The notes beneath the pieces are model-generated. The model worked only from the letters and a program-made list of their open reading frames with translations. It had not been told where the DNA came from and did no database searches. Of a DNA stretch of 64,000 nt, positions 1 through 64,000 are shown one piece after another. The position numbers were made by a program, and so were the translations under genes. This DNA comes from Rhizobium sp. TH2 (GTDB taxonomy: Bacteria > Pseudomonadota > Alphaproteobacteria > Rhizobiales > Rhizobiaceae), in contig NZ_CP062231.1 of assembly GCF_024707525.1 (NCBI RefSeq), positions 248,001 to 312,000 of the forward strand, written 5' to 3'. Every line of letters starts with the position of its first letter. Position 1 is the first letter of the stretch.

Positions 1-2808
1 ATTGACCTTGGCTTTAGTGAGTGCCGGCTCCATCTTGATCATCGCGCGGCGAATGATATCGGCGGCAGAACCCTGGATCGGCGCGTTGATCGAGGCGCGC
101 TCGTTGAACGCCCGGACCGATGGATTGGACGAACGGATCTCCGGATAGTGGATGCGCCGGCCGAAGATCGTCTCGACATAACCGAGATCACGCGCCTTGG
201 CCTTGGAACCATCCATATAGTCCTTGATGCCGGGGAAGCGCTCGAAATACTTCCTGATGTAATCGCCCGCCTCGGAACGCTCGATCGACAGCTGGTTCGC
301 CAGCCCAAACGCGGAAATACCGTAGATGATGCCGAAATTGATCGCCTTGGCGCGCCTGCGCACGTCCGACGGCATGCCCTCGACCGGCACGCCGAACATC
401 TCCGACGCCGTCATGGCATGGATGTCGATGCCGTCGGCGAAGGCCTGCTTGAGCTGTGGAATATCGGCGAAATGCGCCAGCACCCGAAGCTCGATCTGGC
501 TGTAGTCGGCCGAGATCAGCACATGGCCCGGCTCGGCGATGAAGGCGGTGCGGATCTTGCGCCCCTCGGCGGTGCGCACCGGAATGTTCTGCAGGTTCGG
601 CTCGGATGAAGCCAGCCGCCCCGTCGTCGTCGCCGCCATCGCGTAGCTCGTATGCACCCGCCTGGTATCGGGATGGATATAGCCCGGCAGCGAGTCGGTA
701 TAAGTGCTCTTGAGCTTGGTCAACTGGCGCCAGTCGACGATCTTGCGCGGCAGTTCGTGACCGGCCGCCGCGAGATCCTCCAGCACCTGCGCCGAGGTCG
801 ACCATTGCCCGGTCTTGGTCTTGCCGCCGCCGGAATCGAAGCCCATTTTCCCGAAGAGAATATCGCCGAGCTGCTTGGGCGAGCCGATGTTGAACCGCTC
901 GCCCGAGAGCTGGTAGACCTCTTCCTCGTAGCGCGCCGCCGATTGCGCGAGTTCCCCCGAAAGCCGCGACAGAACCTGCCGGTCGACCGAGATGCCGCGC
1001 TCCTCCATCCGGGCGATGACCGGCACCAACGGCCGCTCCAAACGTTCGTAGACACTTACCAATCCCTTGGCTGCCACCTGCGGCTTCAGCACCAGCCACA
1101 GCCGCATCGTGATGTCGGAATCCTCGGCTGCGTAAGCCGTCGCTTTCGCGATATCGACGAGATCGAACGTCACCGAACTCTTGCCCGAGCCGGTGACGTC
1201 CTTGTAGGCGATCGGCTTGTGGCCCAGCCAGCGTTCGGAAAGCGTATCCATGCCGTGATTGGTGTTGACGCCGCCGTCGATCACGTAGCTCATCAGCATC
1301 GTATCGTCGAAGGGCGCGACGACTATGCCGTGGCGCTTCATCACCAGCCAGTCATACTTGATGTTCTGGCCGACCTTCAGCACGGTGGGGTCTTCCATCA
1401 GCGGCTTGACCAGTCCGAGCGCCTCCCGCACCGGAATCTGGCCCTCGGCAATGCCGCCGCCGAGCAGGTCGCCGTGACCTGATTTGTGCCCCACCGGCAC
1501 GTAGCAGGCGGAAATCTTCCGCCCCGCCGGGTTCTCGGCATTATCCGCGATCGCCAGCGAGAAGCCCGCAAGCTCCGCCTGCATCGGGTCGAGCGAATTG
1601 GTCTCCGTGTCGAAGGCGACCACGCCGGTCTCGCGCGCAGCCGCGATCCAGCGTTCCAGCGCCGCAACGTCCCGCACCGTCTCATAGGTCGAATGATCGA
1701 TCGGCGCCGTGGCAAAATGCTCGCGCCGGCTCTTCGCCAGCCCCGCCACCGCATAGCCCGCTTCGGCGCCGTCGCTGACCGTCTTGCCCGAGGCTGCCGG
1801 CGCCTTCACACCCTCCGGCAGCGGAATGCCCGCACCCTGGCCGGCATCGAGATCCGGGCCCCGCGCTGCGCCATCCCACACCACGGGCACATTGGCCGCC
1901 TCGATCGCATTGGCGTCGCAGTCGCAGGCGTCGGCCACGCGCTTGGTCAGGGTGGTGAATTCCATCGCTTTCAGGAACCCGATCAGCTTCGGCCCGTCCT
2001 GCTTTTCGAGCGCCAGATCAGCGAGCGGCATGGTCACCGGCGTGTCAAGCCTCAGCGTCACCAGTTGCTTCGAGATTTTCACCAGTTCGCGGGCGGCGAG
2101 AATGTTCTCGCGCCGTTTCTCCTGCTTGATCTCGTGGGCGCGCTCCATCAGCGTGTCGAGACTGCCGTATTCGAGCAGCAGCGCGGCGGCTGTCTTCGGC
2201 CCGATGCCGGGAATGCCCGGCACGTTGTCGGTACTGTCGCCGGTCAGCGCCTGCAGGTCGATCATCATTTCGGGCGGCACGCCCCATTTCTCGATGACTT
2301 CGGGTATCGAGATCTGCTTGTCCTTCATGCCGTCATACATGTGGACGCGTTCGGTCACCAACTGCATCAGGTCCTTGTCCGACGAGATGATGGTGGCCTC
2401 GGCGCCCGTGGCTTCGGCCTGGCGCGCATAGGTGGCGATGATGTCGTCGGCCTCGTATCCCTCGATCTCGATGCAGGGCAGGTTGAACGCCCGCGTCGCC
2501 TCGCGGATCAGCCCGAATTGCGGAATCAGCTCCTCCGGCGGCGCCGAACGGTTGGCCTTGTATTCGGGGTAGATCTCCTTGCGGAACGTGGTCGAGGAAT
2601 AGTCGAAGATCACCGCGAAATGCGTCGGCGTCACGCCCACCTCGGTGTTGCGCGCATCCACCAGCAGTTTCCACAGCATGTTGCAGAACCCGGCAACCGC
2701 GCCCACCGGCAGCTTGTCGGATTTGCGTGTCAGCGCGGGCAGCGCATGGAACGCCCGGAAAATATAGCCCGAGCCATCGACGAGGAAGAGATGATCACCT
2801 TTTTGCAT
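1..2808 (-). CDS. polA: DNA polymerase I (3' end outside window)
   Basis: DNA polymerase I, for Okazaki fragment maturation and excision repair synthesis in the cytoplasm. The frame stays open from the ATG at 2808 to the window edge, giving 936 residues, so only the last few percent is missing. The N-terminus (MQKGDHLFLVDGSGYIFRAF) is the 5' nuclease domain. A FDTETN motif near residue 398 shows that the 3'-5' proofreading exonuclease keeps its acidic residues. Polymerase motif A (DYSQIELR, about residue 766) and the O-helix (RRAKAINFGIIYG, about 820) are intact. The final palm motif lies off the edge. No strong ribosome binding site is seen; the start is chosen from the family N-terminus. 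The gene is transcribed toward the window start, away from a repeat-filled intergenic region. Confidence 0.98.
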   Translation of the reverse strand, partial: MQKGDHLFLVDGSGYIFRAFHALPALTRKSDKLPVGAVAGFCNMLWKLLVDARNTEVGVTPTHFAVIFDYSSTTFRKEIYPEYKANRSAPPEELIPQFGLIREATRAFNLPCIEIEGYEADDIIATYARQAEATGAEATIISSDKDLMQLVTERVHMYDGMKDKQISIPEVIEKWGVPPEMMIDLQALTGDSTDNVPGIPGIGPKTAAALLLEYGSLDTLMERAHEIKQEKRRENILAARELVKISKQLVTLRLDTPVTMPLADLALEKQDGPKLIGFLKAMEFTTLTKRVADACDCDANAIEAANVPVVWDGAARGPDLDAGQGAGIPLPEGVKAPAASGKTVSDGAEAGYAVAGLAKSRREHFATAPIDHSTYETVRDVAALERWIAAARETGVVAFDTETNSLDPMQAELAGFSLAIADNAENPAGRKISACYVPVGHKSGHGDLLGGGIAEGQIPVREALGLVKPLMEDPTVLKVGQNIKYDWLVMKRHGIVVAPFDDTMLMSYVIDGGVNTNHGMDTLSERWLGHKPIAYKDVTGSGKSSVTFDLVDIAKATAYAAEDSDITMRLWLVLKPQVAAKGLVSVYERLERPLVPVIARMEERGISVDRQVLSRLSGELAQSAARYEEEVYQLSGERFNIGSPKQLGDILFGKMGFDSGGGKTKTGQWSTSAQVLEDLAAAGHELPRKIVDWRQLTKLKSTYTDSLPGYIHPDTRRVHTSYAMAATTTGRLASSEPNLQNIPVRTAEGRKIRTAFIAEPGHVLISADYSQIELRVLAHFADIPQLKQAFADGIDIHAMTASEMFGVPVEGMPSDVRRRAKAINFGIIYGISAFGLANQLSIERSEAGDYIRKYFERFPGIKDYMDGSKAKARDLGYVETIFGRRIHYPEIRSSNPSVRAFNERASINAPIQGSAADIIRRAMIKMEPALTKAKVN

Positions 2809-3080
2809 GGCGCTTTGTTAGCATGAGGAGAGCGTGAGTCAAAGATTGCGCCATGCCGGAAGCGGCCCGGGGCCTGACTTATTTTCGCCCGCCCTAGCAG
2901 CAAATTCCGGCGCACCGCCCCATCGCCGCGACTGGCGGAGCCGCGTGGAGGTCAAGGGCCGATGCACCGGATTTTGCAGCGCTTCCTGGCGGGGGAAGAG
3001 CGTCACGGATACCGCCCGATCATGACAGAAAGTGTCAGCAGTCGCGCGACCGCGCTGGTGGAACGCCGGTGGAGCCTCTT

Positions 3081-3216
3081 GCTCCCTCTTCTCCCCCTGG
3101 GGAGAAGGTGGCCGAAGGCCGGATGAGGGGTTGCGCGAAGCGCCAAGCCGGGTTGTGAGAACCCCTCATCGCCTCGCCTACGCTCGGCACTTCTCCCCAA
3201 GGGGAGAAGAGGGAGC
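3081..3216. repeat. Two head-to-head CTTCTCCCC-type extragenic palindromes
   Basis: One repeat unit runs forward (CTTCTCCCC..GGGGAGAAG, spacer, GATGAGGGG; about 3081-3131). A second runs in reverse (3160-3216). Together they form one long inverted repeat whose outermost 16 bases (3081-3096 and 3201-3216) are perfectly complementary. Further copies occur at 3241-3285, 13263-13315 and 13341-13385, always between genes. This fits a rhizobial intergenic mosaic element. On transcription the arms could form a long hairpin. Confidence 0.85.
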
Positions 3217-3240
3217 CCACAGTTCCGCCCGCGCCACGAG

Positions 3241-3285
3241 TCCCTTCTCCCCGCCTGCGGGGAGAAGGGCAGGCAGATGAGGGGC
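3241..3285 (+). repeat. CTTCTCCCC-type extragenic palindrome, third copy
   Basis: CTTCTCCCC, a short loop and GGGGAGAAG are followed by GGCAGGCAGATGAGGGGC. The GGCAGGCAGATGAGGGGC part is matched, in reverse complement, by the copy at 13263-13315, so hairpin and tail travel as one unit. Confidence 0.8.
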
Positions 3286-3340
3286 AACTCTCAGCCCGAC
3301 GCTCCGGCGACGCGCGTCACGAACACACACACGCGACGTC

Positions 3341-3363
3341 ATCCTAGGCCTTGTGCCTAGGAT
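3341..3363. repeat. ATCCTAGGC hairpin repeat
   Basis: A perfect 9-bp inverted repeat (ATCCTAGGC, loop CTTGT, GCCTAGGAT), preceded by CGTC and followed by CTGG. It resembles the CGTCATCC..GGATC hairpin that recurs between genes in many alphaproteobacteria. It is a different family from the neighbouring CTTCTCCCC repeats. Confidence 0.65.
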
Positions 3364-3535
3364 CTGGTGCCGCTCCCAAGCCATCGGCGTCCCTGCTCGC
3401 CTTCGCTGGCTACGCTGCGGAAGTACGGCTGCGATGGGGAATTGATTGCAAGTGAGGCTGGTGGGATAAAGGGCGTCATCGTCAATACCCAATCGACGCC
3501 TTCCCATCAGCTCAAGCTGCCACTATTTGAAAATA

Positions 3536-3564
3536 AACGACTTAACGCATCCCGTTAAGTCGTT
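3536..3564. promoter_or_regulatory. Operator of the HigB/XRE-ImmA cassette
   Basis: A perfect 12-bp inverted repeat, AACGACTTAACG - CATCC - CGTTAAGTCGTT, runs into the -35 hexamer of the cassette promoter. Position and symmetry fit the binding site of the dimeric XRE protein encoded by the second gene, giving negative autoregulation as in other HigBA-type modules. The operator role is inferred; the palindrome is seen directly. Confidence 0.75.
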
Positions 3565-3591
3565 GACTATTGAGCGTGGTTCGCTTATTGT
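3563..3591 (+). promoter_or_regulatory. Sigma-70-type promoter, probably leaderless
   Basis: TTGACT at 3563-3568 is followed after 17 bases by TATTGT at 3586-3591. Only six bases separate the -10 from the ATG at 3598, so transcription should start at or next to that ATG. No Shine-Dalgarno sequence precedes it. The toxin mRNA is therefore likely to be leaderless. Confidence 0.65.
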
Positions 3592-3597
3592 ACGGCA

Positions 3598-3906
3598 ATG
3601 AAAATTGAATTTCTGACGCGAAAACTTGCGCTGATTGAGACCGATAGGGCTGCAGAGACAAAGCTGCCTATTGCTGTAATCCAGTCTGCTCGGCTCAAAT
3701 TGACACTCCTGCGCGCTGCACCAGACATTGGTACGCTGCAGGGCTGGAAGAGCCTCGGGTATCGCGAAACTTCCCGCGGCTCGGACGTTGAGCACACGAT
3801 TTTTGTAACACCAGAATGGGAGATGAACATGCAGTTCCAAATCGAACAGGATTCCACACGCGTTGTTGTAGTCAGCATGAAAGAATGCAGCCGGGAGTCG
3901 GCTTGA
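3598..3906 (+). CDS. HigB-like (RelE/ParE superfamily) toxin
   Basis: A 102-residue protein matching the pattern of HigB-like toxins. It has an N-terminal helix pair (..KLALIETDRAAETKLP..), an LxLLRAAPDIGTLQGWKSL segment, and a C-terminal beta region (EMNMQFQIEQDSTRVVVVSM) of the kind that forms the mRNA-interferase sheet. Such toxins cleave mRNA on the ribosome. The toxin-first order with the antitoxin second is the HigBA arrangement. The stop codon overlaps the next start (TGATG), so translation is probably coupled. Base composition is visibly more AT-rich than the flanking chromosome. The family call rests on gene order and general pattern, not on identified catalytic residues. Confidence 0.75.
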   Translation: MKIEFLTRKLALIETDRAAETKLPIAVIQSARLKLTLLRAAPDIGTLQGWKSLGYRETSRGSDVEHTIFVTPEWEMNMQFQIEQDSTRVVVVSMKECSRESA

Positions 3907-5033
3907 TGGATGAACTGAAATCAGTCGGGCTGCAGTCGCCAGGAGTCTTCATTAAGCACGAACTTGATGTAAGAGGATGGACACAGCGCGACTTAGCTTT
4001 CATCTTAGGTCAAACTGAGCAACAATTAAGCCCTTTGCTGGCGGGGAAACGGGCTATCACGCCAGACATGGCCCTGCTTCTAGGCGACGCCTTTGGGGTT
4101 AATCCCGAGTTCTTTGCAAATCTTCAAAGCCAATATGATCTTTCGAATGCTCGGACACCCGATCCTGGCGTGCGCGCACGTGCTGAGCTTCAAGTGATGT
4201 TTCCAGTCCGAGATATGATCCGACGTGGCTGGATAGAAGATTCTGAGGCATCCTTACTCAGGCTCCAAGTAGATAGATTTTTTGAAGTTGCGAATGAAAA
4301 TGAGATCAGTTCGATTTCGTTCGCTGCTAAGAAAACACACTACGATAGCGTGCCGCCGCATCAACTAGCCTGGGTTTATCGAGTGCGGCAACTTTCACGC
4401 CAAATTCAACTGCCACCATTTGATAGTGAGAAGCTGAAAATCGCGCTTCAACGTTTGCGCAGCCTGATGATTGATCCGGAAGCCGTTGGAGAAGTTCCAA
4501 GAATCCTCATGGAATGCGGCGTTAGATTTGTCGTAGTGGAGCTGCTTCCAGGTGCAAAGATAGATGCCGTATGTACTTGGCTCAATGACGAAAGTCCTGT
4601 CATTGGGATGTCAACTTTATACGATCGTCTGGACAATTTCTGGTTTGTTGTACGTCACGAAATTGAGCATGTTTTGCGGGGCGACGGAAAAGGTGATGAT
4701 TGGATCGTCGATCATCTCGTCGGCGAACATGCGTCCGCCGATTCCGGCGTGGAAGAGGCCGAGCGTATCGCGAATGCTGCGGCTGCCGATTTCTGTGTGC
4801 CGCGTCAGAAGATGGAATCCTTTTTTACTCGAAAGCATCCGTATTTCGCCGAGAGAGATGTATTAGGCTTTGCTGCATTAATGCATGTCCATCCCGGAAT
4901 TGTTGTCGGTCAACTTCAACACAAGATGAAAAGATTCGACTATCTTCGTAAATACCAAGTGCCTGTGCGTAAATTCTTGACTGCAAAAGCCGTAACCGAT
5001 GGTTGGGGTAGTGTCGCAGCGGCAGAACTCTAA
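3906..5033 (+). CDS. XRE-family antitoxin fused to ImmA/IrrE-type metallopeptidase domain
   Basis: A 375-residue protein. Residues about 25-68 form an XRE helix-turn-helix (RGWTQRDLAFILGQTEQQLS..). The C-terminal half carries a gluzincin-like HEIEH motif at residues 251-255 within FVVRHEIEHVLRG, the zinc site of ImmA/IrrE peptidases. ImmA-type domains cleave or sense a partner regulator. Fused to a HigA-like DNA-binding domain they occur in extended toxin-antitoxin modules. The ATG at 3906 is chosen because it overlaps the toxin stop and begins just before the HTH; upstream in-frame starts would lie inside the toxin gene. It probably neutralises the toxin and binds the 3536-3564 palindrome. 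What the peptidase acts on is unknown. Confidence 0.85.
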   Translation: MDELKSVGLQSPGVFIKHELDVRGWTQRDLAFILGQTEQQLSPLLAGKRAITPDMALLLGDAFGVNPEFFANLQSQYDLSNARTPDPGVRARAELQVMFPVRDMIRRGWIEDSEASLLRLQVDRFFEVANENEISSISFAAKKTHYDSVPPHQLAWVYRVRQLSRQIQLPPFDSEKLKIALQRLRSLMIDPEAVGEVPRILMECGVRFVVVELLPGAKIDAVCTWLNDESPVIGMSTLYDRLDNFWFVVRHEIEHVLRGDGKGDDWIVDHLVGEHASADSGVEEAERIANAAAADFCVPRQKMESFFTRKHPYFAERDVLGFAALMHVHPGIVVGQLQHKMKRFDYLRKYQVPVRKFLTAKAVTDGWGSVAAAEL

Positions 5034-5046
5034 CCGGAGAGACCCT

Positions 5047-5526
5047 ATGGTGTCTTACACTGAGCAGATGCAGGGCATTTTTAATCGCTATATTGCCGAA
5101 GTTAGTGCGTCACCAGTATCTCTTGACGAGGTGGCGGAATGGGCAATCCGGAAACGTCTTTTCTTTCCTCAACCAAGAGATGTTTCCAAGCTTTGTCGCG
5201 AAGCACTTGCTGAGAGTCTACGACATGAGAAGCGGGTGGATGAGAAAGGTCGAAAATATCGATCAAAGCACTCGGTAAGAGAAGCAATTGGAGGTGCGCA
5301 GCTTAACTTGTGGGCAGATATCGACAGCGCGCCTCGCTCTTTCATGGAACGATCATTCGCCCAGCGGCGCAAGTCCATTTCTGATGATTGCTTTCAAATT
5401 AAACAGGATGTCGACCATTTCAACGATAGAGATCCGGCATCGTCGCCTATTCAGATGATACTCGACTTCTCAGAAGACGTCGCTGAAATGGAAGCACTGC
5501 GTTACGGTGGGTCCGAGGCGGCTTGA
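5047..5526 (+). CDS. Conserved third protein of the HigB/XRE-ImmA cassette, function unknown
   Basis: A 159-residue soluble protein with no recognised domain. It starts at the ATG at 5047, behind a CCGGAGAGA ribosome binding site and 13 bases after the XRE-ImmA stop, so it belongs to the same operon. It is rich in charged residues. Features that look conserved-type are RKLxxxE-like helices near residues 45-60, a basic KGRKYRSKH patch (68-75), LNLWADI (87-92) and DCFQIKQDVDHFN (114-126). The end is acidic (LDFSEDVAEMEAL). From memory, similar proteins sit next to XRE-ImmA/IrrE genes in other proteobacteria, but that could not be checked here. It may be a third module component or the peptidase target. 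Confidence 0.75.
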   Translation: MVSYTEQMQGIFNRYIAEVSASPVSLDEVAEWAIRKRLFFPQPRDVSKLCREALAESLRHEKRVDEKGRKYRSKHSVREAIGGAQLNLWADIDSAPRSFMERSFAQRRKSISDDCFQIKQDVDHFNDRDPASSPIQMILDFSEDVAEMEALRYGGSEAA

Positions 5527-5613
5527 TACGAAAAGGCGATAGGGGCGGAGTTCCTATAATTCGATCCTGCGCGTAAAATTGATTCCATAATTTCTGGCTA
5601 ATAAGGTGCCACG

Positions 5614-6528
5614 ATGTCATTTGATGTAAAGATCAAGAGTAATGAAATTGTATCCCCCTTCTTATCGAGTATCGAAAATCGAAAAATAAAATTTGATGAA
5701 CTCAAGTTAGATCCTAGGAGAGCGGTTCGCACCAAAGTTTCCCGGCTTTCTGAGGACATCGTTGCTTGCGCTGAAATTATTCTGAATTACGTTGATAAGC
5801 TGCCCGAGCCCGGGCATCCCGAAGTTGAGTCTACACCACTCAAGAATGCGTTCGAAAAGCTTTGCTACGTGGCCGCAGAAACCTTCGAGGCTTACGAGGA
5901 TTTAGGGCAAGCGTTCAAGTTCGGCAAGGACGCGAAGAGGCAGTTTGACAAAACAATCAAGAGCCACCGGCGCGATTGGGGCCTTATTTGCAACGCTATC
6001 AAGCACGATATGAATGAATTAGTCCCCGTCTTCACCCGTCACTTGGAGTCGAAACGCTATCTGCACTGCTTTTCGCTAATGCGGCCACTCGGCGACGACA
6101 AGTGCGCCATAAATATGAGCCTGCATTCCGGCTCGGAACAAATGCGTTCTTATACCGTCGCCCTCAGGCAGCTTATTTCTGACGTCGTAAAGTGCGATAG
6201 GGCGGCAGCTATTCTTTGGAGCACGTTGCCTGACACCGAAGATGCCCCGTTGTCTGTTCCCATTGTAATACTTAGCGGACTGTTGGATGCAATGACCCGT
6301 GTGTCAAGAACGGAACCACGTGCTTATAAGCGCCAATCAAGCATGTATGATGGGTTCACCATACATAGCGATTATGTGTCATTCGGAAGGATGCAGGCCG
6401 AGATCGAAAGCGGCGATATCGCGGTTACCTCTCTTCAAAGGGGTGACGGCGTCGTGGTTACCTTTCCGATTCTGGGAAGCGACGGGGAGACATTTACAGA
6501 TGGAAGTTTTCGTAGATCGGTGGGATGA
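5614..6528 (+). CDS. Hypothetical protein in accessory island
   Basis: A 304-residue, mostly helical soluble protein without signal peptide or membrane segment. It is not recognised. An RRDWGLICNAIKHDMNEL stretch (about residues 119-136) recalls the N-x-x-KH helix of some HEPN-like proteins. The strict HEPN R-x4-6-H spacing is not present, so no nuclease activity is claimed. The gene follows the three-gene cassette by 87 bases, has an AAGGTG ribosome binding site, and shares its low GC content, which suggests acquisition in the same event. It may be a separate transcription unit. Confidence 0.7.
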   Translation: MSFDVKIKSNEIVSPFLSSIENRKIKFDELKLDPRRAVRTKVSRLSEDIVACAEIILNYVDKLPEPGHPEVESTPLKNAFEKLCYVAAETFEAYEDLGQAFKFGKDAKRQFDKTIKSHRRDWGLICNAIKHDMNELVPVFTRHLESKRYLHCFSLMRPLGDDKCAINMSLHSGSEQMRSYTVALRQLISDVVKCDRAAAILWSTLPDTEDAPLSVPIVILSGLLDAMTRVSRTEPRAYKRQSSMYDGFTIHSDYVSFGRMQAEIESGDIAVTSLQRGDGVVVTFPILGSDGETFTDGSFRRSVG

Positions 6529-6548
6529 GCGAAAGCGATCCATGAGTC

Positions 6549-6624
6549 TACCTCTCCCCTTGCGGGAGAGGATAGAAAACCTGCTTTTTCATTGAAAAAG
6601 CTTAGGTTTTCTTGGTGAGGGGTG
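6549..6624 (+). repeat. Modular CTCTCCCC extragenic repeat, copy 1
   Basis: The architecture is TACCTCTCCCC-loop-GGGAGAGGATAG, then a central palindrome (AAAACCT..AGGTTTT), then CTTGGTGAGGGGTG. Copies at 20029-20196, 20223-20323 and 63898-64000 share both ends but have different central palindromes. The unit is therefore a mosaic with an exchangeable middle. Confidence 0.8.
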
Positions 6625-6729
6625 AAAGCCATCCCCAACCGAAAAGCCAAAAATAGGAAAATATTCACAAAACCTCTTCCCATCCCCACACCCTCGTGCT
6701 ACATTCCTCTCGTTCCGTCGTCGGATACA

Positions 6730-7074
6730 CCGGGTGGCGTCACCCGGCGAGGCGGGCCATGTGCCTTCGTGCGGTCGTGACGCAAGACCGCGCGCGGGGC
6801 TCATGCAGAGAATGGTTCTCCTCCGGGCTGAAAAAGGCCCGGGCGTGCCTGTGAGGCATTGGAGGCCCGAACGGAATGCGGGGGTGATGGTCCCGCAAAC
6901 GCCATGTCAGCGATGGATGGCGGGATACGTACATCGGATGCCGACGGGTTCGAGAACCTGAGCGGTACCAGGCCGTTCGGTGACGCAGAGGAACCGGAGT
7001 TGCATGGGATAAATGCGTGAGCGGGGCGCCTTCTGGCGCAACATATAAACAAACAGAGAGGCTCCAGAAGGCGC
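6730..7074. ncRNA. Candidate structured RNA or hairpin-rich element
   Basis: Successive perfect stems are CCGGGTG/CACCCGG (6730-6747), GCGGTC/GACCGC (6771-6791), CCGGGC/GCCCGG (6823-6842), TGCC/GGCA (6846-6858), GCGGG/CCCGC (6878-6896) and CGCCAT/ATGGCG (6900-6922). Four of them sit inside a possible closing helix GGTTCTC (6814-6820) / GAGAACC (6952-6958). An 11-bp stem GCGCCTTCTGG/CCAGAAGGCGC spans 7026-7074. This is more ordered structure than chance suggests. No known riboswitch, RNase P, tmRNA or SRP RNA signature was recognised. Strand and function are unknown. Confidence 0.35.
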
Positions 7075-7170
7075 TCCGTCCGAAATCTCCCCCAAGCCAC
7101 GGACCGAAAACCGGCCGCGTGACCGTATAGCCGTGTCCATTTTCCCGAGATCCATTTTGCGAGGCCCGAT

Positions 7171-7566
7171 ATGAAACATCCCGTCAGCGCCAGAAACTTC
7201 AACCACTGGGCGCCCGCCATGCTGCGCCAGTGCCTGAATGCCGAATTCGCCCATATCAGGTGCCCGCTGCGCAAGTGTCGGCGCGACGGCTGCTGCACCG
7301 GCCCGCTTGTTGCGATGGATGACACACGGGCACTGCGCCTGGCGCCGATGGATATCACCCGCGTCCGCGCCGACGAGACGCTGATGCCCTTCTGCTTCAA
7401 CACCCTGCCGCACGACATGCAGAGCCGCGCAGCCCTGGCCTACGAGGCCAATGTCAAGACGCTGCTGGCCGATCCGCAGGCGACCGTGGAGGAAGCCACC
7501 CGCACCATCGGCGCGCGGAGTTGGAAGAAGTTCGTTCTCGGCAGCGTGCCGGTTGGCGCCGAATGA
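7171..7566 (+). CDS. Conserved hypothetical protein with cysteine cluster
   Basis: A 131-residue protein of unknown function. It starts at an ATG preceded by GAGG six bases upstream. The clearest feature is a CPLRKCRRDGCC segment near residues 31-42, four cysteines in a basic stretch that could bind a metal. The rest is a soluble helical protein ending KKFVLGSVPVGAE. No domain is recognised. The next gene follows after 70 bases on the same strand. Confidence 0.75.
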   Translation: MKHPVSARNFNHWAPAMLRQCLNAEFAHIRCPLRKCRRDGCCTGPLVAMDDTRALRLAPMDITRVRADETLMPFCFNTLPHDMQSRAALAYEANVKTLLADPQATVEEATRTIGARSWKKFVLGSVPVGAE

Positions 7567-7636
7567 TGCAAAAACCGCTGCCTTTCGCCGATCTTTGTGC
7601 TAATCCCGCGCCCAGCGAAGAATTCGAGGATATCAC

Positions 7637-8113
7637 ATGGCCTATCAATCGCAGACGGAACTGGTGGCCGAAATCGCCGGCCTGCTCGCCGAATACCACA
7701 AGCGGAAATCCGCCTTCACGAGGTTCGGGCTGCGGGGCGGCGTCGCGCTCAACCGCGATCCCGCCGGCTGCATCATCATGACGAGCGCCACCCAGAACGA
7801 CGAGACCTACCAGGTCCGCGACGCCGCGTTGCGCAAGGGCCAGGCCTCCGAGAAGGACGCCTTCTTCGCCGGCGTCGAGAAATTCGCCGCCAACGGCGCC
7901 TTCCTCGCCTGGAACGGCAAGCGCCCGCCGGGAAAATTCGACACGGTCCGCGACATGAGCGAAAGCTTCGCCCACCCGACCATGACCATCGAGATGGCCT
8001 ACCAACGCCGTGGCGAGGCCGATGAGCACCGCCTCAACATGTTCTTCATCGGCTTCGCCGACGAGGCCGCCGCGGCAGAATATGCCGAGAGGAAGTCGGC
8101 GTTGGTCAAGTGA
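7637..8113 (+). CDS. Conserved hypothetical protein
   Basis: A 158-residue soluble protein of unknown function, with no signal peptide or membrane helix. The ATG at 7637 has a GAGGAT ribosome binding site. The stop codon abuts, tail to tail, the stop codon of the desaturase gene on the other strand (TGA directly followed by TCA at 8111-8116), so the two genes share no spacer. The coding pattern is convincing, but nothing in it points to a biochemical role. Confidence 0.75.
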   Translation: MAYQSQTELVAEIAGLLAEYHKRKSAFTRFGLRGGVALNRDPAGCIIMTSATQNDETYQVRDAALRKGQASEKDAFFAGVEKFAANGAFLAWNGKRPPGKFDTVRDMSESFAHPTMTIEMAYQRRGEADEHRLNMFFIGFADEAAAAEYAERKSALVK

Positions 8114-9004
8114 TCAGCGCAAGCCTTCGATGTATTTCGCGTTGAACCTGACATAGCCGTCTTCCGTCACCTTGAGATGGTTCTCGACGATCTCATGGAA
8201 TTCCGGCAGCCGGTGAAACGGCACGCTCGGATAGGAATGATGCTCGGCGTGATAGGGCATGTTCCAGGCGAGCCTGCGCACCAGCCAGTTCGTCGCCGTC
8301 GTCCGCGTGTTTTCCAGCATGTTGGCGACGAACGGGCACCGCCCATGCTCGGCCAGCAGGTAGAGCCTTAGGAACGGCTGGCCGAGGAGTGCGGGGATAA
8401 TCCACACCCAGAGCAGCACATCGGTCCCGAGCCAGAGCGAGCCGGCGATCAGCACCGCATAAAGCGCCAGGATGACTTGCGCCTCGCGCCGCACCTTCGC
8501 CTCGCCCTTACCAGGAATATACGACGCCTTCCCACCACCGAACGCGTGCACCACCACGCCTTTGACCTGCCCCCACCACACCGGCAGGCCCGAGACGTGG
8601 ACGATATATTGCGCCATCGTTTCCGGCTTCGGCCCGGCCAACTCCGGATCGTTGTCCGGATCCTGTGTGTAGCGATGGTGCGCGAAATGGAAATAGCGGA
8701 ACCAGTCCGCGCCAAGGCTCAGCATGAAGCCGGAGACCCGAGCGACCCAGTCGTTCAGCCACTCGCTGGCAAACGGCGTCCGGTGCACGGCCTCATGCAG
8801 CAGCGTGAACAGGAAGACGATCAATATCCCCTGCGGCAGCATCAGCGCCCACCAGAACGGCACGCGTATCGCGATCAGCACACCCAAGAGCACGATCAGC
8901 CCCCAGTGCACGGCGAGATGCGCCAACCCCGCGGCGTCGGATTTTTCCGTCAGCCGGTCGCGCTGTTCCGGCGTCAGCGAGGCAATGATGTCGCGATGAT
9001 CCAT
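8114..9004 (-). CDS. Membrane fatty acid desaturase
   Basis: A 296-residue integral membrane di-iron desaturase of the fatty acid desaturase superfamily. The three histidine boxes are present and correctly spaced: HEAVH (residues 70-74), HFAHH (106-110) and HAEHH (252-256). Hydrophobic segments near 30-68 and 175-205 anchor it in the inner membrane. Such enzymes introduce a double bond into acyl or related lipid chains using O2 and an electron donor. The exact substrate cannot be told; rhizobial relatives act on acyl lipids or carotenoid-type compounds. It is divergent from the SOS-box gene at 9158. Confidence 0.9.
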   Translation of the reverse strand: MDHRDIIASLTPEQRDRLTEKSDAAGLAHLAVHWGLIVLLGVLIAIRVPFWWALMLPQGILIVFLFTLLHEAVHRTPFASEWLNDWVARVSGFMLSLGADWFRYFHFAHHRYTQDPDNDPELAGPKPETMAQYIVHVSGLPVWWGQVKGVVVHAFGGGKASYIPGKGEAKVRREAQVILALYAVLIAGSLWLGTDVLLWVWIIPALLGQPFLRLYLLAEHGRCPFVANMLENTRTTATNWLVRRLAWNMPYHAEHHSYPSVPFHRLPEFHEIVENHLKVTEDGYVRFNAKYIEGLR

Positions 9005-9064
9005 GATGCAAATCCTGATTATGTCTAATCATAAGAGCAGATTCCCAAATCGCAAAGTCCGTTC

Positions 9065-9099
9065 TTGACTCATCGTGCGGAATAGAACAAAATAGGAAC
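9065..9099 (+). promoter_or_regulatory. Promoter overlapped by an alphaproteobacterial LexA (SOS) box
   Basis: TTGACT (9065-9070) and CAAAAT (9088-9093), 17 bases apart, make a sigma-70-type promoter. A direct repeat GAAC-AAAATAG-GAAC at 9085-9099 covers the -10. This is the reverse complement of GTTC-N7-GTTC, the LexA operator of alphaproteobacteria. It reads into the small gene at 9158, and the match to the consensus core is exact. Confidence 0.7.
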
Positions 9100-9157
9100 A
9101 TATTCCATCGGCAAGACGGATGTCCGTCAGCATTACACAGTATCAAGGAGACCTCTC

Positions 9158-9403
9158 GTGACAGCACAAGGGGATGGACAACTGCGCCTTTTCGCCGAGC
9201 CGACGCCTCTCCAGCCGGAGGACGAGGTCGCCCAGGCGCTCGCCTGGCACGATGGCGACCCGATCGCGACGATCGCGACGCTGATCGAGGACTGCGCCTT
9301 CCTGCGCCAGGAGCTTGCGGCGGCCGAACAACTGCTGAGCAAGGGCTTTGGAAGGGGCTGGGTGCCGAAGATGGAAAGGATGGTTAGCGCACCGCCACGA
9401 TGA
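9158..9403 (+). CDS. Small conserved protein, probably SOS-inducible
   Basis: An 81-residue protein, not assigned to any family with known function. It contains [20 protein letters not shown] followed by a helical [14 protein letters not shown] segment that may form a coiled coil, and a basic [12 protein letters not shown] tail. From memory similar small proteins are common in rhizobia. The start is the GTG at 9158, and an AAGGAGA ribosome binding site lies just upstream. The promoter carries a perfect LexA-type GAAC-N7-GAAC box, so induction by DNA damage is inferred. Its 3' end overlaps the end of tam on the opposite strand by 20 bases. Confidence 0.8.
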
Positions 9404-10151
9404 ACAGCCTGGGAAACCGGAACAGAACCTTGCCATCGGCCGTCCTGGGGTAAGCCTTTTCCAACCGCGCGGAATAGGCCTTCAGGAAGCCGTCGCGATG
9501 CTCGGGGCCGGCATGGTCGAGATAGGTCCGCAGGCCCGAGCCCTTGACCCATTCGACGATCGCCGCGGCGTCAGTGAGCGGATGATTGTAGATCGTGTGC
9601 CAGATTTCGACGCGCGATGCCTTCGGCGCCAGCCGATCGTAATAGGCCGATGGCGCCGGCAGCGGCGCCCGGCGGATCGATTGCCCTTCGAAGAGCGGCG
9701 CCCACGGCCCGTCATGCGCCGTGTCTTCCATCGCGCGATGGCTCGGCTCGTCGAGATTGTCGGGCATCTGCACCGCCAGCACGCCACCCGTCGCCAGCCC
9801 GCCCATCAGGCGTTCGAAAATATCGAGATGGTTGGGCAGCCACTGGAACACGGCATTGGCGAAGAGCAGGTTCTGCGGCCGGTCCGGCTGCCATGTCGCG
9901 AGATCGGCCTTGTGGAACGTCGTATAGGGCAGCCGCTTGGCCGCGGCCGCCAGCATGTCGTCGTCGCTGTCGAGGCCGGAGATCGCGTCGGGACCGAAGC
10001 GCTCGACCAGAAGCTCGGTGGAATTGCCCGGCCCGCAGCCGAGGTCGATGCCGCGCGAGACATGTTCGAGCGGCACCTGTGCCAGCAGGTCGCGCGGCGG
10101 CCGCGTGCGCTCGTCCTCGAATTTCACATATTGCTGCGCCGACCACACCAT
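9384..10151 (-). CDS. tam: Trans-aconitate 2-methyltransferase
   Basis: A 255-residue SAM-dependent methyltransferase that methylates trans-aconitate, a spontaneous isomer of the TCA intermediate cis-aconitate and an inhibitor of aconitase. The N-terminus [20 protein letters not shown] is the Tam signature. The SAM site [12 protein letters not shown] follows, then DSDDDML. The ATG at 10151 is chosen because it gives the usual family N-terminus (MVWSAQQY); a start nine codons upstream is less likely. The gene lies 33 bases downstream of the DauA-like oxidase and may be co-transcribed with it. Confidence 0.93.
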
Positions 10152-10184
10152 GCCGAACCTCCATACGCTTCGGCCCAACCTAAT

Positions 10185-11300
10185 TCAGAAACGGCCGGGC
10201 GAGAAGAGCGCGGGATCGAGCGATGCATGCGAAAAGCTCTCCGGGACAGTGCTTTCGCAAAGCATCGAAGCGGCAAGCGCGCCGAGCGCGGGCGAGCTGA
10301 GGATGCCGTAGCCGCCCTGTCCCGCGAGCCAGAAGAAGCGGGGATTGTCGGGTGCCGACCCGATTACCGGCAGTCGGTCGGGGGCAAAGCTGCGCATGCC
10401 GGCCCAGCTTTTCGCGACGCGATCGACCTTGACCGTCGTGGCTTCCTCGAAATGATGCACCGCCCAGGCGATGTCGATTTCCTCGGGCTGCACGTCGGCC
10501 GGCTCGCACGGCGTCTCGTCGGCGGGCGAGACGAGCAGGCGTCCGGCGTCGGGCTTGAAGTAGAACTCCTCGTCCAACTCGTTGATCTCGGGCATGGCGC
10601 CGAGGTCCATGCCGGGAACGTCGACGAGCACAGCGGTGCGCCGGTGCGGCAAGATGCCCTTTGGCCGGACACCCGCCATGGCGGCGACCCCGTCGGCCCA
10701 GCCGCCGGAAGCATTGACCAGCATGCGGACCGCGAGCGTGCCGCCGGCGGTTTCGATCCGCCAGCGCCGGCCATCGTCGCGGATATCGCGCACGCCGGCG
10801 CCGGTCCGGATCTCTGTGCCCGCCCGCCGCGCATTCTTCACAAAGCCCTGGAACAGGCTTTCGACCTCGATGTCCCAGAATTCCGGATCGTAGAAGGCCG
10901 CGGCAACATAGGCCGGATCGAGGAAAGGCACCCGCGCGATAGCCTCGTCGGGCGTCATCAGCGTCAGCGGCGCGTGGGGCGCCTCCGCCTCGAACCGGGC
11001 GCGGAGTCGTCCGGCTTTCTCGGCATTGGCAATGGTGATGCCGCCGCGTTGGCGGAGCAGGGGCACTGCGGAAAAGCTGTCTGGGGGCGTATCGAAGAAC
11101 GGGCGGGAAATCGCCGCCAGCTTGCAGACTTCCTCGCTGTTGTAGCGCAGTACAAACTCGGCGGCGGAGCGGCCGGTCGCGTGGTAGCCGAGCGCATCTT
11201 CCTGCTCCAGCACGACCACCGAGCGCCGGCCCGCCAGGAAATAGGCAAGCGACAGGCCGGCAATGCCGCCGCCGATGATTGCGATGTCGTAAGTCTGCAT
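10185..11300 (-). CDS. FAD-dependent amine/D-amino acid oxidoreductase (DauA-like)
   Basis: A 371-residue flavoenzyme of the DAO family. It begins with the FAD-binding motif IAIIGGGIAGLSLAYFLA, followed by VVVLEQEDALGYHATGRSAAEF, closely resembling D-arginine dehydrogenase DauA. Family members oxidise D-amino acids to 2-oxo acids and pass electrons to the respiratory chain or O2. The C-terminal GQGGYGILSSPALG loop also fits. The LysR gene and a divergent cationic or polar amino-acid binding protein lie next door, which supports a role in amino acid catabolism. The exact substrate is inferred from similarity only. Confidence 0.88.
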   Translation of the reverse strand: MQTYDIAIIGGGIAGLSLAYFLAGRRSVVVLEQEDALGYHATGRSAAEFVLRYNSEEVCKLAAISRPFFDTPPDSFSAVPLLRQRGGITIANAEKAGRLRARFEAEAPHAPLTLMTPDEAIARVPFLDPAYVAAAFYDPEFWDIEVESLFQGFVKNARRAGTEIRTGAGVRDIRDDGRRWRIETAGGTLAVRMLVNASGGWADGVAAMAGVRPKGILPHRRTAVLVDVPGMDLGAMPEINELDEEFYFKPDAGRLLVSPADETPCEPADVQPEEIDIAWAVHHFEEATTVKVDRVAKSWAGMRSFAPDRLPVIGSAPDNPRFFWLAGQGGYGILSSPALGALAASMLCESTVPESFSHASLDPALFSPGRF

Positions 11301-11390
11301 GGCGCTCTCCCCAGACGAGAGCTACAGGCAGACGCGACCGCGTTCAAATTTATAGGAGGAAAGACCGACATAAGCCAAATTGATGCTCAT

Positions 11391-12329
11391 CTAGATGTGG
11401 ATCAGTGGCTCCAGCCCCTGCATGTGGGCGAGGAATGCACGCTCTGCCGGGTTCAGCATGGCGGCGGGATTGGTGATGATGAAGACGTCGGTTTCCGGCA
11501 GGCTGTCATAGGGCGGCAGCTGCCAGAGCACGCCCTCGGCGACCATGGGCTGGGTAAGGTGCGTCGGCAGCATGCCGATGCCGACATTGGCCGCGATCAG
11601 CCGCGTGACCTCCTCGACATGCGAGGAGACGGCGCGCACTTCCTGTCCGAACGAGCCGATTGCCCGCACCGCGGTCACTGCGTTCATGTGTTGGCCACCC
11701 AGCACATCGGCGGTGAAGGCGACGTAGTAGTCGCCGCGCAGGTCGTTGAGCGCGGCATCCCTGACACCGAACAGCCGGTGGCCTCGGCCGCAATAGAGGG
11801 CATAGAACTCGCGTTTGTAGAGCAGCTTGTCGAGGCCGGGCGGGATGATGCCGTCGCACAGGCCGATGCTGGCAAGGCCGCGCTCGACGGCGCTGATGAC
11901 ATCGGCGGTGGTCTCGATGGTAACGCTCATCGTCACCTTGGGGTGGCTGTCGAAGAAGGAGGCCAGCCGCGCGTCCCATCCCGGATGATGGACATGGCTG
12001 ACCGAATGGATGCTGACATGGCCGGAAATGTCGGTGCCCGCACTTTCGAGTGCATCAGGCAGGCGCACCACGGCGGCGAAGATCTCACGCGCCTGGCGGT
12101 GCAGCCGCTCGCCGGCCTCGGTCACCTCGAAGCGGCCCGGTCGGCGGTCGATCAGGCGGTGACCGGCCGTCTGCTCAAGCCGTTTGAGCGCCATCGAGAC
12201 GGCCGGTTGCTGCAGCAGCAGACGATTGGCGGCCGCCGTGATCGAGCCCTCCTCGACCACGACCACGAAGGTGCGCAACAGGTTCCAGTCGAGATTATGT
12301 GCGAAGCGCTCAAGCCGGCTTTCGGCCAT
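11391..12329 (-). CDS. LysR-family transcriptional regulator
   Basis: A 312-residue LysR regulator. The N-terminal winged HTH reads LDWNLLRTFVVVVEEGSITAAANRLLLQQPAVSMALKRLE when pieced together from residues about 13-52. A periplasmic-binding-like effector domain follows. It has an AAGGAGAT ribosome binding site. It is divergent from the amino-acid binding protein gene at 12466, and a GTTGA-N11-TCAAC site lies between them. The DauA-like oxidase gene follows on the same strand after 90 bases. It probably responds to an amino acid and controls both neighbours. Confidence 0.92.
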   Translation of the reverse strand: MAESRLERFAHNLDWNLLRTFVVVVEEGSITAAANRLLLQQPAVSMALKRLEQTAGHRLIDRRPGRFEVTEAGERLHRQAREIFAAVVRLPDALESAGTDISGHVSIHSVSHVHHPGWDARLASFFDSHPKVTMSVTIETTADVISAVERGLASIGLCDGIIPPGLDKLLYKREFYALYCGRGHRLFGVRDAALNDLRGDYYVAFTADVLGGQHMNAVTAVRAIGSFGQEVRAVSSHVEEVTRLIAANVGIGMLPTHLTQPMVAEGVLWQLPPYDSLPETDVFIITNPAAMLNPAERAFLAHMQGLEPLIHI

Positions 12330-12364
12330 TCATCGATCTCCTTATGCCTATCCACATCATTCAG

Positions 12365-12385
12365 GTTGATAGCGACTATTTCAAC
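12365..12385. promoter_or_regulatory. Probable LysR binding site (T-N11-A)
   Basis: GTTGA-TAGCGACTATT-TCAAC lies midway in the 136-base gap between the divergent LysR and binding-protein genes. The 5-bp perfect dyad with an 11-base centre is the classical LysR T-N11-A pattern. Confidence 0.5.
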
Positions 12386-12465
12386 TATCTATTTCATTTA
12401 TGCCGGTCCGGCGCATAGGATTGATCGCAAGATGCCGCAAAGGCATCAGCAACAGGGGAATTGTC

Positions 12466-13233
12466 ATGAAGAAAATCCTGCTCGCGGCGGCATTCGCCGC
12501 ACTATCCGCATTTTCCGCCCAGGCGGCCGAGAAGCTGGTGATCGGCACCGAAGGCGCCTATCCGCCGTTCAATTTCATCGACGCATCCGGCAAGGTCGGC
12601 GGCTTCGACATCGATATCGGCATGGCGCTGTGCGCCGAGATGAAGGTCGAATGCACTGTCGTGACGCAGGATTGGGACGGTATCATCCCGGCGCTGCAGG
12701 CCAAGAAGTTCGACTTCATGATCGCCTCGATGTTCATTACGCCCGAGCGTGCCGAGAAGGTCGCCTTCACGAAACCCTACTTCAAGGCGCCGATGACCCA
12801 CATCGCGCCGAAGGGATCGGGCATCACCGACTTCACCAATGAGGGCATGAAGGGCAAGACGATCGGCGCGCAATCCGGTACGACCCAGGCGGAATTTGCA
12901 ACGGCGACCTACCCGGATGCCGATATCAAGCTTTATCCGACCCAGGACGAGGTCAATCTCGACATGGTCAATGGCAGGCTCGATCTCGCGACCGGCGACA
13001 TGCTGCCGCTGATGGCCTGGCTGAAAAGCGAAGACGGCAAGTGCTGCGAACTGATCGGCAAGCCGATCACCGATGAGAAGTGGATCGGCAAGGGCGCCGG
13101 CATCGCGGTCAGGCTGGAAGACAAGGAACTGGTGGCCAAGCTGAACGCGGCGATCGACGCCATCCGCGCCGATGGGACGTATCAGAAGATCAACGCGAAA
13201 TACTTCCCGATCGATATTTATGACATGAAGTGA
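12466..13233 (+). CDS. ABC transporter amino-acid substrate-binding protein
   Basis: A 255-residue periplasmic binding protein of the polar/basic amino acid family (SBP_bac_3). The signal peptide MKKILLAAAFAALSAFSAQA is followed by EKLVIGTEGAYPPFNFIDASGKVGGFDIDIG, given here in running order of the mature N-terminus, typical of lysine/arginine/ornithine or octopine binders. The ATG at 12466 is chosen because it starts the signal peptide. No permease or ATPase gene adjoins it, so this is an orphan binding protein that must share a membrane complex encoded elsewhere. It is divergent from the LysR gene. Confidence 0.92.
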   Translation: MKKILLAAAFAALSAFSAQAAEKLVIGTEGAYPPFNFIDASGKVGGFDIDIGMALCAEMKVECTVVTQDWDGIIPALQAKKFDFMIASMFITPERAEKVAFTKPYFKAPMTHIAPKGSGITDFTNEGMKGKTIGAQSGTTQAEFATATYPDADIKLYPTQDEVNLDMVNGRLDLATGDMLPLMAWLKSEDGKCCELIGKPITDEKWIGKGAGIAVRLEDKELVAKLNAAIDAIRADGTYQKINAKYFPIDIYDMK

Positions 13234-13262
13234 GGAGGCGGGCACTAGATGCTCGGGAAAAA

Positions 13263-13385
13263 GCCCCTCATCTGCCTGCCGGCATCTTCTCCCCGTGAGG
13301 ACGGGGAGAAGGGACTCGTGGCACGGTTGGTGCCGCTAGCGTCCCCTCGCCCCGTTCTTACGGGGAGAGGGTTAGGGTGAGGGGC
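13263..13385. repeat. Two CTTCTCCCC-type extragenic repeats
   Basis: A reverse-oriented copy (13263-13315: GCCCCTCATCTGCCTGCC..CTTCTCCCC..GGGGAGAAGGG) matches the unit at 3241-3285. A second, more divergent unit (13341-13385) has CCCCGTTCTTACGGGG with a GGTGAGGGGC tail. Both sit between the convergent binding-protein and gpx genes, where they may also serve as transcription terminators. Confidence 0.75.
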
Positions 13386-13411
13386 AGCGTCCGGCAGGTG
13401 ACAGCGCCAGC

Positions 13412-13954
13412 CTACTCCGCCAGCGCCTTCTCGATATCGCCCACCAGCACCGGATCATCCGGCTTCATGTTGGGCGAATATCGGCCGATGACCTCGCCCT
13501 TGCGGGAGATCAGGAACTTTTCGAAATTCCACAGCACGTCTTCCGGTCTTTCCGGTCCCTGACCGGACTCGATCATGCGCTGGCGGAAGGTTTCGGCACC
13601 CTTCATGTCAGGGTGTTTCGTGGTCAGCGCGTGGTAGAGCGGGTGGGCATCCTCGCCCTTTACCGAGACCTTGGCGAACATCGGGAAGGTCACGTCATAG
13701 TTGAGTTGGCAGAAGGTGGCGATCTCCTGGTCCGAGCCGGGCTCCTGTTCCTTGAAATTGTTGGCGGGGAAGCCGAGGATTTCGAGACCCTGCTCGTGGC
13801 GGGCACGATAGAGTGCTTCGAGCCCCTCGTACTGAACGGTCAGGCCGCATTTGGAGGCTGTATTGACCACAAGCAGCACCTTGCCGGCGTAATCGCCGAG
13901 CTGTGCTGTCGTTCCATCGATGCGTTTCAGGGGAATATGCTGGATACCGGTCAC
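13412..13954 (-). CDS. Glutathione peroxidase (cysteine type)
   Basis: A 180-residue thioredoxin-fold peroxidase of the GPx/BsaA family that reduces organic hydroperoxides. The active-site segment NTASKCGLT places cysteine 36 where animal enzymes have selenocysteine. The FPANNF(K)EQEPG segment and LWNFEKF supply the Asn, Gln and Trp of the catalytic tetrad. The GTG at 13954 is preferred because the protein then begins MTGIQHIPLKRIDG, the normal family N-terminus; an upstream ATG would add about 30 unrelated residues. It stands alone, with repeats downstream. Confidence 0.92.
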   Translation of the reverse strand: MTGIQHIPLKRIDGTTAQLGDYAGKVLLVVNTASKCGLTVQYEGLEALYRARHEQGLEILGFPANNFKEQEPGSDQEIATFCQLNYDVTFPMFAKVSVKGEDAHPLYHALTTKHPDMKGAETFRQRMIESGQGPERPEDVLWNFEKFLISRKGEVIGRYSPNMKPDDPVLVGDIEKALAE

Positions 13955-14081
13955 GATTCTCGCTCCATTGGCTGAGTGACCAATATAGGAAGGCGGATCG
14001 GCGGGGTCGAGGGGGAGGCGGCATTCGTGCGAAACGCCGCGCAAGATTTATGTGACCCGCAAGCGGCGATGCGCTGTGCAA

Positions 14082-14570
14082 TCAAGAAGCAGCGGCCGCC
14101 GGGGCCATCTGCATCTGTGGCATGATTTTCTTCGCGGCGGCCATCAGTTGCGCCTGTTCCTCGGCGGTCAGGCCTTCGACGGTCTGGCGTTCGAGTTCGG
14201 CCCAGACGCGGGTGATCCGGTCGGTCATCTCGCGACCTTCGCGGGTCAGGTGGACCTGCGAGATGCGGCCGTCACTGGGACACTTCCGCCGTTCGATCAG
14301 GCCGTCGCGCTCCAGCCGGGCGACCGACTTGGCCACGGTCGAATGGTCGAGGCCGATCGACTCGCAGAGCGATTTCTGCGCCTCGCCGTTCTTCTCGGCG
14401 AGCTGCATCAGCAGGATTTCCTGGCCCGGAAACAGGCCGATATCAGCCAGCATGCTGGCAGCCTTCGCCCGGTGCGACCGGGCGAGGGCGAAGATGGCGA
14501 AGCTCACCGGGTAATCCGTCTTGAGACAAGCGCAGGGCGCAAGATTGAGGGACTCGCAGGCGTCTTCCAT
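14082..14570 (-). CDS. MarR-family transcriptional regulator
   Basis: A 162-residue MarR-type winged-helix repressor. The core includes FPGQEILLMQLAEKNGEAQ, the recognition region KSLCESIGLDHSTVAKSVARLE and the wing RRKCPSDGRISQVHLT. Several cysteines (positions 5, 13, 15, 68 and the wing Cys) could allow redox or electrophile sensing. The gene begins 17 bases after the old-yellow-enzyme gene on the same strand, so the two form an operon. Two copies of a GTTGGCAAC palindrome upstream of the operon are its likely operators. Confidence 0.92.
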   Translation of the reverse strand: MEDACESLNLAPCACLKTDYPVSFAIFALARSHRAKAASMLADIGLFPGQEILLMQLAEKNGEAQKSLCESIGLDHSTVAKSVARLERDGLIERRKCPSDGRISQVHLTREGREMTDRITRVWAELERQTVEGLTAEEQAQLMAAAKKIMPQMQMAPAAAAS

Positions 14571-14587
14571 TTCTCTACCATCGTTGT

Positions 14588-15670
14588 TTAGGCAACCGCC
14601 ACGGCTGGGCTCTGTTGCAGGGTCGGATAATCTATATAGCCTTTAGCACCGCCGGAGTAAAAGGTCGACGCATCAGGTTCGTTGAGTTCGGCGCCGGCTT
14701 TGAGGCGCTCGACGAAATCAGGGTTTGCCAGGCCCCAGCGGCCGACAGGGACGATGTCCGCAAGGCCCATCTCCACATCCCAGGCGATGTCTTGCAGCGG
14801 CCGGTCGTAGCGCAGCACGAGCAGCTTCTGCGACCAGCGGGCTCTGACATCGGCAAGGAACGTATCGTTGCCGAAGTGGTGGATGTGCAGGTAAACCAGA
14901 CCCAGCTTGTTGAGTTCGCTGATCAGGTAGCGATAGAGATCCTCGCCCTCCGGACCATCTTCCAGGCCACCGATGGCAAAGCCGGGCGACAGGCGGATGC
15001 CGGTGCGCTCAGGACCGATTTCATCGACGATGGCGCGGGCCACTTCGAGCGCGAAGCGCGCGCGGTTTTCGATCGTGCCGCCATAGGCATCGGTACGGAT
15101 GTTGGCGTTGGGGGCAAGGAACTGGTTGATCAGGTAACCGTTGGCGCCGTGGATTTCCACGCCGTCCAGGCCGGCATCGATCGCATTGCGGGCGGCCTGG
15201 CGGAAATCCTGAACCGTCTGCTTGATGTCATCGACAGTCATCTCGCGCGGCGCGGATGTCGTCTGCGGACCTGTCGGCGTGTACATCGGCTGGTTGGCGC
15301 CGATTGCCGAAGGAGCGAGAAGATCGCGATGGTGCGGGGTGTTGTCGACATGGCCCATGCGGCCGGCATGCATGATCTGCATGAAGATATGACCGCCTTC
15401 AGCATGGACGGCAGTGGCGACTTTCTTCCAGGCAGCAACCTGCTCCTGGCTATGGATACCGGGTGTCAGCATGTAGCCCTGGCCGTCTTCCGAGGGCTGG
15501 GTGCCTTCGGTGATCAACAGGCCAAGCGAGGCGCGCTGGGCGTAATAGGTGGGAACGAGGCCGGTGGGGGTGCCATCGGCATTGGCGCGGCTGCGGGTCA
15601 TCGGGGCGAGCGCCAGGCGATGCGGCAAATTGATGTGACCGAGTGTGGTCGGGCTCCAAAGGGAATTCAT
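14588..15670 (-). CDS. Old yellow enzyme family alkene reductase (NemA-like)
   Basis: A 360-residue FMN-dependent ene-reductase. Its N-terminus LWSPTTLGHINLPHRLALAP and the RSRANADGTPT segment are typical. HGAN(GY) at residues 174-179 supplies the substrate-anion-binding His174/Asn177 pair and a Tyr179. Such enzymes reduce activated C=C bonds, N-ethylmaleimide, nitrate esters and quinones, usually as an electrophile detoxification step. It is the first gene of an operon with a MarR repressor, the same logic as nemRA in enterobacteria, where the repressor is TetR-type. Confidence 0.93.
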   Translation of the reverse strand: MNSLWSPTTLGHINLPHRLALAPMTRSRANADGTPTGLVPTYYAQRASLGLLITEGTQPSEDGQGYMLTPGIHSQEQVAAWKKVATAVHAEGGHIFMQIMHAGRMGHVDNTPHHRDLLAPSAIGANQPMYTPTGPQTTSAPREMTVDDIKQTVQDFRQAARNAIDAGLDGVEIHGANGYLINQFLAPNANIRTDAYGGTIENRARFALEVARAIVDEIGPERTGIRLSPGFAIGGLEDGPEGEDLYRYLISELNKLGLVYLHIHHFGNDTFLADVRARWSQKLLVLRYDRPLQDIAWDVEMGLADIVPVGRWGLANPDFVERLKAGAELNEPDASTFYSGGAKGYIDYPTLQQSPAVAVA

Positions 15671-15691
15671 GGCAAGCTCTCCAAGATATAT

Positions 15692-15736
15692 GTGGTTGGC
15701 AACTGATATCTAGGAACGAGATTGGTGGTTGGCAAC
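15692..15736. promoter_or_regulatory. Tandem GTTGGCAAC operators upstream of the ene-reductase operon
   Basis: GTGGTTGGCAAC occurs at 15692-15703 and again at 15725-15736. The repeat distance is 33 bases, about three helical turns, so both copies face the same side of the DNA. Each contains GTTGGCAAC, a dyad with a single central base. They lie 22 to 66 bases upstream of the operon start and are the likely binding sites of the MarR protein. Confidence 0.65.
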
Positions 15737-15774
15737 ATGTATCGCGAAATTTTTTCCACGATTTTTGAAATGCG

Positions 15775-17037
15775 TTATCTGGGGATGGGCAGGGGGAGGG
15801 CCGGTACCAGCATGTGGACGGCGAAACCAAGCCCGATCGCGAGCAGCGTGACGATGCCGAGCGGTATCGAAAAGCCGGGTGGTGCGATGGTTGCCGCGCT
15901 GATCACACGGAAAAGCGCATTGGATGCAAAGGCGGCTAGAACAGCGAGTGCCAGAATCTCCGCCGCGATGGCGCCACCCTGCAGTCGCAGCATGGAAAGC
16001 ACGGCGACATCGACATCCGCCATTCCCGTAATCGCGGCCGTGATCGGCAGGCTTTCGGAGCCGAGATAAATGGCGGAGAGTGCGCCGACCAGCGACATGG
16101 CTGCATAGATGACGGCCGAAAGGGCAATGGTTTTCGTCTCGAGCGGATTGCGGTCCGATTGCGCGGCGGCTTCGCCCTCCGGCGTGTGGGTGATCAGGAG
16201 CCAGCCCGAAAGTGCAAATGTGGCTGCGGCGGCGAGTGCGGCGGGCAGCACGATTGCCATGACCGCAGGCGCCACGAAGGATGAATAGGCGAGCACGCGC
16301 AGAATCGACACCATGGCGGCAAGGCTGGCGGCACCCGACCGGCGCCGTGGACTGCCTTCGGCACGGGCAAGCGACAGTGTCATGGCCGTCGAGGAAACCA
16401 GCGACCCGGCCAACGTGCTGTAGATCATGCCGCGCGAAGGTCCGGCGATGCGGGTGAGAATATAGCCGAGATAGGAGAACGCACCGAGAAGGATGGTGAA
16501 GATCCAGATTTCTCGCGGATTGATCGCACCCCAGGGATCGATCGGCTGGGACGGCAGGAGCGGCAGCACGACCGCCGTCATCACGGCAAGGATGAGCGCC
16601 GAGCGGACCTCGAGCCAGCTCAGCTTCGTGAGCAGGCCATGCAGCATTTCCCGGCTGGCCAGGATCGCCGCCAGCGCCGCACCAGCAGCGGCCGCCTCGG
16701 TGGCGCGATCGGAGACCGCGAGCGCCCCGAGCGCGAAGACCGCCAGCGCGACCACGACGCCGGTGACGCTGAAATTGTCGTCCTCCACGGACTCCTGCCA
16801 CTTGAACCAGGCGAAGACGGCGCCAAAACCGAGAAAGCCAACGGGCAGGATCAGGGAATTCTGGGCGGCGGCACCAAGGGCCGCCATGATGCCGCCGAGC
16901 AGGCCTGAAATGCCATAAGTACGGATGCCGGCCGTCCGGCTGCCCGCCGGAGCCTCGCGTTCCCGCCAACCGCGCTCCAGCCCGACCAGCAGGCCGATGG
17001 CGAGCGCGAGGCCGAGATTGACGACGAGTGGCTCCAT
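15775..17037 (-). CDS. MgtC/SapB and DUF4010 family membrane protein
   Basis: A 420-residue protein with about a dozen hydrophobic segments. The N-terminal part (LGLALAIGLLVGLERGWRER) is the MgtC/SapB signature, and the C-terminal two thirds corresponds to DUF4010, including ITGMADVDVAVLSM. Two-domain members of this family are inner-membrane proteins of uncertain function, sometimes linked to magnesium or metal homeostasis. The ATG at 17037, with a GGGAG ribosome binding site, is chosen because it begins the first membrane segment. It stands alone between divergent or unrelated genes. Confidence 0.85.
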   Translation of the reverse strand: MEPLVVNLGLALAIGLLVGLERGWREREAPAGSRTAGIRTYGISGLLGGIMAALGAAAQNSLILPVGFLGFGAVFAWFKWQESVEDDNFSVTGVVVALAVFALGALAVSDRATEAAAAGAALAAILASREMLHGLLTKLSWLEVRSALILAVMTAVVLPLLPSQPIDPWGAINPREIWIFTILLGAFSYLGYILTRIAGPSRGMIYSTLAGSLVSSTAMTLSLARAEGSPRRRSGAASLAAMVSILRVLAYSSFVAPAVMAIVLPAALAAAATFALSGWLLITHTPEGEAAAQSDRNPLETKTIALSAVIYAAMSLVGALSAIYLGSESLPITAAITGMADVDVAVLSMLRLQGGAIAAEILALAVLAAFASNALFRVISAATIAPPGFSIPLGIVTLLAIGLGFAVHMLVPALPLPIPR

Positions 17038-17129
17038 GCGGTCGGATCTCCCTCGGGGACATGTAACCCTATGGGGCAGCAAGGTGCGCGATCAGTCAAG
17101 GGGCCCTTGCCGGCGGCGTACGCGTGGGG

Positions 17130-19016
17130 TCAGTTCGGCGACAGAACCACGACCTGCTCGCCATCCGCGAAGGTGATTTTCGCCGACTTCGACGGATTGA
17201 TGCTGACCGACCATGTGCCCCCGCCGTTGCGCCGGCGGTAGCCGATGGCCGTCTGGCCCTGCAGCATGGCTGATATTGTGACCGTATAGAAATCGACCTC
17301 GACGCCGGCTTCGACATAGTCCGTCGCGGGCTTGAGGTAGAGCTCCGAGCCGTCCTCGTCGAGCAGGCAGCCGAAGATGCGGGTGATGTATTCGTTCTCC
17401 GCCGCCTGGGCGAGCATCAGGCTGACCAGCTTGTTGCTGACCACGAAGTCGTCGGCCTTGCTGACCTCGGCGAGTTCGCGGTTCCGGATATCGATCATTT
17501 CGCTGACCACGCTCGAATGCCTGCCCGCGCTTTCGGCGATCTGGCGCAGATGCAGAAGCGTGACCAGCGTGCGGGTGTCGGCGGGCTGCGGGTCAAGGTC
17601 CTCGTTGTAGCCGAGCACCAGAACGTGATCGTAGGAAAGGGGATCGAGCGCCCTGAGTTCGGCGCGCGAAGAGGAATCGCCCTCGCGGACGTCGAGCGCC
17701 AGGTTGTCGCCGTTAAGGCGGATATGGCTGGCCTTGGCGGCGAGATCGGGTGTGTCGGCGACGATGGTCAGCACCGAGCCGGGCGCGACGAAGCGCGAAA
17801 GTTCCGAGGCGATCATCGGTGCGCGGCGGTTCCAGCCGAGCAGCAGCGTGCGCTCGGGCGCAATCCGAGGTTCCCCGGCCTTGCGGATCAGCGACCGGTC
17901 GATCGACCCGGTGAAGGGCTTGTAGGTGATGGCGTCGTCGTCCTCGGCGACCAGGATCAGGCGTTCGCCCTTCTCGATCCTATGCGCTTTATCAGGGTTG
18001 AGATCGACCTGGCCCTCCGGTGAGACAATGCCGATGACGGTGCTGGTCTCGTAGGACATCGCGGCCTCGGCGATCGACTTGCCTTCGAGTTTCGGCTCCT
18101 CCGCCGTGTAGATCTCGGAACCGTCGAAATCGAGCAGTTCGGTATAGACCGCGCTCAGGCCCGGCTGGCGGCTGGAATGGACGACGATGCGGGAAATGAG
18201 GTCATCGGCCAGCACCAGCTGCGCCTCGCCGCCGCCGACGATCTCGGCGAGCTCGGCGTTGGCGGGGTCGCGGATTTCGGCGGCGATCCGGTATTTCTCG
18301 TCGCGGCGGCTGGGATTCTGGGTGAGCGCCAGGATCGTCTTGACGACGCTGGAATCCGGATCGGCCGCTTCCGGCGACAGGATCACGATCGAACGCGAGG
18401 CGTTTGGATTGACGATCGCGAGATCGTAGAGATCGGTCGGGTCGCCATGACGGCAGATGACCTTGGTGTTCTTGAGATCGGGCACTTTGGCGGCGATCTC
18501 CTCCTCCATTTCCACCTTGTCCTTGTCGCTCATGACGACGATGCGCGGTCGCCTGCGGCTTTCATTGGCGATGACGAGTTCGGAAATCACGTCGAAGATC
18601 GAGGGCGACCAGTTGAAGATGATCGTATGGTCCTTCTCCAGCACCTCGGAACGGCCCTTGCGCAATTCATCGAGCTTGCTTTCGATGCCGGAGCTCAGCA
18701 CGCCGATCAGGGTCGATACGACGAAGATGCCGGCGAGCGTCACCAGCAGCATGACGCCCCGGAACACCCAGCCCGTGTCGCCGCCCATCGTGCCGGCGTC
18801 CAGCGTGCGCATCAGCGTTTCCCACGCAGCCTCGGCGAAGTTCAGGTTTTCCCCGCCCTCCTGCGCAATGCCGGTGATCGCGATGATGGCGCCGAAGGCA
18901 AGGATGATCGCGAGCGAGATGATGCCCAGCCAGCCGATCAGCGCGCCGGTGCCGGCCGCCATGGTCTTGTCGAACCAGTACCGCAATTTGCTGGAAAATT
19001 TGATCTTCTGCTTCAC
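17130..19016 (-). CDS. CASTOR/POLLUX-like ion channel with RCK/NAD-binding domains
   Basis: A 628-residue protein with hydrophobic helices near residues 22-48 and 85-110 and a pore-like loop (RTLDAGTMGGDTGW) between them. Two TrkA-N/RCK-type cytoplasmic regulatory domains follow (HTIIFNWSPSIFDVISELV, then RTLLLGWNRRAPMIASELS). This is the layout of the CASTOR/POLLUX/SYM8 family, whose plant members are nuclear-envelope channels needed for symbiotic calcium spiking. Bacterial members are inner-membrane cation channels of largely untested role. It is monocistronic by spacing. The family call is strong; ion selectivity cannot be inferred. Confidence 0.85.
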   Translation of the reverse strand: MKQKIKFSSKLRYWFDKTMAAGTGALIGWLGIISLAIILAFGAIIAITGIAQEGGENLNFAEAAWETLMRTLDAGTMGGDTGWVFRGVMLLVTLAGIFVVSTLIGVLSSGIESKLDELRKGRSEVLEKDHTIIFNWSPSIFDVISELVIANESRRRPRIVVMSDKDKVEMEEEIAAKVPDLKNTKVICRHGDPTDLYDLAIVNPNASRSIVILSPEAADPDSSVVKTILALTQNPSRRDEKYRIAAEIRDPANAELAEIVGGGEAQLVLADDLISRIVVHSSRQPGLSAVYTELLDFDGSEIYTAEEPKLEGKSIAEAAMSYETSTVIGIVSPEGQVDLNPDKAHRIEKGERLILVAEDDDAITYKPFTGSIDRSLIRKAGEPRIAPERTLLLGWNRRAPMIASELSRFVAPGSVLTIVADTPDLAAKASHIRLNGDNLALDVREGDSSSRAELRALDPLSYDHVLVLGYNEDLDPQPADTRTLVTLLHLRQIAESAGRHSSVVSEMIDIRNRELAEVSKADDFVVSNKLVSLMLAQAAENEYITRIFGCLLDEDGSELYLKPATDYVEAGVEVDFYTVTISAMLQGQTAIGYRRRNGGGTWSVSINPSKSAKITFADGEQVVVLSPN

Positions 19017-19128
19017 GTCCGTCCCCTCAAGTCCATCCGCTTCGTATAGACGCGTCCGGGGTCTGATTTATAGGGCGTGGGGAGTGCCGAGGTGAAATAT
19101 ATACGTCACAGAGTTAATAGTGATCCAT

Positions 19129-20007
19129 TTACCATATGCCGCGTTCCTCGCGCACGATCTCGTGGAGAAAATCGGCGACGATGCGGACGCGGGCGAGGTC
19201 GCGGGCGCTCTCGTGGAAGACCGTCCAGTAGGTACGCTGGATCGACGTTTGGGGCAGGACGCGGACGAGGTCTGGATACTGCCGGGCGATGTAATTGTGC
19301 AGGATGCCGATGCCGGCGCTGGCGCGGACTGCTTCGGTCTGGCCCGTGGCGGATGATATCTCGAAGCCGGCATCCCAGTTGCGCATCACCTCGCCGGTGA
19401 AGTTCAGCGATTGCGAGAAGATCAGGTCCTCGACATAGCCGACACGGCGATGCGATTTGAGCGCCTCGGCGTCGGCTGGCGCGCCATGGGCCTCGACATA
19501 GGCGCGGGAGGCATAGAGGCCGAGTGTATAGTCGGTGAGTTTCGACGAGACGAGCCGGCCCTGTTCGGGACGTTCCAGGGTAATGGCGATATCGGCCTCG
19601 CGGCTCGAAAGCGAAAACGCGCGCGGCACGGGCACGAGTTGGATGCGCAGCTCCGGATGCCGCTCGATCAGTCGCCCCATGCGCGGTGCGAGGAAGGAGA
19701 CGCCGAAGCCATCGGGCGCGCCGATCCGTACCGTGCCGGCAATCGCGGTATCGGTACGGCCGAGGCTCGATTGCGCCGCGAGCATCTCGGTTTCCATCCG
19801 CTCGGCCGACGCGAGGAACATCTCGCCCTGCGCCGTGAGTTCGCAGCCATTGGTGCGGCGGATGAAGAGCCGCGTCTTCAATGCCTCTTCCAGCGCGGTG
19901 AGGCGGCGGGAGAGGGTGGCATGGTTGACCCCCAGCCGCTTGGAGGCGGCAAGGATCTGGCCCGAACGGGCGACGGCAAGGAAGATGCGGACGTCGTCCC
20001 AGTTCAT
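19129..20007 (-). CDS. LysR-family transcriptional regulator
   Basis: A 292-residue LysR regulator starting MNWDDVRIFLAVARSGQILA, with the HTH (AASKRLGVNHATLSRRLTALE) in residues about 18-38 and a LysR substrate-binding domain after residue 90. The ATG at 20007 is chosen from the family start; an in-frame ATG eight codons upstream is less typical. The divergent side is filled by two modular repeats, and mmsA lies 760 bases away. Its target is not evident. Confidence 0.9.
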   Translation of the reverse strand: MNWDDVRIFLAVARSGQILAASKRLGVNHATLSRRLTALEEALKTRLFIRRTNGCELTAQGEMFLASAERMETEMLAAQSSLGRTDTAIAGTVRIGAPDGFGVSFLAPRMGRLIERHPELRIQLVPVPRAFSLSSREADIAITLERPEQGRLVSSKLTDYTLGLYASRAYVEAHGAPADAEALKSHRRVGYVEDLIFSQSLNFTGEVMRNWDAGFEISSATGQTEAVRASAGIGILHNYIARQYPDLVRVLPQTSIQRTYWTVFHESARDLARVRIVADFLHEIVREERGIW

Positions 20008-20028
20008 GCGCGTATCTGGGCGTGGTCG

Positions 20029-20323
20029 CACCCCTCACCAACTTCGGCCAAGCGATCGGCCCAGCCCTCGCGCGGCGACGCGCTCGGGCCTTCTTCGCCT
20101 TCAATCGATCCACTGGATCGATTGCCGTCGCCTTTGGCGACGCCGGCTACGAAGCCTCTCGCGGCCTTCGTATCCTCTCCCACAGGGGGAGAGGTAGGGT
20201 GCCCCGCTCTCGACTTTCGTTTGAGGCAAGGCGGCGCTGCGGGTTTACCTCTCCCCTTGTGGGAGAGGATAGCAAGCCCGAGCGAGACGAAGTCGAGTTC
20301 TTGGGCGCGCTTGGTAAGGGGTG
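20029..20323. repeat. Two opposed modular CTCTCCCC repeats (copies 2 and 3)
   Basis: Copy 2 (20029-20196) is reverse oriented: CACCCCTCACCA, a 130-base centre, then TATCCTCTCCC..GGGAGAGGTA. The centre includes its own palindrome (AATCGATCC/GGATCGATT). Copy 3 (20223-20323) is forward and starts GAGGCAAGGCGG. Copy 3 is nearly identical over about 100 bases to the reverse complement of 63898-64000. The pair fills the gap upstream of the LysR gene, and no gene is seen inside it. Confidence 0.8.
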
Positions 20324-20350
20324 CGTTTTTGCATAAGGAGAGGTCGGCCA

Positions 20351-20659
20351 TCACTTCCCCCGCATCATCACCGGATCGACATCCACCAGCCTGAGCGACT
20401 TCACCATGCCAGCGGTACCCGTCTTGTACTTGAGAAAATGCGGCGTCAGCAGATGCGCCTCATATGCTGTCCTGTCAGCATAGACCTCCAGTATCCTGAT
20501 CTGCGCCGGCCGTTCCCTCTCCGCCACCGCATGCAGCATCAGCACGCCGGGCTCCAGATCGACGGACGCCTCGATCTCCTCAGCAAGCAACGCGCGATAG
20601 GCGTCGATCTGCTCCGGATCGATCTCCAGTTCCGCAATTTTGACGATCTTGCCATCCAT
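20351..20659 (-). CDS. Antibiotic biosynthesis monooxygenase (ABM) domain protein
   Basis: A 102-residue single-domain protein of the ABM/YgiN fold, a ferredoxin-like dimeric barrel. The core reads IAELEIDPEQIDAYRALLAE, LEPGVLMLHAV, and a histidine-containing TAYEAHLLTPHFLKYK segment characteristic of the family. Members are small cofactor-free monooxygenases or quinol oxidases, or detoxification proteins. It is divergent from mmsA, with a short shared promoter region. Confidence 0.88.
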   Translation of the reverse strand: MDGKIVKIAELEIDPEQIDAYRALLAEEIEASVDLEPGVLMLHAVAERERPAQIRILEVYADRTAYEAHLLTPHFLKYKTGTAGMVKSLRLVDVDPVMMRGK

Positions 20660-20685
20660 GATAGCACCATCCTTACTTCAATCCA

Positions 20686-20724
20686 TGCACAACGGATGCT
20701 TATTCCATTCCATTGCTTTGTGCA
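20686..20724. promoter_or_regulatory. Spaced inverted repeat in the ABM/mmsA divergent promoter
   Basis: TGCACAA at 20686-20692 and TTGTGCA at 20718-20724 are perfectly complementary, with centres 32 bases apart. They lie 45 to 83 bases upstream of mmsA. A regulator site is plausible but unproven. Confidence 0.35.
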
Positions 20725-20768
20725 AATTGAAGCGTAAACTCCGCGCCATAGAGATCAAGGAGGATCCC

Positions 20769-22265
20769 ATGTATCAGATCGGGCATTTCATCGGCGGCAA
20801 GCAGGTTGCCGGCACATCGGGCCGCAAGGCCAATGTCTTCAACCCCGCAACCGGCGAAATCCAGGCCGAGGTGGCGCTGGCAAGCGACGCCGAACTCGAC
20901 GCCGCCGTGCAGAATGCCAAGGCAGCGCAGCCGAAATGGGCGGCGACCAACCCGCAGCGCCGCGCCCGCGTATTCATGAAGTTCGTGGCTCTGCTCAACG
21001 ACAACATGGACGAACTGGCCGAGATGCTGTCGCGCGAGCATGGCAAGACGATCGAGGACGCCAAGGGTGATGTGATCCGCGGCCTGGAAGTCTGCGAATT
21101 CGTCACCGGCGCGCCGCACCTGACCAAGAGCGAATTCACCGAAGGCGCCGGCCCCGGCATCGACATGTATTCGATCCGCCAGGCCGTCGGCATCGGCGCC
21201 GGCATCACCCCGTTCAACTTCCCCGGCATGATCCCGATGTGGATGTTCGCTCCGGCCATCGCCTGCGGCAATGCCTTCATCCTCAAGCCCTCCGAGCGCG
21301 ATCCGTCGCTGCCGATCCGCCTTGCCGAACTGATGATCGAGGCAGGCCTTCCGGCCGGCATCCTCAACGTCGTCAACGGCGACAAGGGCGCGGTCGATGC
21401 GATCCTGACCCATCCGGATATCGCCGCCGTCTCCTTCGTCGGCTCGACCCCGATCGCCCGCTACGTCTATGGCACGGCGGCGATGAACGGCAAGCGCGCC
21501 CAGTGCTTCGGCGGCGCCAAGAACCACATGATCATCATGCCGGATGCCGACCTCGACCAGGCCGCCCAGGCCCTGATCGGCGCGGGCTACGGCTCGGCCG
21601 GCGAGCGCTGCATGGCGATCTCGGTTGCCGTCCCCGTCGGCGAGGACACCGCCAACCACCTGATCGACAAGCTGACCCCGATGGTGGAATCGCTGCGCAT
21701 CGGCCCCTATACCGACGACAAGGCCGACATGGGCCCGGTCGTGACCAAGGAGGCCAAGCAGCGCATCCTTGGCCTGATCGACAAGGGCGTCGAGGAAGGC
21801 GCAAAGCTCGTCGTCGATGGCCGCGATTTCAAGCTCCAGGGCTACGAAAACGGCAATTTCGTCGGCGGCTGCCTGTTCGACCATGTCACCCCTGATATGG
21901 ACATCTACAAACAGGAAATCTTCGGGCCGGTGCTCTCGGTCGTCCGCGCCAAGAACTACGAGGACGCGCTCGAACTGCCGATGAAGCACGAATACGGCAA
22001 CGGCGTCGCGATCTACACCCGCGACGGCGACGCCGCCCGCGACTTCGCATCCCGCATCAACATCGGCATGGTTGGCATCAACGTGCCGATCCCGGTGCCG
22101 CTCGCCTATCACTCCTTCGGCGGCTGGAAGTCCTCCTCATTCGGCGACCTCAACCAGCACGGTACGGACTCGTTCAAGTTCTGGACGCGGACCAAGACGA
22201 TCACGAGCCGCTGGCCGTCGGGCATCAAGGATGGCGCGGAGTTCTCGATCCCGACGATGAAGTAA
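20769..22265 (+). CDS. mmsA: CoA-acylating methylmalonate-semialdehyde dehydrogenase
   Basis: A 498-residue aldehyde dehydrogenase that oxidises methylmalonate or malonate semialdehyde to propionyl- or acetyl-CoA in valine and inositol catabolism. It starts MYQIGHFIGGKQVAG, an MmsA-type N-terminus, and has the catalytic Cys281 in GSAGERCMAI. The ATG at 20769 has an AAGGAGG ribosome binding site about 10 bases upstream; an ATG 43 codons further up is not family-like. A strong intrinsic terminator follows at 22298. No other valine or inositol gene adjoins it, so mmsA versus iolA cannot be separated by context. Confidence 0.95.
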   Translation: MYQIGHFIGGKQVAGTSGRKANVFNPATGEIQAEVALASDAELDAAVQNAKAAQPKWAATNPQRRARVFMKFVALLNDNMDELAEMLSREHGKTIEDAKGDVIRGLEVCEFVTGAPHLTKSEFTEGAGPGIDMYSIRQAVGIGAGITPFNFPGMIPMWMFAPAIACGNAFILKPSERDPSLPIRLAELMIEAGLPAGILNVVNGDKGAVDAILTHPDIAAVSFVGSTPIARYVYGTAAMNGKRAQCFGGAKNHMIIMPDADLDQAAQALIGAGYGSAGERCMAISVAVPVGEDTANHLIDKLTPMVESLRIGPYTDDKADMGPVVTKEAKQRILGLIDKGVEEGAKLVVDGRDFKLQGYENGNFVGGCLFDHVTPDMDIYKQEIFGPVLSVVRAKNYEDALELPMKHEYGNGVAIYTRDGDAARDFASRINIGMVGINVPIPVPLAYHSFGGWKSSSFGDLNQHGTDSFKFWTRTKTITSRWPSGIKDGAEFSIPTMK

Positions 22266-22297
22266 GCGGGGCATCGCTGCTCGTACAGAAGACTACC

Positions 22298-22328
22298 AAG
22301 CCGGCGGGGATCTCTCCGCCGGCTTTTT
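22298..22328 (+). terminator. Intrinsic terminator of mmsA
   Basis: A perfect 10-bp stem, AAGCCGGCGG / CCGCCGGCTT, with an 8-base loop is followed by a T-run. It lies 33 bases after the mmsA stop. Confidence 0.9.
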
Positions 22329-22347
22329 GTATTTCGACTCGAGATAA

Positions 22348-22385
22348 TTGACTTAGGGGTCGGAATGCGTAAATATTTGCGCATT
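22348..22385 (+). promoter_or_regulatory. hicAB promoter and operator
   Basis: TTGACT (22348-22353) lies 17 bases from AAATAT (22371-22376). A near-perfect 22-bp palindrome, AATGCG..CGCATT (22364-22385, 20 of 22 positions symmetric), covers the -10. This fits autoregulation by HicB. Confidence 0.6.
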
Positions 22386-22401
22386 GAAGGGCGAGCGTCG
22401 G

Positions 22402-22590
22402 ATGCCTAGATTCGAAGACGATCGCCGGAAGATCGTTAGCCGCCTCGAACAGGAGGGATGGCAGAACATCGGCGGCAAGGAACACGACAACTTCGTAAAA
22501 GACGGGCATCGCACGATACAAGTCCCGAGACATCGGACAGTCAGCAAGGGCGTTGCCCGTTCCATATCGAAGGCGGCGGGTTGGCATTAA
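22402..22590 (+). CDS. hicA: HicA-family toxin
   Basis: A 62-residue HicA toxin, a small double-stranded-RNA-binding-fold mRNA interferase. It has the expected layout: a helix (RRKIVSRLEQEGW), then GGKEHDNFVKDGHRTIQVPRH, where the first histidine is the probable catalytic residue, then the closing helix. The ATG at 22402 is chosen over an upstream TTG. HicB follows after 38 bases. Overall size and order (toxin first) match canonical HicAB modules. Confidence 0.88.
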   Translation: MPRFEDDRRKIVSRLEQEGWQNIGGKEHDNFVKDGHRTIQVPRHRTVSKGVARSISKAAGWH

Positions 22591-22628
22591 GCCGGCGTGC
22601 TACCCCTCCTATTCCAAGGACAGAAGTC

Positions 22629-23024
22629 ATGGCACACTATATCGCGCTCGTTGACGGAAAACCCGGAGCCTATGGCGTGGTATTTCCCGATGCACCGGGC
22701 TGTACCGCTATGGGTGCAACACACGAAGAGGCCCTCAGGAACGCCGTGTTGGCTCTCTCTGATTGGGTTGGGCAGGATGCGCCTCCGGTTGCGCGATCGA
22801 TCGAAGACTTGAGGATCGATGATGAGGTCGGGGAACAGCTTGAAGAGGGGAGTGTGTTTGCCATCGTTCCTCTTATTCAGGAAAAGGGCAGACCTGTGAA
22901 AGCCAATCTCTCGATCGATGCCGGATTGCTGGAGGCGATAGATGACGCCGCCAGCAGGGCAGGTCTTACCAGATCGGCGTTTCTGAGCAGCGCCGCCAGG
23001 GACAAGATCATCGAGAGTGTTTAG
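22629..23024 (+). CDS. hicB: HicB-family antitoxin
   Basis: A 131-residue HicB antitoxin. The N-terminal partial RNase H-like domain (YGVVFPDAPGCTAMGATHEEALRNA) is the classic HicB signature. The C-terminal part (ANLSIDAGLLEAIDDAASRAGLTRSAFL) looks like a ribbon-helix-helix or similar DNA-binding segment, allowing autorepression at the palindrome at 22364-22385. The ATG at 22629 follows an AAGGACAGAAG ribosome binding region. Confidence 0.92.
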   Translation: MAHYIALVDGKPGAYGVVFPDAPGCTAMGATHEEALRNAVLALSDWVGQDAPPVARSIEDLRIDDEVGEQLEEGSVFAIVPLIQEKGRPVKANLSIDAGLLEAIDDAASRAGLTRSAFLSSAARDKIIESV

Positions 23025-23051
23025 CGCTTCGACGGCCTCCGAAACCTCGGG

Positions 23052-24089
23052 CTAAGAAGCCACCGGCCCATCGGCCTTCTTCCAGGCGTCGATGCCGCCT
23101 TCGATATGGCAGGCGGTTGATAGGCCGGCGTCCTGCGCGGCTTGCACGGCCATTGCCGAGCGTTCGCCGAAGGCACAGTAGAAGACGATCCGCTTGCCGG
23201 TGGCAGCGGCTAGTTCGTGCAGGACGCCGCCTGCGCCGAGGCTCTCGACAAGATCCGGATAGGGCACATGCAGCGATCCCGATATGATCCCGTGCCGTTC
23301 CCGCTCGCTTCTTTCGCGGAGGTCGACGATGGCGACATCGGGGCGGCCCTGCAGCGCGCGCGCATCCCTTGGCGACACCGCCCAGCCCTTACGGGCGACC
23401 TCGTCCTGGTGAAGGCCGACGCGCATATTGGCAGGCACGGCGACGTCCATCATCTTGGGGTTGGGCAGGTTCAGATTGTTCATCAGGTCGACATATTCAT
23501 CGATCGACTTCACGCGCAGTCGCGGGTTGTAGCGCTTCTCCTCGCCGATCGTGGACACGGTGTCGCCCTTGTAGTCATGGGCCGGATAGAGCAGCGTGTC
23601 GTCGGGCAGGCGCAGGAGCTTGTTGAAGATCGAATCGTACTGCGCCCGCGGATCGCCGTTCTGGAAATCGGTGCGGCCGGTGCCGCGAATCAGCAGCGTA
23701 TCGCCCGTGAAGACACGGCCGCCCATGACGAATGAATAGGAATCGTCGGTGTGGCCCGGTGTGTAGAGCACGTCGAGGCTCAGGCCCTCGATGGCGACGC
23801 GATCGCCTTCGGCGACCCGCATGGCGACGACATCGGCCTTGGTCTGCTCGCCCATGACGGTGATGCAATGGGTCTGGTCGCGCAGCGCCCCCAGGCCGGT
23901 GATGTGATCGGCATGAAGATGGGTATCGACCGCCTTGACCAGCTTGAGGTCCAGCTCGCGCACGAGCTGCAGGTAGCGGTCGACCTTTTCGAGGACCGGA
24001 TCGATGATCAGGGCCTCACCGCCGGGCCTGCTGGCGATGAGGTAGGTGTATGTTCCCGAAGCGCTATCGAAAAGCTGTCGAAACAACAT
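23052..24089 (-). CDS. Persulfide dioxygenase-rhodanese fusion
   Basis: A 345-residue two-domain sulfur enzyme. The N-terminal metallo-beta-lactamase domain has HLHADH at residues 57-62 and further iron ligands (PGH at 111-113, GD near 129-130, H171). It resembles ETHE1-type glutathione persulfide dioxygenases. The C-terminal rhodanese domain (from about 240) has its catalytic Cys305 in FYCAFGERS. Such fusions oxidise persulfide to sulfite and can form thiosulfate. The peroxiredoxin gene directly upstream on the same strand suggests a shared thiol/sulfur-stress operon. Confidence 0.9.
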   Translation of the reverse strand: MLFRQLFDSASGTYTYLIASRPGGEALIIDPVLEKVDRYLQLVRELDLKLVKAVDTHLHADHITGLGALRDQTHCITVMGEQTKADVVAMRVAEGDRVAIEGLSLDVLYTPGHTDDSYSFVMGGRVFTGDTLLIRGTGRTDFQNGDPRAQYDSIFNKLLRLPDDTLLYPAHDYKGDTVSTIGEEKRYNPRLRVKSIDEYVDLMNNLNLPNPKMMDVAVPANMRVGLHQDEVARKGWAVSPRDARALQGRPDVAIVDLRERSERERHGIISGSLHVPYPDLVESLGAGGVLHELAAATGKRIVFYCAFGERSAMAVQAAQDAGLSTACHIEGGIDAWKKADGPVAS

Positions 24090-24134
24090 GGTTCACTCCA
24101 TCGATCTGCGCGTATGTCCAGCCGGACGTCTGCC

Positions 24135-24794
24135 CTAAAGCGGCTGCGGCACGATCCGGATATAGGGCTTGGGTTCCTTCCAGCCTTCGGGATAGAGCTG
24201 CTTGGCTTCGTCATTGGTGACCGAGCCGGCAATGATCACATCGTCGCCCGGCTGCCAGTTGACCGGCGTGGCAAGGCGATGCTTGGCTGTGAGCTGGAGG
24301 GAGTCGATCACCCTGAGCACCTCGTCGAAGTTGCGGCCGGTGGTCATGGGATAGGAGATCAGAAGCTTGATCTTCTTGTCCGGCCCGATGACGTAGACGT
24401 TGCGGACGGTCTGGTTATCGGCAGCCGTGCGGCCTTCCGAACTGTCGCCGGCGGCGGCCGGGAGCATGTCATAGAGCTTGGAAACAGCAAGCGTCGGATC
24501 GCCGATCATCGGGAAGTTCGGCGCATAGCCCTGCGTTTCGGCGATGTCGGCAGCCCAGCCAGCGTGCCTGTCGACCGGATCGACCGATAGACCGATGATC
24601 TTGACGTTCCGCTTGTCGAATTCCGGTTTCAGCCGGGCCATGTAGCCCAGTTCCGTCGTGCAGACGGGCGTGAAATCCTTGGGATGCGAGAACAGGACGC
24701 CCCAGGATGTGCCCAGCCATTCGTGGAACGAGATCGGCCCCTGGGTGGTGTCTGCCGTGAAGTCAGGTGCAATGTCGTTGATTCTGAGTGACAT
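24135..24794 (-). CDS. 1-Cys peroxiredoxin (Prx6 type)
   Basis: A 219-residue peroxiredoxin. The peroxidatic Cys45 is in FTPVCTTELG. The length, the RNVYVIGPDKKIKLLISYPMTTGRNF segment in order, and the C-terminal VNWQPGDDVIIAGSV are those of the Prx6 subfamily, and no second resolving cysteine is evident. The start is the ATG at 24794, nine bases after GGGAGA; a TTG two codons earlier is possible. The gap to the persulfide dioxygenase gene downstream is 45 bases, so co-transcription is likely. Confidence 0.93.
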   Translation of the reverse strand: MSLRINDIAPDFTADTTQGPISFHEWLGTSWGVLFSHPKDFTPVCTTELGYMARLKPEFDKRNVKIIGLSVDPVDRHAGWAADIAETQGYAPNFPMIGDPTLAVSKLYDMLPAAAGDSSEGRTAADNQTVRNVYVIGPDKKIKLLISYPMTTGRNFDEVLRVIDSLQLTAKHRLATPVNWQPGDDVIIAGSVTNDEAKQLYPEGWKEPKPYIRIVPQPL

Positions 24795-25121
24795 GATCAA
24801 TCTTCTCCCTGTTCGAAATCATGATGTTCGTGACGGCGATTGTGCTTTCCCGCTCGCACTGCCCCGAGGAAACCCTACAGCCGGTGGCGGGCAGTCTTCG
24901 TCGGTTGGATATTTTTCAGAGCGTAGTATGAGTGTATTCGCACAACTCCGGGCGTCCAAGTAACGACGGCAATTACGTCCGCGCACTATGAGTGATCGTG
25001 CGGCAGTTATTGTCAAGCTCTTGGCACGCTTGACAATAGAGCATCTGCCTCAGGCGGGCAATTGAGGTCTTCCGCCGGATGAAGAATTGCTCCGTCGCCG
25101 GTCACCTTCGAAATCGAGCGT
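24795..25121. other. Intergenic region with large inverted repeat
   Basis: No gene is seen in these 327 bases between the peroxiredoxin start and the MarR stop. The one clear signal is a perfect 10-bp inverted repeat, TATTGTCAAG (25008-25017) and CTTGACAATA (25029-25038), separated by 11 bases. It has no T-run, so it looks more like a regulator site for the minus-strand peroxiredoxin operon than a terminator. Confidence 0.55.
25008..25038. promoter_or_regulatory. Candidate operator upstream of the peroxiredoxin operon
   Basis: TATTGTCAAG-N11-CTTGACAATA is a perfect dyad with arm centres about two helical turns apart. It lies about 215 bases upstream of the peroxiredoxin start. Its right arm also contains TTGACA, a -35-like hexamer on the plus strand. 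Confidence 0.4.
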
Positions 25122-25568
25122 TCATGCCACCGCCCGCAGACCCGCTCTCAACGCCGACACCTCGGCATCGCCGAGCCGCTCGTCGATTTCCGCATGCGTG
25201 CCGATCCAGATCGGCAATGCCGCGTTGAGTATGGTCATGCCGGCATCCGTGAGCCTGATCCGCCGGCTGCGGCGATCCCTCGTATCGGCCAGGAGTTCAA
25301 CGAACTCCCGCCGCTCCAGCGGCTTGAGGTTCGCCGTCAGCGTCGTGCGATCCATGGCAAGCAGGGAGGCCACGCCGCCGATCGTCGGCGGCTCGGGTCG
25401 ATTGAGCGACATCAGCAGTGAGAACTGGCCGTTGGTAATGCCGACCGGTTTGAGAGCTTCGTCGAATCGCCGGGCAAGGGAGCGTGCGGCACGCTGGGCG
25501 GCGAGGCAGAGGCAATGGTCCCTGACATGCAGCGTGGTTTCGAAGGGGACGGGCGACTGATTTGACAT
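25122..25568 (-). CDS. MarR-family transcriptional regulator
   Basis: A 148-residue MarR-type regulator. The winged HTH comprises ITNGQFSLLMSLNRPEPPTI, GGVASLLAMDRTTLTANLKPLE and the wing DTRDRRSRRIRLTDAG. A CLCLAAQRAAR segment gives two cysteines near the N-terminus that could sense redox state. It is divergent from the tandem DUF1428 gene. A perfect GTTGATATCAAC palindrome between them is its probable operator. Confidence 0.92.
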   Translation of the reverse strand: MSNQSPVPFETTLHVRDHCLCLAAQRAARSLARRFDEALKPVGITNGQFSLLMSLNRPEPPTIGGVASLLAMDRTTLTANLKPLERREFVELLADTRDRRSRRIRLTDAGMTILNAALPIWIGTHAEIDERLGDAEVSALRAGLRAVA

Positions 25569-25579
25569 GGCTTAATTAT

Positions 25580-25603
25580 GTTGATATCAACCTAAATGTC
25601 AAC
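25580..25603. promoter_or_regulatory. MarR operator in divergent promoter
   Basis: GTTGATATCAAC (25580-25591) is a perfect 12-bp palindrome, and a further half site TGTCAAC follows. It lies 12 bases upstream of the marR start and 72 bases before the DUF1428 gene, so one bound dimer could control both. Confidence 0.6.
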
Positions 25604-25662
25604 AGAATGCCTTTTTAGGAGCCGACGCTTCCCAACGGGGGAATACCAGAGAGGAGAAAGTC

Positions 25663-26376
25663 ATGACCTACGTTTCAGGATTTGTCTGCGCCGTGCCGGC
25701 GACCAACCGGCAGGCCTATATCGACTCGGCCAAATCAGGTGAGCCGCTGTTTCGCGAATTTGGCGCCGCGCGCCAGGTCGAGGCATGGGATGATGATGTG
25801 CCGAAAGGCGAACGCACGGATTTCCGCCGTGCGGTGAAGGCGACACCTGAGGAAAAGATCGTGTTTTCCTGGCACGAATATGCCTCGAAATCCGCCGCCG
25901 ACGATGCCACCAAGAAGATCATGTCCGATCCGCGCATGGCCGAACTCGGCAAGGACATGCCGTTCGATGGCCAGCGCATGATCTGGGGCGGGTTCGATGG
26001 AGTTCTCGAGAAGGGCCAACGCGGAAAGGCCGGCTATATTGACGGTTCGCTGGTGCCGACACCCAAGGACAGCAAGGATGCGTATTTGTCCTATGCCAAT
26101 ACCGTCGCCGCTATCCTGACCGAACACGGTGCGACGCGGATCGTCGATGCGTGGAGCGACAATATTCCCGATGGAAAGGTCACGGACTTCCGCCGCTCGG
26201 TGAATGCCGGTGCCGACGAGGCGGTGGTCTTCTCCTGGGTCGAGTGGCCCTCCAAGGCCGTGCGCGATGCCGCCTGGCAGAAGATATTCACCGATCCGCG
26301 CATGCACCAGGGCAACCCGCCGCAGGATGAGTCGCGCCGGGTCAGCGGAGGCTTCGTGCCTGTCATGGATGCGTGA
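25663..26376 (+). CDS. Tandem DUF1428 (YbaA-like) protein
   Basis: A 237-residue protein made of two DUF1428 domains, about residues 1-115 and 122-235. The repeat is easy to see: VEAWDDDVPKGERTDFRRAV against VDAWSDNIPDGKVTDFRRSV, IVFSWHEYASK against VVFSWVEWPSK, and MSDPRM against FTDPRM. Most DUF1428 proteins have a single domain of about 115 residues with a ferredoxin-like fold and unknown function, so this is an internal duplication. A GAGAGGAGA ribosome binding site precedes the ATG. A divergent MarR gene suggests stress-responsive control. Confidence 0.88.
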   Translation: MTYVSGFVCAVPATNRQAYIDSAKSGEPLFREFGAARQVEAWDDDVPKGERTDFRRAVKATPEEKIVFSWHEYASKSAADDATKKIMSDPRMAELGKDMPFDGQRMIWGGFDGVLEKGQRGKAGYIDGSLVPTPKDSKDAYLSYANTVAAILTEHGATRIVDAWSDNIPDGKVTDFRRSVNAGADEAVVFSWVEWPSKAVRDAAWQKIFTDPRMHQGNPPQDESRRVSGGFVPVMDA

Positions 26377-26412
26377 AGGCGGGACCGCCACCTGTTTTCC
26401 GCATCGAGGGAA

Positions 26413-26439
26413 GGGTCGAGCCAAAGCTCGGCCCTTTTT
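26413..26439 (+). terminator. Intrinsic terminator after the DUF1428 gene
   Basis: GGGTCGAG / CTCGGCCC, an 8-bp stem with one G-U pair and loop CCAAAG, is followed by five Ts. Confidence 0.8.
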
Positions 26440-26612
26440 CGTTGCCGCTCCCTCAACACCGCCACCTCGATGTGATCGAGTTCCTGATACGTCTTCCACA
26501 GAGAAACACATACGCCGTGCGGAAGCAGGTCGAACGCGGCCTTGCCCGTCCTGCAACTTTGTGGTGAATATGCGGTGTCAAGGCGCCGACGCGCCGGTCT
26601 GAGGAAGCGTGC

Positions 26613-27773
26613 ATGGTCATGGACATAGCCGTCATCGACGGCGCCGAGAGTGATCGCATACGCCGCGAGGAACAGGCGGCGGGGCTTTTCACCCAGCAAC
26701 GCCGCCTTGAAGAAACGCACGTGCTGCATCGGGCCGAATTCCATGGCAACGCGCGTGAATATTTCGGCATCTGGGTCGTCAACACGCTTTTTACGCTTCT
26801 CACCCTGGGTCTCTACGCGCCTTGGGCCAAGGTGCGGCGCAACCGCTATTTCCACGCCAACACCACGCTGAGTGGATTTGCCTTCGACTACCATGCGACC
26901 GGCGGGCAGTTGCTCAAGGGCTGGCTGCTCGTAGCGGTCTATCTGATCGGCTATAACCTGATCGTCGATACCTACCCGCTCGCCTCGCTTGGTGTGCTCG
27001 CCGTCGTGCTGGGTATTTTCCCCTGGCTCGTCGAGCGCGCGCTGCGCTTCAAGGCCAAGGTGACGAGTTACCGCAATCTGCGCTTCCACTTCCACGGCAA
27101 GCTAAGCAAGGCCTATATCAGCGTTCTCTTGGGCGGCCTGCTCGGCCTCTTCTCCGTCGGGCTGCTGGCGCCGATCTTCAGCAAGATTTACTACCGCTAT
27201 ATGTTCGACGGCGTGAGCTATGGCGGGAGGCGGTTCGAGACCACGGGCAGAATCTGGTCGATCTACAAGACGATCTGGCTGCCGGCCGTCGTGCTGATCG
27301 TCGGGTTGCTGCCGGCTTCTGTCGTCATGGCCTATGTCCTGAGCAAAGAGTTCTCACTGATGCCGAGAGAGATCATGCTCGACAGCTGGTGGCGCGCGAT
27401 CTTTCACATGCTCTTCAGCTATGTGGCAATCATTCCCTTCCTGCTCGCCTATTACCTGATGCTGATCGTCTACCGCACCGGCGTGCGCAATGTCATGTGG
27501 AGTGCGGCGACCTTCGACGGCAAGCACCGGCTGGTCAGCGATATCCCGCGCATGCGCTACGCATGGATTCTGATCTCGAACACCGTCGTCACGATCCTCA
27601 GCCTCGGCCTGCTCAGGCCCTGGGCGGCGGTGCGGGAGCGGCGGTTCCTCGTCGCGTTCACGGGTATCTGGATCACCGGCGATATCGAGGAGCTTCACGC
27701 CGAACTCGAAACCTCGGGCAGCGCCTTCGGCTCGGAATTCATGGATTCGGATGGATTTGATCTGGGGTTTTAG
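26613..27773 (+). CDS. YjgN-like DUF898 membrane protein
   Basis: A 386-residue inner-membrane protein of the DUF898/YjgN family, with about eight hydrophobic segments. The repeated family motif appears twice: LFTLLTLGLYAPWAKVRRNRYF near residue 60 and VVTILSLGLLRPWAAVRERRFL near residue 330. Function is unknown. The start may be GTG/ATG at 26613 or the ATG at 26619. The TAG stop codon (27771-27773) is formed by the first bases of the MITE-like element that begins at 27771. The present C-terminus (GFDLGF) may therefore have been set by the insertion. Confidence 0.85.
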   Translation: MVMDIAVIDGAESDRIRREEQAAGLFTQQRRLEETHVLHRAEFHGNAREYFGIWVVNTLFTLLTLGLYAPWAKVRRNRYFHANTTLSGFAFDYHATGGQLLKGWLLVAVYLIGYNLIVDTYPLASLGVLAVVLGIFPWLVERALRFKAKVTSYRNLRFHFHGKLSKAYISVLLGGLLGLFSVGLLAPIFSKIYYRYMFDGVSYGGRRFETTGRIWSIYKTIWLPAVVLIVGLLPASVVMAYVLSKEFSLMPREIMLDSWWRAIFHMLFSYVAIIPFLLAYYLMLIVYRTGVRNVMWSAATFDGKHRLVSDIPRMRYAWILISNTVVTILSLGLLRPWAAVRERRFLVAFTGIWITGDIEELHAELETSGSAFGSEFMDSDGFDLGF

Positions 27774-28045
27774 ACCCTCTTGCATTGAATTTGACCCGGT
27801 TCTGCCGGAGCAGGTTTTCGTCTGGGCAGAGGCGATTGGCGAAGGGCATATCCAGATATACGTCCGAGCCGATCGCCTCTGATCAAGGCGGAAAGATGCC
27901 CGGCCCACCGGGTTGGCTGAAGCGGGCCACCTATTCGTTCGGCCGGCTTGGCCGTAGAGCTGGGCTACGACGCGCGCCGGCCGAACGAATATCCGACTCC
28001 GCCTCAGCCAACAGAACCGGGTCAAATTCAATGCAAGAGGGTCTA
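27771..28045. mobile_element. MITE-like element with 34-bp perfect terminal inverted repeats
   Basis: Bases 27771-27804 and 28012-28045 are perfectly inverted 34-bp repeats, each ending in TA at the outer edge. The 275-bp interval carries no gene. It holds two further hairpins: AGAGGCGATTGGC (27828-27840) with 27868-27880 (12 of 13 pairs), and ATTCGTTCGGCCGGC (27933-27947) with 27976-27990 (15 of 15). Long perfect ends with flanking TA fit a non-autonomous relative of an IS630/Tc1-mariner element; no transposase is present. It sits exactly between the convergent yjgN-like and pgi genes and could terminate both. Confidence 0.75.
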
Positions 28046-28054
28046 GGTCTCTGC

Positions 28055-29671
28055 TTACCCCCTCAACGCCGCAACCAACCCCACCGTCGAACTATCCAGC
28101 CCCTCGGTGCCCTTCTTGCCCTGAACCACTGGCAGCAGTCCCGTCGCGAGTTCCTTGCCGAGTTCCACGCCCCATTGGTCGAAGCTGTTGATGCCGAAGA
28201 GCACGCCTTCGACGAAGACCCGGTGTTCATAGAGCGCAATCAGGCGGCCGAGCGCGAAGGGGGTGAGCTTGTCGTGGACGAAGGTGATCGAGGGGCGATT
28301 GCCCGAGAAATAGCGGTGCGGCGCGATCGTGTCGGCCTGGGCCGGGTCCCAGCCCTGTGCGAGGAGCTGCGCCTTCGCCTCGGCGACTGTGCGGCCCTTG
28401 AGCAGCGCCTGGCTTTGCGCCACGCAGTTGGACATCAGCAGTTCGTGCTGATAGCGCAGATCCGGCTCGAAGCCTTCCTTGGCGATCATGAACTCGACCG
28501 GGATGATATCGGTACCCTGGTGCAGCAGTTGGAAAAACGCGTGCTGGCCATTGGTACCGGGCTCGCCCCAGACCACCGGCCCGGACGATCCCTTGACCGG
28601 CGAGCCGTCCATCACCACACCCTTGCCGTTCGATTCCATGTCGAGCTGCTGTAGATAGGCGGGGAAACGCGACAGCCTCTGGTCGTAAGGGATCACGGCG
28701 CGGGACGTATAGCCCAGCACGTTGCGCTGGTAAAAACCGATCAGGCCGAGCAGCATGGGCAAGTTCTTGTTCAACGGCGCCGAGCGGAAATGGTTGTCCA
28801 TCGCATGGGCGCCATCGAGGAACTTGTAAAAATTATCAGGCCCGACAGCGAGCATCAGCGGTAGGCCAATGGCCGACCAGATCGAGTAGCGGCCGCCGAC
28901 CCAATCCCAGAAGCCGAAAACGCGGATGGGATCGATACCGAAGGCGTCGACCTTTTCGAGCGCCGTCGAGACGGCGGCGAAATGATGTTGCACTGCGCCT
29001 TCGCCGAGCGCATCGACGATGAAGCGCCGCGCCGTCTGGGCATTGGTCATTGTTTCGATCGTGGTGAAGGTCTTCGACGCGATGATGAAAAGGGTGGTTT
29101 CCGGCGCGACCAGCTTCAGCGTATCGGCGATATGGGCGGGGTCGATGTTGGACACATAGTGCAGGCGCGGGCCATCGTGATAGGGCGCCAGCGCCAGCGT
29201 CGTCATCGCGGGGCCAAGGTCGGAGCCGCCGATGCCGATATTGACGACATCGGTGATCTTCTTGCCGGTCGCGCCCTTGAGGCGGCCGGACCGGATGCCA
29301 TCGGCGAACTTGCCCATGGCGATCAGCACGGCGTTGACGTCAGGCAGCACATCCTTGCCATCGACCATCACGGGCGTGTTGGAACGGTTGCGCAGCGCGG
29401 TGTGCAGAACGGCGCGCTTTTCGGTGATGTTGATGATCTCGCCCTTGAACATCGCCTCGCGCTTGGCGGCAACGCCGGCTTCCGCCGCCAGCTGTTTGAG
29501 CAGGCCGAGGATCGTGTCGTTGATCGCTGTCTTGGAGTAATCGATCAGCAGATCCTCGAACCAGGCATGATATTTTTCGAAGCGCTGCGGATCGGCCGCG
29601 AAGGCCTCGCGGATCTCGGTGGCCTTGGTGGAATTGGCGGCTTGCCTGAGCTGTTCGACGATCGCGGGCAT
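28055..29671 (-). CDS. pgi: Glucose-6-phosphate isomerase
   Basis: A 538-residue phosphoglucose isomerase interconverting glucose 6-phosphate and fructose 6-phosphate. Signatures are [30 protein letters not shown], the GSS-type segment [21 protein letters not shown] in order, and [13 protein letters not shown] near the end. The ATG at 29671 follows AAGGAGAAA; an in-frame start 19 codons upstream lacks one. The gene ends ten bases from the right terminus of the MITE-like element. Confidence 0.97.
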
Positions 29672-29839
29672 GGCGTTTCTCCTTCGTGGATGCGGCGGGA
29701 CGCTACTCATTTCAATCGATTGTAACAAGACGGAATGAGACCGTCATGACGGATTCGTCCTAGTGATAGTTATCTACATGAAAGAACCCGTCCATAGTAT
29801 TGTGCCGGCGTGAAACCATTCCGCCGAATGGAGGGAGCG

Positions 29840-30211
29840 ATGGATATCCGATCGACGTTGGTTTCGCTATGCGATGCCTTCAACGCACATGACCTCGACC
29901 GGATCATGGCGTTCCTCGCCGACGATTGCGTTCTGCAGATGCCGAGGGGAGGCGAGCCCTGGGGCACGCGTTTCGAGGGCAAGACCAGTGTGCGCGCGGC
30001 GCTCGCGACCCGGTTCGAGGGCTTGCCGGATGTCCATTATGGCGAGGGGGAACATTTCGCCGATGAGGTGGCCAATACCGGGATGTCCAAGTGGACGCTC
30101 ACGGGGACCACGCCGGACGGGGTGAGAAAGCACGTCCGGGGCTGTGACTTCTACACGTTCCGCGATGGCAAGGTGATCCAGAAGGATTCGTACTGGAAGA
30201 TCGTGGAGTAG
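29840..30211 (+). CDS. SnoaL/NTF2-like family protein
   Basis: A 123-residue single-domain protein of the NTF2-like superfamily (ketosteroid isomerase/SnoaL type). Residues include LCDAFNAHDLDRIMAFLADDC, the cone-shaped pocket segment GTRFEGKTSVRAALATRFEG, and GCDFYTFRDGKVIQKDSYWKI. Members bind or isomerise small hydrophobic ligands; the substrate is unknown. The ATG at 29840 has a GGAGGGAG ribosome binding site. The gene converges on fadD with an 11-base gap. Confidence 0.88.
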   Translation: MDIRSTLVSLCDAFNAHDLDRIMAFLADDCVLQMPRGGEPWGTRFEGKTSVRAALATRFEGLPDVHYGEGEHFADEVANTGMSKWTLTGTTPDGVRKHVRGCDFYTFRDGKVIQKDSYWKIVE

Positions 30212-30222
30212 GGATGGCGGCG

Positions 30223-31920
30223 TTACCCTCTGAGTTCCTTCCGCAAAATCTTCCCTACATTCGTTTTCGGCAGGCTATCGCGGAATTCCACGAGATGCGG
30301 TCGCTTGTAGTTGGTCAGGCCCTGGGCGCAGAATTCCTTGATCATCTCGGCGGTCAGCGTCGGATCCTTGCGGACGATGAAGAGCTTGACCGCTTCGCCG
30401 GTGCGCTCGTCCGGCACGCCGATGGCGGCGGCTTCCAGCACGCCGGGATGGGTGGCCGCGACCTCCTCGACCTCGTTGGGATAGACGTTGAAGCCCGAGA
30501 CCAGGATCATGTCCTTCTTGCGGTCGACGATCTTGATGAAGCCGCGATCGTCCATGAAGCCCATGTCGCCGGTGCGAAAATAGCCGTCCGGGGTCATGAC
30601 GCTTGCTGTTTCCTCCGGCCGGTTCCAGTAGCCGGCCATGACCTGCGGACCCCGGATGCAGATCTCGCCGACCTGGCCGAGCGGCACCGTTCTGCCGTCA
30701 TCGTCGCGGATATCGAACTCGGTGGAGGGGATCGGCAGGCCGATCGTGCCCGAGAAGACGGTGGAGCCCGGCGGATTGACGGCGGCCACGGGCGAGGTTT
30801 CCGAGAGGCCGTAACCCTCGAGGATGACATTGCCGGTCGCAGCCTCCCACTTGTCGGCGACAGCGCGCTGGCAGGCCATGCCGCCCGCGACCGTGAGCAT
30901 CAGGGCCGAGAAATCGAGCTTCTTGAAATCCTCATTGTTGGCCAGCGCATTGAACAGCGTGTTGAGGCCGGGGAAGAAATTGACTTTGTACTTGCCGAGT
31001 TCCTTGACGAAGCCGGGAATGTCACGCGGATTGGGGATCAGCAGGTTGGCCGCGCCCTCGCTCATCCCCATCACCATGTTCACGGTCAGCGCGAAGATGT
31101 GGTAGAGCGGCAGCGGGCAGACATAAAGGATGTTGGACGTGTCGGCGCCCTTCATCTTGTAGGCGGCGGTGAGCCAGAGGGTGCTCTGCACGGCATTCGA
31201 GAGCACATTGCGGTTGGTCAGCACCGCACCCTTTGAAACGCCCGTCGTGCCGCCGGTATATTGCAGGAAGGCGACGTCATCGAGGGCGATGTCGGGTCGT
31301 TTGAAATCGCCGCCACTCGCCATGAGTGACTTGAACGGCACATGCCCCGGCAGCGACCATTCGGGCACCAGCTTCTTGACCGTGCGGACGACGAAATTGA
31401 CGATATGGCCCTTGAGGCCCAGCATGTCGCCCATCGTGCCGACGACCACCGTCTTCAATTGGGTCTTGGCAATTACCTGCTGCACCGTGCGGGCGAAATT
31501 CTCCAGCACGAATATGCCTGTCGCGCCGGAATCCTTGAGCTGGTATTCGAGTTCGCGCGGCGTGTAGAGCGGGTTGACGTTGACGACCGTCAGCCCGGCC
31601 CGCAGGATGCCCATGGTCACCACTGGATATTGCAGCACATTGGGCAGCATGACGGCGATGCGGTCGCCCTTCACATGGCCGCGCGCCTGAAGCCATGCCG
31701 CGACCTTCGCCGACTCGCGATCGAGTTCCGCATAGGTCATGGTCTTGCCCATGCAGATGAACGCGGTCTTGGAGGCGAATTTCCTGCAGCTCTCCTCGAA
31801 GAGACCGGCTACGGATGTGTGTTCGAGCGGCCCGATCTCGGCCGGAATGCCTGCCGGATACGATTTGAGCCAATGCCTTCCGGCGAACCGGTCTTCCGTT
31901 GCGGGGGGTGCGCCCGTCAT
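30223..31920 (-). CDS. fadD: Long-chain fatty acid-CoA ligase
   Basis: A 565-residue AMP-forming acyl-CoA synthetase that activates fatty acids for beta-oxidation at the inner membrane. The P-loop-like motif YTGGTTGVSKGA, the GYGLSETSPVAAVNP adenylation motif, the TGDMGFMD motif and the C-terminal GKILRKELR lysine (A10) are all present. The start MTGAPPATEDRF follows GGAGGAGA. The upstream region has a TTTACGTAAACG palindromic motif. Overall length matches FadD enzymes. Confidence 0.93.
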   Translation of the reverse strand: MTGAPPATEDRFAGRHWLKSYPAGIPAEIGPLEHTSVAGLFEESCRKFASKTAFICMGKTMTYAELDRESAKVAAWLQARGHVKGDRIAVMLPNVLQYPVVTMGILRAGLTVVNVNPLYTPRELEYQLKDSGATGIFVLENFARTVQQVIAKTQLKTVVVGTMGDMLGLKGHIVNFVVRTVKKLVPEWSLPGHVPFKSLMASGGDFKRPDIALDDVAFLQYTGGTTGVSKGAVLTNRNVLSNAVQSTLWLTAAYKMKGADTSNILYVCPLPLYHIFALTVNMVMGMSEGAANLLIPNPRDIPGFVKELGKYKVNFFPGLNTLFNALANNEDFKKLDFSALMLTVAGGMACQRAVADKWEAATGNVILEGYGLSETSPVAAVNPPGSTVFSGTIGLPIPSTEFDIRDDDGRTVPLGQVGEICIRGPQVMAGYWNRPEETASVMTPDGYFRTGDMGFMDDRGFIKIVDRKKDMILVSGFNVYPNEVEEVAATHPGVLEAAAIGVPDERTGEAVKLFIVRKDPTLTAEMIKEFCAQGLTNYKRPHLVEFRDSLPKTNVGKILRKELRG

Positions 31921-32023
31921 GCTTTTCTCCTCCACGTCACCGGGCGGCTCCCCAACCGCGCCGTTCTATTCAAGATGGGCAATGTCACCTGATCCTGCAA
32001 GGGAAATCGGCGGCTATCAACAT

Positions 32024-32039
32024 TTTACGTAAACGTCAA
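32024..32039. promoter_or_regulatory. TTTACGTAAACGTCAA motif between fadD and the lactonase gene
   Basis: TTTACGTAAA is a perfect 10-bp palindrome extended by CGTCAA. It resembles motifs described for MerR-family LiuR-type regulators of acyl-CoA catabolism (from memory). It lies about 104 bases upstream of fadD and 84 before the lactonase gene. Confidence 0.4.
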
Positions 32040-32122
32040 TTTAATGCCGCTGTATAGCATGCTGGACCCAAACGCCGCGGCATGGGATAGACGGAAATCG
32101 GAATTCGAAACGGTGGACGCAA

Positions 32123-33223
32123 ATGCGGTTTGCAACAGCATCGGCAAAGGGCAGGGACAGGCACGGCCGCGCAGTGAAGCCGGCGGCCACGCTGTTTTCG
32201 AGTGACGAAAGCGCCGCCCCACAGCCGGTTTTCGTCTCGCATGCGGCGCCCGATCCCTCCTACCTCGCCGTGTCGAGCCTGCACAAGGTGCTCTACGTCG
32301 CCTCCGAAAACAGCGCGGAAGGCAGGATCAGCGCGTTGCGGCTCGATGCCGATGGCCTCACTTTGCTTGGCAGCGTCGGGACCGGCGGCCATGCGGCCGT
32401 GCATCTCGCCATCGACCAGACCGGGCGCTGGCTTGCGGTGGCGAATTATCGCGGCGAGCCGAAGGGCCAGGATCTCTCGGTCGCCGTGTTCCCGATTCAG
32501 GTCGATGGCATGCTCGGCGATCTGGCGGCGTCCGCCCGGCAGGATGGCAGCGGTCCCGACCGGGATCGGCAGGCGACGCCGCACACCCATTGCGTGGCGT
32601 TCAGTCCGGATAACCGGCTGCTTGCGGCAGTCGATCTCGGCACCGATGGCCTGTGGCTCTATCATTTCAATGCCGCGTCCGGTGCTCTTGGCTTCGCCTC
32701 GCAGATCAAATTGCCGGCCGGTTCCGGGCCGCGCCATTGCGCGTTCCATCCCAGGGAGCCGCTCATCTATGTCTGTACCGAACTCGATTCGACACTGGTG
32801 ACCCTGCGCTACGATCCGGCGGCGGGCACGGCAGATATCGTGGATTCGGATGCGGCCACCAAGGTGCCCGGCAAGGGTGCGGTCAACAGGCTGGGAACGA
32901 AGAATGCCAACTATCCCTCGGGGCTGGTGATCGCGCCTGACGGGCGCTACCTAATGATGGGCAACCGTGGCCCTGACACGGTCGCGATCTTCTGGATCGA
33001 TCCGGAAACCGGCACGGCGCGCTATCGCGAGGAAGTGCCCTGCGGCGGCAAGTTCCCGCGCGCGATCCGGCTTGACAGCACTGGCCGCGTTCTGGCGGTC
33101 GCGAACAACAAATCGGGCAATGTCACGCTGTTCTCGCGCGACTTCGAGAGTGGCAAACTCACTGCCATGCCGCATGGCGATTTCGAATTGCCCACGGCCA
33201 TGGATGTGATTTTTCTCGATTGA
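32123..33223 (+). CDS. Lactonase family beta-propeller protein (6-phosphogluconolactonase-like)
   Basis: A 366-residue seven-bladed propeller of the YbhE/3-carboxymuconate cyclase family. Typical segments are THCVAFSPDNRLLAAVDLGTD, GSGPRHCAFHPREPLIYVC and FPRAIRLDSTGRVLAVANNKSGNVTLF, given here in order of occurrence. The known enzymes hydrolyse 6-phosphogluconolactone or related lactones. The first 30 residues look unlike a normal first blade, so the start or a small frame change there is uncertain. It is divergent from fadD. Confidence 0.8.
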   Translation: MRFATASAKGRDRHGRAVKPAATLFSSDESAAPQPVFVSHAAPDPSYLAVSSLHKVLYVASENSAEGRISALRLDADGLTLLGSVGTGGHAAVHLAIDQTGRWLAVANYRGEPKGQDLSVAVFPIQVDGMLGDLAASARQDGSGPDRDRQATPHTHCVAFSPDNRLLAAVDLGTDGLWLYHFNAASGALGFASQIKLPAGSGPRHCAFHPREPLIYVCTELDSTLVTLRYDPAAGTADIVDSDAATKVPGKGAVNRLGTKNANYPSGLVIAPDGRYLMMGNRGPDTVAIFWIDPETGTARYREEVPCGGKFPRAIRLDSTGRVLAVANNKSGNVTLFSRDFESGKLTAMPHGDFELPTAMDVIFLD

Positions 33224-33319
33224 AGCAAATTCTTTTCGTGCCGATGTCGGCAGCGGAAGAGTTCAAGCGTCGTTCAGGCAGGGAATGCGATCCCTTGAGG
33301 TTCAAACAGGAGAAATTCG

Positions 33320-33742
33320 ATGCAAGTAATGGTTATCGTAAAGGCGACGAAGGACAGCGAAGCGGGCACCATGCCGTCGACGGAACTGCTGGAAGCCATG
33401 GGCAAGTACAACGAGGAACTGGTCAATGCCGGCATCATGAAGGACGGTGCGGGCCTCCATCCCTCGTCGCGCGGCAAACGCATCGCCTTCGACGGCGCCA
33501 GCCGCTTCGTGATCGACGGTCCCTTCGCCGAAACCAAGGAGCTTATCGCCGGCTTCTGGATCTGGCAGGTCAAGGACATGGACGAGGCGGTCGCATGGGC
33601 CAAGCGCTGCCCCAATCCGATGCCTGGCCCGAGTGAACTCGAAATCCGCCAGGTATTCGAGATGGCGGATTTCGCAAACGAAATGACGCCTGAAATCGAG
33701 GCGCGGGATGCGCGGCTCAGGGACAAGCTGGCCAATCAGTGA
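33320..33742 (+). CDS. YciI/DGPF-domain family protein
   Basis: A 140-residue protein of the YciI-like (YCII/DGPF) family, named after the conserved D-G-P-F motif, here FVIDGPFAETKELIAGFWIW. The fold is a ferredoxin-like dimer and the role is uncertain; relatives are often encoded beside ECF sigma factor genes, though none is present here. An AACAGGAGAA ribosome binding site precedes the ATG. Confidence 0.9.
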   Translation: MQVMVIVKATKDSEAGTMPSTELLEAMGKYNEELVNAGIMKDGAGLHPSSRGKRIAFDGASRFVIDGPFAETKELIAGFWIWQVKDMDEAVAWAKRCPNPMPGPSELEIRQVFEMADFANEMTPEIEARDARLRDKLANQ

Positions 33743-33880
33743 CCAACGATGACTTCAGACACGATGCTCCGGCCGTCCGGCCGGAGCGAGATAGTGAGCC
33801 TCGCTCGATATCAGATCACCTTCATTGCCTGAGGCCGGTAACGCCCGACTGGAGGAAGAATTGATGGCTGACAGCCGCGA

Positions 33881-34840
33881 TTAATAGCCCGCGTCCCGCG
33901 ACACGAGATTCTCCAGCGCCTGGCCCGCTTCGAAGCGCTCGATCTGGCGTTCGACATGGGCAAACAACGCCCGGATATCGGAATCGGCTGCCGAATGTGG
34001 CGTCATCTCGAGATTGTCCATCGTCCAGAAAGGCGATGCCGACGGCAGCGGTTCGGTCTCGAAGACATCGAGCGACGCGCCTTTCAGCACGCCGGTCTGC
34101 AGCGCCTTGAGGAGGTCGGCCTCGACCTGGCTGCCGCCGCGGCCGGCATTGATGAAGATGGGTGCACCAAGCGCCCCACCCCGGCGAAGTTTTGAAAACA
34201 GGCCGGCATTGAAGATGCCGCGTGTCTCATCGGTCAGCGGCAGCAGGCCGACGAGAATGTCTGCCTTGCCGAGGAACGCATCGAGTTCCGGACCGGCGAA
34301 TGTTTCGACGCCCTGGATGTCTTTCTTGCTCTTCGACCAGCCAACGACATTGAAGCCCATGATCTTCAGCTTGCGCGCGGCGTCGGTGCCGAGCACGCCC
34401 ATGCCCATGATGCCGACCGTGAGTTCGGAGGCCTCGGGCTGGGTGAGCGGCGCCCAGACCTTCTTGGCGCGCTGGCGTTCGTAGGCCACATGCTGGCGAA
34501 GATGCATCAAGCACTGCATGACGATCCATTCGCTCATCCGGGTGGTCAGCGTGTGATCGACGAAGCGAACCAGCGGCAGGTCGGGCAGGCCGGGCAGTTG
34601 CAGGACGTGGTCGACGCCGGCGCCGCCGGAGAACAGCACTTTCAGATCCTTGGCGCGCAGGAAGAGGTCGTCGAGCGGCTTCCACAGCACGGCATAATCG
34701 ACGCCCGAGAGATCGCGATCGCGGCTCGACGGATCGGCCCGGTTGATCACCTCACGGCCGGGAAAGGCGTTCTTCAGGCCTTCGCGCACCTGCTCGGGAT
34801 GAAAGCGGAGATCGACGATGACGGGACTCTTGGCGGACAT
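33881..34840 (-). CDS. ghrA: Glyoxylate/hydroxypyruvate reductase A-like 2-hydroxyacid dehydrogenase
   Basis: A 319-residue D-2-hydroxyacid dehydrogenase. The NAD(P) site is VGIMGMGVLGTDAARKL. The catalytic elements are an arginine in INAGRGGSQVE, an acidic residue in DVFETEPLP and a histidine in MTPHSAA. The short N-terminal substrate domain and overall length match the GhrA subgroup, which reduces glyoxylate and hydroxypyruvate with NADPH. It is the next gene downstream of yejF by only 13 bases, so it may be read from the yej operon. Confidence 0.88.
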   Translation of the reverse strand: MSAKSPVIVDLRFHPEQVREGLKNAFPGREVINRADPSSRDRDLSGVDYAVLWKPLDDLFLRAKDLKVLFSGGAGVDHVLQLPGLPDLPLVRFVDHTLTTRMSEWIVMQCLMHLRQHVAYERQRAKKVWAPLTQPEASELTVGIMGMGVLGTDAARKLKIMGFNVVGWSKSKKDIQGVETFAGPELDAFLGKADILVGLLPLTDETRGIFNAGLFSKLRRGGALGAPIFINAGRGGSQVEADLLKALQTGVLKGASLDVFETEPLPSASPFWTMDNLEMTPHSAADSDIRALFAHVERQIERFEAGQALENLVSRDAGY

Positions 34841-34853
34841 GGCAAACCTGTAT

Positions 34854-36476
34854 TCAAGCGGGGGGAACCGGCGCGGCTTCGATGTTGAAGGCGGCGGCGA
34901 GGAGAGCCTTTGTATAGTCCTCCTTCGGATCGGCGAAAAGGTCTTTCGCGGCGCCGTGTTCCACCACCTTGCCGTTACGCATCACAATGATGTCATTGGC
35001 GAGCGCCCGCACGACCTTGAGATCGTGCGAGATGAAGAGATAGGCGAGATCGTGCTTCGCCTGCAGGTCGCGCAACAGTTCGACCACCTGCGCCTGCACG
35101 CTCATGTCGAGCGCGGAGGTCGGCTCGTCGAGCATGACGAATTTCGGCTTCAGCACCATGGCCCGCGCAATCGCTATGCGCTGGCGCTGGCCGCCCGAGA
35201 ATTCGTGCGGATAGCGATGCCGTGTCTCGGGATCGAGGCCTGTTTCCGCAAGCGCCTCGGAGACGCGCGTGTCTCGTGCCTCGTTGCTGATCCCCGGCTC
35301 GTGGACCGACAGCCCCTCGCCGACGATATCGGCAACCGACATGCGCGGTGATAGGGAACCATAGGGATCCTGGAAGACGATCTGCATCTCGCGGCGCAGC
35401 GGCCGCATGTCGGAAAAGCTGTAACTCTGGATGTCCTGGCCGACGAAGGCAACCCGGCCCTCGGACGCGATCAGCCGCGTCATGGCGAGGCCGAGCGTCG
35501 TCTTGCCGGAGCCGGATTCGCCGACGATGCCGAGCGTATGGCCGGCCTTGAGGCTGAGATCGACGCCATCCACCGCCTTGACGTAATCGGTCGTGCGGCG
35601 CAGGAAGCCGGTCTTGATCGGGAACCAGACCTTGAGATCGTCGGTCTCGATGATGATCGGCTTCGAGGCGTCCGATTCCGGCGGTTCACCCTTGGGCTCG
35701 GCGGCGAGCAGGTGCCTGGTATATTCGTGCTGGGGATCGGCGAAGATTTCGGCCGTCGGTCCGGTCTCGACGATCTTGCCCTTGGTCATCACGCAGACGC
35801 GGTCGGCGAACTTGCGCACGATGCCCAGGTCGTGGGTGATGAACAGCATCGACATGCCATGATCGGCCTTGAGCTTGGCGAGCAGTTCGAGGATGCGCGC
35901 CTGCACGGTGACGTCGAGCGCGGTGGTCGGCTCATCGGCGATCAGTAGTTCCGGCCGGTTGGCGAGCGCCATCGCGATCATCACGCGCTGGCGCTGGCCG
36001 CCCGAGAGTTCGTGCGGAAAGGCGCCCAGCCGCTTCTCGGGCTCGTGGATGCCGACCTCGTTGAGCAGTTCGATCACGCGCTTGCGGGCATTCTCGCGCG
36101 AAATGTCTTGATGCAACTGGAGGATCTCGCCGACCTGCCGCTCTATGTTGTGCAGCGGATTGAGCGAGGTCATCGGCTCCTGGAAGATCATCGTGATATC
36201 GTTGCCGCGCACATGGCGCAGCTCTTCCGGCCGGGCCTTGAGAAGGTCCTTGCCCTTGAAGATGATCTCGCCCGACGGGTGGCTGGCCGAGGGGTAGGGC
36301 AGCAGCTTGAGTATCGAATTGGCGGTGACCGACTTGCCCGAGCCGGACTCGCCCACAAGCGCCACGATCTCGCCCTTGGCGATATCGAAGGACACATGAT
36401 CGACCGCAATCGAGGTGTTGCCGCCCTGGTGGAAGGCGACCGAGAGATCGCGGACGGAGAGGAGCGGTTCGGTCAT
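34854..36476 (-). CDS. yejF: Peptide ABC transporter, dual ATP-binding protein
   Basis: A 540-residue ABC ATPase with two nucleotide-binding domains. Each half has a Walker A (GESGSGKSVT near residue 39, GESGSGKTTL near residue 320), a LSGGQRQRV / FSGGQRQRI signature and a Walker B (LLIADEPTTALD, FVMLDEPTSALD). It drives the YejABEF importer for peptides, including microcin C-type compounds in enterobacteria. Its ATG overlaps the PIN toxin stop by four bases, and no good ribosome binding site is seen, so its translation is probably coupled to the toxin gene. That is unusual for a yej operon. Confidence 0.92.
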   Translation of the reverse strand: MTEPLLSVRDLSVAFHQGGNTSIAVDHVSFDIAKGEIVALVGESGSGKSVTANSILKLLPYPSASHPSGEIIFKGKDLLKARPEELRHVRGNDITMIFQEPMTSLNPLHNIERQVGEILQLHQDISRENARKRVIELLNEVGIHEPEKRLGAFPHELSGGQRQRVMIAMALANRPELLIADEPTTALDVTVQARILELLAKLKADHGMSMLFITHDLGIVRKFADRVCVMTKGKIVETGPTAEIFADPQHEYTRHLLAAEPKGEPPESDASKPIIIETDDLKVWFPIKTGFLRRTTDYVKAVDGVDLSLKAGHTLGIVGESGSGKTTLGLAMTRLIASEGRVAFVGQDIQSYSFSDMRPLRREMQIVFQDPYGSLSPRMSVADIVGEGLSVHEPGISNEARDTRVSEALAETGLDPETRHRYPHEFSGGQRQRIAIARAMVLKPKFVMLDEPTSALDMSVQAQVVELLRDLQAKHDLAYLFISHDLKVVRALANDIIVMRNGKVVEHGAAKDLFADPKEDYTKALLAAAFNIEAAPVPPA

Positions 36477-36964
36477 GAGAGGGTCCGTGTGAGTTCGGCG
36501 AGGGAGGCTGAATCGGGGCGAACGATGTGGACAGGTGATAGCTTGATGTCTTCAAAGAATGGATGGCTATCAGCACTGAGGTCAGAAAATCCCTCGTCGA
36601 ACGTGAGGAAATGAGAACAACTCGTGGCGGATGCGGTCGCCAGATGGATGGCGTCTGGCAATTTCATTTTGCGACCAGAACGGATAACGGCGGCGACATC
36701 GAGGATTGCCCGGCTCACCATATGGACGGCGAGAGTATGCCGGTCTGCAAAGAGGCGCAGATAATCATGCACAAGAGATCGGTCCTCGCGCCGATATGGC
36801 GCGACGAGCAACTCAGCGAGCGACAATTCGCTTGTATGAAAACTCAGCGCAACTCGGCCAAGCTGCTGCTTCCAAAAGTCCTGAATGGCCGCCGCGTCCG
36901 ACGGCGGAGCTTCCATGATCGCGATGATGACATTCGTGTCCAAATAGACAGAGCCTCGCGTCAT
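36473..36964 (-). CDS. PIN-domain toxin (VapC-like) inside the yej operon
   Basis: A 163-residue PIN-domain ribonuclease toxin. Probable acidic active-site residues are Asp9 (VYLDTNVII), Glu51 (LSLAELL), Asp104 (LPDAIHLATA) and Asp123 (LTFDEGF). VapC-type toxins cleave tRNA or rRNA. It overlaps the upstream antitoxin gene and the downstream yejF start by four bases each. It lies between yejE and yejF, which are normally adjacent, so a toxin-antitoxin pair has been inserted into a conserved transporter operon without breaking the reading frames. Confidence 0.88.
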   Translation of the reverse strand: MTRGSVYLDTNVIIAIMEAPPSDAAAIQDFWKQQLGRVALSFHTSELSLAELLVAPYRREDRSLVHDYLRLFADRHTLAVHMVSRAILDVAAVIRSGRKMKLPDAIHLATASATSCSHFLTFDEGFSDLSADSHPFFEDIKLSPVHIVRPDSASLAELTRTLS

Positions 36965-37239
36965 TCATCATCCCACTCGTCACGCAGCTCGCGTACCCTC
37001 GCGACCGCTTCCGCAATTGTGGTCTTTCCACGATGCCGGCTGAAGTCGATTGGACCCTCGGATGCCAGGTTCGCCGCATGCGCCTGATATTTCGCTTCAA
37101 GTGCCTCCAGCGCTGCAGCACCGCTGATAGCAGGGGTTTCCTCCAAGACAAGGCGCACGGTGGCCACGCCCTCGAACTCCTTTTTCAGCTCTTCCGGCAG
37201 CTTCGATACGGGATAATGTTCGCGTACGATCTTGTTCAT
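36961..37239 (-). CDS. Putative antitoxin of the PIN toxin
   Basis: A 92-residue acidic protein, mostly helical, with basic N-terminal residues (MNKIVREHYPVSKLPEELKKEFEG) that may be DNA-binding. The C-terminal helix (AEAVARVRELRDEWDDE) could wrap the toxin. It precedes and overlaps the PIN toxin gene by four bases, the standard antitoxin-first order. The family cannot be named with certainty; the antitoxin role rests on size and position. It starts 64 bases after the yejE stop. Confidence 0.75.
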   Translation of the reverse strand: MNKIVREHYPVSKLPEELKKEFEGVATVRLVLEETPAISGAAALEALEAKYQAHAANLASEGPIDFSRHRGKTTIAEAVARVRELRDEWDDE

Positions 37240-37303
37240 GGCATCGGACCCTTCGTCTCCTGATGCAAAGATAGGTCAAACCCTGGGAAAAAGCGAGTTT
37301 GCC

Positions 37304-38425
37304 TCATTGGAACGTCTTTCTCGGATCGAACGCGTCGCGCACGGCTTCGCCGATGAAGATCAGTAGCGACAGCATGATTGCCAGCGTGAAGAAGGCGGTG
37401 AAGCCGAGCCAGGGCGCCTGCACGTTGTTCTTCGCCTGGCTGACCAGTTCGCCGAGCGAGGGGGAGCCGGGCGGCATGCCGAAGCCGAGGAAGTCGAGCG
37501 AGGTCAGCGTGGTGATCGACCCCGAGAGGATGAATGGCAGGAAGGTCAGCGTCGCGACCATGGCATTGGGCAGCATGTGGCGCCACATGATCGTCGCGTT
37601 GCCGACGCCCAGTGCGCGCGCGGCGCGGATATACTCGAAATTGCGCGCGCGCAGGAATTCGGCGCGAACGATCCCAACGAAGCCGGTCCAGGAGAAGAGC
37701 AGCAGGATGAAGAGCAGGATCATGAAGCCGGGCGGCAGGACCGCGGCGAGGATCATCAGGATGTAGAGCACCGGCATGGACGACCAGATCTCGATGAAGC
37801 GCTGCATGAACAGATCGACCCGTCCGCCGAAATAGCCCTGCACGGCGCCGGCGCCGACGCCGACGACGGCTGAAAGCACGGTGAGCGACAGGCCGAAGAG
37901 AACCGAAATCCGGAAACCGTAAATGACGCGCGCCAGCACATCGCGGGCACCGTCATCGGTGCCCAGCCAGTTGAGGTTGCCGGAATTGCAGTTGGGATCG
38001 GCATCTCCCTCGGGATAGCCGGAGCAGGCCGTGTCGGGGATAAGCCACCAGGGCTCGGTCGGCGCCGAATGAGGCACATAGGAGTTCGCGGTCGCGTAGG
38101 TGTAGCGGATGGGCGGCCAGATCATCCAGCCATTCGCATTGATTTCATCGCGCAATTCGTCGCTGCGATAATCGGTAATCGCGAGGAAGCCCGCCTCGCC
38201 GAGGAACTTCTCCTCGGGGTAATCGATGGCGACCGGGAACAGTATTTCGCCCTTGTAATAGACCATGACCGGCTTGTCGTTGGCGATCAGTTCGGCAAAC
38301 AGGCTGAGAACGAAGAGGACGAGAAATAGCCAGAGCGACCAGTAGCCGCGCTTGTTGGCCTTGAAATTCTGCAGGCGTCGCTGATTGATCGGGCTCAGCC
38401 AGGGTTTCTTCACGGAGGCCGACAT
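37304..38425 (-). CDS. yejE: Peptide ABC transporter permease YejE
   Basis: A 373-residue inner-membrane permease of the binding-protein-dependent family (DppC type). A long periplasmic insert follows the first helix. The EAA-like cytoplasmic loop is RAARALGVGNATIMWRHMLPNA. The N-terminus NQRRLQNFKANKRGYWSLWLF is typical of YejE. It pairs with YejB, whose gene ends one base before this start. In most genomes yejF follows directly; here a toxin-antitoxin pair intervenes. Confidence 0.94.
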   Translation of the reverse strand: MSASVKKPWLSPINQRRLQNFKANKRGYWSLWLFLVLFVLSLFAELIANDKPVMVYYKGEILFPVAIDYPEEKFLGEAGFLAITDYRSDELRDEINANGWMIWPPIRYTYATANSYVPHSAPTEPWWLIPDTACSGYPEGDADPNCNSGNLNWLGTDDGARDVLARVIYGFRISVLFGLSLTVLSAVVGVGAGAVQGYFGGRVDLFMQRFIEIWSSMPVLYILMILAAVLPPGFMILLFILLLFSWTGFVGIVRAEFLRARNFEYIRAARALGVGNATIMWRHMLPNAMVATLTFLPFILSGSITTLTSLDFLGFGMPPGSPSLGELVSQAKNNVQAPWLGFTAFFTLAIMLSLLIFIGEAVRDAFDPRKTFQ

Positions 38426-38426
38426 G

Positions 38427-39518
38427 TCAGACCTCCCGCTTTTCGAAGTCGATGCGCGGATCGACCCAGGTATAGATGAGGTCCGAGAGCAGCCCGATCA
38501 GCAGGCCGGTCAACGAGAAGATATAGAGCGTGCCGAACACGATCGGGTAGTCGCGCTTGACCACCGCGTCATAACCCATCTTGCCGAGACCATCGAGCGA
38601 GAAGACGTTCTCGATGAGAAGCGCACCGGCGAAAAAGGCGGAGATGAAGGCGCCGGGCAGGCCTGCGATCACGATCAGCATCGCATTGCGGAAGACATGG
38701 CCGTAGAGAACCTTGCGCTCCGTCAGCCCCTTGGCGCGCGCGGTCACCACATATTGCTTGCGGATCTCGTCGATGAAGGAATTCTTGGTGAGCAGCGTCG
38801 TGGTGGCGAAGGATGAGAGCACCAGCGTCACGACGGGCAGCGTCATGTGCCAGATGTAATCCAGTATCTTTTCAGGCCACGGCAACTGATCCCAGTTGTC
38901 GGACACGATGCCGCGCAATGGAAACCAGTCGTAGAAAGAACCGCCGGCAAACAGCACGATCAGCAGGATGCCGAACAGGAAGCCGGGAACGGCATAGCCG
39001 ACGATCACCACGCCCGACGTCCATACGTCGAAGGTGGAGCCGTCGCTGACCGCCTTGCGAATGCCGAGCGGGATGGAAATGGCGTAGGAAAGCAGCAGGA
39101 TCCAGAGCCCGAGCGAAATCGATACCGGCATCTTCTCGATGATCAGGTTGAGCACCGACTCATTGCGGAAGAAACTCTGGCCGAAATCGAACCGGGCATA
39201 ATTCCACATCATCTCGAAGAAGCGCTGGTAGGCGGGCTTGTCGAAGCCGAATTGCACCTCGAGCTTCTTGATGAGCTCCGGATCCAGACCCTGGGCGCCC
39301 CGGTAGCGCCCCGACGCCTCGGACGATCCGCCGTCGAAGCTCGTCAGATCAGACGTGTTGCCCGACAGCCGGTCGCCGCTGTCCTGACCGGTGAGCTCCG
39401 CGATCAATTGTTCGACCGGTCCGCCGGGCGCGAATTGAACGATCGTGAATGACAACAGCATGATGCCGAAAAGCGTGGGGATCATCAGCGCCAGGCGCCT
39501 CAGGATATAGGCTCCCAA
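38427..39518 (-). CDS. yejB: Peptide ABC transporter permease YejB
   Basis: A 363-residue permease of the DppB type. It starts [20 protein letters not shown] and carries the loop [20 protein letters not shown]. The start is taken as the TTG at 39518, because it gives the family N-terminus and has GGAGA seven bases upstream; the next upstream ATG would add 16 unrelated residues. About 143 bases separate it from yejA, more than within the rest of the operon. Confidence 0.92.
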
Positions 39519-39661
39519 TTCAGGTCTCCGTCTTTCGGTGCAGGGTTTTTGCTGCCGCCAACTCATTCTCCCTGGAAATTCCGAACCCCGATTTCGTTGA
39601 TTCGGAGCTCGGGCTTAAGAATGCCATCTCGTCTTAAATCGCAAGGCTTTCGCGAGGCCCG

Positions 39662-41494
39662 CTATTGCTTGGCCCACCAGATCGACGGAAAGCCGCTCGA
39701 ATATTTGGGAAGCGGCTTCGGCCGGTCGAATTTGTCCCAATAGGCGAGTCGGGCATAGCGCAGCGTATAGCTGGGCACGACATAGTGATGGTGGAGCAGC
39801 ACCCGGTCCAGTGCCTTGGTCGCTGCGACATGTTCGTCACGATCCTTGGAGAAGATCACCCGCTGGATCAGCTTGTCGATGCCGGGGTCGGAAATGCCGG
39901 CATAATTCTGCGTGCCGTCGGTGGCGGCGGATTTGGATCCCCAGTATTCGGCCTGCTCGTTGCCAGGATTGAGCGACTGAGCCCAGCCCGTGTAAAGCAC
40001 GTCGAAGTCACGCTTGCGGGAGCGCTCGACGAATTGCGAGGAATCCACCGAACGCACGGTTGCCTTGATGCCGATCTTCTGAAGGTTCTGCGCATAGGGC
40101 AAGGCGATGCGTTCGATCACGGGCGTGTTGAGCATGATTTCAAAGGCCAGCGGCTTGCCGGTCTTCACGTTGACCATGTCGCGGCCCCGGATTTCGTAGC
40201 CTGCTTCCTTAAGAAGTGCGACGGCCTTGCGAAGGTTGTCGCGGAACTTCTTCGGTTCGCCCCCGACCGGATTCTTGTATTCTTCGGTAAAGACATCGGC
40301 CGGGATCAGGTCTTTCACCTCGTTGAGGATTTCGAGTTCCTTGCCTTGCGGCAAGCCGGACGAGGCGAGTTCCGAGCCGTAGTAATAGGAATTGATCCTG
40401 GAATACTGCATGTAGAAGATGGTGCGGTTCAACTCCTCGAAATCGAAGGCGTAGTTCAACGCTTCGCGGACGCGCTGGTCCTTGAACATTTCCCTGCGAA
40501 GATTGGGAATGAAGCCGACGAGTACGCCCGAATTGCGATAGTCGTTCTCCAGTTCCTCCTTCTTGATCCTGCCATCACGGACGGCTGGGAAATCGTAGGC
40601 GGTCTTCCAGCGCTTGGCCTCGTTCTCGGACCAGTAGTCGCTGCTGCCGCCGCGGAAAGCCTCGAATTCCACATTGATGTCGGAGAAGAACGTGTAGTTG
40701 ATTGTGCGGAAATTGTCGTATCCGATATTGACGTTCAGGTCCTTGCCCCAATAGTCGTCGCGCAGTTCGTAGGTGATGGACGAACCCGGCTTCATCGACT
40801 TGATCTTGTAGGTTCCAGAGCCCATCGGGAGTTCGAGCGAGGTCGCGCTGATATCGCGCTTCTTGCCATTGGGACCCGTGCTCTCCCACCAATGCTTCGG
40901 CACCACGATCAACTGGCCCATGATGGCGGGAAGTTCCCGGTTGCCCTTGAGGTCGAATTCGAAGGTGACCTCGCGGTCGCCGGTCTTCTTGCCGGCCTTG
41001 ACGTGCTGGTAATAGAACAGCTTGGACTGGTCGTATTCCTTGGCCTTCTCGAAGGAGAAGAGCACGTCATCGACCGTGACCGGCTGGCCATCCGCCCATT
41101 TCGCGTTGGGATTGAGCTTGAAGGAGACCGACGAAAAGTCGGCCGGATAGGCGATGCTCTCGGCGATCAGCCCGTAGCTTGAAAAGGACTCGTCGAGCGA
41201 GCTTTTCATCAGGGTCTCGTAGACGAGGCCGATGCCGAGCACGATATTGCCCTTGTTGATCACCGGGTTGAGATTGTCGAAGGTCGCGAGTTCGGTGAGC
41301 CTGAGATCACCGCCCTTTGGTGCGGTCGGATTCACATAGTCGAAATGCTTGAAGCCCGGGGGATATTTGAGCTCGCCGATGACCGAGATGCCGTTGGTCC
41401 AGTTGAGGTCCGCCGCCATGGACGGCCAGGCCAGGGAAAGCGCAACAAGCGCCGCTGAAAATCCCCCGCGCAACCCCGAAACAAGCAAACGCAT
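39662..41494 (-). CDS. yejA: Peptide ABC transporter substrate-binding protein YejA
   Basis: A 610-residue periplasmic oligopeptide-binding protein (SBP_bac_5). A signal peptide ends SMAADLNW. The YejA pattern includes HFDYVNPTAPKGGDLRL, SSYGLIAESIAYP and GWAQSLNPGNEQAEYW. It is the first gene of the yejABEF importer, which takes up peptides and, in relatives, antimicrobial peptides or uridyl compounds. It is divergent from the MepA-like gene. Confidence 0.95.
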   Translation of the reverse strand: MRLLVSGLRGGFSAALVALSLAWPSMAADLNWTNGISVIGELKYPPGFKHFDYVNPTAPKGGDLRLTELATFDNLNPVINKGNIVLGIGLVYETLMKSSLDESFSSYGLIAESIAYPADFSSVSFKLNPNAKWADGQPVTVDDVLFSFEKAKEYDQSKLFYYQHVKAGKKTGDREVTFEFDLKGNRELPAIMGQLIVVPKHWWESTGPNGKKRDISATSLELPMGSGTYKIKSMKPGSSITYELRDDYWGKDLNVNIGYDNFRTINYTFFSDINVEFEAFRGGSSDYWSENEAKRWKTAYDFPAVRDGRIKKEELENDYRNSGVLVGFIPNLRREMFKDQRVREALNYAFDFEELNRTIFYMQYSRINSYYYGSELASSGLPQGKELEILNEVKDLIPADVFTEEYKNPVGGEPKKFRDNLRKAVALLKEAGYEIRGRDMVNVKTGKPLAFEIMLNTPVIERIALPYAQNLQKIGIKATVRSVDSSQFVERSRKRDFDVLYTGWAQSLNPGNEQAEYWGSKSAATDGTQNYAGISDPGIDKLIQRVIFSKDRDEHVAATKALDRVLLHHHYVVPSYTLRYARLAYWDKFDRPKPLPKYSSGFPSIWWAKQ

Positions 41495-41686
41495 CTATAC
41501 CGTCCTTCCGATCTCACTGCCGATTTGCGGCAACACTCGCATAGAAAAAGCGATCATGGCAAATTTAGTGGCTGCCGAGGGCCTCTTTTCACATTCACCA
41601 CGGATTCACCAGAATCATGGAATTGGTTAGACTGCGAGGCAAATCACGTTCCCGTGGGGCGGGAACTCCTGACTAGGGATAACGAT

Positions 41687-42757
41687 GTGAAGTCATTTTG
41701 TTTCCGGCTTCTGGCGCTGATCATGTCGGTCTTGGCCGTTCCCGCTGCAGTGCTCGCGGCGGATGCCGTGCCGGCAAAGCAGCTTTTCGGAAAGCAGAAC
41801 CTGCCCTCCAAGCAGCCGACGCAGTCGCTCGGCTTCTACGCCAAGGGCTGCCTTGCGGGCGGCATCGCCATCCCCGTCGATGGACCGGCCTGGCAGGTCA
41901 TCCACCTCTCGCGCAACCGGCGCTGGGGCAATCCGGATATGATCGCGCTCGTCGAGCGTCTCGCCCGCGAATCCAGGGCCGAGGACGGCTGGAACGGCCT
42001 GATGATCGGCGACATTTCGCAGCCGCGCGGCGGCCCGATGTTGTCCGGCCACGCTTCGCACCAGATCGGCCTCGATGCCGACATATGGCTGACCCCGATG
42101 CCCTCGCACACGATGAGCTACGACGAACGCGAGGTCGTTCCCGAAGCCTCGGTGCTGAGGAGGGACATGATGACGGTCGATAGCCGCAAATGGTCCAAGG
42201 CGCATGAACGCCTGATCGTCCGCGCGGCGAGCTATCCTCGGGTCGAGCGCGTTTTCATGCACCCTGCGATCAAGAAGAAGATGTGCGATACGCTGAAAGG
42301 CGGTGATCGCGCGCTGCTCTCCAAGATGCGGCCGATCTACGGACATCACTATCATTTCCATATCCGCATGAAGTGCCCCGCCGGTTCGGTGAACTGCGAG
42401 GACCAGGTCGATCCCGGTCCGGATAGCGGCTGCGGCAAGCAGGTGACCGAATGGCTCAATCGGGTAAAGCCACGCCCGGTGGCCAAGCCCACGAAGCCGA
42501 CAAAGATCGTCAAGCCGAAGCATCTGATGATGTCGGCCCTGCCGAATGCCTGCGCATTGGTTCTCAATGCGGCCTCGGTGCGTTCGATGGCCGAAGCCGA
42601 ATTCAGTGGCGGCAGCAACCCCGTGCAAGTGCCCGTGACCGCCTATGCGGCGGAAGATCCGGTCGCCAAAGTGATTGCGGCAAGTGACGACTTCTCGGTG
42701 TTCATTCCGCCGATGGGATCGATCCCGCAGCCGTTGGTACGGCCAGCAACACAGTAG
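41687..42757 (+). CDS. mepA: Penicillin-insensitive murein endopeptidase (MepA-like)
   Basis: A 356-residue exported peptidoglycan endopeptidase that cuts D-Ala-meso-DAP cross-links. It has the LAS-family zinc ligands: [15 protein letters not shown] supplies His and Asp, and [11 protein letters not shown] supplies the HxH. The GTG at 41687 gives a full signal peptide ([20 protein letters not shown] then AVLAAD); the adjacent ATG is out of frame. A C-terminal extension of about 90 residues, Lys/Pro-rich at first, follows the catalytic domain and is not part of the usual family. Confidence 0.92.
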
Positions 42758-42969
42758 AGGTCGCCGGGTGCCGGCTTCGTCTTGAGCCGGCATCATGCAG
42801 GCTTGAAAATGCGGAGCCGCAGCTATTCCGGATTTTCATTGAAAATTCATGCTTGGGCCTGTTCCCTTCGGCGTTTCTTCGTGTTACCAGCCCGCGTCAT
42901 CTTCCGATAGATTTTTCGCCCGTCAGCGGTCTCCCAAGCCGTTCCCGGGTTGTATTCAAGGAGCATGGC

Positions 42970-44466
42970 ATGGCACGTCTCATAGAAACAGCGACAGGAC
43001 TCGAAGCGCTCACATTTGACGATGTGCTGCTGCAGCCGGGTCATTCCGAGGTCATGCCGGGGCAGACCAATATCGCCACCAGGATCGCGGCCGATATCGA
43101 ACTCAACCTTCCCATTCTCTCGGCCGCAATGGACACCGTCACCGAGGCGAAGCTGGCGATCGCCATGGCCCAGGCCGGCGGCATCGGCGTCATCCACCGC
43201 AATCTCACCCCGATCGAGCAGGCCGAGCAGGTCCGCCAGGTCAAGAAGTTCGAAAGCGGCATGGTCGTCAATCCGGTGACGATCAGCCCCGATGGCACGC
43301 TCGCCGAAGCGCTGGGCCTGATGAAGACCTATTCGATCTCGGGCATTCCCGTCGTGCTCGGCACCGGCACTGCCCGCACCGGCAAGCTGGTCGGCATCCT
43401 GACCAATCGCGATGTGCGCTTCGCGACCAATCCGGACCAGCCGGTCCATGAACTGATGACCAAGGACAATCTGGTCACCGTGAAGGAAACGATCGACCAG
43501 ACGGAAGCCAAGCGGCTGCTGCACAATCGCCGCATCGAGAAGCTGCTGGTCGTCGATGACGAGGGTCACTGCATCGGCCTCATCACCGTCAAGGACATCG
43601 AGAAGTCGCAGCTCAACCCGAATGCCTCCAAGGATGCGCAGGGTCGTCTGCGCGTCGCTGCTGCCACCAGCGTCGGCGACGATGGTTTCGAACGGGCCGA
43701 ACGGCTGATCGATGCCGGCATCGACCTGCTGGTGATCGACACCGCACATGGGCACTCCCAGCGCGTGCTGGATGCGGTCACCCGCGCCAAGAAGCTTTCC
43801 AACTCGATCCGCATCATGGCCGGCAATGTCGCGACGCCGCATGGCACCCAGGCGCTGATCGATGCGGGCGCGGATGCGGTGAAGGTCGGGATCGGCCCGG
43901 GCTCCATCTGCACGACCCGCATTGTCGCGGGCGTCGGCGTGCCGCAGCTCGCCGCGATCATGGGCGCCGTCGATGCGGCCCAGAAGCAGAATATTCCCGT
44001 GATAGCCGATGGCGGCATCAAGTTCTCGGGCGATCTGGCGAAGGCCATCGCCGCCGGTGCCTCGGCCGTCATGGTCGGCTCGCTGCTGGCCGGGACCGAC
44101 GAGAGCCCGGGCGAGACCTATCTCTACCAGGGCCGCTCCTTCAAGGCCTATCGCGGCATGGGCTCGGTCGGCGCGATGGCGCGCGGTTCGGCGGACCGCT
44201 ATTTCCAGGCGGAAGTGCGCGATACGCTGAAGCTGGTGCCCGAGGGTATCGAGGGACAGGTTGCCTACAAGGGGCCGGTCGCGTCCGTCCTGCACCAGCT
44301 CGCCGGTGGCCTTCGCGCCTCGATGGGCTATGTCGGTGGCAAGGACATTCCGGATTTCCAGGAGAAGGCGACTTTCGTGCGCATCTCCGGCGCCGGCCTG
44401 CGCGAAAGCCATCCGCATGGTGTGACCATCACTCGGGAAAGCCCGAACTACCACGGCGGCGGCTGA
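42970..44466 (+). CDS. guaB: IMP dehydrogenase
   Basis: A 498-residue inosine-5'-monophosphate dehydrogenase, the first committed step of GMP synthesis. It has the expected TIM barrel split by two CBS domains (about residues 95-205). The active-site loop GPGSICTTR contains Cys314, and [10 protein letters not shown] is the flap region. The ATG at 42970 follows AAGGAG by seven bases; an ATG five bases earlier is out of frame. The stop overlaps the start of the next gene. Confidence 0.97.
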
Positions 44467-44996
44467 TGGAAGAACATGGCTGGCTGATCCTGATCGCGGC
44501 TGCCATTATGCTTGGGGGCATGACCCTTTGGGAAATGCGCAGGCTGGCACCCCGGTTCACGGGGCTCCAGTTGCGCCTGTCGGGCTACGACACGGAGATC
44601 ATCGCCTTCCTGAAAGACCTGGGCGGCGATGCCGGCCAGCTGGACCGCGTCAATCGCGTGCGAAAACTCGACCTTCGCGTGCCGGCCATTCTTGGTTTCG
44701 TCTTCATCGCGGCAAACTTGTTGTTTGCCGGAGACCCCGCTACGGCGCGGATGATTCCGTATTTCATTCCGGCTCTGCAGGTTCTCGGCATCGGCACCAC
44801 AGTGATTGCGCTGGTCGGGGATTACCTGGAAAATATCCAGCTCGGCCGGATGATCGACGCCCTGCCGGCGCTGCCGGATGATGCCAGGGTCCTCAAGGCA
44901 TCGCGAACAACCATCGTCAAACTGTGGGCCTATATCGCCGCCGTGGTGATCGCCGCGCCGCAATTGCTCGTATATCTGTATCTCAAGATCTTTTAG
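44466..44996 (+). CDS. Hypothetical membrane protein translationally coupled to guaB
   Basis: A 176-residue protein with about four hydrophobic segments: near residues 6-20, 72-88, 95-118 and 150-172. No known domain is recognised. Its ATG overlaps the guaB stop (TGATG), and the MAPEG gene follows after 24 bases. It is therefore transcribed with guaB, and its translation probably depends on guaB translation. The coupling is the only functional clue. Confidence 0.82.
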   Translation: MEEHGWLILIAAAIMLGGMTLWEMRRLAPRFTGLQLRLSGYDTEIIAFLKDLGGDAGQLDRVNRVRKLDLRVPAILGFVFIAANLLFAGDPATARMIPYFIPALQVLGIGTTVIALVGDYLENIQLGRMIDALPALPDDARVLKASRTTIVKLWAYIAAVVIAAPQLLVYLYLKIF

Positions 44997-45020
44997 GCGA
45001 AGCCACGGACAGCGCCGTTC

Positions 45021-45440
45021 ATGACCCAATCAACCGCAATCTTCTGGCCTGTGATCGTGCAGGTCGCTCTGATCTACGTCCTCTATTACATGCTGTTTAC
45101 CCGGAGGCAGGCTGCGGTGAAGGCGGGAAAGGCGAGGCTTTCGCAGTTCCGCGACAATGTGGCCGAGCCGGCCGAGACGCTCTTCCTCCGGAACAACCTT
45201 ACCAACCAGTATGAACTGCCGGTGCTCTTCATCGCCGGCTGCATCGCGACCTATGCCGCGGGGCATGCGACCGTCGTACCGGTTATTCTTGCGTGGATCT
45301 TCGTGGTTCTGCGAATCGCCCATGCGATCGTCCATGTCGGCCAGAACCGGTTGCGGCACCGCGTGCCCGTCTTCATCGCGGGCTTTGTCGTCAACGGCCT
45401 GCTCTGGCTCTGGCTTGCCGCGAACATTGCCTTGAATTAA
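45021..45440 (+). CDS. MAPEG-family membrane protein
   Basis: A 139-residue membrane protein of the MAPEG family (membrane-associated proteins in eicosanoid and glutathione metabolism). It has four helices and the characteristic NNLTNQYELPVLFIAGC and RIAHAIVHVGQNRLRHR segments. Bacterial members are mostly uncharacterised; some have glutathione transferase activity. It is the third gene of the guaB cluster. Confidence 0.9.
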   Translation: MTQSTAIFWPVIVQVALIYVLYYMLFTRRQAAVKAGKARLSQFRDNVAEPAETLFLRNNLTNQYELPVLFIAGCIATYAAGHATVVPVILAWIFVVLRIAHAIVHVGQNRLRHRVPVFIAGFVVNGLLWLWLAANIALN

Positions 45441-45515
45441 TTTGTGCGGCGCACTCTGATCCCTATATGAATATTGCGCTGCAAAGGCGCGGGCCACTTC
45501 CGCGAGGATGTTCAT

Positions 45516-46658
45516 ATGGACCTCGGCAAGGACAAGAAATACCTGGTTCTGCAAGGTGGCGGCGCATTGGGCGCCTATCAGGCGGGCGCCTATGAAGCGC
45601 TGCACGATGCCGGCGTCCGGCCCGAATGGATCGCAGGCATTTCCATCGGCGCGATCAATGCGGCGATCATATCAGGTAATCCCGAGGAGAGGCGCGTCGA
45701 AAAGCTGCGCGCGTTCTGGGAAATGGCGTCGGGCGGCCCGAAGACGCTTCCATTCGAGACCGGCCCGCTGATCCGCAAATGGCTGAACGAATATTCCTCC
45801 GCCTTCAACTCGGCGGTCGGCGTCAACGGGTTCTATCTGCCGCGCAGCCTGATGCCCTGGCAATATGTCGCCGATCCCGACGCCGCGATCAGCTTCTACG
45901 ACACCTCGCCGCTGATCGAGACGCTGGAGACGCTGGTCGATTTCGACCTGATCAACCGCCGTGCCGTCCGCCTCAGCTTGGGCGCGGTCGAGGTCGTCAC
46001 CGGCGATTTCGCCTATTTCGACAATCATCCCTGCCGTCAGAGATATGACCCGAGGCCGATCACGGCGCACCATGTTGCCGCCTCCGGCGCGCTGCCGCCC
46101 GGCTTTCCGCCCGTCGAGATCGACGGCAAATATTACTGGGATGGCGGCCTGGTTTCCAACACGCCGTTCCAATGGGTGCTCGACGAGCGGCGGACCGTGG
46201 ACGATATCTGCGTCTTCCAGGTCGACCTATTCTCCGCCAAGGGCATGATGCCGCGCGACATGTCGGATGTGCTCGCCCGCGAAAAAGAGATCCGCTATTC
46301 CAGCCGCACCCGTATGAACACCAATGAGGCGGCCAGGAACGAGCGCCACGAAAAGGCGCTGAAGCGCTTGCTCGACCGGCTGCCACTCGAATTCACCGAT
46401 GATGGCGATGTCAGGATCCTACGGAAACAGGAGGATCGCGGCGCGGTGAGGGCAGTGCATCTGATCTACGCGCGCAAGCCTTACGAGACCCATTCCATGG
46501 ACAACGAATTCTCGCGGCTGACCATGGAAGAACATTGGAAGGCAGGCTACGACGATGTGCGAAAGACCTTCGCTTCCCGCCAGTGGCAGAACCGCGTAAT
46601 CCCGGACGATGGCTTCGTGTCCATCGACCACCGCAGAGACGACAAACAGCATTCGTGA
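45516..46658 (+). CDS. Patatin-like phospholipase (DUF3734 type)
   Basis: A 380-residue patatin-family lipid acyl hydrolase. The oxyanion loop is [12 protein letters not shown], the nucleophile Ser43 lies in GISIG, and the catalytic Asp209 is in YYWDGG. The C-terminal region resembles the DUF3734 extension. The ATG at 45516 is chosen from the family start ([19 protein letters not shown]). bdhA follows after 11 bases. Patatin/BdhA pairs suggest a role in turning over storage lipid or polyhydroxybutyrate, but this is inferred. Confidence 0.92.
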
Positions 46659-46669
46659 AGGAGACTATC

Positions 46670-47452
46670 ATGGACCTCAAGGGCAAAGTCGCCATCGTCA
46701 CCGGCGCCGCGAGCGGCATCGGCCTCGGCATCGCCAAGCGTTATGTCGCGGCGGGCGCCAAGGTGGCGATCGCCGATCTCAAGATTGAAGCGGCCAATGC
46801 CGCCGCGACCGAACTTAACACCCAAGGTCCGGGCGAGGCGATCGGCATCGCCGTGGACGTGACCAGCGAAGCCGAGGTCAACAAGGGCGTCGCCGATGTC
46901 GTCGCCAAATGGGGCACGGTCGATATCCTGGTTTCGAATGCCGGCATCCAGATCGTCAACCGCATCGAGGATTTTGCCTTCACGGACTGGAAGAAGATGC
47001 TGGCCATCCATCTCGACGGCGCCTTCCTCACCACCAAGGCCTGCCTGCCGCATATGCAGAAGCAGAAGTCCGGCGCGATCATCTATATGGGCTCGGTTCA
47101 TTCCAAGGAGGCTTCGCCCGCGAAATCGGCTTATATCACCGCCAAGCACGGACTGCTCGGGCTGGCGCGTTCGGTCGCCAAGGAGAACGGTACATTCGCT
47201 ATCCGGTCAAATGTGATCTGCCCCGGCTTCGTCCGCACTCCCTTGGTCGAGAAGCAGATCCCGGAGCAGGCCAAGACGCTCGGCATATCCGAGGAGGAGG
47301 TGATCAAGAAGGTCATGCTCGGCCAGACCGTTGATGGCGAGTTCACGACCATCGAGGATGTCGCCGAGACGGCGTTCTTCTTCGCGGCTTTCCCGACCAA
47401 CGCGCTGACCGGCCAGTCGCTGATCGTCAGCCACGGCTGGCATGTCGAATAG
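46670..47452 (+). CDS. bdhA: 3-hydroxybutyrate dehydrogenase
   Basis: A 260-residue short-chain dehydrogenase interconverting 3-hydroxybutyrate and acetoacetate with NAD. It has [10 protein letters not shown] at the N-terminus, NAG at 90-92, and the catalytic Ser142, Tyr155 and Lys159 ([20 protein letters not shown]). The [17 protein letters not shown] segment is typical of bacterial BdhA. A GAAGGAGA ribosome binding site precedes the ATG. It is co-transcribed with the patatin gene. Confidence 0.93.
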
Positions 47453-47591
47453 CGCGACGGAACGCAAGCGCCGGCAATTGCGTTTCATCACGCTAAATTG
47501 AATGCGCGCATGCGGTTTTGATCGCCCGTGCCGTGATCTTTGCGGGTTCTTTCTTTAAGCTCGCACACCTGTGAATAGGGAGGACGTGCCG

Positions 47592-48464
47592 TTGGAACAT
47601 CCCAAAATCACCCAGGCGATGATCAGTGCCTATGATGAATATACCCATCTGACGCTCGATCGCCGCGACTTCATGCGCAAACTGCGGGCACTGGCCGGCT
47701 CGGGCGCGGCAGCCGCCGCAATCGCCCCGATGCTCGCGGCCAGCAAGGCCGCAGCGGAGGTCATTCCCGAGAACGACGATCGGCTGACCACCACGGACCT
47801 GACTTATCGCGGCGCGCCGGGCGACATCAAGGCCTATGCGGCCATGCCCAAGGACGCGACCAAGCTTCCGGCGGTGATCGTGATCCATGAAAACCGCGGC
47901 CTCAATGCGCATATCAAGGATGTCACGAGGCGGCTGGCGCTCGAAGGCTTCCTGGCCATGGCGCCGGACATGCTTTCGCCTTCGGGTGGCACGCCCGAAG
48001 ACGAGGACAAGGCCCGCGAGATGATCGGCGCGATCACGCAGGATATCTATGGCTCGAACCTCGTTGCGGCCGTGGAATTTCTCAAGGGCCACCAGAATTC
48101 GACCGGCAATGTCGGCGCCATCGGCTTCTGCTGGGGCGGCGGCCAGGTAAACCGGCTGGCGACACTGTCGCCGGACCTGAAGGCCGGCGTCGCCTATTAC
48201 GGTGCGCAGGTGCCGGCGGAAGAGGTGCCGAAGATCAGTGCAGCACTGATGCTGCACTATGCCGGCCTCGACGACCGTATTAATAAAGGCATCGACGCCT
48301 ACAAGGCCGCACTCGAGGCCAACAAGAAGGACTTCCAGATCTTCGTCTATGACGGCGTCAACCACGCCTTCAACAACGACACGTCGTCCGCCCGCTACAA
48401 CAGGCAAGCGGCGGACCTCGCATGGTCCAGGACAGTCGAGTTTCTTAAACAGAAACTCGCCTGA
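47592..48464 (+). CDS. Dienelactone hydrolase family protein with Tat-like leader
   Basis: A 290-residue alpha/beta hydrolase. The nucleophile cysteine lies in GFCWGGG, with an Asp in AGLDDR and a His in GVNHAF, and HENRG matches the Glu/Arg region of dienelactone hydrolases. The leader has twin arginines (TLDRRDFMRKL) followed by an Ala-rich stretch ending SKAAAEV, which suggests Tat export. The TTG at 47592, eight bases after GGGAGG, is the likely start; GTG codons just upstream are alternatives. The true substrate is unknown. Confidence 0.85.
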   Translation: MEHPKITQAMISAYDEYTHLTLDRRDFMRKLRALAGSGAAAAAIAPMLAASKAAAEVIPENDDRLTTTDLTYRGAPGDIKAYAAMPKDATKLPAVIVIHENRGLNAHIKDVTRRLALEGFLAMAPDMLSPSGGTPEDEDKAREMIGAITQDIYGSNLVAAVEFLKGHQNSTGNVGAIGFCWGGGQVNRLATLSPDLKAGVAYYGAQVPAEEVPKISAALMLHYAGLDDRINKGIDAYKAALEANKKDFQIFVYDGVNHAFNNDTSSARYNRQAADLAWSRTVEFLKQKLA

Positions 48465-48627
48465 CCTCCAGCGGCCGGGACGTGCCCCCGTTCCGGCCGC
48501 ACCCTCCATGACCATCTCGTTCCAAATCTGGCAATAAGGCCAAGCAGGGTTGACACAGGGCTCGCCAGCGCAAAGCATGCCGCCGGGACAGCGAATGCCA
48601 ACGGATCATTGATCAAGGGAGATCACC

Positions 48628-49302
48628 ATGGCCAAGCCGACGGTGAAGCTATTCGATGCCTATTACGATACCGCGCTCGATGTCGAGGCGCTGATCGTGC
48701 TCTCGGGTACGAAGAGCAAGGTCGTCTGTCTCGACACGTCATCCTTCCAGAAGGTCTTCTTCGAAGGCAAAAATTTCGATTACGACATGGGTCGGTTGAG
48801 CGCGGGGACCATCCAGAAGGTGACGTTCACCGATCCCGATGGTGCGCCGCTGCAAATGCTATCCGGTCTCAGGATTGATCCCGGCCAACTCGCCGGTATA
48901 GACATGTCTGAATTCACCCTGTCACTTGCCGTCCGTCTGGCCGCCAGCGGCCTGAAATATATCGGCACCAACCAGGAAGACACGTTCACCGCCAGCAACG
49001 GCAATGATATCCTCAACGGCCGTGGCAGCGATGACGAGCTTCAAGGCGGCGAGGGCCGCGATGTTCTCATCGGCGGCGGCGGAAACGATACTTTCATTTT
49101 CGCGGCGGGGATGGGCCGCGACACGATCAACGACTTCGATGCCGACGGCGGTGGTGCGGCACCGGATTTCATCCAGGCCACGTTCGCATCCGCCGACATC
49201 AGCCAGTCCGGAAAGAACACGATCGTCGATTTCGGCAATGGTGACATATTCGTACTGCTGAAGGTCAACGCCGCCGACGTCACAAGTGCCGATTTTGTGT
49301 AG
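48628..49302 (+). CDS. Small RTX (hemolysin-type calcium-binding) protein
   Basis: A 224-residue protein with a short block of RTX nonapeptides: TNQEDTFTASNGNDILNGRG, then GGEGRDVLIGGGGNDTFIF, near residues 115-160, followed by a beta-rich C-terminal tail. Such repeats fold on calcium outside the cell, and the C-terminal tail serves as a type I secretion signal. The N-terminal 110 residues have no recognised domain. No type I transporter genes adjoin it. A GGGAGA ribosome binding site precedes the ATG. Confidence 0.85.
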   Translation: MAKPTVKLFDAYYDTALDVEALIVLSGTKSKVVCLDTSSFQKVFFEGKNFDYDMGRLSAGTIQKVTFTDPDGAPLQMLSGLRIDPGQLAGIDMSEFTLSLAVRLAASGLKYIGTNQEDTFTASNGNDILNGRGSDDELQGGEGRDVLIGGGGNDTFIFAAGMGRDTINDFDADGGGAAPDFIQATFASADISQSGKNTIVDFGNGDIFVLLKVNAADVTSADFV

Positions 49303-49365
49303 AGCCTTTCATTGTTAAATGGAAGGCTCTAAGACGGGATCGGTAGGCCGAGCCGCACTTGCGTC

Positions 49366-50337
49366 TCAAGCCGCGCTGACGAACTTCACGCGCGTACCCC
49401 AGGGATCGAGTGCTTCGATCGTATCGCCGCTCTCGTGGAAATCGGAACCGGCGCCGCGCAATCGTCCGCGCAGCCCGTCCATCAATGGCTCGGAGACCGA
49501 GAAGGCGAGATTGTCGAGGCCGTTCATCTTTTCGCTGCGCATGCCGGCGCCACGGCTGCGCCAGACATTGGCGCCGATATGGTGGTGGTAGCGCCCATTG
49601 GCGAGGAAGATCGCGCTGGCATCGGGGATCTTCGCCATCATGTCGAGGCCGGCGGTCTTGATGTAAAAATCCTCGGCCTTGGCCGTATCGCCGACACGCA
49701 GGTGCACATGGCCGATGCGGAAGCCCGACGGCGCCACGAAGGGCATGGTCGAATCGCCCGGCAATCCGCTGACGAGGCTATCGATGTCGAGACGTTCGGT
49801 CGCCATGGCGATCTGGTCGCCGTTCCAGCGCCAGCTCTCTGGCGCGCGGTCGGCATAGACCTCTATGCCATTGCCCTCGGGATCGTCGAGATAGAGTGCT
49901 TCGGACACGAGGTGATCGGAAAAGCCGGTGAAAGGCACATTGTTCTTGACCGCGAAGATCAGCCAGCGGCCGAGCGACGCCCGGTCCGGCATCAGGAAGG
50001 CGGTGTGGAACAGGCCGGCGGAACGGCCGTCGTCCGGCTCGTCCGAGGGCCGGGATTTCAGTGTGAAGAGCATCTCGCCATCCTTGCCGAGAACGCTTTC
50101 GCTCTCGGTTTGCGCGAGCACGTCCATGCCCATGATCTGGCTGTAGAACGAGGTCATCATCGGGAGGTCGCGAACCCTCAGCGCCACCGAACGGATATGG
50201 ATGGGCCGGGTAACGGCGAAGCTCGGCTTGGCCGCCTGGGCGGCTGCGGGTTCTGCTGTGGTAAGCGTCATGGCGAGTGTTCCTGTTCCAAGAATCTGGA
50301 GCGCGGCCCGGCGTGATAAATCCTGACTGGAAGACAT
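49366..50337 (-). CDS. VOC-family ring-cleaving dioxygenase-like protein with Tat signal
   Basis: A 323-residue protein with two VOC (glyoxalase/bleomycin-resistance) modules. It resembles CatE-type catechol 2,3-dioxygenases: IRSVALRVRDLPMMTSFYSQ starts one module and IGHVHLRVGDTAKAEDFYI the other. The N-terminus (LSRRAALQILGTGTLAMTLT then AEPAAAQA) is a Tat-type signal peptide. CatE relatives are normally cytoplasmic, so an exported form is unusual. A metal-binding HHIG segment is visible (RYHHHIGANVW). Confidence 0.85.
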   Translation of the reverse strand: MSSSQDLSRRAALQILGTGTLAMTLTTAEPAAAQAAKPSFAVTRPIHIRSVALRVRDLPMMTSFYSQIMGMDVLAQTESESVLGKDGEMLFTLKSRPSDEPDDGRSAGLFHTAFLMPDRASLGRWLIFAVKNNVPFTGFSDHLVSEALYLDDPEGNGIEVYADRAPESWRWNGDQIAMATERLDIDSLVSGLPGDSTMPFVAPSGFRIGHVHLRVGDTAKAEDFYIKTAGLDMMAKIPDASAIFLANGRYHHHIGANVWRSRGAGMRSEKMNGLDNLAFSVSEPLMDGLRGRLRGAGSDFHESGDTIEALDPWGTRVKFVSAA

Positions 50338-50426
50338 GTTTTTCCCGCTAGGGCTGGCTCTGTTGGATTAGAGATGATCCCAAGGGGCGAGAATTGCAAC
50401 AGTGCAAGTGGGAGATGGAGCGTTCA

Positions 50427-50861
50427 CTATTCGGTGCGGGGGACTAGAGATGTGTTTTGCTCACGAAGCGCTGTCAGAAAGCGCTGCTGTGTGAGTTCGA
50501 ATAGTTTGCTGGGAAGTTCGCCGTAGATCATTGAGGTCTGACCCGGAACCGGCCGAATATCAGGTCCTGGCCATGTGAAGCGATTGGCTTCGCTGAGCAC
50601 GATCCAAGAACGCTGATCGTCAAGTCCGAGACGAAGCTTGGTTGCGTGTGGAATTTCTATCGAATGCGTCTGATTGCCGGGCGGGCTATGCGTTACCGGC
50701 AGCACCGTCACGAACTCATTGCCATCCTGCATGCTCTCGACGGCCAAGATAACCACACACGGTCGATCTTTCGCACCCTCTTCGCGGCCGCGCCGATGTT
50801 CGTCGGCCCAGAGGTAGGAATACCGGATGACTTGGCCGGGGATTGGCCGCAACGGCGCCAC
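50427..50861 (-). CDS. PemK/MazF-like toxin
   Basis: A 144-residue PemK/MazF-type endoribonuclease toxin. It begins RPIPGQVIRYSYLWADEHRRG and has KDRPCVVILAVESM, VTVLPVTHSP and a C-terminal helix typical of the family (LPSKLFELTQQRF). MazF-like toxins cleave mRNA at specific short sequences. The gene lies two bases after the Phd-like antitoxin gene on the same strand, so the pair is one operon. Confidence 0.85.
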   Translation of the reverse strand: MAPLRPIPGQVIRYSYLWADEHRRGREEGAKDRPCVVILAVESMQDGNEFVTVLPVTHSPPGNQTHSIEIPHATKLRLGLDDQRSWIVLSEANRFTWPGPDIRPVPGQTSMIYGELPSKLFELTQQRFLTALREQNTSLVPRTE

Positions 50862-50863
50862 CG

Positions 50864-51121
50864 TCAGTCCTCCACCTCATGGTCGAAAGCCTTCGATTCT
50901 GGCGAAGGCCTGGCATTTTCGATGGCGCGAATGTCTTCCTCGGTGAAATCCTCCAGTCGCATGACTCTTCGATAATTCTTGTGCAGGTCGCGGTACTCGT
51001 CGGCGGAGATCAGCACCGTTCCTTCACGCCCGTTACGCGTCACCGCGACCGGTTCTCTAAGAGCGATGTCCTGATATTTGCCGATATTGCGCTGGAATTC
51101 GGCTGCGCTGACTTTCAGCAT
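50864..51121 (-). CDS. Phd/YefM-family antitoxin
   Basis: An 85-residue antitoxin. The N-terminal Phd/YefM dimerisation and DNA-binding fold is clear: VSAAEFQRNIGKYQDIALRE, then PVAVTRNGREGTVLISADEY. The acidic C-terminus (ENARPSPESKAFDHEVED) would bind and block the toxin. A strong AGGAGG ribosome binding site precedes the ATG, and a perfect CTTATGCA-ATA-TGCATAAG palindrome lies just upstream as probable operator. Confidence 0.9.
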   Translation of the reverse strand: MLKVSAAEFQRNIGKYQDIALREPVAVTRNGREGTVLISADEYRDLHKNYRRVMRLEDFTEEDIRAIENARPSPESKAFDHEVED

Positions 51122-51135
51122 TGGGGCCTCCTGCT

Positions 51136-51154
51136 CTTATGCAATATGCATAAG
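51136..51154. promoter_or_regulatory. Phd/PemK operator
   Basis: CTTATGCA-ATA-TGCATAAG is a perfect 8-bp dyad with a three-base centre, 15 to 33 bases upstream of the antitoxin start. A second short palindrome, ATGCAT, follows at 51155-51160. Phd-type antitoxins repress through such sites. Confidence 0.65.
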
Positions 51155-51173
51155 ATGCATGAAGTCCGATAGT

Positions 51174-51413
51174 TCAGTCAAGTCTCTTGCGGATCACGAA
51201 CCTGTGCCCCGTCTCCAGCGTCTCCTGCGATACCAGCGCGTGGCCGTTCTCGTTACAGAAATGCGGGATGTCGATGGCTGAAAGCGGATCGGTGGTTTCC
51301 ACGGAAATGAGGGTGCCGGCAGCCATTTTGACCAGCCGGTTCTCGGTCTTGATCACGGGGTAGGGGCATTTCAGCCCGCGCAGGTCGAGCGTGGCGGCAA
51401 TGTCGTCCGCCAC
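51174..51413 (-). CDS. TusA/SirA-family sulfurtransferase
   Basis: A 79-residue TusA-fold protein. The conserved LDLRGLKCPYPVIKT places the sulfur-carrying Cys16. TusA-type proteins relay persulfide sulfur to tRNA thiolation, molybdopterin or other pathways. It starts at an ATG five bases after the stop of the L,D-transpeptidase gene, so the two are co-transcribed. Confidence 0.92.
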   Translation of the reverse strand: MADDIAATLDLRGLKCPYPVIKTENRLVKMAAGTLISVETTDPLSAIDIPHFCNENGHALVSQETLETGHRFVIRKRLD

Positions 51414-51418
51414 GGATA

Positions 51419-52882
51419 TTACCAGACCTTCCAGAATGGCTTTTCCTTGGGCTGGCTGTCGGCGGCAGCGACCGGTGGCTGGACAGCCTGTTCGGCCTGA
51501 TCTGCTTTGGCGTCGGCCGGCTTCTTCGCCGCAACAGCCTCGGTCTTGATCGCCTTCTTTTCGTCCGTCTTGGCGGTGCCATCGACGACGACAGGCAAGG
51601 CGTTCGGATCAGCAGTCGTTACTTCGACCGGCGGCGCGGATTTGATCTTGCGCTCCCAGACCTTCCAGAACGGCGCGTCTTCGTCCTGTTCCTCGGCGAC
51701 ATAAGCCTGCATCACGGGCTTGATCGGATTGGGCTCGGGAACCGGGATCCTTGCCTTGGCGAGGCGCTTTTCGAGCTTCTCGTCTTCCTTGCGCTTTTCG
51801 TCCGCGAGCTTCTTGCGGTAGGCGACTTCCGCGACCGAGATATATTCGACGGTCGGCCGGACGCCCTTCTTGATGTCCTCGACCTTCTTTTTCGCTTCGG
51901 AATAGGACGCGACGGCATCCGAGGTCATGGATTTCTTGGCCTGCGCGTCGACCACGACATAATCGGCGTCGTTCGGGATCGCGCGGACCTTGCCCATGCG
52001 CCGGTCGAGGCGCTCCTGCGCCTTGCGGTCCCACTCGGCAGTGTCTTTCCAATCGGCCGAATACTTCGTCGTTGACGCGTTGAAAGCCTGCTCGTAGCTC
52101 TTGGAATAGCTCTGGTAGGCTGCGGTCAGCGCCGGAGGCGTCCCCGAGTTACAGCCGCCGACCTCATTGAACGCGTATTTCTTGCCGCAGACATCGACCA
52201 CCGGTGGGCGGTGGGTGATCTCGAAATGGTCGTAGCCGGTCTTGAGGTTCTTCCAGAATTCGTAATGTTCGGAAGAACGGCGCTTGGCCATGTTCTCCGC
52301 CGTCATGCGGAACGGAAAGGCCTGAATCTGGAAACTCTTCTGGCCGCCCTTGAAGGCATCGCGCGCAAACGCATAGACCTGCAGCACCGCGGCGTCCGAG
52401 ATCGAATAGCAGCCCGAAGAAGAGCAAGCCCCATGGACCATCAGGTTGCGGCCCGAGCGGCCGTAAGCACGGTCGAACTTGTTCGGATAGCCCATGTCGA
52501 ACGACAGATAGTAGCTCGAACTGGGATTCATCTGTGCCGGCGTTATCGTGTAGAAGCCCTCGGGCGCCTGGCGGTCGCCTTCCTTCTTCTTCGGACCAAG
52601 CTGTCCGGACCAGGCGCAGATTGGATAGGTCGCGACGAGCTGGTAGCGATCCTGGGAATTCGCCTTCCAGACTTCCATGACCGCCTCTTCCTTGAAGATG
52701 CGCATCATGATCGGCGACGACATGGAAAGGTTCATCTTGGCGAGCTTGGAGCGCATCTTGGCGGGAAGCGGATGCTCGACGCGGTTCGACACATGCTCGA
52801 TCCCGACGAGCGCATCCTGGGAATTGCAGCTCGCCAGCAAGCCCAGTCCCAGAGCAAATACAAGTCCGTGAGATAACCGCAT
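51419..52882 (-). CDS. YafK-like L,D-transpeptidase lipoprotein with long charged tail
   Basis: A 487-residue envelope protein. Residues 1-19 form a lipoprotein signal with a LLASC lipobox, so it should be anchored in a membrane facing the periplasm. The YkuD/YafK catalytic domain spans about residues 55-200, with MVHGACSSSGCYSI giving His150 and the catalytic Cys158. From about residue 255 a long Lys/Glu-rich, partly coiled tail follows. YafK-type enzymes act on Braun-lipoprotein cross-links or related peptidoglycan bonds. It sits in a conserved block with accA and xerD. Confidence 0.88.
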   Translation of the reverse strand: MRLSHGLVFALGLGLLASCNSQDALVGIEHVSNRVEHPLPAKMRSKLAKMNLSMSSPIMMRIFKEEAVMEVWKANSQDRYQLVATYPICAWSGQLGPKKKEGDRQAPEGFYTITPAQMNPSSSYYLSFDMGYPNKFDRAYGRSGRNLMVHGACSSSGCYSISDAAVLQVYAFARDAFKGGQKSFQIQAFPFRMTAENMAKRRSSEHYEFWKNLKTGYDHFEITHRPPVVDVCGKKYAFNEVGGCNSGTPPALTAAYQSYSKSYEQAFNASTTKYSADWKDTAEWDRKAQERLDRRMGKVRAIPNDADYVVVDAQAKKSMTSDAVASYSEAKKKVEDIKKGVRPTVEYISVAEVAYRKKLADEKRKEDEKLEKRLAKARIPVPEPNPIKPVMQAYVAEEQDEDAPFWKVWERKIKSAPPVEVTTADPNALPVVVDGTAKTDEKKAIKTEAVAAKKPADAKADQAEQAVQPPVAAADSQPKEKPFWKVW

Positions 52883-53078
52883 GCCACCAATGTCCACTAT
52901 GCAAACGCGCGCCCGGAAGCTCTTGCGCGTAATGATACCAAGCGAAACTTATAAGTCAAAATTGGTTACTGGATTGTTCACATCCGGTTAACCACTGCTG
53001 CTCACCTTCATACCGCGCAAACCGCCAAGTCTTTCAAAGGGAAAGATTGTGGCCTAGTTGGGGCGGTATCGTGGCACT

Positions 53079-54026
53079 TCAGAGCTGACGGCCCATTGCG
53101 AGGAACTTTTGCCGTCTTTCTTCGCGCAAGTCCTTGCGGCCCTTCAGTTCGGAGAGCGACGACGCGATGATTTCGCCGGCCGAAGCGATCGCCTTTTCAG
53201 GTGCCCGATGGGCGCCGCCGATCGGCTCGGCGATGATTCCATCGATGACGCCGAGCGACTTCAGGTCCTCCGCCGTGATCTTCATATTCTGCGCCGCTTC
53301 CTTGGCGCGGGTCGAATCGCGCCACAGGATGGAGGCCGCGCCCTCGGGCGAGATCACCGAATAGATCGCGTGTTCGAGCATGTAGACGCGGTTGCCGGTG
53401 GCGATCGCGATGGCGCCGCCGGAGCCGCCTTCGCCGATGATGATCGAGACGATCGGCACTTTGACGCCGAGGCAGGTCTCGGTCGAGCGGGCGATAGCCT
53501 CGGCCTGGCCGCGCTCTTCGGCGCCGATGCCGGGATAGGCGCCGGCGGTATCGACCAGCGTGATGACAGGCAGGCCGAAACGGTCGGCCAGTTCCATGAT
53601 GCGGATCGCCTTGCGGTAACCTTCGGGGCGGGCCGAACCGAAATTGTGGCGGATGCGGCTTTTGGTGTCGGAGCCCTTTTCCTGGCCGATCAGCACAACG
53701 GGCTCGCCGCGGAACCGTGCGAAGCCCGCCTGGATCGCATCGTCGTTGGCGAATTTGCGATCGCCGGCCAGCGGCGTGAACTCGGAAAACAGCTGCGTCT
53801 GGTAATCGATGAAATGCGGACGGTCCGCATGGCGCGCGACCTGGGTCTTCTGCCACGGCGTCAGCTTGGAATAGATATCGGCCATCGCGTCGCGGACGCG
53901 CGTTTCAAGCCGCGCGATCTCGTCCGACGTATCGACGCTTTGGTCCTGCTCGGCGAGCGTCTTGAGCTCGATGATCTTGCCTTCGAGATCGGAGATCGGC
54001 TTTTCGAAATCGAGATAGTTATGCAT
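53079..54026 (-). CDS. accA: Acetyl-CoA carboxylase carboxyltransferase subunit alpha
   Basis: A 315-residue carboxyltransferase alpha subunit, for the first committed step of fatty acid synthesis. Typical segments are [18 protein letters not shown] and the CoA/biotin-binding region with [20 protein letters not shown] and [13 protein letters not shown]. The ATG at 54026 gives the MHNYLDFE start; a GTG two codons upstream is possible. It is followed in the block by the L,D-transpeptidase gene. Confidence 0.97.
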
Positions 54027-54066
54027 GGTCACCCGTTTCCGGCTTCATTGTCCGCCGCGCGGCATC

Positions 54067-55008
54067 CTATTCCCTGTTTTTTGTGGTTTTTGCAAGGGGG
54101 TGGTGCGTTTCGACCAGTTCACGCAGCTTTTCATCGAGCACATGGGTATAGATCTGCGTGGTGGAAATGTCGGAATGGCCCAGCAGTTCCTGCACCACGC
54201 GCAGATCCGCGCCATTGGCGAGCAGGTGGCTGGCAAATGCGTGGCGGATCACATGCGGCGACAGCGCTGCCGCGCGGATGCCGGCCCGAGTGCCGAGGCT
54301 CTTCAAGTCGCGGGCAAAGACCTGGCGAGGCAGGTAGCCGGTGGCGCTCGAAGCCGGAAAGAGGAAGGCGAATTCCTTGTCGCCATGCACGGCTTTCAGC
54401 TCCGCGCCATAGGCCGCTATGGCCGCTACGGCCGTCTTGGTCAGCGGCACCAGCCGTTCCTTCGAGCCCTTGCCCCTGATGATCAGGAACCGGCCGTTCT
54501 CACCCAGCACGCGGGCAGGGAGCGAGACGAGCTCGGTCACCCGCATGCCGGTGGCGTAGCAGAGTTCGAGCAAAGCGAGCATCCTCAGCCGGTCGAGCCT
54601 GCCCGGTCCCTCGCGGGCGGCCTCCTGTTCGGCCAGCAGCAGCAGCTTGTTGGTGTCCTCCTCGCTCAACGTCTTGGGCAGCGACCGGCCTTTCTTTGGC
54701 GCATCGAGTATGCCCGACGGATCGTCCTCGCGAATATTTTCCGCATAGAGGAATTTGTAGAACTGCCGGATCGCCGAGAGCCGTCGCGCCTGTGACGAAG
54801 CCTTGTAGCCCTCGCGCGCCATGTAACTGAGGAAGGCCTGCAGGTCCGGCGAGCCTGCGGATGTCAGCGATGCGCTGCGGGTCTTCAAAAAGGCCGAGAG
54901 TTCGTCGAGATCCCTCTCATAGGATACAAGCGTATTCTTCGCGGCACCACGTTCGGCGCTCATCATTTCGAGAAAGGCTTCCGCATGGGCGGCGGACAGA
55001 TCGCGCAC
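54067..55008 (-). CDS. xerD: Tyrosine recombinase XerD
   Basis: A 313-residue tyrosine recombinase that resolves chromosome dimers at dif together with XerC. The full catalytic set is present: Arg156 (GMRVTEL), Lys180 (GKGSKER), His252 and Arg255 ([10 protein letters not shown]), His278 ([10 protein letters not shown]) and Tyr287 (IYTH). The N-terminal SAM-like domain ([15 protein letters not shown]) is XerD-like. The GTG at 55008 has a GAGG site seven bases upstream. It lies in the housekeeping block next to accA, not next to an integrated element, which supports XerD rather than an integrase. Confidence 0.95.
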
Positions 55009-55017
55009 GGCGTCACC

Positions 55018-55170
55018 TCATTGCGGCGGCGGATTGGTCCGCTCGGACGGGATTTCAATCGTTGCGTCGCGCGGTTTCGGCTCCACGAAATAGGCCAGCG
55101 CGAAGAGGATCGCATAGACCACACCTGCTATCAGCGCACACCAGTAGAGAAAGCGGAAAAGCGTGGGCAT
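55018..55170 (-). CDS. Small conserved membrane protein upstream of xerD
   Basis: A 50-residue protein with one membrane helix (RFLYWCALIAGVVYAILFAL) and a charged tail (VEPKPRDATIEIPSERTNPP). The ATG at 55170 is chosen as the compact start (MPTLFRFLYW). The gene ends nine bases before the xerD start on the same strand, so the two are probably co-transcribed. Similar small proteins stand beside xerD in other rhizobia (from memory). Function is unknown. Confidence 0.75.
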   Translation of the reverse strand: MPTLFRFLYWCALIAGVVYAILFALAYFVEPKPRDATIEIPSERTNPPPQ

Positions 55171-55303
55171 TGGCTGGCTGGGTGTTCCTGCGGCGATTCG
55201 ATGAAATGGCCCTGTCATTTATGAGTTGCCGGGCAAGCTTGTGCAAGCGCGAATGCGGCTCGCCACCTTGACGCTTGCGGTTCTTTTACCCATAGGAACT
55301 TGA

Positions 55304-55912
55304 ATGCAATGCGGGAAAGGCTTCATGGAGGGAACCACCATCGGAACCAGTGCTGCGGCCGATCTCGCCCGGCGGGTTCTCGGCAAGCGCAATCTCGTGC
55401 TTGTCGGTCTGATGGGCGCCGGCAAATCGGCGATCGGCAAGCTGGTGGCGTCCGAGATGGGCATCCCCTTCATCGATTCCGACCATGAGATCGAGCGCGT
55501 ATCGCGCATGACCATTCCCGAACTCTTCGAGAAATATGGCGAGCCGGAATTCCGCAAGCTGGAAAACCGGGTGATCACAAGATTGCTCCGCACTGGGCCG
55601 CGCGTGCTTTCGACCGGCGGCGGCGCCTTCATGAATGGCGATACGCGCGCCTCGATCCAGTCAAGCGGCCTGTCGCTTTGGCTTGATGCCGATCTCGAAA
55701 CATTGTGGGAACGGGTGATCAAGCGCGACAACCGGCCGCTCTTGAAGACTGAAAATCCCAGGCAGACGCTGGAGAACCTGATGATCGCGCGCTACCCGAC
55801 CTATGCGCAGGCCGATCTGACGGTCAAATCGCGTGACGAGAAGAAGGACGTGATCGCGTCCGAAGTGATCGGTGCGGTGGCTGCGTTGGCAAATGAGAGT
55901 GGCAATGAGTGA
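55304..55912 (+). CDS. aroK: Shikimate kinase
   Basis: A 202-residue shikimate kinase for step five of the shikimate pathway. The P-loop is GLMGAGKS at residues 35-42. Shikimate-binding and lid residues appear in DSDHEIERVSRM, LSTGGGAFM and NRPLLKTENPRQTL. The ATG at 55304 has an AGGA site six bases upstream; an ATG at 55325 is a close alternative. It overlaps aroB by eight bases, so the two are translationally coupled. Confidence 0.95.
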   Translation: MQCGKGFMEGTTIGTSAAADLARRVLGKRNLVLVGLMGAGKSAIGKLVASEMGIPFIDSDHEIERVSRMTIPELFEKYGEPEFRKLENRVITRLLRTGPRVLSTGGGAFMNGDTRASIQSSGLSLWLDADLETLWERVIKRDNRPLLKTENPRQTLENLMIARYPTYAQADLTVKSRDEKKDVIASEVIGAVAALANESGNE

Positions 55913-57023
55913 ACTGGAAAAGACCGTCCGCGTCGAACTCGGCGACCGGTCCTATGACATATTGATCGGACCGGGGCTGATCGCGCGCGCAGGCAGCGAG
56001 ATTGCAGCACGTCTCAAGGGCAAGCGCATGGCTGTGATCACCGACGATCATGTCGGCGCTCGCTATCTCGAGCCGCTCACCGCGAGCCTCGGCGAAGCCG
56101 GCATATCGGTGTTCCCGCTGACGCTGCCGGCGGGCGAGAAGACCAAGAGCTTCGATCCGCTGATCAAGGCCTGCGACCATGTGCTGGAAGCCAAGATCGA
56201 GCGCAACGATGCGGTGATCGCGCTGGGTGGCGGCGTCATCGGCGATCTCACCGGATTTGCGGCGGGCATCGTGCGGCGCGGCACGCGTTTCATCCAGATC
56301 CCGACCTCGCTGCTGGCGCAGGTCGATTCCTCGGTCGGCGGCAAGACCGGCATCAATTCCCGCCATGGCAAGAACCTGATCGGCGTGTTCCATCAGCCCG
56401 ACCTCGTGCTGGCGGATACCGACGTGCTCGATACGCTCTCCCCGCGCGAGTTCCGCGCCGGCTATGCCGAGGTCGCCAAATACGGCCTGATTGACAAGCC
56501 GGATTTCTTCGAATGGCTGGAGAAGAACTGGCGCGCGGTGTTCGAAGGCGGCGCGGCCCGGATCGAGGCGATCGCGATTTCCTGCCAGGCCAAGGCCGAT
56601 GTGGTTGCCGAGGACGAACGCGAGAACGGTCGCCGAGCGCTGCTCAATCTCGGCCATACATTCGGCCACGCGTTGGAAGCCGCGACCCAATATGATTCGG
56701 CTCGGCTTGTGCATGGCGAGGGCGTGTCGATCGGCATGGTGCTGGCGCATCAGTTCTCGGCGCGGATGAACCTCGCAAGCCCCGATCTCGGCCGCCGCGT
56801 GGAAAAGCATCTGCGCGAGGTCGGCCTGCCGGTCACCATGGGCGAGATACCGGGCGGATTGCCGCCGGCCGAGGTGCTGCTCGAAGCCATCACCCAGGAC
56901 AAAAAGGTGAAGGGCGGCAAGCTGACCTTCATCCTGACGCGCGGCCTCGGCCAGTCCTTCGTCGCCGACGATGTGCCTGCCTCAGAAGTCTTGTCGTTCC
57001 TCCGGGAAAAGCTGGAGGGCTAG
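55905..57023 (+). CDS. aroB: 3-dehydroquinate synthase
   Basis: A 372-residue dehydroquinate synthase for step two of the shikimate pathway, requiring NAD and a divalent metal. The GGGVIGDLTGFAAG motif, the TSLLAQVDSSVGGKTGIN segment, the AEVAKYGLI segment and the metal-binding histidines in LNLGHTFGHALE and HGEGVSIGM are all present. The ATG at 55905 lies inside the end of aroK. The corC-like gene follows after four bases. Confidence 0.97.
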   Translation: MSELEKTVRVELGDRSYDILIGPGLIARAGSEIAARLKGKRMAVITDDHVGARYLEPLTASLGEAGISVFPLTLPAGEKTKSFDPLIKACDHVLEAKIERNDAVIALGGGVIGDLTGFAAGIVRRGTRFIQIPTSLLAQVDSSVGGKTGINSRHGKNLIGVFHQPDLVLADTDVLDTLSPREFRAGYAEVAKYGLIDKPDFFEWLEKNWRAVFEGGAARIEAIAISCQAKADVVAEDERENGRRALLNLGHTFGHALEAATQYDSARLVHGEGVSIGMVLAHQFSARMNLASPDLGRRVEKHLREVGLPVTMGEIPGGLPPAEVLLEAITQDKKVKGGKLTFILTRGLGQSFVADDVPASEVLSFLREKLEG

Positions 57024-57027
57024 GCGC

Positions 57028-57888
57028 ATGAACTGGCTCGCGCGCTTTGCCGCATGGCTTGGTCGCCTCGCCGGCAACGGACAGACCGAGCCGCGCCGTC
57101 TGGGCAATGGCGGCGATGCCCAGGCCAACGCGCCGCGAGACAACAACGGCAACGGCTCGTCGCGGGAGCGCGACAGCTGGCAGGAACTCGACGAGCGCGA
57201 GATCTCCGACGTCATGATCCATCGTACTGTGATGAAGGCGATCAATGCCGACGATCCGCCCGAGGTCGCGGTCCGGACGATCCTCGACAGCGCATTCACG
57301 CGCATGCCGGTGTGGAAAGACGAGACCGATAATATCGTCGGCATCATCCACGCCAAGGATATCCTGCGCGCCCTGACCGTGCCGGGTAGCACGCCCGAAA
57401 TGCTCGACATCATGAAGATCGCCGACCGGCCTTGGTTCGTGCCGGATACGACCAGCATGAAGGACCAGCTCGCGGCGTTCCTCCACCGCAACACCCATTT
57501 CGCCGTCGTCGTCGACGAATATGGCGAGGTGCAGGGCATGATCACCATGCAGGACATTCTCGAGGAAGTGCTGGGCGACATCTCCGATGAACATCAGCCG
57601 GACCTCTCCGGCGTGCGGCGCGAGGCCGATGGTTCTGTGGTGGTCGATGGCGCGGTGTCGATCCGCGACCTCAACCGCGCGCTCGGCTGGGCGTTGCCCG
57701 ACGAAGACGCCACGACGATCGCCGGGCTGGTGATCTACGAAAGCCGGTCGATCCCCGAGGAGCGATCGTCGTTCACCTTCCACGGCAAGCGTTTCATCGT
57801 GATGAAGCGGGTGAAGAACCGGATCACGCGGTTGAGGATCAGGCCGGCGGACGAGGTGCTGGCGCTGACTGCGCCGGCGCGGGCCTGA
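57028..57888 (+). CDS. HlyC/CorC-family CBS-domain protein
   Basis: A 286-residue protein of the CorC/TlyC family. It has a short Gly/Asn-rich N-terminal region, two CBS domains (about residues 70-190) and a CorC_HlyC transporter-associated domain (from about 205). It lacks the DUF21 membrane domain, so it is cytosolic or peripheral. Such proteins are linked to magnesium and cobalt homeostasis, but the direct role is unclear. It starts four bases after the aroB stop, in the same operon. Confidence 0.9.
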   Translation: MNWLARFAAWLGRLAGNGQTEPRRLGNGGDAQANAPRDNNGNGSSRERDSWQELDEREISDVMIHRTVMKAINADDPPEVAVRTILDSAFTRMPVWKDETDNIVGIIHAKDILRALTVPGSTPEMLDIMKIADRPWFVPDTTSMKDQLAAFLHRNTHFAVVVDEYGEVQGMITMQDILEEVLGDISDEHQPDLSGVRREADGSVVVDGAVSIRDLNRALGWALPDEDATTIAGLVIYESRSIPEERSSFTFHGKRFIVMKRVKNRITRLRIRPADEVLALTAPARA

Positions 57889-57905
57889 ATACCAAAGCCC
57901 GCGCC
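57876..57905 (+). terminator. Hairpin at the end of the aroK operon
   Basis: A perfect 9-bp stem, GGCGCGGGC / GCCCGCGCC, with a 12-base loop that includes the stop codon of the corC-like gene. It lacks a T-run, so terminator function is possible but not certain. Confidence 0.45.
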
Positions 57906-57962
57906 AATCTTCCAAATGGAAGCAGCTTTGCCCCCACGATGACGCCTGATCTCTCGCCGCCA

Positions 57963-58451
57963 CTATTCCAGAACAACGATGGCCTCGACCTCGAAGAGCA
58001 TCGGGTCGATCGCAAGCTTGGGGACGGGAACCAGGGTCTGCGCCGGCAGCGTGTCGCCGAACATTTCCTTGACCTCCTGGGTCAGCACCCCAAGCTTGGA
58101 CATGTCGTGATCGACCACGAAGATCGTTAGCTTGGCAACTTGATCCGGCTTGGCACCGAGCCCATCCAGCGCGGCGCGTAGGTTCGCATAGGCCTGCTTC
58201 ACCTGCACGGCGAAGTCCGGCGACAGGGCGCCGGTGCTGTCCTGGCCGCCTTGTCCGGAGATATAGGCCACCCGGGCTCCGGCAGGCACGATCACCGCCG
58301 TGCTGTAGCCATTCGGCGTCGGGTCATAGAGGTTTTTTGGATTGACGATGGTCAGCTTGCGATCGTTCTCGTTCGCCGTTGTCTGGGTGGAAACGCCCGT
58401 GGTCATGATGATTAGCCCTCCGATAAGCAGATGCCTGATTGCGCGTGACAT
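57963..58451 (-). CDS. Periplasmic RidA-like protein lacking the catalytic arginine
   Basis: A 162-residue protein with a signal peptide (residues 1 to about 27, LLIGGLIIMTTGVSTQTTA) and a YjgF/YER057c/UK114 (RidA) domain. Canonical RidA imine deaminases have an arginine in the PARSxVxV segment. Here the equivalent is PAQTLVPV, with Gln138, so the standard deaminase chemistry is unlikely. Export is also atypical. It is divergent from a TetR gene, with a large shared operator palindrome, suggesting that TetR controls it. Confidence 0.85.
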   Translation of the reverse strand: MSRAIRHLLIGGLIIMTTGVSTQTTANENDRKLTIVNPKNLYDPTPNGYSTAVIVPAGARVAYISGQGGQDSTGALSPDFAVQVKQAYANLRAALDGLGAKPDQVAKLTIFVVDHDMSKLGVLTQEVKEMFGDTLPAQTLVPVPKLAIDPMLFEVEAIVVLE

Positions 58452-58530
58452 GATTTTCTCCTGGCTCTGAGAACTGCGAGTAATCGACGCTCGCGGCCTG
58501 CAGGATTGAACTTCAGTTTATTGCCGTTAT

Positions 58531-58584
58531 GATTGACTCGTACGACGTACGATTTAATCGCATCGTACGTCGTACGAGTCAATC
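58531..58584. promoter_or_regulatory. Double TetR operator as a 23-bp perfect inverted repeat
   Basis: Two arms, 58531-58553 and 58562-58584, are perfect reverse complements separated by 8 bases. Each arm contains TCGTACGACGTACGA or its complement, itself a 7+1+7 dyad. Two TetR dimers could therefore bind in mirror arrangement. The element lies 80 bases upstream of the RidA-like gene and 63 upstream of tetR. Confidence 0.75.
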
Positions 58585-58647
58585 GCTCAATATCGACATT
58601 TCGATATTGCCAGCTTAAATCGACGCTCTGGTCAGCAAGGAAAACGG

Positions 58648-59334
58648 ATGGCAGCCAAACGTAGCGACGCCGAGGGCAAACGGCCTCAGCGGAAAGATAT
58701 GTCACCACAATCCTCGCAGGAACCGCCCCTCTCGCTGGAGCGGATCGTGGCGACAGCGATAGAGTTGCTGGACGCCCTAGGGATCGACGGATTGAAGATG
58801 CGGCGGCTGGCCGATCGCCTCGGCGCGGGCGCGATGAGCCTCTATTGGCACGTCGATAACAAGGACGAGGTTTTCGATCTGGCCCTCGACTCGGTGCTCG
58901 AATATCGCGCGCCGGCGCAAGGCGCTGAGGCTAGAGATTGGCGCGGGGACGTCGTTCATATGATCGAGGACTGGCGCGCCAGCATGCTGCGGCATCCCTG
59001 GTCGGTATCGCTGTTGCCGCGCCGGTCGCTCGGCCCGAACATTCTCATTCGCCTGGAACTATTGAGCAAGACACTGTCCGGCGCCGGCGTAGCGGACGCG
59101 GATTTGAACGTTGCGATATGGTCGCTCTGGAATTATGTGATCGGCGCCACCATCACCCGCGCCAGCTTCGACCTCTCGGACGACGACCAGGCCGCGGCCC
59201 AGGAGCGCCTTACGCGCCTGTGCGAACACTACCCGACGATCGAGCGCTCTCGCCTGCTGTTGGACAATGATTGGGATGGTGCTTTCAGGAAGGGCCTCGA
59301 CTTCCTGCTCGATGGTCTCGCGCCGAAACAGTGA
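58648..59334 (+). CDS. TetR-family regulator (TetR_C type)
   Basis: A 228-residue TetR repressor. The HTH (ALGIDGLKMRRLADRLGAGA then MSLYWHVDNKDEVFDL) is at residues about 45-80. The C-terminal domain resembles the tetracycline-repressor type ligand domain. Starts at 58648 or at the internal ATG 18 codons later are possible. It is divergent from the RidA-like gene and probably binds the palindrome between them. Confidence 0.9.
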   Translation: MAAKRSDAEGKRPQRKDMSPQSSQEPPLSLERIVATAIELLDALGIDGLKMRRLADRLGAGAMSLYWHVDNKDEVFDLALDSVLEYRAPAQGAEARDWRGDVVHMIEDWRASMLRHPWSVSLLPRRSLGPNILIRLELLSKTLSGAGVADADLNVAIWSLWNYVIGATITRASFDLSDDDQAAAQERLTRLCEHYPTIERSRLLLDNDWDGAFRKGLDFLLDGLAPKQ

Positions 59335-59453
59335 GCATCCGCCACGTGCCTTCCACGGCAAGGGGCAGATTCGTGCCCCAAAAGCGGTCATCAGTGAGCA
59401 GGTAATCTATCATTATGGAATGGCACCAGAGGGCTGTCTGATTTACGCCAGAC

Positions 59454-59987
59454 TTACTCTAGCTGCTCGGGAAGCCTGTAGACTTCAATCTCACGCCCGC
59501 AGGTTGGATCGATAGTCTCGCGGTCAAAAACCATGCCTAGCTTTTGCATGATACGCACCGAAGCCCTATTCCCAATTTGGCAAATGCTTACAATGTCTGA
59601 GATACCCAATTCAGTAACGCCGAACGATAGGGCGGCGGCAGCAGCTTCGCTCGCATGGCCTTTGCCCCAGGACGGCCTTGAAAACCTCCAGCCAATTTCG
59701 ATTGAAGGCAGTATCTCGGGCAAAAAATCGGGCCTAGACAAGCCCGTAAAGCCTATCAAATCGCCTGTTCGCTTTTCTTCAACGGCAAACAAGCCGTAGC
59801 CCTTTTCGTCCCATTCTCTTTCAAACGACGCAATGGATCGCCCTGCTTGTTCAGCGGTTCGAGTCGAGCCGTTGCCGATGAATTGCATCACGTAGGGGTC
59901 GCTGCACAGTTCTGCAAAGGGAGCGTGATCCTCGCGCTTCCATCGCCTTAGGCGCAGTCGCTCGGTGTCAATTTTCTGATGTATCAT
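59454..59987 (-). CDS. GNAT-family N-acetyltransferase (RimJ/RimL type)
   Basis: A 177-residue acetyltransferase of the GNAT superfamily. It begins with the RimJ/RimL-like TERLRLRRWKREDHAPFAEL, has an acetyl-CoA loop region PSWGKGHASEAAAAALSFG and the SICQIGNRASVRIMQKLGM segment that closes the fold. Substrates may be protein N-termini or small amines; this cannot be decided. It is monocistronic, with gaps of more than 100 bases on both sides. Confidence 0.9.
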   Translation of the reverse strand: MIHQKIDTERLRLRRWKREDHAPFAELCSDPYVMQFIGNGSTRTAEQAGRSIASFEREWDEKGYGLFAVEEKRTGDLIGFTGLSRPDFLPEILPSIEIGWRFSRPSWGKGHASEAAAAALSFGVTELGISDIVSICQIGNRASVRIMQKLGMVFDRETIDPTCGREIEVYRLPEQLE

Positions 59988-60135
59988 TCTATGGTCGCGT
60001 TTGGCAGAGCTGGCGCATATCTCAAGATTTTTGCACCATCGTGACGTGCAAGCAAATTGAGTTTAGCTGGATAGTGCAAACTCAGCCCGCTTTGGGCCAA
60101 GACCTGTCGAACTGAGTGTTGGAGAAGGGTCTCTC

Positions 60136-61020
60136 TTACCCCTTCTGCCGATCCTTCAGCTCCAGAAACAGCCCCGCGTGATCCAGATCCGCCCCACCCA
60201 ACTCATGCACAAACCGATGATAACGCGCCTGCTGCAACTCCGCCTGCGGCAGCGCCAGCCCGAGGCTCTCGGCCTCCTCGCGCAAGTTATTTAAATCCTT
60301 CAACTGCAGTGCCGAACGCCCGCCGGGCACGAAATCGCCGTCGGCCATGCGCTTGCCGTGCTGCTGCAGGATGATCGAATCGGCAAAGCCGCCCTTCAGC
60401 GCCTCGCGCAGCCGGTTCATGTCGGCGCCGGCCGATTGCATCAGCAGCATCGCTTCGGCGACGATGCCGATGGTGGTGGCGACGATGCCCTGGTTGGCGA
60501 GCTTGGCGAGTTGGCCGGTGCCGGGTGGGCCGACCAGCGTGGGGCGGCCCATTACCGAAAGCGCCGCCTTAGCCGTCTCAAAAGCGTCTTCCTCGCCGCC
60601 GGCCATGATCGCCAGCGTGCCGTCGGTCGCACCCTTGGTGCCGCCGGAAACCGGTGCGTCTAATGCGCTTACTCCCTTCGCCTTGAGTAGGTCGAAATGC
60701 GTACGCGCCTCACGCGGCTTGATCGAGCTCATATCGACCAGGATCGCGCCCGGCTTCATCGCATCGGCCACGCCGCCATCGAGCAGCGCACGCACCGCGC
60801 TGCCGTCGGACACCATGGTGATGACGATATCGGCATTCCGCACAGCGTCCGCCGCAGAAGCCGCGACGGTGGCGCCATCGGTCTTCAGCGCCTCCGCCTT
60901 GTCGGCCGAACGGTTCCAAGCGGTAACCGAAAAGCCTGCCTTGAGGAGGTTGCGCGCCATCGGTGCGCCCATCAATCCGGTTCCGAGAAAGGCGATCTGC
61001 TGCATGCGGGGAAGGTCCAT
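60136..61020 (-). CDS. Beta-hydroxyacid dehydrogenase (3-hydroxyisobutyrate dehydrogenase-like)
   Basis: A 294-residue NAD(P)-dependent dehydrogenase of the beta-hydroxyacid family. The NAD site is IAFLGTGLMGAPMARNLL, the substrate loop is DAPVSGGTKGATDGTL and the catalytic lysine lies in LAKLANQG. Members oxidise 3-hydroxyisobutyrate, tartronate semialdehyde or related acids. Starts at MDLPRM (61020) and MQQIAF (61005) are both possible, and neither has a clear ribosome binding site. It is divergent from a TetR gene. Confidence 0.88.
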   Translation of the reverse strand: MDLPRMQQIAFLGTGLMGAPMARNLLKAGFSVTAWNRSADKAEALKTDGATVAASAADAVRNADIVITMVSDGSAVRALLDGGVADAMKPGAILVDMSSIKPREARTHFDLLKAKGVSALDAPVSGGTKGATDGTLAIMAGGEEDAFETAKAALSVMGRPTLVGPPGTGQLAKLANQGIVATTIGIVAEAMLLMQSAGADMNRLREALKGGFADSIILQQHGKRMADGDFVPGGRSALQLKDLNNLREEAESLGLALPQAELQQARYHRFVHELGGADLDHAGLFLELKDRQKG

Positions 61021-61078
61021 GTTGGAGGGGACTGACCTATAGCAATCCCTTCCCTTATCCACAACGGCGGCGCCTATT

Positions 61079-61092
61079 TTGGCAATTGTCAA
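61079..61092. promoter_or_regulatory. Candidate TetR operator
   Basis: TTGGCAATTGTCAA, 12 of 14 positions symmetric, lies between the divergent dehydrogenase and tetR genes, 59 bases from the former start. Confidence 0.4.
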
Positions 61093-61194
61093 TATTCGCA
61101 AGATTTATTTTAGCCCGGTGTGAACCGGCTTGAAGCCCTGGGCGTAATAACCCGCTACAATTCAGATCGCAGTCACGCGTGGAACCGGTATCGC

Positions 61195-61809
61195 ATGGAT
61201 AGTCAACTGAGACGCCCGCCCAAGCAGCAACGAAGTCGCGGGCGGGTGGAAGAAATTCTCGCCGCCGCCAAGCGCCTGATCGGGGAAAAGGGCATCGACG
61301 GCGTCAAGATGCGCGAGATCGCGGCATTTGCAGGAGGGCCGATCTCCTCGGTCTATCAATATTTCCCCAACAAGTCGGCGATTATCGCGACGCTGTTCCA
61401 GCAATGGACGGAGGAGATCGAAGGCGCGATCGGTGGCCGGGCCGCCGAGGTGGCCGATCTCGACGGGTTGCAGCGATCGGCGTCCGACATGCTCGATTAT
61501 TTCTTCGAGCGGGTTCATTCGGACCCGGCCATCCTCGACCTGATCAACGCTGTCCAGGCCGACAAGGCGCTGTTGAACCTCGATGTCGAAAGCACCCGCC
61601 GCCAGGCCGACAGCTTCTGCGAGGCCGGCCGACCCTTCGTACCGGCGTCGCGCCATGAGGATTTCCGTAGGGTTGCTTTCCTGATGTTCCAGCTCACGAC
61701 CGGTGCTGTCAGGCTTGCGCTGTCCGACGGACAGGACAAAAACACTGTCCTCGAAGACTACAAGACGATCATTCGCGGCCAGATATCGCTGTTCACAATG
61801 CCGGAATGA
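61195..61809 (+). CDS. TetR-family transcriptional regulator
   Basis: A 204-residue TetR regulator. The N-terminal HTH comprises RGRVEEILAAAKRLIGEKGI and MREIAAFAGGPISSVYQYFP. The ligand domain is typical but gives no ligand clue. The ATG at 61195 is chosen from the basic PPKQQRSRGRV start. It is divergent from the beta-hydroxyacid dehydrogenase gene, its likely target. It converges on a DUF1127 gene with a 12-base gap. Confidence 0.9.
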   Translation: MDSQLRRPPKQQRSRGRVEEILAAAKRLIGEKGIDGVKMREIAAFAGGPISSVYQYFPNKSAIIATLFQQWTEEIEGAIGGRAAEVADLDGLQRSASDMLDYFFERVHSDPAILDLINAVQADKALLNLDVESTRRQADSFCEAGRPFVPASRHEDFRRVAFLMFQLTTGAVRLALSDGQDKNTVLEDYKTIIRGQISLFTMPE

Positions 61810-61821
61810 TCGACGTCGCGA

Positions 61822-62067
61822 TCAGAACATGTTGCGCATCCGCGCGCGGCGGAGGACCGTATCGGGATCGGAAGACAGCGGTGCTGTCCTGATATCGAGC
61901 ATATCTCCCCGGGAGAGGCCGATGTCACGCAGCAGATTGTCGTCGAGCGCGTCGAGATCGCGCAACGCGCTTCGAGTCCTGCGCATCCCGCCGAGCGCCG
62001 CGACGAAGGCGGAGAGCCGGTCGAGGAGTGTCATCCTCGATGTGTGTGCTTCGTTGAACATCGTCAT
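61822..62067 (-). CDS. DUF1127 small protein
   Basis: An 81-residue protein with the DUF1127 core RDLDALDDNLLRDIGLSRGD near residues 39-58. Small DUF1127 proteins of alphaproteobacteria are arginine-rich, bind RNA or affect phosphate and carbon metabolism in the few studied cases. The ATG at 62067 has an AGGAGAT ribosome binding site. A second DUF1127 gene lies about 340 bases upstream on the same strand. Confidence 0.85.
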   Translation of the reverse strand: MTMFNEAHTSRMTLLDRLSAFVAALGGMRRTRSALRDLDALDDNLLRDIGLSRGDMLDIRTAPLSSDPDTVLRRARMRNMF

Positions 62068-62404
62068 TTGAAAATCTCCTGGCCGGACCTGCATAGGCTC
62101 CGGCATTTTGAATTTCTTTGTCAGGTCGTGCGCCGGCTGCGTGAATGAGTTGGCATTGCCATGCGGCCGGAGCCGAATTGCGCAGCATTGGCTCGATGCA
62201 TATTCAAGCGTTATACGACAGGCCCCTGCCACTATCTGTCAGCATCATGCACATCTGAAAAAGAAAAAGCCCGGCCAGTTGCTTGGGAAGGCAACGGGAC
62301 CGGGCAGTCATGCAGGGTAGCTTGGCGGACACCCTGCGGGGAAACGGTTCAAGGGGGAGGTCGGAACGGTTTCAGGCGGCGTGGGGACGGGGAGCCCCCA
62401 CGAA
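62068..62404. other. Spacer between the two DUF1127 genes, with terminator
   Basis: No gene is seen in 337 bases. The region holds the minus-strand terminator at 62258-62305, a second stem GCAGGGT/ACCCTGC (62312-62337) and presumably the promoter of the downstream DUF1127 gene. Confidence 0.6.
62258..62305 (-). terminator. Intrinsic terminator of the second DUF1127 gene
   Basis: On the minus strand GCCCGG pairs with CCGGGC around an inner stem GTTGC/GCAAC, and a T-rich tail (CTTTTTCTTTTTC) follows. It lies 100 bases after the gene stop. Confidence 0.85.
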
Positions 62405-62692
62405 TTAGCTATGGCGCACGCCCTTCAGCGGATTGTCGCGCGCGGCGATCAGATGCAGCGTCGGATCGGTGCTGATCGGCGCCTGAAGTGCGATCTCGAC
62501 ATCGCGACGGCTCAACCCGATATCGGCGAGTTGTGCGTCGTCGAAGTCGCGCATGTCAGCCACCACACGCCGGTTGCGCCAAGTGCCGAGTGCCGCAACG
62601 CTCCAGGCAAGAAGCGCGGTTGCGTTGAATTTCGACAATAGGTTTCCTCTGCCCGCAATTGCGCTTGCGGGCGCTTCTTCACAGATGGACAT
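62405..62692 (-). CDS. DUF1127 protein with N-terminal helix
   Basis: A 95-residue protein. The DUF1127 core RDFDDAQLADIGLSRRDVEI is near residues 48-67. An N-terminal hydrophobic stretch (LSKFNATALLAWSVAALGTW) precedes it and may associate with the membrane. The ATG at 62692 has a strong AAGGAGAT ribosome binding site. It has its own terminator, so it is transcribed separately from the neighbouring DUF1127 gene. It is divergent from the LysR gene. Confidence 0.85.
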   Translation of the reverse strand: MSICEEAPASAIAGRGNLLSKFNATALLAWSVAALGTWRNRRVVADMRDFDDAQLADIGLSRRDVEIALQAPISTDPTLHLIAARDNPLKGVRHS

Positions 62693-62835
62693 TGGTATCT
62701 CCTTGGCGCCCGGGCCGTGGTTTGTTTGGCCTGAGCTATCGCTTTCGATGCTGAAAATATGCAAGAAATCTATTGATCAGTCCAACGAATGTTTCTAATG
62801 GTAATCATCAATCACTCTGATGGATAGGTTGGGCC

Positions 62836-63789
62836 ATGACCGCACCGCTTGACATAGACCAGTTGCAGACCTTCGTCGCCATTTCCGATGCCGGCAGCTT
62901 TACCAAGGCCGCCGACCGGGTGTTCAAGACGCAGTCGGCCGTGTCCATGCAGATGCGGCGGCTGGAAGAACGCATCCGCAAGCCGCTCTTCGTCAAGGAC
63001 GGCCGCGGCAACCGACTGACGCCCGAGGGTGAGAAGCTGCTCAACTATGCCCGTCGCATGATCCGGCTGAACAACGAGGCCGTCGCGGCCTTCGACGACA
63101 ACCGCCTCGAAGGCACGCTGCGCATCGGCACGCCTGATGATTATGCCGACCGCTACATGCCGGAGATCATCCAGCGCTTCGCCCGCTCGCATCCCAATGT
63201 CGAACTCTACATCGTCTGCGAGCCCTCGGTGGACCTTGCCGAGAAGATGTCGAAGGGCGAACTCGATATCGCGCTTGTCACCCACAATCCGTTGGAGCGT
63301 GAGTCCGAGGTCGTGCGCACCGAGCCGCTCTGCTGGGTGATGTCGGCCAACCATCCACTGCCGGAGAATGCGCCGGTGCCGCTGGCGGTCGGCCGTCGCG
63401 ACTGTCAGTGGCGGCGTCTCGCCTGTGCCTCGCTCGATGCGATCGGCCGCGAATATCAGATCCTGTTCACCAGCTGGTCTTCGACCGTGGTTGCATCGGC
63501 CGTGCTCGCCGGCATGGCGGTCTCGGTCTTGCCAGAATCGGCGCTCCGGACCGGCATGAAGGTGCTCGGCCAGCCCGATGGCTTTCCGCCTTTGGCGCCG
63601 GTACAGATCGGCATCATGAAGCGGCCGGGTCTTTCGACTTCGCTCACCAATGCCATCACCGCCCATATCAGCGCCTGCCTCGACAACATCACGCCGCCGA
63701 GCGTGGTCGAGGACGAGATGAGCCGCGACATAAATGTGTTTCCGCGCATCGGCCGGGTGCGCGCCGGGGCGATGCAGCCGGGGTGGTAG
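62836..63789 (+). CDS. LysR-family transcriptional regulator
   Basis: A 317-residue LysR regulator. The HTH (FVAISDAGSFTKAADRVFKT then QSAVSMQMRRLEERI) occupies residues about 12-46. The effector domain starts LRIGTPDDYADRYMPEIIQRF. It is divergent from the second DUF1127 gene, a possible target. The next feature downstream is an extragenic repeat, with no co-transcribed gene in the window. Confidence 0.92.
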   Translation: MTAPLDIDQLQTFVAISDAGSFTKAADRVFKTQSAVSMQMRRLEERIRKPLFVKDGRGNRLTPEGEKLLNYARRMIRLNNEAVAAFDDNRLEGTLRIGTPDDYADRYMPEIIQRFARSHPNVELYIVCEPSVDLAEKMSKGELDIALVTHNPLERESEVVRTEPLCWVMSANHPLPENAPVPLAVGRRDCQWRRLACASLDAIGREYQILFTSWSSTVVASAVLAGMAVSVLPESALRTGMKVLGQPDGFPPLAPVQIGIMKRPGLSTSLTNAITAHISACLDNITPPSVVEDEMSRDINVFPRIGRVRAGAMQPGW

Positions 63790-63897
63790 GGCGCGATTGG
63801 GCTGGGATTTGGCCGCAATTCGTGTTGCGTTCGAGTGGCGGCGCGCTAAGTTGAATTGAGATTCAGTTCCTGACCCTGCTTCGATGAGGTGGGTGCT

Positions 63898-64000
63898 CAC
63901 CCCTCACCAAGCGCGCCCAAGAACTCGACATTCGTCTCGTTCGGGCTTGCTATCCTCTCCCACAAGGGGAGAGGTAAACCTCGCAGCACCGCCTTGCCTC
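63898..64000 (-). repeat. Modular CTCTCCCC repeat, copy 4 (runs to the window edge)
   Basis: The reverse complement is nearly identical over about 100 bases to 20223-20323 (a few substitutions and small indels). It includes GAGGCAAGGCGG at the outer end and TTGGTGAGGGGTG at the inner end. The central palindrome is also shared with that copy, unlike copies 1 and 2. Confidence 0.85.

What the first reader, a model, noticed from the sequence alone, without database searches (positions are those of the whole stretch)
3536..5526. Three-gene HigB / XRE-ImmA / unknown-protein cassette with its own operator
A HigB-like toxin gene, an XRE regulator fused to an ImmA/IrrE metallopeptidase domain (HEIEH at residues 251-255) and a third 159-residue protein are packed in one operon behind a perfect 12-bp palindrome at the -35. 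A peptidase fused to the antitoxin and a conserved third partner go beyond a standard HigBA module. The peptidase may cleave the antitoxin part, the third protein or a phage factor, making the cassette a regulated stress or defence switch. The operon and motifs are seen; the defence role is inferred.
Basis: partly seen in the sequence, partly recalled or inferred. Interest (0 to 1): 0.75.

Follow-up and report, generated by a model that had tools for sequence, protein, structure and literature searches.

The report
Dead-toxin, repressor-protease cassette from a transposon
Three tightly linked bacterial genes, related to a known anti-virus switch but with a new third part and a 'toxin' that has lost its cutting site, belong to a family that in many other bacteria travels inside a jumping gene.

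Summary
The anatomy is real: A (3598-3906, HigB fold), B (3906-5033, HigA-type repressor fused to an HExxH peptidase) and C (5047-5526), behind an inverted repeat at the -35 that near relatives keep. C matches no family or fold searched. In all 100 related loci with at least 1200 nt upstream, C directly follows a B gene (a remnant in one).

The closest tested system is PD-λ-2 (HigB-like, HigA-peptidase, Beta protein): same logic, but its third protein is unrelated, so this is a sister variant, not a member.

(1) A is probably not a toxin here: all nine window-clade members lack key HigB catalytic residues, yet the half that should contact HigA stays conserved under purifying selection. (2) In 20 related loci A-B-C, or B-C, stands beside a divergent IS1-type transposase; 17 have both terminal inverted repeats, 13 of these with perfect 8-bp target duplications. 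The window's lineage nests among these but has neither transposase nor ends. (3) A same-genus relative carries an iSirtuin-nSTAND gene at the same site.

Best reading: an abortive-infection or addiction switch in which A restrains B. Function is inferred.

The parts
3536..3564 (.). operator: inverted repeat, 12-nt arms 3536-3547 / 3553-3564, 5-nt spacer
   Evidence: recognisable in nine of nine window-clade loci
3563..3591 (+). sigma-70-type promoter TTGACT-17-TATTGT, overlapping the operator; start of transcription predicted at about the ATG (leaderless mRNA, inferred)
   Evidence: consensus match, not above shuffles in number
3598..3906 (+). gene A: HigB-fold protein of 102 aa that lacks key HigB catalytic residues and keeps the half that should contact HigA
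3906..5033 (+). gene B: HigA-type HTH repressor (residues 11-83) fused to an ImmA/IrrE (M78) metallopeptidase domain, 375 aa; HEIEH at 251-255 and E286 invariant
5047..5526 (+). gene C: 159-aa protein of a family without a name; confident model (pLDDT 91.5), no significant fold match
   Evidence: linkage
2831..6652 (.). stretch without detected DNA homology to the same site in a same-genus relative (L152); variable insert that holds the cassette and the 304-aa gene 5614-6528

Best explanation
A PD-λ-2-like abortive-infection or addiction switch with an unrelated third protein and a repurposed toxin. Shown by sequence: B is a HigA-type repressor fused to a peptidase whose HExxH and E286 are conserved; a conserved inverted repeat overlaps the -35; C is strictly linked to B; A has the predicted HigB fold, its half that should contact HigA is kept and key RNase-site residues are lost. 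Inferred: B binds the 3536-3564 repeat and represses its own operon. A docks on B's HigA domain as a HigB would, but works as a lock (antitoxin-like partner or co-repressor), not as a ribonuclease. A phage or stress signal, sensed by B or C, frees or activates the B peptidase. Cleavage of a target (B itself, C or a host protein) relieves repression and stops growth. C is needed for the response, as sensor, substrate or effector. The cassette belongs to a family that elsewhere is the cargo of an IS1-type transposon; the window copy sits within that branch of the tree and probably lost transposase and ends.
For: B matches PADLOC PD-Lambda-2_B over residues 15-358 at 1e-39 and HigA TIGR02607 above its cut-off; H251, E252, H255 and E286 are invariant in 17 of 17. 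For PD-λ-2, passages of PMC9519451 state: abortive infection; B alone toxic; A rescues; C not needed to neutralise but needed against λvir. A: K57, R62, R75, D96, Y97 and H98 are kept by 0 of 9 in the window clade, whereas K57 is in 48 of 54, R62 in 49 of 54 and R75 in 54 of 54 of the proteins that end in DYH (D96, Y97 and H98 separate the sets by construction). N-terminal half 67% identical within the clade, C-terminal half 32%, against 60% and 59% in ten near relatives with the site. dN/dS of A 0.04 for L067/L068, like B 0.06 and C 0.03. Model of A matches P. vulgaris HigB, TM 0.72. C after B in 100 of 100 loci with room. Operator conserved. Tree: window in a nine-row clade (100/98) inside a 30-row set with 16 transposase-bearing loci (100/100). 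TIRs and 8-bp duplications.
Against: I found no experiment on this cassette or a C-bearing relative; the function rests on a system whose third protein is unrelated. The M78 score of B is under Pfam's cut-off (18.5 against 22 bits). PDLC03982 also rings on short HTH proteins, so the name alone proves little; the full-length match matters. Flank defence genes were seen but no background was measured. Most A proteins of the wider family end in the HigB motif (54 of 78), so A-as-lock need not hold for the whole family. A is absent from 17 of the 104 loci, contig ends included, so B-C can stand without it.
Confidence: 0.5

Rival explanations
1. Transposon-derived maintenance and regulation module without a defence role. 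B evolved to control an IS1-type transposase divergent from A-B-C through the shared promoter region of about 105-156 bp, as ImmR/ImmA controls an integrative element; A-B-C stabilises or times the element. The window copy is stranded cargo kept by addiction or chance.
For: 20 loci with a divergent IS1-type transposase beside A or B; 17 with both TIRs around the whole unit, 13 with perfect 8-bp target duplications, 0 of 4640 at random positions; a window-like operator (13 to 15 of 16 positions, reached by at most 1.5% of shuffles) in 7 of 19 transposase-side intergenic regions; TA pairs are described as integral to Tn3 transposons (abstract of PMC7157771).
Against: About four fifths of the loci, the window clade included (0 of 9), show no transposase, though upstream DNA is short in some; the window clade keeps operator, A, B and C under purifying selection without it. 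In 12 of 19 intergenic regions no convincing window-like operator was found, and 11 of 19 hold no inverted repeat of score 7 or more.
Confidence: 0.28
2. Ordinary three-gene HigBA toxin-antitoxin system: A is a ribosome-dependent RNase, B neutralises and represses, C is an accessory.
For: Toxin-first order, HigA domain, operator; 36 of 51 A homologues match PF05015; GraT and HigB are found by profile and HigB by fold.
Against: The window A and its eight nearest relatives lack key catalytic residues; PD-λ-2 work found B, not A, to be toxic.
Confidence: 0.12
3. A is a decaying pseudogene and the live unit is B-C alone.
For: C-terminal half of A diverged; six transposase-bearing loci show no A at all.
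Against: A is an intact ORF in 9 of 9 window-clade loci with a conserved N-terminal half, and dN/dS is 0.04 to 0.35 in the pairs not marked saturated, most of them with high dS.
Confidence: 0.05

Closest known systems
PD-λ-2 (Vassallo et al. 2022, PMC9519451)
   Same: Three-gene order HigB-like / HigA-HTH fused to ImmA-IrrE peptidase / third protein; B matches PD-Lambda-2_B over most of its length.
   Different: PD-λ-2_C is a Beta protein of about 375 aa (PF14350) and does not match our 159-aa C; A of the one complete example examined, L136, matches PF09907 (E 5e-5, below its cut-off), ours is of the PF05015 kind; no transposon is mentioned in the passages read.
HigBA type II toxin-antitoxin systems (P. 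vulgaris HigBA, GraTA)
   Same: Predicted fold of A, HigA domain of B, toxin-first order, operator.
   Different: Catalytic site of A lost in the window clade; peptidase fused to the antitoxin; third gene.
RosmerTA (RmrT/RmrA)
   Same: HTH-ImmA protein as antitoxin (passages of PMC10440598).
   Different: RmrA profiles match B only weakly (E 0.001 to 0.05); partners not compared.
TA modules in Tn3-family transposons (PMC7157771, abstract and outline only)
   Same: Toxin-antitoxin genes as a regular part of a transposon.
   Different: IS1-type transposase and ends, HigB / HigA-ImmA / C.
ICEBs1 ImmR/ImmA
   Same: HTH repressor plus ImmA peptidase controlling a mobile element (described in PMC10440598; name ICEBs1 recalled).
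   Different: Repressor and peptidase are fused here, with A and C partners.

Membership tests
PD-λ-2 | HigB-like first gene | tested here: met
   HigB fold and family profile, though of another Pfam kind than the one example, L136
PD-λ-2 | second gene HigA-HTH fused to ImmA/IrrE peptidase | tested here: met
PD-λ-2 | third gene of the PD-λ-2_C (Beta) family | tested here: not met
   C matches neither PADLOC (E<=1) nor Pfam; PDLC03983 gives one chance-level match elsewhere (E 0.78) in ten genomes with C hits; Beta_protein is not among the 25 families shown of 33 for 73 C proteins
PD-λ-2 | phage defence by abortive infection | not testable with these tools
   needs phage plating
HigBA type II TA | HigA-family antitoxin domain | tested here: met
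   TIGR02607 52.2 bits, cut-off 47.7
HigBA type II TA | HigB catalytic residues in the toxin | tested here: not met
   that Y91 and H92 of HigB are catalytic rests on PDB titles, passages on His92 and recall
HigBA type II TA | palindromic operator before the toxin gene | tested here: met
   binding itself not tested
HigBA type II TA | toxicity of A, neutralised by B | not testable with these tools
   needs expression tests
RosmerTA | RmrA-type antitoxin | tested here: inconclusive
   weak RmrA matches only
TAC (toxin-antitoxin-chaperone) | SecB-like third protein | tested here: inconclusive
   C has no Pfam match; SecB is not among the 25 families shown of 33 for 73 members; no significant fold match
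IS1-type transposon (the window copy) | transposase and terminal inverted repeats | tested here: not met
   no transposase match in the own genome; no end with up to 3 mismatches in the window
IS1-type transposon (relatives L001, L025, L027, L031, L032, L057, L059, L075, L098, L101, L106, L113, L125) | IS1 transposase, TIRs and 8-bp target duplication around the unit | tested here: met
   the Pfam scan was run on two transposases only (L001, L003), the others by profile; the L098 transposase is split between two frames; transposition itself not tested

The most novel reading that the evidence does not exclude
The family is a self-regulating IS1-type transposon whose cargo doubles as an immune or addiction switch. 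A repressor-protease (B) controls both the transposase and a HigB-derived partner through one operator region, and C is a new signalling or effector protein. In several lineages, the window's among them, the toxin was disarmed and turned into the antitoxin of B, while the cassette was freed from its transposon to live at variable chromosomal sites.
Probability: 0.28. Interest if true: 0.82.

Novelty: new variant of a known kind. Interest (0 to 1): 0.62.

Why it matters
PD-λ-2 left a puzzle: the HigB-like protein was the antidote and the HigA-peptidase the poison. A lineage in which the HigB active site has vanished while the half that should contact HigA stays conserved offers a natural test of that reversal. 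C defines a widespread family without a known fold. The IS1-type transposon gives a concrete vehicle by which such a cassette can move between distant bacteria, and links repressor-protease switches, toxin-antitoxin modules and transposition.

Tried and rejected

The 304-aa gene 5614-6528 as a fourth member: chance-level family scores only, no plasmid homologue, no homologue in the related loci held (that database also held alignment rows as stray records, which gave warnings but removed no locus). Rejected.

A transposon around the window copy: no end with up to 3 mismatches in the window; with up to 6 mismatches three scattered sites, all inside A or B. Rejected for the window.

Terminal repeats were tested first in 16 loci; 11 were clear, while L040, L059, L074, L029 and L033 showed none above the shuffles (my notebook says 12, which is wrong). 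A looser pattern then gave end pairs in 17 loci, besides a weak pair in L040 that I did not count; L029 and L033 showed one end only. L003, L074 and L090 lack a target duplication and L114 has one mismatch.

Operator between transposase and A: I first took it by eye to be common. A scored test found a window-like operator in 7 of 19 regions and none convincing in 12, and 11 of 19 hold no inverted repeat of score 7 or more; the claim and the odds of the novel case (0.30 to 0.28) were lowered.

Linkage caveats: loci were found through C, so the count says that C rarely stands without B, not that B always has C. Plasmid B hits at or under 36% identity that I opened (L018, L020, L021, L022, L023) have no C. 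Records overlap: L009 and L074 are the same genome and several viral contigs are near-copies. Four loci without B were left out of the 100 because they have less than 1200 nt upstream: L064 (119), L115 (81), L126 (236) and L066 (1057). L066 counts against the rule: a C fragment with about 1 kb upstream and no B. In L065 B is a C-terminal remnant; L122 is frameshifted; L053 has a split A; the Thauera plasmid (L019) keeps only the C-terminal part of C.

Degenerate-A label on the tree: set by hand on 19 rows; three (L004, L048, L049) are only partly degenerate, and the five changes are counted on the 43 labelled rows of 90.

Site comparison: in a third relative (L154) the two flanks match in opposite orientations, so the site is rearranged there and was not used. 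The three relatives are 81 to 84% complete.

Literature: no search returned a paper that I recognised as describing an IS1-type element with HigB / HigA-ImmA / C (listings); the library lacks most subscription journals, so absence is weak. PMC10538038, on a metalloproteinase / HTH-Xre pair of Brucella, was seen in a listing only. PMC5027501, on the HigB mechanism, is not held. Paper use: passages of PMC9519451, PMC11980606, PMC10440598 and PMC6393540; abstract and outline of PMC7157771; listings only for the rest.
Full report
Anatomy. The window holds three intact genes on the + strand: A 3598-3906, B 3906-5033 and C 5047-5526. An inverted repeat with 12-nt arms at 3536-3547 and 3553-3564 overlaps the start of a TTGACT-17-TATTGT promoter-like match at 3563-3591 (such matches are no more frequent here than in shuffles). 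Its -10 box ends 6 nt before the ATG of A, so the transcript is probably leaderless (inference). The repeat is conserved: each of the nine loci of the window clade shows a form of CGACTTAACG..CGTTAAGTCG next to the -35, shortened in some, and in the closest pair, L067 and L068, DNA similarity runs only from about 60 nt before A to about 40 nt after C. The unit is therefore operator-A-B-C. The next gene, 5614-6528, was found in no related locus held.

Gene B. Residues 11-83 match the HigA antitoxin family above its cut-off (TIGR02607); residues 218-310 match Peptidase_M78 below its cut-off, but H251, E252, H255 and E286 are invariant in 17 of 17 aligned B proteins. The PADLOC profile PD-Lambda-2_B matches residues 15-358 at 1e-39. 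That profile also rings on short HTH proteins.

Gene C. No match in Pfam, NCBIfam, PADLOC or PHROGs, and in Pfam only scattered weak scores for 73 members. The model is confident (pLDDT 91.5) and finds no significant fold match. Homologues: 3 plasmids and 1 phage; 10 of 397 genomes of the order, the own genome and one weak match (G023) included; 32 viral contigs; and 60 genome contigs, by their titles of Pseudomonadota, Nitrospira, Acidobacteriota, Planctomycetota, one Chloroflexi and one Bacteroidota MAG among others (MAG binning not checked). Of the 104 loci analysed, 100 have at least 1200 nt upstream of C, and all 100 have a B homologue immediately upstream (58 of 58, 30 of 30, 12 of 12); in one, L065, it is only a remnant. 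The other four are cut off before B's place or, in L066, hold a C fragment with 1057 nt upstream and no B. A is found in 87 of the 104.

Gene A. The window protein has no family hit of its own, but 36 of 51 aligned family members, the window's not among them, match PF05015 HigB-like toxin, the family profile finds GraT and P. vulgaris HigB, and the predicted structure matches HigB (TM 0.72, probability 1.00, E 0.0019). Full-length alignment shows what is missing. Of 78 distinct A proteins, 54 end in DYH, taken as the place of Tyr91 and His92 of HigB. The nine window-clade proteins have none of K57, R62, R75, D96, Y97 and H98 (numbering of L078), and two of nine keep each of S67, R69 and N71 (sets were split by the DYH ending, so D, Y and H differ by construction, the others do not). 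The N-terminal half is 67% identical within the clade and the C-terminal half 32%; in ten near relatives with the site the figures are 60% and 59%. In GraTA the toxin residues that touch the antitoxin lie between 27 and 50 (PMC6393540 passages), which corresponds to the kept half (my reading of the alignment; inference). dN/dS of A is 0.04 for the closest pair, as for B (0.06) and C (0.03); most other pairs are saturated or nearly so. On the tree of B a hand-set label of degenerate A needs at least five changes on the labelled rows, so disarming of A probably happened more than once. A protein kept by selection after losing its active site is most simply a binding partner.

Relation to PD-λ-2. 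According to passages of PMC9519451, PD-λ-2 has a HigB-like A, a HigA-peptidase B and a C related to a P4 phage antitoxin; it acts by abortive infection, B is toxic alone, A rescues, and C is needed for defence. One complete relative (L136) has PF09907 in A (below cut-off), M78 in B and Beta_protein PF14350 in C. PD-λ-2_C was found in 7 of 398 genomes of the phylum and not at our C. Of the eight PD-λ-2_C regions then fetched, four hold a recognisable B-type ORF; two of the other four are on short contigs. Our cassette shares the logic and the B type but not the third protein, so it may work like PD-λ-2 and is not filed as a member.

Transposon. Upstream of A, or of B where A is missing, 20 loci carry a divergent IS1-type transposase of about 290 aa (PF03400 and HTH_38 in the two scanned; partial in L040, split in two frames in L098). 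Of the eight C-bearing genomes given to six have it; the window's genome and G130 have none, and G158 has a second copy elsewhere. Terminal inverted repeats GGTAGTG(GG/TC)TCAGTTTGA enclose the whole unit. For 17 loci with both ends the element is 3.1 to 3.7 kb; 13 of 17 have a perfect 8-bp target duplication, one has one mismatch, three have none; at random positions 0 of 4640. A window-like operator lies between transposase and A in 7 of 19 regions tested (L057, L059, L075, L090, L098, L106, L113) and is not convincing in 12. On the tree of B (90 rows) the window sits in a clade of nine (100/98), all with degenerate A and no transposase found, inside a set of 30 rows of which 16 bear the transposase (100/100). 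The simplest history is that the window lineage lost transposase and ends; the root is by midpoint, so the direction is inferred. The window has no such ends.

Site and flanks. The cassette is in 1 of 9 same-genus genomes. In one relative (L153) about 750 bp stand where the window has about 5.1 kb, and in another (L152) the same interval holds an iSirtuin-nSTAND7 protein and a 238-aa protein: a variable site with immunity-type content, though PADLOC names neither. Among 140 flank proteins of 27 transposase-free loci (of 173 proteins of 33 loci listed), type I specificity and methylase profiles match 3 proteins each and MADS profiles 3 to 4, possibly the same proteins (25 of 236 families shown), with four integrases and three resolvases. 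No background rate was measured, so enrichment is not claimed.

Mechanism. Shown: linkage, operator conservation in the window clade, conserved peptidase ligands, lost RNase-site residues, transposon structure in relatives. Inferred: B represses through the operator; A binds and restrains B; a signal activates the peptidase; C is required downstream or as sensor; the outcome is growth arrest that blocks phage or stabilises the element. The main rival is a maintenance and timing module of the transposon without defence; the two are compatible.

Novelty. The kind, a HigB/HigA-peptidase switch with a third protein, is known. New as far as I could see are the C family, the disarmed HigB lineage and the IS1-type transposon as vehicle; that these are not in print rests only on the listings.

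Noticed in passing
L001, L003, L013/L032, L015/L031, L057, L059, L075, L090, L098, L101, L106, L113, L114, L125 and others: IS1-type transposon of 3.1-3.7 kb with divergent transposase and the A-B-C or B-C cassette; 13 of 17 with perfect 8-bp target duplications.
   Followed up: yes
L152:13332-17252: At the window's chromosomal site a same-genus relative carries a 1065-aa iSirtuin-nSTAND7 protein and a 238-aa protein, matched by no PADLOC model at E 0.01.
   Followed up: partly
L018:2968-5941 and L022:2911-6026: ImmA/IrrE-HTH gene facing a convergent pair of a roughly 310-aa unknown protein and a thymidylate synthase, the same layout on a Pantoea and a Rhizobium plasmid.
   Followed up: no
L021:568-4065 and L023:333-4044: Two-gene HigB / HigA-ImmA operons directly beside multiubiquitin-ThiF genes on Micrococcus and Rhodococcus plasmids.
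   Followed up: no
L061, L100, L123, L124: B-C loci with neither a detected A nor a detected transposase upstream.
   Followed up: no
L066:1058-1342: C fragment near a transposon-type end (1681-1698) with no B in the 1057 nt upstream.
   Followed up: no
window:5614-6528: 304-aa orphan gene within the variable insert; no homologue in plasmids or related loci, no family.
   Followed up: partly
window:3064-3270: Dispersed palindromic repeats (CTTCTCCCC..GGGGAGAAG) just left of the cassette, within the variable stretch.
   Followed up: no
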